Origin: a virus
Virus record (IMG/VR): IMGVR_UViG_3300025617_000124
Location: 1 to 22,626 of that record
Length of the DNA stretch: 22,626 nucleotides
Direction: 5' to 3' (one strand)
The notes beneath the pieces were generated by a model that saw only the letters and a program-made list of their open reading frames with translations, was not told where the DNA came from and searched no databases. This document shows, in pieces, positions 1 to 22,626 of this stretch. Made by a program: the position numbers and the translations under genes. The first letter of the stretch is position 1. Each line of letters starts with the position of its first letter.

Positions 1-3000
1 CTCTAGGTTTGCCTTAGCTGCTGCCTGGTCTAGCCTCTTTTTAAGTGTTGCAGGATCAACAGAAGGGTTGAGGTATAGCTTAGTTAAGTTGGGATCACTT
101 AGGATTTCATTGATTTGAACATCAGACAGCTCTCCCTGTGCCTTAGCAATTTTTCCTAGTGCTTTGTATCGTTCCTCAAACTCTTTGTTTGTTCTCTTTA
201 CCGCTTCAGCTGCAGAAGACTTTTCGTTTTCTTTTTCCATCTTCTCTTGCATCTTATTCATCTCTTCGGTTACACGGATAAGCTCTCTTGTTTCTTCAGT
301 AGATGCTGACATAGCTACTGCTGTTGCAAGAGCTTGGTCCTGAACTAGCTTGTATGCGTCAACAAACGACATGCCTTCTGCCGTTAGCTTGTTCATTGCA
401 GTAAACTGATTCTTAGTATTGGAAATAAATGATTCCTGAGTGTTTACATATTTGCCTAGCTCGTCAGCATTGATAGCTGCTTGAAGACTCTTAAACTTAC
501 TGGTTACGCTGGTGATTCTTCCATCTGCATCAAAGTTAAACAGCTCGTCTTTACGCTTTTCGTATTCGTCTGGATCCATCCCCACAATTTTCTCAATCAT
601 GCTTTCGCTGCCGCCGACACCACGAATTTGGTTTGCTAGTCCGTCAAAGACCTTGAGGTTTTTCTTTCCGCCATCAAACAGATCATCTAAAGAGTCTGTT
701 GCATTATCAAAGCCCTTTTCGGCGTCGATCGTGGCTCTCCTCGTGTTGCGAAGGCTCTTTGTTAGATCATCAAACACGGAGGCTTTTGGTCCAGAGCCAC
801 CGCTACCAGTGGTTTTAGGTGTTTCTGGTGCATCTGGTGGCTGCATCCCCTGTGTGGCACCAACTCTGGTTTGTGACTGGGCTGCAGAGTACTCTTCATT
901 TGTAACTGATTCGCCAACCTCTGCTTCGTAAGCACTCTTATCTTGCTGGAATCCAGGCGTGCCCTCTGTGGAGTGAATTGTTTTATAGGTTTGTATATAA
1001 GTAATCTGCTGAGTTGCTGGCAAGTTGTGGAAATCCTCATTGTATTTCAACAAAGCATCCATGTCTTCTTCACCCAAAACACTCTGGTATGCTGTAATTT
1101 CTTGAGGCCCCTCGGCTGCAATTTCTTTAATCTTATCAATATCGTCCATCAGCTTCGTTGCTGCTGCAGGGTTATCCTGGTAAAAGCTAAACAAGACTTG
1201 TGGGTTAACAACATTTCCAGCCTTAGAAAGCTCTTGGAACATGGTGAGGTACCTGTCTGCCTCAGCTGGTACATCGGTATTAATATCGGCCAGGAAGCGG
1301 GCTTGTCTCTCCTGATCCTCGAACATGTTCATGATCTGAAGTGCTCTGGAACCTTCTGCATTACCAAGCTTTGTGGAGACATTCAAGAAGGTATCGATTG
1401 TGGCCTTGTCTTCTCCAAACCGTGCCAAGAAGCTGCTGAGCTCTTGTGGACTAAGGTCCTTGGACAGAAGCATAAGCTTAAGCTGATACTCGTCAGCTCC
1501 GCTAGTTGCTTTCTTTAGCTGATTTACGGTATCATCTAGAATCATCTGCTGTAATGGGTTGTCCTTATATAGGTTCTCTAGCCCCTTGTCCGCAGCACTA
1601 TTGAGTCGATTCTTACCAAAAAATCCTGCCCCCTCGAATCCTGAGCGAAGACCTTCTGTTGCTTGTGCCCCCACAGCGAGTAACGCTTTTCTATTTTCTA
1701 AGTATTCAGTCTCCAGCCTTGTGGCTTCAGCGGCGTCACCAGCGGCTTCGGCAGCTAACTTTCTTTGCTCATATTGCAGCTGCAAAGAGTCGAGCATCTC
1801 TTGGCCCTGTTGAAGAGCAATAACTGCACCAGCAGTCATAGCACCAGCAGATGCAGAAGCCTGATTCCATGCCTTGGACAGATCAAAGCCAGCAGTCGCC
1901 AATCCCACAACAGCACCAACAGCTGTGCCAATTGGGCCAGCCACAGAACCAGCAGCCATACGTGCACCCATCCCAACGACAAACTTTTTTGTAAAGTCTG
2001 TGGCCAGCTTTGTTCCTAATTTTTGCACTGGTGCTTTAAGACCCTTACCACCAGCCACTGCTCCCATAGCAGTCGTAAGCCCAGCCACCATACCAGATTG
2101 GGTCACACCGCTTAGAGAACTCTCAAGGCTTCCACCAATTGAACTGAGCATGTCTTGGTTTTCTTGCAAAAGCTTAACTCTAACTGTAAGAGGGTCTGTC
2201 AATAAATTTTCTCCGTTGGGGCCCAGCAGGTCAATCAACTTAGAGTTGATGTCGATGCCCATGCCATAGTCACCAATCTCTTCGGAAAGTTCTGCAACAA
2301 TGCTTCTTGCTTGCCCAGGGTCAAGGGCCCCCGCGGCAACGGCAGTAGCCATCTGAGAAGTGACCATTTGCTTAACCTGGTCCATGCCACCACTGCTCAT
2401 CGCCTTCTTTACATTTTCAAGCAATTCTGCTCCAGCGTCACCCTCCATGAAGGTTTGACCAAAGGTGCTCTCTCCTGGAGCGGTTTCAAACATCTGTCCT
2501 TGAGAGGCCCTCCGCTTATCCATAATTTCACCAGCAGATACATTTCCACTAGCCTCCGCAAGTTTTTGAATGGCATCAGATCCCGACCCTAGGGCATTGG
2601 CAAGCTCCATCGCTTCATCCCGAGCCTTATTCATACCGTTGACAGCAGCAAACGTTGCTCCGCCAAGTGCTCCAAGTGCGACCACCGCAATGCCGAGTGG
2701 GTTAGTTAGCATTGGCAACAGGGCACTTAGGGCCATCATTGGCATCATTAGCTTTGAGGCTGCTTCTCCAACCTGGCCTGGTGCCATTGAGGCTGCAAAC
2801 ATTGCTGTAGATGCAGCACCGCCAATTCCAGCTAGCTTGCCAGCACTGAGCCTTCTCGCTCCTGACCCGACAGAGCCAGCCGCAGACTCGCTAGCCATCT
2901 GCTGGTTACGACGCCTAGTCTCCCAGCCCTTCTTGGCTGCTGCACTTCTTGCCTTGTTGTAAGCTTTGGCATCGTCTTTGCCATCTTTAGCTGCCTGTGG

Positions 3001-6000
3001 GTGTGGGCTTTTTCTAGTTCTACCTTCAAGGTATGGGTCTTTGCCCTTTAGTCCTTTTTTGCGTCCTTTTAGGAAGCTCTTGGCAACTGCAATTCCTTCT
3101 TTTTCGGCTTGCTTCTGAAGGGCCTTAGAACTACCCATAGGTCGTCTAGCATTGCCTGGGCTTGTGCCCGTATCCCTAACTTCGGTAACTGTGCCAGCTG
3201 CAGTGTCTAGAGTTCTCTCAAGCTCAGTCCCTGCAACCTTTTTCTTTGCTTTTCCATAAACCCTTTGCACGCTCTCGCCACGTTCAGACCTGCCAGCTGC
3301 CTTCATCTGAGCATCATATTCTTTTCGCTGGTCTTCTGTATCAAACATTTTTGTTGCTTTAGATTCTTTGATAAGCCTCTTAAATTCATTATCAAGAATT
3401 TCAATGTCTGCAGAAAGCTCTTTGGTGTTTCCCCCAGCAAACTCTACAGACTTTGTCCACTTTTGTACCCCAGCTTTATCAAAGGCTTTGGAGAAATCTT
3501 TTACACTAGCTCCGCCACGATCAAGCTGGCGGTTAACTTCCTGGTTGAATCCGCCCATACCGAGACCGCTCTTTACGGGTACGCTCGTACCTCCAGGCAA
3601 GTTTCTGATGTTTTCCAACTTCTTCTTGCCCATTTTCATCTCGCCAGATTCCGCAGCTGCGATGAGTTCCTCTCTTGTCATCTGCGCTCCACCGCCGATG
3701 TGTGCAAAAGCATTGTCGGAACCCTTGGCCTTCCCCGTGCCAGTCTTTGCTCTGAAGCTCTTTGTTAAATCTCCACCGCGCATTCCGTCATCAATGCTCT
3801 GCTGAAGATTCTGGAATCCCATTTTCAGGGCCTCTGAGCCCTGCTTGGAAAGCTCCACGAAACTAGACATGACTCGCCTAGCTTCAGTTCTCGATGTCTT
3901 AATTTGCCCAAGCATTTGAACCGCTCTTTGTCCAGCCTGGCTATCAACTTTATCTAGCTGCCTTACAGAGGCTGAGATTGGTGCTCGTCTAGGAGTTCCT
4001 GGGTCAGACATTAGGTTGTCAACACCGCTGTTAAATCCTGGGATAGAGTCAGATATCATTGCCTGGATTAGGGGGGAATACTTGTTTGCCATTTCAGCTG
4101 GAATGACAGCCTCTCCAGGGGTAAGCATAGCAGGAACAATATCGCCCTTGCCCTTTGGCCCTGGAACACTAACTACTCCAGAGTTATACTTCTTGGGGGC
4201 TGCACCCTTTTTCCCGCCAAACGCGGCACCCGATGCAGCCATCTGATTTTGTTTTACGATAGCTCTGTCGTATGCTGCGGTTAGCTTAGCAACTGCTGCA
4301 GCCTCAGAGGTGAATGTCTGTCGTAGCTTGGCGTGGACCTGGTCTAGCGATGAGGCCACAGCTGCTGCCTCAATCTGCTCAGAGTTCATGTACTGATATT
4401 GATTTGTTAGCACATCCGAAGACTGGGCTGCTCCAGTCAGGGCGTTTCTTACCAGCATTCCAAACTTAATGGCATTAGCCAGTCCGTTGGCCAAAAGACC
4501 AATAACCATAATTAGTGCGGGTGCAACAACACCAGCAATTGCAACAACTCCAGTTACAAATTTTTTGCTGCCTTCGCTCATGTTGTTAAACTGATCAAGA
4601 ACTCTGTTACCAAACTCAATTAGGGGTGTTGCCAGCTCTAAAAATGCTTTTCCTATTGGGGCAAGTGCTGCCTGAAACTCTTCCAAGGACTTTTTAAACT
4701 TAAACATGGGAGAGTCGGATACCCTGGCAAGCTCACGGTCTGCGATGATCGCAAGCTCTTCGGCACTATTTGTTGTTAAGGCGAGTACCTTGTTGGCCTG
4801 ACTTCCATCTTTTACGATGTTTTCAAATAGAGTAGACATTCTGGCAAACTGGAACTTTCCAAACAGCTGCTCAACTGCACGTGCTTTGTCCAGTGGATCT
4901 AGTTTGTCTAGCTCTACTGCCAGTACTTGAATCGTTTCTCTTAGGTTGCCAGCATTATCATTTACGATCCCCAGGATATCAATACCAAATCCAGCAAGCT
5001 TTTCTTGGGCCACCTCGGTTGGGTTGATCAGACGTGCCAAGGATGACTTAAGGGCGTTGGCGGACTGACTTGCATTAATACCGCCTTCACGCATGGCGGT
5101 AAGGAAGTATGCCAAATCTTCTACATCTCCACCTAGCTGTTTAACAACAGAACCAGCCTTGGGGATGGCTTCGTTGAAGTCTTCGATAGAAAGAATTGTT
5201 TGGTTTTCAGCAGCATTTAGAAAGGCAATCTTTCCAGCTAGCTGATCTGTAGCTAATCCAAAAGCGTTCGTGAGGGAGATCGTTGTGTCCAGTGCTTCTT
5301 GCTGCTCAATGCCACCGAGCACTGCAAGCCTAGTTGCCTGGGTTACCTGGTTAGTTAGGTCTGCCCCCATTGCACCCATCTGTGCCACGCTGGCAGCAAG
5401 GCCAATTGTGTCTTCAATAGCAACGCCAAATTTTGTAAACTCAGTAGCTAGCTCTCGAACATTTGCTAAAGCATCTTTGGTTTGCTTATCAGTGGTAAAC
5501 ATGTCACCGTAGACACGCTTAAATCGAATCGCCTGCTCTTCGAGTTTCATGAACTCTCTAGCGGCTGTTGCCCCCATAATAGTTAGAGGAATCGTAAAGC
5601 CAACCATAAGCTGACGACCAGCCCACTGAGTATTCTTACCAAAGTTTAGAAGGTTTGTTGACCCTTGCTTCATTAGCTGGTTGAATAGCTGCTGCTTCTG
5701 TGCAGCAATGGCAGTCTGAGTGCCCAAGTTTTTCATGTCAAGAGTAGTTGGCCTAATCTTGATTGCCTTCATGGAGCCGCTAGCGTCGCGGCCTAACTTT
5801 ATATATTGTGTCTGAAGATCTTTTACTCGCTCGCGGGCGACCTTGTTGATTGTATTAAACTCGCTCTTAAAGAGCTTTCCAAAAGTTTTAGTTGAGGCAC
5901 CCGCATACCTGAAGTATTCTCCCATGGAGAACTTGTTTTTTTCAAGCGAGTTAGTAAATGATTCGGTGGATGTCCGAATACTGGTCATTCCAGCAGAAAA

Positions 6001-6186
6001 GCCCTTAGTGGCATTGATGCTGTTGATGAGGTTGGACTGCATTTTTGCAGACTCAGCAGCAGCAGCTTTGCCACTTTGGGCCATCCTGCTATGGAATACA
6101 GAGATTTGACGCTGAAGCTCTTTAATTTGGGATAGGGCCGCCGACGTATCGACGTCTATCCTAATATTGGCATTGGCATCTGCCAT
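1..6186 (-). CDS. Tail tape measure protein (C-terminus beyond the window)
   Basis: This open frame starts at ATG 6186 with GGAG 7 nt upstream and runs without a stop to base 1, giving at least 2062 residues. Tape measure proteins set tail length and lie in the tail lumen. The N-terminus is a coiled-coil-like segment (MADANANIRIDVDTS). Residues about 190-390 look like the TP901-type tape measure core, including AMREGGINASQSANALKSS. Hydrophobic segments lie near 542-576 and 1145-1183. A PGPKGKGDIVPAMLTPGEAV motif near 668-698 is the Gly/Pro-rich 'AMLTPGE' signature of many phage tape measures. A Lys/Arg-rich stretch around 1010-1100 includes AAAKKGWETRRRN. The gene follows two tail chaperone genes, the usual position. 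At about 0.15 nm per residue the visible part alone implies a tail over 300 nm (inference). The identity is secure; the C-terminus is not seen. Confidence 0.95.
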   Translation of the reverse strand, partial: MADANANIRIDVDTSAALSQIKELQRQISVFHSRMAQSGKAAAAESAKMQSNLINSINATKGFSAGMTSIRTSTESFTNSLEKNKFSMGEYFRYAGASTKTFGKLFKSEFNTINKVARERVKDLQTQYIKLGRDASGSMKAIKIRPTTLDMKNLGTQTAIAAQKQQLFNQLMKQGSTNLLNFGKNTQWAGRQLMVGFTIPLTIMGATAAREFMKLEEQAIRFKRVYGDMFTTDKQTKDALANVRELATEFTKFGVAIEDTIGLAASVAQMGAMGADLTNQVTQATRLAVLGGIEQQEALDTTISLTNAFGLATDQLAGKIAFLNAAENQTILSIEDFNEAIPKAGSVVKQLGGDVEDLAYFLTAMREGGINASQSANALKSSLARLINPTEVAQEKLAGFGIDILGIVNDNAGNLRETIQVLAVELDKLDPLDKARAVEQLFGKFQFARMSTLFENIVKDGSQANKVLALTTNSAEELAIIADRELARVSDSPMFKFKKSLEEFQAALAPIGKAFLELATPLIEFGNRVLDQFNNMSEGSKKFVTGVVAIAGVVAPALIMVIGLLANGLANAIKFGMLVRNALTGAAQSSDVLTNQYQYMNSEQIEAAAVASSLDQVHAKLRQTFTSEAAAVAKLTAAYDRAIVKQNQMAASGAAFGGKKGAAPKKYNSGVVSVPGPKGKGDIVPAMLTPGEAVIPAEMANKYSPLIQAMISDSIPGFNSGVDNLMSDPGTPRRAPISASVRQLDKVDSQAGQRAVQMLGQIKTSRTEARRVMSSFVELSKQGSEALKMGFQNLQQSIDDGMRGGDLTKSFRAKTGTGKAKGSDNAFAHIGGGAQMTREELIAAAESGEMKMGKKKLENIRNLPGGTSVPVKSGLGMGGFNQEVNRQLDRGGASVKDFSKAFDKAGVQKWTKSVEFAGGNTKELSADIEILDNEFKRLIKESKATKMFDTEDQRKEYDAQMKAAGRSERGESVQRVYGKAKKKVAGTELERTLDTAAGTVTEVRDTGTSPGNARRPMGSSKALQKQAEKEGIAVAKSFLKGRKKGLKGKDPYLEGRTRKSPHPQAAKDGKDDAKAYNKARSAAAKKGWETRRRNQQMASESAAGSVGSGARRLSAGKLAGIGGAASTAMFAASMAPGQVGEAASKLMMPMMALSALLPMLTNPLGIAVVALGALGGATFAAVNGMNKARDEAMELANALGSGSDAIQKLAEASGNVSAGEIMDKRRASQGQMFETAPGESTFGQTFMEGDAGAELLENVKKAMSSGGMDQVKQMVTSQMATAVAAGALDPGQARSIVAELSEEIGDYGMGIDINSKLIDLLGPNGENLLTDPLTVRVKLLQENQDMLSSIGGSLESSLSGVTQSGMVAGLTTAMGAVAGGKGLKAPVQKLGTKLATDFTKKFVVGMGARMAAGSVAGPIGTAVGAVVGLATAGFDLSKAWNQASASAGAMTAGAVIALQQGQEMLDSLQLQYEQRKLAAEAAGDAAEATRLETEYLENRKALLAVGAQATEGLRSGFEGAGFFGKNRLNSAADKGLENLYKDNPLQQMILDDTVNQLKKATSGADEYQLKLMLLSKDLSPQELSSFLARFGEDKATIDTFLNVSTKLGNAEGSRALQIMNMFEDQERQARFLADINTDVPAEADRYLTMFQELSKAGNVVNPQVLFSFYQDNPAAATKLMDDIDKIKEIAAEGPQEITAYQSVLGEEDMDALLKYNEDFHNLPATQQITYIQTYKTIHSTEGTPGFQQDKSAYEAEVGESVTNEEYSAAQSQTRVGATQGMQPPDAPETPKTTGSGGSGPKASVFDDLTKSLRNTRRATIDAEKGFDNATDSLDDLFDGGKKNLKVFDGLANQIRGVGGSESMIEKIVGMDPDEYEKRKDELFNFDADGRITSVTSKFKSLQAAINADELGKYVNTQESFISNTKNQFTAMNKLTAEGMSFVDAYKLVQDQALATAVAMSASTEETRELIRVTEEMNKMQEKMEKENEKSSAAEAVKRTNKEFEERYKALGKIAKAQGELSDVQINEILSDPNLTKLYLNPSVDPATLKKRLDQAAAKANLE

Positions 6187-6212
6187 GCTTCAGCTCCGTT
6201 TCAGTTCATGAA

Positions 6213-6527
6213 TTACTGATTAACGATGTCGTTAATCGAAGACATGTTGATACCCGAAGCCTCTTCAACAATCTTATACACAGTTGGCAAATCAAGATTC
6301 TCTTCTAGTGCAGCCTTGTCTGCAGCTAGCTCTGGATTATATTGCTTCATGGCGATTTGCACACACTCCATTAGCACATCCATAGATTTTGTATTATCGT
6401 CTGCCACCTTGGCGATGCCCTCAAACTTTTTCATAAAGTCCCTGAGCAAAGAAATCTTAAGAGGTCGGACCTTTAGGACGGTACCGTCGATCATTGTGAC
6501 CTGCTCTGTTGTATTGATATCAGTCAT
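6213..6527 (-). CDS. Tail assembly chaperone, short form (G-like)
   Basis: The predicted protein has 104 residues, starting MTDINTTEQVTMIDGTV. I chose this ATG because AAAGGA lies 5 nt upstream; an in-frame ATG two codons earlier would sit directly on that SD. The protein matches the N-terminal domain of the preceding 229-aa gene along nearly its full length: (M)IDGTVLKVRPLKI versus (M)DGTEVYLKPLKI, a conserved FM..F segment, and LDLPTVYKIVEEASGI versus MDMPSTYKVLDITAGI. It lacks the C-terminal domain of that protein. In lambda-like phages the short G and long G-T chaperones come from one locus by frameshifting and coat the tape measure before tail-tube assembly. Here the short form is a separate gene 26 nt ahead of the tape measure. 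The role follows from position and paralogy. Confidence 0.8.
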   Translation of the reverse strand: MTDINTTEQVTMIDGTVLKVRPLKISLLRDFMKKFEGIAKVADDNTKSMDVLMECVQIAMKQYNPELAADKAALEENLDLPTVYKIVEEASGINMSSINDIVNQ

Positions 6528-6562
6528 TTGCATCCTTTCATACACGCATTGTAAGTATATTA

Positions 6563-6571
6563 AGTATACCA
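6563..6571 (-). promoter_or_regulatory. Extended -10 promoter before the short chaperone
   Basis: TGGTATACT reads on the minus strand, identical to the element in front of the long chaperone gene. A second TATACT lies at 6554-6559. Transcription would begin near 6555, giving a leader of about 28 nt with AAAGGA before the ATG at 6527. No clear -35 hexamer is seen. It would let the short chaperone and tape measure be transcribed independently of the long chaperone. Confidence 0.45.
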
Positions 6572-6584
6572 TAAAGAAATAACT

Positions 6585-7274
6585 TTATGTTAGATCTTCA
6601 AAGTCGATCCCCATACCTAAGCCGAATCCAGCCTGCCTAGCTTTTGTGCCTTGGTAAGATTTGATGTCATTGGGATCCTGTGTTTTGCCTCCACTAAATA
6701 CCCTAGCTTTCATGGCCTCCCACTCGTCCTGCTTTCCCTTACCGCTTTGCTGGTCTAAGTCTACTCCTTGGATTGCCGCTAAAAACTTTTTCTCATCGTA
6801 GTCAAGCTCCCTCTTGGAGGAAAGAGTCACCATCAACTCTGGCATTGATAGAGACGATTCTAAATCTTCGTAGTCCTTCCATATTCCCAGTAAAAAGATT
6901 TCTGACTCTAGGGCTGCTAAATCTAAATCGTCCCAGGTGTTAGACTTGCTGTTTTCTGCTTGCTCTTTGACTGACTCATCGAGGTCTTCTTTAACCTTGA
7001 TGCCTGCAGTAATATCTAAAACTTTGTAGGTAGATGGCATGTCCATAAGATCTTCAAATTGGTCCTGGGTTTGTATGCTTTCGCATTGTGATCTTAGGGC
7101 TATGAATGCACAATGTGACAAGACGCTAATAGCCTGGATGTCATCTTTTGCGGCCTTCATGAGATCAAAAGCTTGCATAAAACTTCTCAGGTATTTGATC
7201 TTAAGGGGCTTCAGGTATACCTCGGTTCCGTCCATAAGGTAGATGTGACCATCTTGATATATTTTAGTTGCCAT
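6585..7274 (-). CDS. Tail assembly chaperone, long form (GT-like)
   Basis: The predicted protein has 229 residues and begins MATKIYQDGHIYLMDGTEVY. Residues 1-112 form a small helical domain shared with the next gene. Residues 118-229 form a second domain (LGIWKDYEDLESSLSMPELM, then KFLAAIQGVDLD) that resembles the T-like extension of long tail chaperones. The T-like part is thought to bind the tail tube protein while the G-like part binds the tape measure. No SD precedes the ATG. Instead TGGTATACT ends 6 nt upstream, so the mRNA probably starts at or next to the start codon. A strong hairpin terminator separates it from the major tail gene. I see no obvious slippery heptamer at the domain boundary, so this looks like a stand-alone long chaperone. 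Confidence 0.85.
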   Translation of the reverse strand: MATKIYQDGHIYLMDGTEVYLKPLKIKYLRSFMQAFDLMKAAKDDIQAISVLSHCAFIALRSQCESIQTQDQFEDLMDMPSTYKVLDITAGIKVKEDLDESVKEQAENSKSNTWDDLDLAALESEIFLLGIWKDYEDLESSLSMPELMVTLSSKRELDYDEKKFLAAIQGVDLDQQSGKGKQDEWEAMKARVFSGGKTQDPNDIKSYQGTKARQAGFGLGMGIDFEDLT

Positions 7275-7280
7275 GAATAC

Positions 7281-7289
7281 AGTATACCA
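7281..7289 (-). promoter_or_regulatory. Extended -10 promoter, leaderless, long chaperone
   Basis: TGGTATACT on the minus strand is followed by exactly 6 nt and then the ATG at 7274, so the expected +1 falls on or next to the A of the start codon. No SD is present. It overlaps the end of the T-tract of the upstream terminator, forming a compact terminator-promoter unit. Confidence 0.55.
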
Positions 7290-7294
7290 AAAAC

Positions 7295-7328
7295 AACAAC
7301 GCCCAGGGCGTAAACCCTGGGCGTTGTT
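7295..7328 (-). terminator. Rho-independent terminator after the major tail gene
   Basis: A perfect 14-bp inverted repeat (arms 7295-7308 and 7315-7328, 6-nt loop) carries the core CGCCCAGGG/CCCTGGGCG. On the minus strand the hairpin is followed by GTTTTTGG. It lies between the major tail protein stop and the promoter of the chaperone gene. The plus strand also has a T-rich run after the stem, so it could act in both directions, though no plus-strand gene reads into it. Confidence 0.85.
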
Positions 7329-7346
7329 TATTTAGTTTTAGTTAGA

Positions 7347-7967
7347 CTAGCTAGCTGTGATAGTGCGGTCTACGATCTTACCGTACGATGCGCTGTCGTT
7401 AGGAAGCAAACGGAAGGAAACCTCAAACATGGAGGGCTCGTCACGCTTTGCAGAAACGGTAACGCTCTCAATTGAGAGTGCACGGAAAGCAGCGTATACA
7501 CGCTCAAGGTTTGCGTCTGCAGAACCAGATCCTGGACCAACAGCGATCAGACCACGCTCGACGGGAACATCACCGATGTCTCCAGCGGACATGTCCATCT
7601 CTGCGTTTCCATCGGAGTCAGTTCCGAGGTCACCATCCTGACCAGCAATAGCGAACAGCAAGTTCTCTAGTGTGGCCTCAGCAAAAGCGGTGTTCAGGTT
7701 AACCTGCATGCCCTGCTTGTAGAGCTTTGCAACGTCAAGAACCTGGTCTACCTGTACTTCACCGAAGTCGGGCTGGAAGACAACTTCCAAACCATTCATG
7801 GTGTAACCAACGTTACGGAAAGATGCGTCATCTTGCAAGGTGTCCTTGTAAGAAACGCCATCTACGTAAGCTGGCATATCAGCCGCTGAAAGTTCGCCGT
7901 CTTCATATGTGAAGAGAGCAGCTGCTCCAACGATGATATTGGCACTTGAACCACGTGTGTATGCCAT
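7347..7967 (-). CDS. Major tail (tube) protein
   Basis: The predicted protein has 206 residues, starting MAYTRGSSANIIVGAAALFT, and is the subunit that polymerises into the tail tube. A beta-rich sequence with few charged clusters, and its position between the tail terminator and the tail chaperones and tape measure, support the call. SD GAGGTG at 7975-7980 lies 7 nt before the ATG. The gene has its own leader of about 50 nt and is followed by a strong terminator, as expected for a protein made in large amounts. The arginine codons I read in it are CGT, as in the capsid gene and unlike most neighbours. It could be mistaken for a minor tail protein on sequence alone; synteny decides. Confidence 0.85.
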   Translation of the reverse strand: MAYTRGSSANIIVGAAALFTYEDGELSAADMPAYVDGVSYKDTLQDDASFRNVGYTMNGLEVVFQPDFGEVQVDQVLDVAKLYKQGMQVNLNTAFAEATLENLLFAIAGQDGDLGTDSDGNAEMDMSAGDIGDVPVERGLIAVGPGSGSADANLERVYAAFRALSIESVTVSAKRDEPSMFEVSFRLLPNDSASYGKIVDRTITAS

Positions 7968-8023
7968 ATATATTCACCTCTTCTCTTTCTTAAGAAATTG
8001 GTGGGCGTGTTTCCTCAACTATA

Positions 8024-8029
8024 AGTATA
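8024..8029 (-). promoter_or_regulatory. Possible -10 element for the major tail gene
   Basis: TATACT on the minus strand, preceded by GGGTG, lies in the 86-nt gap between the tail terminator and major tail genes. Transcription would start near 8017, giving a leader of about 50 nt with the palindrome TTTCTTAAGAAA and then the SD. It lacks the TGn extension of the other promoters and no -35 is evident. Confidence 0.35.
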
Positions 8030-8053
8030 CACCCTTTTATAAAAATATTATTT

Positions 8054-8638
8054 TTATGCGTGCCAGCAATAATCTACGATTAACTTATTGCCTGCCCAAG
8101 TTCTAGCAGTGCCGAAATCAACAATGTCCCTGGACTCCTCTAGTTGAAAGATCTTCATTTCATGGAAATATGGCAATGCGAACCAGTCGTTTGTATCTGC
8201 TGGTGCGTCAGTACCAAAATATAGGATTGGCCTATTACTTATAGGATCATAGTTGCTGCCCTTTGTCTCCCAGACTGACTTAATCCATGCATTGATTTCT
8301 TCTGCAGATTCATCGCCTCTATCTAGTAAGTCTTGTGCTTGCTGCTGTAGTCTAAATAAATCATCCACTCCATAAGAATAAAAGTAATAAAGTAATTGCT
8401 CGTATTTTATATGTGGGAACGCCTGCCTCCGTAGCTTAAACATTCTATCATATACCGCCACGCTTTCGCCACCTGGCACTGTTCCATTGGTTTCAGTAAT
8501 TAGCTGAATATCTCCGACCTGCCCATTATAGTCTGTCGGCAGGGTAGGGAGAAAAGGAAGCCCAGTGCCGCTAAGCTCTGCAATTTTGTCTTGCATATAC
8601 CTGTTAATAAAAATGTGTGGTGCATCTAGTGCTGCCAT
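8054..8638 (-). CDS. Tail terminator protein (probable)
   Basis: The predicted protein has 194 residues, beginning MAALDAPHIFINRYMQDKIA. Tail terminators cap the tail tube at its head-proximal end and stop polymerisation. The call rests mainly on gene order: it is the last neck gene, directly upstream of the major tail protein. Its mixed alpha/beta look (N-terminal helix and strands, a central helical stretch with FRLQQQAQDLLDRGDES, C-terminal strands) is compatible. The ATG overlaps the TAA of the preceding gene by one base (TAATG), indicating translational coupling. It is longer than many terminators of 130-150 aa, so another neck role is possible. Confidence 0.6.
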   Translation of the reverse strand: MAALDAPHIFINRYMQDKIAELSGTGLPFLPTLPTDYNGQVGDIQLITETNGTVPGGESVAVYDRMFKLRRQAFPHIKYEQLLYYFYSYGVDDLFRLQQQAQDLLDRGDESAEEINAWIKSVWETKGSNYDPISNRPILYFGTDAPADTNDWFALPYFHEMKIFQLEESRDIVDFGTARTWAGNKLIVDYCWHA

Positions 8639-9318
8639 TAGTTTCCGCCCTTACCTGTAATCCATCGGTAGCCTACAGACTTACCAGCTGCCTTGCCCAT
8701 TGCCTTACCCCGCGATATATTCTTAACAAAAGCATCTGTTTTATCTAGCCTATCTTGTAGGCCACTCACCCTCAAGAAAGATTGTGAGAAGTAGTTATTA
8801 AAAAACTCACTAAACACCCTGTCGAAGCTGCCCTGGACCTGTGGACCTCCTGGGTCTTGAATTGTTACGGGGCCACGTGTAAACACCTGCTCTCCATCAT
8901 CCTCAAATGCTAGCACCTTCGACTCACGTGGTCTAATTGTTAACGGAATACCTTTTTCCATTACCATTGCTTTATTGTAAAAAGGTTTTTTGGCACCACT
9001 TTTAAGAGACTTAGACTGCGTAAAGTTAGCGTCAAACTCGATAGTAGACGCTGTGCTTTTAGTCTTAATCTCAAATAGTCGTGCTTGTGGACTACCTGTC
9101 ATATACCACTCATACACATGGTGAAGAAGATCTGGGGCTACCCTAGCACTAGCGTCAATGTATTGTTCAAGTATTTCCCTGCTAGATTCTGCAACTGCCC
9201 ACATCATGTCTAGTCTGCCTAGCTCTGCACCCTCAAGGAAGCCAATAGCATACTCAGCAATGTTGTTCATGTCTTTCGTGAATTGCTTTGTATCAAACTT
9301 AACGGCGGGAGAAATCAT
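8638..9318 (-). CDS. Tail completion / neck protein (HK97 gp10-like, probable)
   Basis: The predicted protein has 226 residues from MISPAVKFDTKQF. I chose this start because GGAGG lies 6 nt upstream and the ATG is 1 nt past the stop of the previous gene; a start 14 codons earlier would overlap that gene and lacks a clear SD. An N-terminal helical part precedes a beta-rich middle and a basic C-terminus rich in Gly, Lys and Arg. Its place between the stopper and terminator genes matches the HK97 gp10/tail-completion class, which joins neck and tail. No catalytic motif is visible. The function is inferred from synteny. Confidence 0.6.
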   Translation of the reverse strand: MISPAVKFDTKQFTKDMNNIAEYAIGFLEGAELGRLDMMWAVAESSREILEQYIDASARVAPDLLHHVYEWYMTGSPQARLFEIKTKSTASTIEFDANFTQSKSLKSGAKKPFYNKAMVMEKGIPLTIRPRESKVLAFEDDGEQVFTRGPVTIQDPGGPQVQGSFDRVFSEFFNNYFSQSFLRVSGLQDRLDKTDAFVKNISRGKAMGKAAGKSVGYRWITGKGGN

Positions 9319-9319
9319 G

Positions 9320-9769
9320 CTATACCTCCGTGCCTTGGTTTTCAGATCTGCGTAGAACAACTTTATAAAACTCTATTTTTCCAAAAGGATTGGTGTGTGG
9401 CTGGATGGTTGCTACCTCAAAGATAGTAGAGCTGCCATCTCTAGGTCCGCTAGTTTCAATATAAAGCTCTTCACCCTCAGAGTTTTTAATATTGCTAATA
9501 ACTATATCGGTCAGAGCGTGGCCTTCTCCCAATGAGGAGAACCTTAAATCTGTTTTACTTCTGCCCAGCAAAAGACTATCTTGTGTAAGGTCTACCCTAG
9601 CCTGCAACTCTTCCTTAAGTGCTGCACCTGCTGGGTTTAAGCTGCAAGCGATTGTCCTGTCCAGATTCCACGTCTTGGTGATAGAGCCGTACTGACTCTG
9701 CTCTACCTGAGGATAGTAGATATCTGCTTGCATAGGAAACATGAATCCCATAGGCTCGCATTCGGCCAT
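9320..9769 (-). CDS. Head-tail stopper protein
   Basis: The predicted protein has 149 residues. It shows the beta-barrel pattern of SPP1 gp16-like stoppers: an N-terminal strand with IYYPQVEQSQYGSITKTWN, a DRTIACSLNP segment, and a C-terminal strand region ending EFYKVVLRRSE. Stoppers close the connector channel and hold DNA in the filled head. The ATG overlaps the previous TAA (TAATG), so translation is coupled to the adaptor gene. Size and neighbours fit the family well. Confidence is moderate because these proteins diverge strongly in sequence. Confidence 0.65.
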   Translation of the reverse strand: MAECEPMGFMFPMQADIYYPQVEQSQYGSITKTWNLDRTIACSLNPAGAALKEELQARVDLTQDSLLLGRSKTDLRFSSLGEGHALTDIVISNIKNSEGEELYIETSGPRDGSSTIFEVATIQPHTNPFGKIEFYKVVLRRSENQGTEV

Positions 9770-10650
9770 TATAACACTCCAATTGATCTAATAGACTTGT
9801 AATACTTTGAAAGTATTTTGTCTACGATAATGTTGCCTGTCCCTTCAAACGCTTCGCTTGCAAACTTCATCTTAAACTGATCGGTGTTGTACTCGGTTAC
9901 GTGTCGCATAAAGTATTCCATACGACCACAAGCAATGTCATCTACCAGAAGCTCTGTTGCCCTTACAACGTCTGAGGGCACCTCGTGGTGACCAACCTCA
10001 ATAATAGCGGCGTAGTCAAAGCCCTGAGGAAATCCGTGATAGCCATATGTCATATCTAGAAGGTCTGACTCTGCTTGTGGCAAAATATTTGGCTTTTGCT
10101 CTGCTAGATTATACTCAAACTCTTCTGTGTCCATTACGATGGCAGTCTTGTCTCCAGAAATCTTATACCTTGGACTATATGAAGATGGGTTCTCTGCGTC
10201 AAAGATCAGCACGTTGTTTTCGTAAAGCTTTAGAAGCTTCTTGCCGTCATCCCATAAAGGCAGATAGTCTGTTCCCATACCAACCTTATTCAATACCTTT
10301 TTACGATAATAGAATCCTTCAGAAATGATAGAGTCAATAATCGCCCTGGCAATTTCTTCATTCTTTTTGTATGCTGCAACGTCTGCTGTCGAGTCTGCCA
10401 TAGTAGATGCATCCACGTATGGCCTAACAACATCAAACTCTAACTCTTGGTTGTCTACTACTACCTGATAAGAACCATCGTATCGTGTCGGGAAGTCGAC
10501 GATAAGCTTTTGGTTAGCATCAGAAAATCCAGAGTCCGTGCGGACTGAGTTATCTACTAGATCAATTACCTGGTACTCATACTCAGTGCTCGCCAGTGAC
10601 ACAGTCACCTCTGTTTGTGGAACTGTGTGGGGGACTCTTAGAATCTCCAT
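9769..10650 (-). CDS. Head-to-tail adaptor (connector) protein
   Basis: The predicted protein has 293 residues. Residues about 100-293 are largely helical and fit the adaptor ring that docks under the portal. The N-terminal 80 residues instead look like a beta-sandwich (TEVTVSLASTEYEYQVIDLV and QVVVDNQELEFDVVRPYV) and may be an added Ig-like or decoration domain. It is the first large gene after the capsid, where adaptors of this phage type sit. SD GGAG is 8 nt before the ATG, and the gene starts 3 nt after the previous stop. It is longer than simple adaptors of 100-180 aa because of the extension. The function is inferred from synteny and secondary-structure appearance. Confidence 0.6.
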   Translation of the reverse strand: MEILRVPHTVPQTEVTVSLASTEYEYQVIDLVDNSVRTDSGFSDANQKLIVDFPTRYDGSYQVVVDNQELEFDVVRPYVDASTMADSTADVAAYKKNEEIARAIIDSIISEGFYYRKKVLNKVGMGTDYLPLWDDGKKLLKLYENNVLIFDAENPSSYSPRYKISGDKTAIVMDTEEFEYNLAEQKPNILPQAESDLLDMTYGYHGFPQGFDYAAIIEVGHHEVPSDVVRATELLVDDIACGRMEYFMRHVTEYNTDQFKMKFASEAFEGTGNIIVDKILSKYYKSIRSIGVL

Positions 10651-10653
10651 TTG

Positions 10654-11001
10654 TTATACTCCGTATTCCCTAGCTACCTCTTCAGGTGTGGCTAGCCTAA
10701 TGTGGCCTCTTGTTAGCCAACGGTCTGCCTCTGCCTTCTTAACAATGTTATAGCCTTTTTCTACCTTGCCGACACCGTCCCAAACTACATTCTTGGTTGA
10801 GTGTAATGCAACTGTTTCTTTTTCTGCCTTGACTGGTGACTTCTTTAAGTTAATGTCAATTGCTTTATCAGCCCCAGGCACGCTGGATCCAATAATTTCA
10901 TTTGACACTGATGCCTTCGTAGTCTTCTTTCCAGACGTAGCTTTACGCTCTGGAGACTTGATAGTACCAGTTTTAGGCTGAGCTTTCTTCTTGGTTGCCA
11001 T
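10654..11001 (-). CDS. Small Lys-rich head-associated protein, unknown role
   Basis: The predicted protein has 115 residues. Residues 1-65 are low-complexity and very rich in Lys, Ser and Thr (MATKKKAQPKTGTIKSPERK), so probably disordered. The last 45 form a compact domain with KGYNIVKKAEADRWLTRGHI and ATPEEVAREYGV, a style I associate with small genes after the capsid in actinophages, without a known function. It could be a minor capsid or decoration protein, or a DNA-contacting neck factor. It has its own extended -10 promoter and an AGGAGGA SD. Confidence 0.65.
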   Translation of the reverse strand: MATKKKAQPKTGTIKSPERKATSGKKTTKASVSNEIIGSSVPGADKAIDINLKKSPVKAEKETVALHSTKNVVWDGVGKVEKGYNIVKKAEADRWLTRGHIRLATPEEVAREYGV

Positions 11002-11017
11002 ATGTCCTCCTACTAAT

Positions 11018-11026
11018 ATTATACCA
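11018..11026 (-). promoter_or_regulatory. Extended -10 promoter downstream of the capsid terminator
   Basis: TGGTATAAT on the minus strand lies 16 nt before the ATG at 11001, and 9 nt after the capsid terminator stem in the direction of transcription. The predicted +1 leaves a leader of about 10 nt that is almost entirely the AGGAGGA SD. It should drive the neck genes independently of capsid transcription. Confidence 0.55.
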
Positions 11027-11035
11027 GAAATAAAT

Positions 11036-11065
11036 AAAGGGCAGAGGCCGAAGCCCCTGCCCTTT
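11036..11065 (-). terminator. Rho-independent terminator after the major capsid gene
   Basis: A 13-bp stem (arms 11036-11048 and 11053-11065) closes on a 4-nt loop. On the minus strand the RNA reads AAAGGGCAGGGGC-UUCG-GCCUCUGCCCUUU with one G-U wobble and a stable UUCG tetraloop, then AUUUAUUU. Read on the plus strand the wobble becomes an A/C mismatch, so the hairpin favours the minus direction. It lies 19 nt past the capsid stop. Confidence 0.8.
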
Positions 11066-11084
11066 AAGGTTTTTATCCTAGGTT

Positions 11085-12215
11085 TTAGGAATCAGCACCT
11101 GCATCCGCGAATGCAATTGCGTCTTCTTCTTCCCACTGGATTCCGAAACGAACGAATACTGTGTACTCGATGGTGTCCTTCTTCGCAACGTACTCACGGT
11201 TGACCGTGATGTCGCGCTGGAAACCCCAGATTCGGTTGCTCGGGAATGTCAAGTCGACATAGCCCTCTGGGTAGTAAGGAACTTCCTGGACATCGATGCC
11301 GAGCACGCGAGTGGTGCGAGCGGTACCGAGTGTCTGGCCATTGCCATCAAGGTAGGCCTGACGGTTTACTTCGGTTCCACCTGTGGTAGGTGTGAATGCC
11401 TCAGCAATTGCGTCTGCCAATGTTCCGTTGTTCTTGAGAATGCCCTGGTATGCATCGGTACCTGCGTAGAACTTAAGGTTGTTCTTAAGTGCGCGGTACT
11501 TGCGGGGGATTGTCAGCAAGATACCCTGCATAACATCCGTAGTCCAAGCATTGTCTGTGACAGTTGTCACATACTCGTGTGCATCTCCATTTGACTTTGT
11601 GCGGTTAACGAACCCGTCCATGATGGACAAGAAGTTACCCGTGGTTCCGTCACCATTAATGGCGAGGTCCTCGATGTCATTTGCGAATGCGTTGGTCATG
11701 AGACGCACCAGGTGGTCTTCAAGGGCTGCGCCCTCTACACCATCTTCAAGTGCCTCTGCAGAAACCTCCCAGTCAAGACGAATTTTCTTTGTAGTCAATT
11801 CGACCTTGCTGAATGTTGCTCCAGTGTTGGTGTAGTCACCAATACCTTGTGATGCCGCACGGATTACACGCTCTCCAACGTTAACTTTCTCAAGCTCCAT
11901 TGTGTTTGCACGCATAGTTACGCGACGACCATCCTTGGCGAGAACAGTGCCATCCCACACGTAGTCGATAAAACGACGTGCTTGCTCGGGACGGAGAATA
12001 CCACTAGCCGCATCACCCGAAGGGTTAACTGCGTTTGGACCAGTAGTTACACCGAACTCGGCGTTAGGAATGTTACCAAGTGTGTTAGCACCAGGATCTG
12101 TTACTCCTCCAATGCCACCAGATGCGAATGCACCCTGAGCCTGAAAGTTACCAGGATTGGGATCACCGTATTCACCAGCTTCTGAAGGCTGGTTCTTATT
12201 GATCTCTTCCGACAT
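11085..12215 (-). CDS. Major capsid protein (HK97 fold)
   Basis: The predicted protein has 376 residues. The first 75 or so are Gly/Asn/Pro-rich and flexible (an N-arm), followed by an HK97-like core with LRPEQARRFIDYVWDGTVL, a long central helix region (LEDHLVRLMTNAFANDIEDL, AINGDG), and C-terminal strands with WGFQRDITVNREY. It forms the icosahedral shell. No separate delta scaffold domain is evident; the scaffold is encoded with the protease just upstream. The SD (AGGAGGTG, 12220-12227) is among the strongest in the window. All 20 arginine codons are CGN, a sign of high expression. A strong terminator follows. Confidence 0.93.
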   Translation of the reverse strand: MSEEINKNQPSEAGEYGDPNPGNFQAQGAFASGGIGGVTDPGANTLGNIPNAEFGVTTGPNAVNPSGDAASGILRPEQARRFIDYVWDGTVLAKDGRRVTMRANTMELEKVNVGERVIRAASQGIGDYTNTGATFSKVELTTKKIRLDWEVSAEALEDGVEGAALEDHLVRLMTNAFANDIEDLAINGDGTTGNFLSIMDGFVNRTKSNGDAHEYVTTVTDNAWTTDVMQGILLTIPRKYRALKNNLKFYAGTDAYQGILKNNGTLADAIAEAFTPTTGGTEVNRQAYLDGNGQTLGTARTTRVLGIDVQEVPYYPEGYVDLTFPSNRIWGFQRDITVNREYVAKKDTIEYTVFVRFGIQWEEEDAIAFADAGADS

Positions 12216-12219
12216 ATGT

Positions 12220-12227
12220 CACCTCCT
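12220..12227 (-). promoter_or_regulatory. Strong Shine-Dalgarno of the capsid gene
   Basis: AGGAGGTG on the minus strand, with AGGAGG 6 nt from the ATG at 12215, is close to a full anti-16S match. TAAAAT at 12233-12238 just upstream could be a -10 element, but it lacks the TGn extension, so I leave it as a possibility only. Confidence 0.7.
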
Positions 12228-12239
12228 AAGTGATTTTAC

Positions 12240-12833
12240 TTAATTAAATAAGTCGGCTGTTTTGAGGAAACGACCGCCCCATAGGGATTTTTCAACCATT
12301 TCAGGTTGTTCCTGCACGATCTCGCCCAGATCGCCAGATTTACGGAAAGCTGTATCGGCTTCAACAGCCTCAAACCTCTTTCCGAATTCATCGAAGTCGC
12401 CCTTTGTTGCGGAAATGTCCTGCTTGGCTGCAGTAACTTCCTCGGATACGCCATCAATTGATTTCTTCAATGCATCGACCTCAGCGTGAAGTGACTTCAC
12501 GGTCTCTGCAAGATCGCTAAAGGCTGATGTGATAGTGTCTTTGATATCGGCAACTGCACTTGCAGCTACGTCATCGGACTTAGACACCTCAGCAGCCTCG
12601 ACAACCTCGTCAGCCTTTTCGACTGTCTCGGCGTCTTCAGTAGTCTCGGCCTTTTCGACCTCAACCTCTGCTTCAGCATCGTCGACCTTCTCGACCTCAA
12701 CCTCTTCATCGGCTTTGGTTTCGACGGCGTCTACAACGCTTTCAGCTGCGGCATCTGCCTCTGGAGCGACCTCTTCTGATTTTTCTACTACTTCATCGAC
12801 TGTCTCGATGATTTCTGTGGTTTCATCAGTCAT
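12240..12833 (-). CDS. Nested scaffolding protein (internal in-frame start)
   Basis: An ATG at 12833, in frame with the protease at codon 255, is preceded by CAAAGGAGG with 8 nt between GGAGG and the ATG. The SD is written into the codons for Lys-Glu-Val of the protease. The product would be 197 residues from MTDETTEIIETVDEVV: an acidic repeat stretch, a coiled coil and a C-terminal capsid-binding-like end, which is the scaffold portion alone. This parallels lambda, where the scaffold Nu3 starts inside the C protease gene in the same frame. Independent translation would give many scaffold copies per protease, as assembly requires. The signal is seen directly; its use is inferred. Confidence 0.7.
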   Translation of the reverse strand: MTDETTEIIETVDEVVEKSEEVAPEADAAAESVVDAVETKADEEVEVEKVDDAEAEVEVEKAETTEDAETVEKADEVVEAAEVSKSDDVAASAVADIKDTITSAFSDLAETVKSLHAEVDALKKSIDGVSEEVTAAKQDISATKGDFDEFGKRFEAVEADTAFRKSGDLGEIVQEQPEMVEKSLWGGRFLKTADLFN

Positions 12834-13595
12834 AGGACTAACCTCCTTTGTTATCTTAGAAAGATCAATGCCTTTAGCACTATCAACTAAGAACTTTATT
12901 ACTTCTTTTTTGTCATCGTCTGACTTTTCTACAAATCCAATATTTTTCATTGCCTCGCCACTCTTGGGGCTGGCCATCTCTTCTTCTTGGGAAAGCATAA
13001 CAAGTCCGTTGTCTTGGTCCCAAAATACGTTTTCTACCTCTACGTCCACTGCCTCTCCCTTCAAAATCATCTCTGCATTCTCGCCTTTCTCAACAGACAG
13101 AATGCTAGCAAACTGATTGGCTGGATTGTCTACTAGCGACAATTCTACCAGATCATAATCTTTAATTACACGAATTTGGATGTCGGCTTTTTCGTCATAG
13201 GCGTCATCCCACTTGTTCATTCTACCACCAATTGAGAAACCTGTGTAGGTTCCATCGGTTACTTTTTCCCAAGTGTCTTGAGCACCCTTGGAAACATACG
13301 CGGAAACATACACACCACTGTAGAACTTCTTGGTCTCGGGATCGAAGTATTTATCCTCTTTGAAGGAGACCATTTTACCCACTGCAGAGGGCTGGTGCAT
13401 TTCTCGTATGTTGCCGCGAAACTTGGTGAAAGCTTTCATGGAAGCTTCTGTAGTGACAATGTCGTTTTGCTTGTCTACATTATCTAGGGTAGCGAAACCA
13501 GAGACGATGCGTTTCTCCACATCGACTTTACTAAATGGCATGGACAGGCGAACGCTATCGCCTTCTGTAGCCCAGTGAGCTTTAAACATAGTCAT
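12240..13595 (-). CDS. Prohead protease with C-terminal scaffold domain
   Basis: The predicted protein has 451 residues. Residues 10-170 match the HK97-type prohead serine protease: His67 in REMHQPSAVG, Ser121 in TGFSIGG, and Glu151 in LVELSLVDNPANQ as the likely third catalytic residue. The protease degrades the scaffold and trims capsid subunits during maturation. Residues 255-345 are extremely acidic with EVVEK/EVEVEK-like repeats, then a coiled coil (about 345-420), then a C-terminal segment with SLWGGRFLKTADLFN that probably touches capsid subunits. It sits between portal and capsid as expected. There is no SD; TATAAT lies 9 nt before the first ATG (a second ATG is two codons later). An internal start likely also makes free scaffold. 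Confidence 0.92.
   Translation of the reverse strand: MTMFKAHWATEGDSVRLSMPFSKVDVEKRIVSGFATLDNVDKQNDIVTTEASMKAFTKFRGNIREMHQPSAVGKMVSFKEDKYFDPETKKFYSGVYVSAYVSKGAQDTWEKVTDGTYTGFSIGGRMNKWDDAYDEKADIQIRVIKDYDLVELSLVDNPANQFASILSVEKGENAEMILKGEAVDVEVENVFWDQDNGLVMLSQEEEMASPKSGEAMKNIGFVEKSDDDKKEVIKFLVDSAKGIDLSKITKEVSPMTDETTEIIETVDEVVEKSEEVAPEADAAAESVVDAVETKADEEVEVEKVDDAEAEVEVEKAETTEDAETVEKADEVVEAAEVSKSDDVAASAVADIKDTITSAFSDLAETVKSLHAEVDALKKSIDGVSEEVTAAKQDISATKGDFDEFGKRFEAVEADTAFRKSGDLGEIVQEQPEMVEKSLWGGRFLKTADLFN
12842..12849 (-). promoter_or_regulatory. Internal Shine-Dalgarno for the nested scaffold
   Basis: AAAGGAGG on the minus strand lies inside the protease-scaffold coding sequence, 8 nt before an in-frame ATG. 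It is as strong as the capsid SD and stronger than most true gene starts here, whereas the full-length gene has no SD. Confidence 0.7.
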
Positions 13596-13604
13596 ACTAG
13601 TTAT

Positions 13605-13610
13605 ATTATA
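13605..13610 (-). promoter_or_regulatory. Possible promoter of the protease gene
   Basis: TATAAT on the minus strand lies 9 nt before the first ATG (13595). TTACAA is found 17 bp further upstream, a weak -35 match at ideal spacing. The 65-nt gap after portal is very A/T-rich and holds little else apart from a weak A/T hairpin. The mRNA would have at most a few untranslated bases. Confidence 0.45.
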
Positions 13611-13660
13611 TACTACTTTTTACCAAATTGTAAGAAAAACGTTATAATTAATTTTTCTAC

Positions 13661-15304
13661 CTAATCTGAAGCAGCACCCTCTCCTTGTGCGTTTCTGCCA
13701 CTAACAGTTCCTGGTCCGTCTGCCTGGGCATTGGACCTGTCAGTATCTCTCTGTCTGTTTCTAGCAGAATTGGCTCTGCTATCCGCGGCTTGGCGAGAAG
13801 TCATTTCAAAGGGTTCGTCTCCGTCTTGCCTTTGTGGAAGACCCAAAACTTCTCTCGCCTCATTAGGAACCATGATCTGATTTTTAACATAACGCTCAAG
13901 AATCTGTGACTGAGAAATCTCATCTGTAAGTGTGAGCTCATTAAACTTAAACTCTACAATGTCAGTTTCTTCCCTAATGATTTTGTTAATCATCTTTGCA
14001 AGATTGGTTTGTGCTGGTCTTGCTACCTGCTCCTTGAATGTACGGTCTTGGGCAAGTGCTGCAGCAATAGATGCTGAGTCGCCACCTCCAATTTTTGAGA
14101 GAGGCACCTGGTGTGCAATAAGGATGTCATCTCTATTCTGTTTACGATACTCTTTGAAGGATGCTTCCTGTACCCCGTTTTCTACGGGCTCCATCTTAAA
14201 CTCAACCTTGCTGTTATCGCTATCCGCAGGAAGAGGGATATACAGAGTTCGGTGATTCTGTCCCTTAAGATTATTCTGCAAGAATCGGAACATCTTGTCC
14301 TCGGCATCAGCTGACAGCTGGGCACCCTTAAGAGTTACAACATAACGAGGAACCCCCTTGTTTCCAAAGTAGTCAATGTTGTACTGTGATGCTAGCTGAT
14401 CTCCGTGAAGAGATGTGATTGCGGACATAATGTCTGGCACGCCATAGAATGTATTTAGGGGTGAATACTCTTTGTAGTGAATAATCTCATTAGGTCGTGG
14501 GTCAGTGGTAATTGGGTTCTTGTTGGTTGCCCCGAAGTTTCGGAAGTAAACAACCTTGTTTCCAATAATCTGAACGTATCCGTCACGAAGCCTTCTGGCT
14601 CTCATCGTTGTAGCTGGAATGTGACCGATGTAACCAATCTTGCCTTTAGTTGTTCTACCGATTTCAAGGTATCCGTTTCCAGTAGCCTGTACATCAGTAA
14701 AGAACTTAGTCAGCGTATGAGTAAAGGACTCTTCGTCGTTTAAGCTTTCTAGCCAATCGCGCAGTTCAATCTTTGCTCGCTCGATTCGATTGCGAGCTCT
14801 CTGTACCGCTGCCTCGTCGGGGTTAGTCTCAAGACGCATCATGGTACGCCTCGAGATCTCAAAGTCATAGCCTAGGCCAACAATATTTTCTACCTTTGCG
14901 TCAATGGCAGCGTGGTTAGCAAAAGAAGTATCATAGTAATTTGCAAGCTCATAAAGATTCCATGGTGGCGTAATGACATCGAACATTCCATACCCGTTAC
15001 GAAAAACCTGTCCTGGGTTAATCTCTTTAGATGCTGCCCCGTCTTTTCCAGAAGCGACTGCCAAGGCACTGGTCATGTACTGTCTGGGAGGATCGTTGGC
15101 AACAGAATTGTCTGTACGTGTCTCATATCCATAAGCCATGTTTTTTGACATCCTGGTTGCACGGCGTTTAAAGTTAGTGTCTATCCCACTAAGACTCTTA
15201 ATATCGTCCCAGGACTTGTTAAATGGATCCTGCTGCTTAAACAGGTCAGCTTGCTCTTCAATCTCGTCAATGCGTGCACCAACAGTCCAGCTTTGCTCTG
15301 ACAT
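13661..15304 (-). CDS. Portal protein
   Basis: The predicted protein has 547 residues and forms the dodecameric ring at one capsid vertex through which DNA enters and leaves. It matches the PBSX/HK97-type portal family: an N-terminal clip/wing region with VFRNGYGMFDVITPPWNLYE, a stem region with NTFYGVPDIMSAITSLHGDQ, and a C-terminal crown with NQIMVPNEAREVLGLPQRQD. The last 50 residues are Asp/Asn/Arg/Gly-rich and probably disordered. The ATG overlaps the previous stop (TAATG) with GAGGGG just upstream, so translation is coupled to the 126-aa gene. Length is typical for the family. Confidence 0.93.
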   Translation of the reverse strand: MSEQSWTVGARIDEIEEQADLFKQQDPFNKSWDDIKSLSGIDTNFKRRATRMSKNMAYGYETRTDNSVANDPPRQYMTSALAVASGKDGAASKEINPGQVFRNGYGMFDVITPPWNLYELANYYDTSFANHAAIDAKVENIVGLGYDFEISRRTMMRLETNPDEAAVQRARNRIERAKIELRDWLESLNDEESFTHTLTKFFTDVQATGNGYLEIGRTTKGKIGYIGHIPATTMRARRLRDGYVQIIGNKVVYFRNFGATNKNPITTDPRPNEIIHYKEYSPLNTFYGVPDIMSAITSLHGDQLASQYNIDYFGNKGVPRYVVTLKGAQLSADAEDKMFRFLQNNLKGQNHRTLYIPLPADSDNSKVEFKMEPVENGVQEASFKEYRKQNRDDILIAHQVPLSKIGGGDSASIAAALAQDRTFKEQVARPAQTNLAKMINKIIREETDIVEFKFNELTLTDEISQSQILERYVKNQIMVPNEAREVLGLPQRQDGDEPFEMTSRQAADSRANSARNRQRDTDRSNAQADGPGTVSGRNAQGEGAASD

Positions 15305-15684
15305 TACCCCTCGTCTCCGTATTTGTCCAAGGTATCCTTGGCTGCGATGACAGCACCAAGATCATTCATGCTTGGGATTAGTCCCTGCGACATACGATCA
15401 ACTTGCTCGCTGTGCTCTTCTTCAGAAATCTTTTTCATATTGGGATAGAACTTTGCTGTTCCTTCTGACTGCCCCCAATACCTGGCGGCATCCTCTAGCT
15501 CCTTAACTCTCGTCAAGTCACCCTTCATCGACTCAATAGACAGTGCGTTACCCTGACCGTCTGTAAATGCTTTGCCATTTGGCTTGTGCCACACATAGGT
15601 GCCGAAGTTAGAGAAGTTTTCTTCTACAACCTGTACCTTTGTGTCACCAACTTGACCAGGAAAGCGTGGTTTATTGTTATTCAT
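15304..15684 (-). CDS. Conserved-looking small protein of unknown function before portal
   Basis: The predicted protein has 126 residues, mostly hydrophilic, starting MNNNKPRFPGQVGDTKVQVV. The first half is Gly/Asn/aromatic-rich and strand-like (FGTYVWHKPNGKAFTDGQGN) and the second half helical (KELEDAARYWGQ, SEEEHSEQVDRMSQG). I do not recognise the family. Overlap with portal (TAATG) and its own leaderless-type promoter place it at the head of the capsid operon, so a role in portal or head assembly is likely. It is too small for terminase or MuF, which often sit near portal. Confidence 0.7.
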   Translation of the reverse strand: MNNNKPRFPGQVGDTKVQVVEENFSNFGTYVWHKPNGKAFTDGQGNALSIESMKGDLTRVKELEDAARYWGQSEGTAKFYPNMKKISEEEHSEQVDRMSQGLIPSMNDLGAVIAAKDTLDKYGDEG

Positions 15685-15691
15685 GGTTACA

Positions 15692-15700
15692 AGTATAGCA
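15692..15700 (-). promoter_or_regulatory. Extended -10 promoter, leaderless, head operon
   Basis: TGCTATACT on the minus strand is followed by 7 nt and then the ATG at 15684; no SD is present. The element sits in the 18-nt gap after the large tail protein gene. It would start head-gene transcription with an mRNA beginning at the start codon. Confidence 0.5.
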
Positions 15701-15702
15701 TA

Positions 15703-18700
15703 TTATACTGGAATTATGACAGAACTGTTCCACTCTAGGTCTTTATATATCGAAGACTTGTAGTTATTAAGGACTAATGTTGAAGAAGAGTCGAAAATGA
15801 AGCTATTTGTACCAGTATAAGTCTTGTATATGTTTTCTGCGTCAGAGAGCTCTGAGTCTGACTCGGCTAGGTATAAGACTTCTTGCCAAGTTGAGTCTTC
15901 CCAATCTTCCCAAGCCAAGGTGGTGTCTAGTCCAGACCTGACTGCCGACCACTTTCTAAAAGAAAATCTTTGAACCTCATCGAGCTGTGAGGCCTGATAG
16001 TACGACACGTTGTCAAACAGTATTGGGCTGGTGACCCTAAAAGCACCAGTATATCTAGCAAAGCTAATCGAGTTTAGAAAAGAAAAAGAAACCGTAGACC
16101 AAGACCTGGGGTTTAGGATTGGCCGCCTTGTTGGCCTACCATTAACAAAAAACACAATATCTGACCTGATGGTTCCAGTATTGCTGTCGATTGCATAAAT
16201 TTGTCCACGTTTTCTGGTGTTTGAGTCTGATACGACATAGAACCTAATGTAATCAACTTCGCTCTGCAGCTCAAAAAGTTGCACTGGCGACACAGGAAAG
16301 TCTGGCTCATCATATTTAAAAGACATCTGAAACAGGTCAATTTTAAAGAAACTTTCCCTGTTAGGGTTAATTGGAATAGATATGCCCTCTAGTCCAGCAT
16401 GAGTTAGCGGTATTCTGGACCTCATCCCGCTGTACTTTGTCAGGTGCAAATAGGGGGAAGAGTCTTTAGATATGCTAAAAGGGCTGACCGACTTGTAATC
16501 AAAATAAAGCCCCGACCTCTTATAAGGAATTACCTTGGCACCAAACTGGGTTCCTATTTTGTTTGGCTGATTGCCAAGGGCCTGGGAGGAAATGTCTAGA
16601 TACCTAATAGATATATTGTCTGACAACACACCGTCAGACTCGATCTCTACGTAAATTACCAGAGCTAAGGTTGTTCTGTCTTCTCCTATAGGAAACTTAA
16701 TAATTGTGTCATTAAACACCTCATACCTGCTAGTTGTCCATTCATCCCCTGGCGTAACGACACCTAGCTTTTCCAAAGGCACAACCTGATCTCTATCTGG
16801 GGTCACCCCATTGCTAAGATATTCAAATGCTATATAAGTTCTAACTGGCATGTTTTCAGCAAAGTATTGATTATCTACAAAGTTGTTTAGCTTTACGTAA
16901 TCCACATTAAACTGAAGAAAATCAACGGATTCGTACAAGTTATCTGTTGAGTCCAAAACTTTTTTAGCAAAATAAGATACTGGAACATAGTCCTGCCAAG
17001 ATGAGCTAGTGGCTACATCTAAAAGAAATCCAGCCAAAGATATTCTTGGTACTAATGAGTAAGATGCATTGCCAGACTTGGCTATCTGGCTGGCAGAGCT
17101 ATCTGCAAGCCCATTACTCTCAAAGAGTTCATCGAACTTTGTGAGGTTGTTCTTGCTTGAAAAAGACAGTCGCTTAATTTTACCAGTAAAGGTGTTTGAG
17201 TAGTCACCCGTGCCCCCCAGAAACATGCTAAGCGATTGCACATTGCTTACAAAAGATGCGATATTCCCACCAAAGCTCTGAGCCTTTATAAAGTCTATTC
17301 CTGCAACAAACTCTTCCTGAATTTCTGGCAAATCTTCGGAATAGAAAATATTGTCATCCAAAGCATAAACTATAGAAGACTCATTGATATAAATTTCTAA
17401 CAACTCAGCAGTTATATTGTTTTTAAGTTGCATTAGTGTTTGCTTGCCTTCGGGGGCGTCTGTGTTTTCAAACAAGCCGAAGAAAGCGAATGGCGTTTCA
17501 TTCATAAATGCGATGTTTTCAAAATAAAGGTATCCGTCAAGGTCTTCTGGCAAGTCGCTACTTCGGAAACCAAAGCTTGGGTCATTATTATCAAACCCTG
17601 CATTCATGGCGTCGAGCCAGTCTACAGAGTTATCATTAAGATAAAGTGATGGTGCCTTGTACTCTGGAAGAGAAAGGCCTGATTGCTCTGCATTAATATT
17701 TTCAGAAGTCCCCGAACTCCAAGACCTTGTTTCTGGATATCTAACATTTTTTGCAGAGTTTGCAACAGAATTGTCAAACGAAATAATAGATGTGTGGTTT
17801 AGCCCCTTGATGGATGTTGGAAACTCTACCCCCTGCCCATACACGAACCTTCTTTTTTGCACGATTGCAGGAACCTCATATGGATAAATTGCGGGAGACT
17901 CTATGTTAACTATAGGAACATCCTCATAAAGAAAAAATCCTAACCAGTCTTCTGTCGCATCGGGAAAGTTTCTAGTGTCAATAGGTAGCGACATTACTTG
18001 CTCTCCATTTACAACAATAGAAACAGATGACCTTCCAGACCTAATCGACACGAGCATTGGCCTACCCCACTCACCGACATAAAAAGATGACTCTTCTGAT
18101 CCCACCTTCATCTTGAGCAAGTGCCTATCTACGTACAAACCGTCGCTAGAAGTTAGCGGTCCAAAGATTCTTCGATCAGCTACGGCATCTGACTGAATGT
18201 TTAGCCATGACTCAAAAGTCATTTCCTTGTTTGTTCCCGACTGGTTTAAAAACCCTAGCCCTGGCAAAATTAGAGAAGGCGTGCTGTCTGCAGGATACAG
18301 AGTTGTAGAGCTGTCTGACCCAAAAACAAGTGGCATCCCAGAATTTTTTGCTAAAAGCATGTTATCTTTAACAACATAATAACCAGGATTTTCTTGTACC
18401 CCATATGCTGATGCCTGAATTACTTGAAGATTTGGATTATCTAATGGGATCTCTGACGGAATCGGGAAGGAAACTGCACCAAGCTCCGTAGACTGAAACT
18501 CTTCTGCCCACTGGCCCACAGTTACGCCGAACATTGCGACCTGGAAAGGCACCTCGGAGGCCTCGTATGATATCTCGAACCTTACCTCTAAATCAGTAAA
18601 AGATTCTGGCAACTCAAAAGTAAAAGAAACAAATGCCCACATCTTTCTTGACCTTGCTGGAACATTTGCGATTGGATCTACCCTTACAGACCGAATTCTT

Positions 18701-19101
18701 TCACTTTCTAGATCATCATTCGTGTAAGACAAGGTTGCTATTACCTCTATTGATCTGTCTGGCGCATACACATACGCACCTACAGCCACGCTTCCTTGCT
18801 CAGGATTCACATCGGTCTCCTGAATCCTGTCTGGTGCATCTAGAGTGATAGAGCCTGAGTCTGCCCCCTGGATATATATAGGCTGTAAGTCTAAGTCATA
18901 GCTAGGTATAAAAGGAACAACTGACTCGAACTCATCAGCAGTGATCTTGCTGCCACCTTCAACATACCACATGCCCAGGGAACTAAAGTCTGGCTGGTTT
19001 CCAAGAGCAAGGTATCCGACACTTTCGTCTAAAGCCCACAGAGCCTTAGGATGCTCTTCAAACACCTTAGTTGCATAAAGGTTGAGTGGATTATTTGCCA
19101 T
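15703..19101 (-). CDS. Large multi-jellyroll tail/surface protein (LamG-like)
   Basis: The predicted protein has 1132 residues. The N-terminus contains YATKVFEEHPKALWALDESV, a motif I associate with actinophage minor tail proteins. Residues about 75-205 look like a carbohydrate-binding beta-sandwich. Residues about 275-410 fit a LamG/concanavalin-type jellyroll (FESWLNIQSDA through VSIVVNGEQVM). Residues 485-660 and 920-1060 look like further sandwiches. No coiled coil, signal peptide or enzyme motif is seen. A cell-surface glycan-binding tail role is the best guess. SD AGGAGGA is 4 nt before the ATG, and the gene starts 8 nt after the Hint protein stop. Arginine codons are mostly AGA/AGG, unlike the capsid. 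Its place upstream of portal is unusual for a tail protein. Confidence 0.75.
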   Translation of the reverse strand: MANNPLNLYATKVFEEHPKALWALDESVGYLALGNQPDFSSLGMWYVEGGSKITADEFESVVPFIPSYDLDLQPIYIQGADSGSITLDAPDRIQETDVNPEQGSVAVGAYVYAPDRSIEVIATLSYTNDDLESERIRSVRVDPIANVPARSRKMWAFVSFTFELPESFTDLEVRFEISYEASEVPFQVAMFGVTVGQWAEEFQSTELGAVSFPIPSEIPLDNPNLQVIQASAYGVQENPGYYVVKDNMLLAKNSGMPLVFGSDSSTTLYPADSTPSLILPGLGFLNQSGTNKEMTFESWLNIQSDAVADRRIFGPLTSSDGLYVDRHLLKMKVGSEESSFYVGEWGRPMLVSIRSGRSSVSIVVNGEQVMSLPIDTRNFPDATEDWLGFFLYEDVPIVNIESPAIYPYEVPAIVQKRRFVYGQGVEFPTSIKGLNHTSIISFDNSVANSAKNVRYPETRSWSSGTSENINAEQSGLSLPEYKAPSLYLNDNSVDWLDAMNAGFDNNDPSFGFRSSDLPEDLDGYLYFENIAFMNETPFAFFGLFENTDAPEGKQTLMQLKNNITAELLEIYINESSIVYALDDNIFYSEDLPEIQEEFVAGIDFIKAQSFGGNIASFVSNVQSLSMFLGGTGDYSNTFTGKIKRLSFSSKNNLTKFDELFESNGLADSSASQIAKSGNASYSLVPRISLAGFLLDVATSSSWQDYVPVSYFAKKVLDSTDNLYESVDFLQFNVDYVKLNNFVDNQYFAENMPVRTYIAFEYLSNGVTPDRDQVVPLEKLGVVTPGDEWTTSRYEVFNDTIIKFPIGEDRTTLALVIYVEIESDGVLSDNISIRYLDISSQALGNQPNKIGTQFGAKVIPYKRSGLYFDYKSVSPFSISKDSSPYLHLTKYSGMRSRIPLTHAGLEGISIPINPNRESFFKIDLFQMSFKYDEPDFPVSPVQLFELQSEVDYIRFYVVSDSNTRKRGQIYAIDSNTGTIRSDIVFFVNGRPTRRPILNPRSWSTVSFSFLNSISFARYTGAFRVTSPILFDNVSYYQASQLDEVQRFSFRKWSAVRSGLDTTLAWEDWEDSTWQEVLYLAESDSELSDAENIYKTYTGTNSFIFDSSSTLVLNNYKSSIYKDLEWNSSVIIPV

Positions 19102-19109
19102 GTGTCCTC

Positions 19110-20753
19110 CTACTTATTGTGTACAAGATAGCCACCTGCAACAAACCAGTCTTGAGGCTCACATCCAACAAGATACGTCATCTCTGGTTCATCACCAGAT
19201 GATATGGTGTTTACGACTTCCTCGCCGTACTCCCCAGAGTCAGAGACTGTAATTAGAGTGTCCCCTACTTCTACGTCAGAACAAGGAACAATTCTATAAA
19301 TTCCGTCTCTCTTGATATATATGGTTTGAGTGAAGGAAAACTTCTTGTCTTCCTTGTCGTTAAAATATAAGCAAATAGACATCTTTGGCCCCAAGTATGT
19401 AACCTCAGTCTCGGCCTGTTCCATAAAGGTTAGCGATTCCGAAGACCACAAGAACATAGATTCTTTAGAGTCCCCTGGGTCGCTAGAGGTCATCTCGCTC
19501 AGTGTTGGAACTACTGCCTTATCTCCAAGAACTATGTCCTTGGCTGGTATTTCACCTCTGGCTGTCCTAACCAACGTGTCCTCATGGATGCACCACCTAT
19601 GGAACCGTGGGAAGAACGGAGGGAAATGAGGAGGGAAATGAGGAGGGAAATGAGGAGGGAAGTGCGGAAAGAAAGGAAAGAAAGGGAAAAACGGTGGGAA
19701 GTGCGGCGGGAAGTGAGGGAAGAAGGGAAAGAAGGGAGGGAAGTGTGGTGGGAAGTGTGGTGGGAAATGAGGAGGAAAGTGAGGGAAGAATGGAAAGAAC
19801 GGAAAAAATGGGGGAAGAGTTGTTACGGTTCCAGACCAGTCTGACCATTCTCCTGGCCCAATCTCGTTTACAGCTCTTACTCGGTATGCCTGAGAAGTGT
19901 TTGGCTCTTGGCGAAGTGCAACGGCAAGATCAGAGGTGGTTCCAGTTTTCTTTTCTGCATCTGGCAACGTCTCGTCAGACTCGTACTCATAATAAAGTAT
20001 TGGGCTGCCGTTATCGCTCACTGGTTTCCATTGCAGAATGTCTTGCAAACTTTGTGTTGATGATCCTGGAGTCTCTGGCTTAGACGGCACAGACGGACTG
20101 TTGTACCCAGCCCTTGGTGCTACTGGGTAGTAGATGACTACAATTCCAGGCCTTCCAGGCAGGCCAGCGACGCCATCCGCTTCTGATGATAGGGAATTCT
20201 CACCTAAACCACCAGAACCAAAACTAACGTGAGACAGTGGCGGCACTTCTGTTGTGTCCCCATTGGGACCATTAAGGGCATAGTCAACCTGGAGCTGTCC
20301 AATAGAAATTGATGTTCCAGATGTAACAGTATTCAGACTTCCATAGGGTCCGCCAGAGCCTCCGTCTGCAATGATCGTTCCAAAAGAGCTGTCTCCGCCA
20401 GCTAGACCAGCATCTGATTCCTGGGATGCCCCGCCTACACCGACAGTGATTGGTATGTTTATTTCTTCTAAAAAGTGATAAGTTCCTTGCTGAACAGATC
20501 CAGCAGTTCCTCCACCACCTGGGCTAGACGCGGAGCTTGCACCAGCACCACCACCACCGCCGCCGATGACAATATAATTTACTTCTGGGTTTGAGCCAAA
20601 CCTATCGAGGGTAAAGCCCTCTGTGCTGTCTGGATAAAAATAGTGTACCTTATGATGAACACTGTTTATCATAGCGTCTACTACATGACCACCCGAAGCC
20701 TCTATGGCTTCGAACTCATGGAAGGCCCCACGGCCACGCAAACGATATGACAT
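19110..20753 (-). CDS. Modular tail-surface protein: Gly-rich domain, FN3, Phe/Pro/His repeat, Hint
   Basis: The predicted protein has 547 residues. Residues about 50-215 are a glycine-rich domain (runs such as GGGGGAGASSASSPGGGG) common in phage tail and adhesin proteins. Residues about 220-312 are a fibronectin type III domain (PETPGSSTQS, AYRVRAVNEIGPGEWSDWSG). Residues 314-383 are a Phe/Pro/His repeat. From Cys388 to the end is a Hint domain: block A CIHEDTLVRTARGEIPAKDI, then LGD, and a C-terminal DWFVAGGYLVHNK. The usual TxxH of block B seems to read TQTI, and the protein ends His545-Asn546-Lys547 without a C-extein. Hint domains cleave proteins at their N-terminal Cys or splice them. 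A self-processed adhesin-like tail tip protein is plausible. The start is set by TGATAAAAT 6 nt upstream, with no SD. Confidence 0.8.
   Translation of the reverse strand: MSYRLRGRGAFHEFEAIEASGGHVVDAMINSVHHKVHYFYPDSTEGFTLDRFGSNPEVNYIVIGGGGGGAGASSASSPGGGGTAGSVQQGTYHFLEEINIPITVGVGGASQESDAGLAGGDSSFGTIIADGGSGGPYGSLNTVTSGTSISIGQLQVDYALNGPNGDTTEVPPLSHVSFGSGGLGENSLSSEADGVAGLPGRPGIVVIYYPVAPRAGYNSPSVPSKPETPGSSTQSLQDILQWKPVSDNGSPILYYEYESDETLPDAEKKTGTTSDLAVALRQEPNTSQAYRVRAVNEIGPGEWSDWSGTVTTLPPFFPFFPFFPHFPPHFPPHFPPHFPPFFPFFPHFPPHFPPFFPFFPFFPHFPPHFPPHFPPHFPPFFPRFHRWCIHEDTLVRTARGEIPAKDIVLGDKAVVPTLSEMTSSDPGDSKESMFLWSSESLTFMEQAETEVTYLGPKMSICLYFNDKEDKKFSFTQTIYIKRDGIYRIVPCSDVEVGDTLITVSDSGEYGEEVVNTISSGDEPEMTYLVGCEPQDWFVAGGYLVHNK
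19608..19814 (-). repeat. Phe/Pro/His low-complexity repeat tract (FFP, HFPP units)
   Basis: About 69 residues consist only of Phe, Pro and His in FFP and HFPP units, such as FPPHFPPHFPP. The plus strand is nearly all purine with GGGAA(A/G) repeats. The tract joins FN3 to the Hint domain. Two similar blocks (HFPP x4 then FFPFFP) suggest internal duplication by slippage. The tract should be prone to length change. Confidence 0.9.
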
Positions 20754-20759
20754 ATAACT

Positions 20760-20768
20760 ATTTTATCA
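20760..20768 (-). promoter_or_regulatory. Extended -10 promoter, leaderless, Hint protein
   Basis: TGATAAAAT on the minus strand is followed by exactly 6 nt and the ATG at 20753. No SD precedes the start, so the transcript should begin at or next to the ATG. Confidence 0.5.
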
Positions 20769-20769
20769 C

Positions 20770-20790
20770 AAAAAGCAACTACTGTTTGCT
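20770..20790 (-). terminator. Weak hairpin with T-run after the minus-strand oxygenase
   Basis: On the minus strand AGCAA and TTGCT form a 5-bp stem over a 7-nt loop that includes the stop codon of the oxygenase, followed by a short run of T. It is weak compared with the two strong terminators in the window and may not function. Confidence 0.25.
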
Positions 20791-21291
20791 AAAAAACATA
20801 ACTATAGCATATCTCTCTCCACTAAGGACATGCCTAACTTTATGGGTATGCTCAAGATCCCCTCTAAAAAATACTAAGTCCCCGATGTGCGGCTGCACGT
20901 CTAGCTTATGCTGGGGAAAAACAATCTCTCCCCCAGTAAAGTCCACGCCGTACTCAGATAGATAAACAAGAGCTGAAAACTCTCTGTTTGTTTTGGCTGG
21001 ATCTTCGTGGGGAGTTCCGTCTAAATTATACATGTCCGAGTGCAAACCATTGAAGGCACCCTTGGCTAACTTTACGACACCAGCTTCATAGTCACTAATA
21101 ATAACATCGTAGTGTTTTTCTATTTCAAGTCTTGCCATAGCAACTGCTGCAAGAACTTCTGGGAGAGGTTCGCCAAATGACTCAAAGAAACCTGGCCGAT
21201 GATCGGACTCAACCAGTATCTTTGAGTAATATTCTCTAATTTCAGAGGCCTTAGTATCTGAGAATAGCCTCTCTTTAATCTGAACTGACAT
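20779..21291 (-). CDS. 2-oxoglutarate/Fe(II) oxygenase (prolyl-4-hydroxylase type)
   Basis: The predicted protein has 170 residues in a compact double-stranded beta-helix. Metal ligands are His84 and Asp86 (GLHSDMYNLDG) and a distal His150; Arg160 (SGERYAIVMFF) should bind the 2-oxoglutarate carboxylate. Such enzymes couple oxidative decarboxylation of 2-oxoglutarate to hydroxylation of a protein or small molecule. Its substrate is unknown. It lies just upstream of and co-directional with the modular tail protein gene. There is no SD; TGTTATAAT ends 6 nt before the ATG. It is only distantly related to the two plus-strand oxygenases: its metal motif reads HSD and its N-terminal region is shorter. 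Oxygenases of this type are common accessory genes in aquatic phages. Confidence 0.85.
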   Translation of the reverse strand: MSVQIKERLFSDTKASEIREYYSKILVESDHRPGFFESFGEPLPEVLAAVAMARLEIEKHYDVIISDYEAGVVKLAKGAFNGLHSDMYNLDGTPHEDPAKTNREFSALVYLSEYGVDFTGGEIVFPQHKLDVQPHIGDLVFFRGDLEHTHKVRHVLSGERYAIVMFFSKQ

Positions 21292-21297
21292 CCCTAT

Positions 21298-21306
21298 ATT
21301 ATAACA
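21298..21306 (-). promoter_or_regulatory. Divergent extended -10 promoter, minus side
   Basis: TGTTATAAT on the minus strand, 6 nt before the ATG at 21291, is the same nonamer as the plus-side promoter in the same 44-nt gap. Neither gene has an SD. Confidence 0.6.
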
Positions 21307-21310
21307 GAAA

Positions 21311-21318
21311 GGGGCCCC
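21311..21318. other. GGGGCCCC palindrome between divergent promoters
   Basis: A perfect 8-bp palindrome lies between two inverted copies of TGTTATAAT (4 nt from one arm, 2 nt from the other). It is a sharply GC-rich block in an otherwise A/T-rich gap. It could be an operator shared by both promoters, but nothing shows binding. Confidence 0.4.
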
Positions 21319-21320
21319 TA

Positions 21321-21329
21321 TGTTATAAT
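21321..21329 (+). promoter_or_regulatory. Divergent extended -10 promoter, plus side
   Basis: TGTTATAAT on the plus strand is followed by exactly 6 nt and the ATG at 21336; no SD is present. It should drive the tandem oxygenase pair as a leaderless transcript. Confidence 0.6.
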
Positions 21330-21335
21330 TATTTT

Positions 21336-21974
21336 ATGAATAAACTAGAAAGCAAGCTAGTTCAGCTGGGCTACAGCTATGAAGAAGTAGCTAGAGGTGT
21401 GTACCTGGTTAGTGACTTTTTAAATGATCAAGAAGTCAGTGAAGTTTTGGATATTATCAGCAAGGCCAGCGAAGAGGACTGGCAAACACACTATATGCAG
21501 GGCGTAAAGGACTTGGCAAATAGAAAGTATGGCAGAACAGATGTTGACAATCTTGTAAAAGAGGGCTTGATCGAAATTACAACACACTGGATAGACAAGA
21601 ATCTAGGTCTTCCACATTCAGTATCTGAGCCAATCTCTGAGAGAATTCAAAAAATCATATCTTTTGATGAGGAGATAGCCTTCGATGGGGTTGGGACCAT
21701 CCAACGTCAATATGAAGGCGAACCTTTGGTAGAGCATGTAGATAACCACTCAGACCCAATGATTGAATATGCAGTAATTATGTATATTAATGACGACTAT
21801 AATGCAGGTGAGCTATTTTTTGGTAGGCTTGGACTAGAGATTGTTCCGCCCGCAAAATCTATGATCATATTCCCCAGTGGAGAAGACTACTTACACGGAG
21901 TTAAACCTCCTGCTGCTGGTCCTCAGCGATATGTGTTGCCCTCGTTTGTCAGAAGGCGTAAAGTTGAGTATTAA
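21336..21974 (+). CDS. 2-oxoglutarate/Fe(II) oxygenase, first tandem copy
   Basis: The predicted protein has 212 residues. The catalytic half carries His134 and Asp136 (EHVDNHSDP), distal His187 (YLHGVKPP) and Arg198 (GPQRYVLPSF), the iron and 2-oxoglutarate ligands of prolyl-hydroxylase-like dioxygenases. The N-terminal 110 residues are helical and shared with the next gene (LGYSYEEVARGVYLV; YGRTDVDNLVKEGLIE). The substrate is not known. It is one of the few plus-strand genes and starts a leaderless-type transcript. The next gene overlaps its end by 11 nt, so the pair forms an operon. Confidence 0.85.
   Translation: MNKLESKLVQLGYSYEEVARGVYLVSDFLNDQEVSEVLDIISKASEEDWQTHYMQGVKDLANRKYGRTDVDNLVKEGLIEITTHWIDKNLGLPHSVSEPISERIQKIISFDEEIAFDGVGTIQRQYEGEPLVEHVDNHSDPMIEYAVIMYINDDYNAGELFFGRLGLEIVPPAKSMIIFPSGEDYLHGVKPPAAGPQRYVLPSFVRRRKVEY
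21951..21956 (+). promoter_or_regulatory. Shine-Dalgarno deciding a TTG start
   Basis: AGAAGG lies 7 nt before TTG 21964. It supports that TTG over upstream in-frame codons and gives a protein aligning end to end with its paralogue. Confidence 0.55.
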
Positions 21975-22596
21975 GCCATTAGAAGATAGGCTACACAAGC
22001 TTGGGTATAGCTTCAGCGAGCTTGCAGAATCTGTATATATAGTTTATGACGTTTACGGCAAGGAAGATCTTGCACCTGTATTAAACATTATAGAAAACGC
22101 CACCCAAGAAGACTGGGAGCACGACTATAGGCAAAGCCAGATAGGTCTCGCTAAAAAGAGATATGGTAGGGAAGATTTGGATAACTTGCTTGCAGAAGGG
22201 CTTATGGAGTTTACAGATGACTGGTACGACAAGGCAATATCAATTCCAGAAGGTATCACGGCGAAGCTATCTATGAAGATAGAAATGATTTTTGCTTTTA
22301 ACTATAAGCTTATTACTGGAAGAATGAACACCATTCAAAGACAGTATGAGGGAAGCCCCTTAGTGGCTCATGTGGATACAGATGGAGACCCATCGATTGC
22401 ATATGCTGCGATTGGTTATATAAATGATGACTACTCTGACGGAGAGCTGTTTTTCTCTGAACTTAATCTAGAAGTAAAACCGCGTGCAGGATCTTTAGTA
22501 ATCTTCCCTGGCTCTTCCGAATATCGTCACGGAGTGAAGGCACCAGGTCCTGGTAAATCCAGATATGCACTACCAACCTTTGTCTTTAACAGCTAG
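21964..22596 (+). CDS. 2-oxoglutarate/Fe(II) oxygenase, second tandem copy (TTG start)
   Basis: The predicted protein has 210 residues. I start it at TTG 21964 because AGAAGG lies 7 nt upstream and the product (M)SIKPLEDRLHKLGYSFSEL then aligns with the N-terminus of the preceding gene (LESKLVQLGYSYEEV) at nearly the same length. An ATG at 21877 is in frame but lies deep inside the previous gene. Ligands are His136 and Asp138 (AHVDTDGDP), His189 (YRHGVKAP) and Arg200. Conserved blocks with the first copy include NTIQRQYEG and YINDDY, so this is a tandem duplication that has diverged. Both copies keep a full catalytic set and are probably active, perhaps on different substrates. Confidence 0.82.
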   Translation: MSIKPLEDRLHKLGYSFSELAESVYIVYDVYGKEDLAPVLNIIENATQEDWEHDYRQSQIGLAKKRYGREDLDNLLAEGLMEFTDDWYDKAISIPEGITAKLSMKIEMIFAFNYKLITGRMNTIQRQYEGSPLVAHVDTDGDPSIAYAAIGYINDDYSDGELFFSELNLEVKPRAGSLVIFPGSSEYRHGVKAPGPGKSRYALPTFVFNS

Positions 22597-22626
22597 AGCA
22601 GTCATCGCAACAAGGCTTGTCCTCTT
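22586..22626 (-). CDS. Possible 3' end of a convergent Cys-rich gene
   Basis: On the minus strand the last bases, read from 22624, give 12 codons ending E-D-K-P-C-C-D-D-C-S-S-C and then TAA. Four Cys in twelve residues with a CxxC spacing is striking, and a convergent gene overlapping the oxygenase stop by 11 nt is reasonable in a phage. The fragment is very short, so this is a weak call. Confidence 0.3.
   Translation of the reverse strand, partial: EDKPCCDDCSSC

Follow-up and report, generated by a model that had tools for sequence, protein, structure and literature searches.

The window, a virus record of 22,626 bases from IMG/VR, carries on its minus strand an open reading frame of 451 codons between a portal gene and a major capsid protein gene. 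Its product matches the head maturation protease family phrog_9427 over residues 2–448 (E 3.8e-118), and a second potential translation start, led by a Shine–Dalgarno (SD) sequence, lies in frame inside it. The locus contains the following features, in the order of transcription.

13661–15304, minus strand: portal gene, the upstream neighbour (Pfam Phage_portal, E 4e-31).
13605–13610, minus strand: putative promoter −10 box, TATAAT, with the full-length ATG 9 nt downstream; conserved in the upstream regions of the window clade.
12240–13595, minus strand: full-length protease-scaffold gene (the fusion); open reading frame of 451 aa with the phrog_9427 match.
12834–13595, minus strand: protease part, residues 1–254, predicted S78-type prohead protease (Pfam, fold match, invariant H67 and S121).
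12868–12881, minus strand: near-invariant 14-nt block AGTGCTAAAGGCAT; its codons 239–242 are among the most codon-conserved windows, with few changes in window-clade genes.
12842–12849, minus strand: internal SD, AAAGGAGG; GG[AG]GG plus a start is kept in 309 of 311 informative relatives, which are akin to each other.
12834–12847, minus strand: AGGA...TCCT mini-hairpin over the SD, a possible tuning element restricted to the window clade (local fold −4.0 kcal/mol).
12831–12833, minus strand: internal start codon ATG, codon 255 of 451; ATG in 49 of 49 non-redundant window-clade genes, ATG or GTG in other clades.
12240–12833, minus strand: putative nested scaffold gene, 197 aa, with the frame and stop of the fusion (in-frame ATG, pI 4.05, predicted disorder followed by long helices, Lys-Ser enrichment).
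11085–12215, minus strand: major capsid protein gene, the downstream neighbour, with its own SD, TTAGGAGGTG (phrog_1623 and phrog_10, major head protein).

The first-pass annotation of this DNA had read the locus as a scaffold gene nested in frame within a protease gene, and comparison of relatives supports this reading. The SD that it had seen upstream of codon 255, an in-frame ATG, at a spacing of 8 nt is present: AAAGGAGG at 12849–12842 is separated by the spacer TTAGTCCT from the ATG at 12833, and the product predicted from that ATG is 197 aa long and begins MTDETTE. As it had also stated, no SD lies upstream of the full-length ATG at 13595, and this absence is conserved in relatives. The order portal, protease, capsid protein is that of the phages Gilson, NootNoot, Wakanda, Faust and Tomas, minus their small post-portal gene; judged by gene order and by its phrog_9427 protease, the capsid module would be classed as Stanwilliamsviridae-like. 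The isolated relatives are Streptomyces phages of the Stanwilliamsviridae and Rhodococcus phages, in which the gene is annotated merely as a capsid or head maturation protease. Hundreds of uncultured relatives are found in IMG/VR, and one lies in an Actinomycetota genome bin.

Peptidase_S78_2/S78 spans residues 21–173 of the 451-aa protein. Searched against Pfam, residues 1–254 score 31.7 bits for S78_2 (cut-off 24) and 30.6 bits for S78 (cut-off 21), both above the curated gathering score, and give only these two families, with no match to an S49/ClpP-like domain. A fold model of the protease alone, built from 47 relatives and of moderate confidence (pLDDT 72), predicts a beta-rich protease domain at about residues 14–223 and a helix at 229–240. 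The top three PDB matches of this model, and the sole ones at E ≤ 0.001, are three chains of the T4 gp21 capsid protease (5jbl; E 1.3e-4 to 2.5e-4), and its matches in a viral structure library are prohead proteases. A model of the whole fusion was also tried as a query and discarded as too poor (pLDDT 53, no PDB match at E ≤ 0.001). His67 and Ser121, the latter in GFSIGG, are invariant in 47/47 sequences, and we take them to be the candidate catalytic His and Ser of an S78 prohead protease. By domain match and predicted fold, the protease part is assigned to the S78 prohead proteases (HK97/XkdF type), with an assemblin-like capsid-protease fold. The lambda C protein is a ClpP/SppA-like protease of the S49 family, and by its Pfam matches the window gene is not a member of that family; the HK97-type rather than lambda-type protease proposed from the first inspection therefore stands. 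The Pfam span, the fold models and the comparison of relatives likewise agree with the earlier placement of the internal start at the boundary between the protease and scaffold parts.

Downstream of this boundary the character of the protein changes. The 197-aa part has a pI of 4.05, and the fold models place disorder after the helix at 229–240 and then long helices at 341–380 and 386–419. Its C-terminus is conserved and is common to the Streptomyces phages (WGGRFL; SLWGGRFLKTADLFN). A sequence search of solved structures returned coiled-coil matches to unrelated proteins only, and these were set aside. Window-clade scaffolds contain 7.1 Lys-Ser pairs each, against 1.3 expected from shuffles, and lake-clade scaffolds 3.3 against 1.3, while the enrichment is absent from the small sample of Boydwoodruffvirinae scaffolds. 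In HK97, cleavage takes place at K103/S104 (PMC10275583), and by analogy the Lys-Ser pairs may be candidate sites at which the protease cleaves the scaffold.

The capsid proteins of these phages bear on the need for such a part. Those of Gilson, NootNoot and Trina have only some two dozen residues ahead of the conserved N-arm and that of locus L173 somewhat more, so that about 20–45 residues precede the N-arm in the relatives; the window capsid protein has a longer N-terminus of about 75 residues, rich in Gly, Asn and Pro. No HK97-type delta domain of about 100 residues was found on the relatives' capsid proteins, and a separate scaffold is therefore expected. The first 45 kb of Gilson, within which the head and tail genes lie, contain no annotated scaffold gene.

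The internal start is conserved far beyond the window clade. GG[AG]GG followed by ATG or GTG occurs at the same boundary in 309 of 311 informative loci, which reduce to 104 distinct 27-base initiation regions with protein identity down to about 33%, include some contigs present more than once and, being akin to each other, do not represent independent events. The first search set had AGGAGG, an 8-nt spacer and ATG in 80/80 relatives, and the next set had the same arrangement in all but L155, in which the Pro codon is lost and the spacer shortened to 5 nt with the SD and ATG kept. Apart from that locus, the start lies 7–10 nt downstream of the SD throughout the 309, the Boydwoodruffvirinae (a subfamily of Streptomyces phages) and the Trina group having the rather long spacing of 10 nt; in some phages it is GTG. 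Homologues without the internal SD or start, which would have counted against the nested gene, were looked for, and two of the 311 were found. L261 keeps the SD and has AGG in place of ATG. L250 was considered as a natural split, with a protease stop followed by a scaffold ATG, and was rejected: it departs from L240 at five positions only, every one of them within the final 91 bases, where the contig ends, and because they cluster there we treat it as a sequence error.

Chance is a poor explanation for this arrangement. Among the 4,841 ORF-internal codons of the window, the codon-255 site is the only internal GGAGG with a start at a spacing of 5–10 nt. In 101,921 codons of the relatives' flanking open reading frames there are 13 such sites, two of them in truncated copies of the protease-scaffold gene itself, or about 1.3e-4 per codon; the expectation for a 40-codon linker is about 0.005.

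It could be argued that the fusion is the only product, that it cuts itself near the boundary to release the scaffold, and that the SD-like string simply follows from the linker peptide. Self-cleavage is known for protease-scaffold proteins of the P2 gpO type, protease and scaffold share one open frame in every sound relative, and the scaffold part is rich in Lys-Ser, the HK97 cleavage pair. However, the boundary peptide is not what is conserved. It reads KEVSP, EEVSP, KEEDP, EGGNK, KGGAEQ or EGGVIV, whereas GGAGG plus a start is retained in two codon phases, phase 2 (xxG GAG Gxx) in 160 loci and phase 0 (GGA GGT) in 149. The residues encoded over the SD are accordingly K-E-V/A/D/E in the window clade and E/K/Q-G-G in the Stanwilliamsviridae Streptomyces phages, Rhodococcus phage Trina and the lake-phage clade. 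The corresponding boundaries are GAAGGAGGTGTAATC-GTG or GGGAGGTGCAGAACAA-ATG/GTG in the Streptomyces phages, GAAGGAGGTCAGTCAAAT-ATG in Trina and GAAGGAGGTAACAAA-ATG in the lake clade, where some genes have the synonymous GGG for GGA, with anti-SD pairing kept through G-U. Since the SD occurs in two phases and the encoded residues differ by clade, it is the RNA signal that is conserved and not the peptide. Biased codons add to this: codon 251 is GAG in 49/49 window-clade genes (clade usage 40%); at codon 250, the 44 Lys codons are all AAG and the other 5 genes have GAG, so that changes from K to E preserve AG-GAGG. The SD codons are thus kept beyond amino-acid need, the outcome to be expected of a working signal in an alignment of homologues. 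Moreover, were the fusion the single product, there would be no need for a correctly spaced start codon, and we consider that explanation very improbable.

Still less credence attaches to a pausing role for the SD-like string, whereby slowed translation would give the protease domain time to fold ahead of the scaffold part. Its position at the domain boundary would suit that role, but a pause requires no in-frame ATG or GTG 7–10 nt downstream, and one is present in 309/311 loci (one of them at 5 nt).

Two results set bounds on these arguments. Sliding-window codon conservation does not single out the SD, which ranks 31–33 of 448 windows; codons 239–242, 357–360 and 436–445 are islands scoring above it, and in the scaffold part conservation above that of the SD region takes in codons 357–362 and 436–450 (about 12510–12527 and 12246–12290). 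Codon bias alone is therefore no proof, and the case rests on position, codon phase and the start codon. In addition, a strong internal SD was not found in the distant S78 protease-plus-extension genes of Herbaspirillum (L174) and Ktedonobacterales (L175); the trait therefore marks the phrog_9427-type family rather than S78 proteases at large. Our literature search, with most subscription journals outside its scope, found no earlier report of an internal start in this family.

The full-length start is preceded by a signal of another kind. A hexamer matching TATAAT in at least five of six positions and ending 5–11 nt before the ATG is found in 90/90 distinct window-clade upstream regions, against 23.6 expected from shuffles, with a modal distance of 9 nt and usual values of 8–10; a 4-nt SD-like string is present in just 11 of the 90. 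The pattern recurs in the lake clade (40/44) and, as TANNNT, in 9/9 Streptomyces phages. TA-like boxes about 10–12 bp upstream of the start mark leaderless genes, which are common in Actinobacteria (PMC3160421). On account of the box position, the fusion mRNA is probably nearly leaderless, with a leader of about 3 nt at the 9-nt distance.

Box positions touch other starts as well. The annotated protease starts of Tomas (L086 3995), StarPlatinum (L088 2995) and Trina (L087 2971) are probably two to four codons too early; from the position of the TANNNT box, a leaderless start would be Met3 in Tomas and StarPlatinum and about Met5 in Trina. In the window, a TATAAT-like box of the leaderless type precedes the ATG by exactly 6 nt in the genes at 20753, 21291, 21336 and 7274, and those at 11001 and 12215 have a −10-like box 16–17 nt before the ATG together with an SD. 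Two promoter-to-start spacings, 6 nt and 16–17 nt, are therefore seen within one phage.

The RNA around the internal start may also be structured. Its consensus fold lies well below that of column shuffles (z −8.1), and window-clade SDs are predicted to be partly paired, with a conserved TCCT immediately upstream of the ATG as the partner. This TCCT occurs in 53 of the 63 distinct initiation regions of that clade, and Pro254 is encoded by CCT in 47/48 genes, against a usage of 25%, the usual Pro codon being CCA. No covariation was found for the AGGA-TCCT pairing, the pairs of which scarcely vary, and the hairpin is absent outside the window clade. About 35–48 nt upstream of the internal start, the AGTGCTAAAGGCAT block is possibly an RNA control site that could fold into a small hairpin.

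Part of this sequence could instead be read as an internal promoter which, in place of or besides internal ribosome entry, would yield a short scaffold mRNA, as for UL26.5. In 41 of 49 window-clade genes, where codon resampling predicts 16.9, a hexamer resembling TAAGAT is found 19 nt upstream of the internal ATG, and the leadered genes of the window have their −10-like boxes at 16–17 nt. However, the hexamer is weak, matching TATAAT in four of six positions, the other 8 of 49 genes have TGAGAT there, and outside the window clade, where the SD is retained, it is not seen at this position. Such a promoter, which we regard as unlikely but less so than either a single product or a pause, would leave the scaffold SD-started and would modify the two-start model rather than replace it.

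We therefore favour, with a probability of about 0.88, the reading that one gene encodes two co-terminal proteins through two translation starts, a near-leaderless start for a low-copy fusion and an internal SD for abundant free scaffold. Comparative support for the internal start is unusually strong: the start signals, their retention beyond amino-acid need, the domain boundary and the lack of a delta domain in the relatives' capsid proteins are seen in the sequences themselves. That the phage makes both products, in what ratio and to what end, is inferred from these signals, and a low-copy fusion beside a high-copy scaffold is plausible. The promoter with its −10 box about 9 nt before the first ATG would give an mRNA with almost no leader and no SD, from which the 451-aa protease-scaffold fusion would be translated at a low level. 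The internal SD, which is strong, and the ATG at codon 255 would direct abundant synthesis of the 197-aa scaffold from that mRNA and from any read-through transcript of the upstream genes. The scaffold would guide assembly of the capsid protein, probably via its conserved C-terminus SLWGGRFLKTADLFN, and the fusion would co-assemble by the common scaffold part, so that a few protease molecules enter the prohead. Once inside, the protease would degrade the scaffold, perhaps at many Lys-Ser sites. The two-start model predicts that read-through transcripts from the portal side, on which the full-length start would not be usable, yield scaffold only.

A more general proposition, to which we would give even odds, is that the protease dose is set by two competing initiation modes, the leaderless fusion start acting on own-promoter transcripts only and the SD-led scaffold start on every transcript, so that upstream read-through would raise scaffold and not protease. 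The arrangement would then be a prokaryotic counterpart of UL26/UL26.5 on a homologous protease, general to the phage family and its uncultured relatives.

Nested scaffolds of this design have precedents. In lambda C/Nu3, the scaffold lies in frame in the 3' part of the protease gene and has an internal start (Shaw and Murialdo 1980, as cited in PMC8508860). The window gene shares that layout but differs in its S78 protease of the HK97/T4 type and its apparently near-leaderless full-length start, and no sequence relation is claimed. In herpesviruses, UL26/UL26.5 places an in-frame, co-terminal scaffold inside the protease gene (PMC4498786), and UL26.5 is transcribed as a unit of its own from an internal promoter (Liu and Roizman 1991, as cited in PMC4498786), whereas the signal conserved throughout the phage relatives is the internal SD. 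Homology between the herpesvirus protease and the prohead proteases of phages has been described (Cheng et al. 2004, as cited in PMC10052503). Because the window protease belongs to the type that shares ancestry with herpesvirus assemblin, the herpesvirus system is the closer parallel in protease and lambda the closer in mechanism. The window gene would thus represent the lambda and herpesvirus nested layout on an HK97/T4-type protease with a different pair of start signals, and, given the homology of the proteases, this layout is either old in the lineage or arose more than once.

HK97 itself resembles the window in that its S78-type protease (gp4) adjoins the capsid gene and in its K103/S104 pair, which recalls the scaffold Lys-Ser sites. 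Its scaffold, however, is the N-terminal 103 residues of the gp5 capsid protein, the delta domain (PMC10275583), whereas the relatives studied here have short capsid N-termini. The Herelleviridae, represented by Staphylococcus phage 812 and Bacillus phage Troll, share the order portal, prohead protease, acidic coiled protein and capsid protein, but in them the protease and the acidic protein, the latter of about 310 aa and pI 4.4–4.5, are encoded apart, each behind an SD of its own; this comparison is one of gene order and character. The acidic genes, annotated as hypothetical in 812 and Troll (L322 2600–3550 and L323 2257–3189), resemble the nested scaffold in that they encode numerous Lys-Ser pairs (VEKS, VSKS).

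The nested gene would supply the scaffold that is apparently missing from the Stanwilliamsviridae and from many uncultured phages, in which the gene carries only the label "capsid maturation protease"; it also gives annotation a precise second start. In addition, the locus provides a test case for leaderless and SD-led starts on one mRNA setting a protein ratio, in phages with culturable laboratory hosts.

Several other loci in the window deserve mention. Between two 2OG-Fe(II) oxygenase genes, 21291–21336 forms a 44-base divergent promoter region with the palindrome GGGGCCCC and leaderless-type boxes on both sides; farther on, at about 21937–22593, comes a third 2OG-Fe(II) oxygenase gene. The minus-strand gene at 19110–20753 encodes a Gly-rich virion-like protein with FPPHFPP repeats, for which Pfam gives only Gly_rich_2; by eye, its C-terminal stretch, ending VHNK, has a likeness to Hint/intein-type domains. 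At the tail assembly chaperone position, 6213–7274 on the minus strand, lie two adjoining genes with similar N-termini, which are apparently paralogues.
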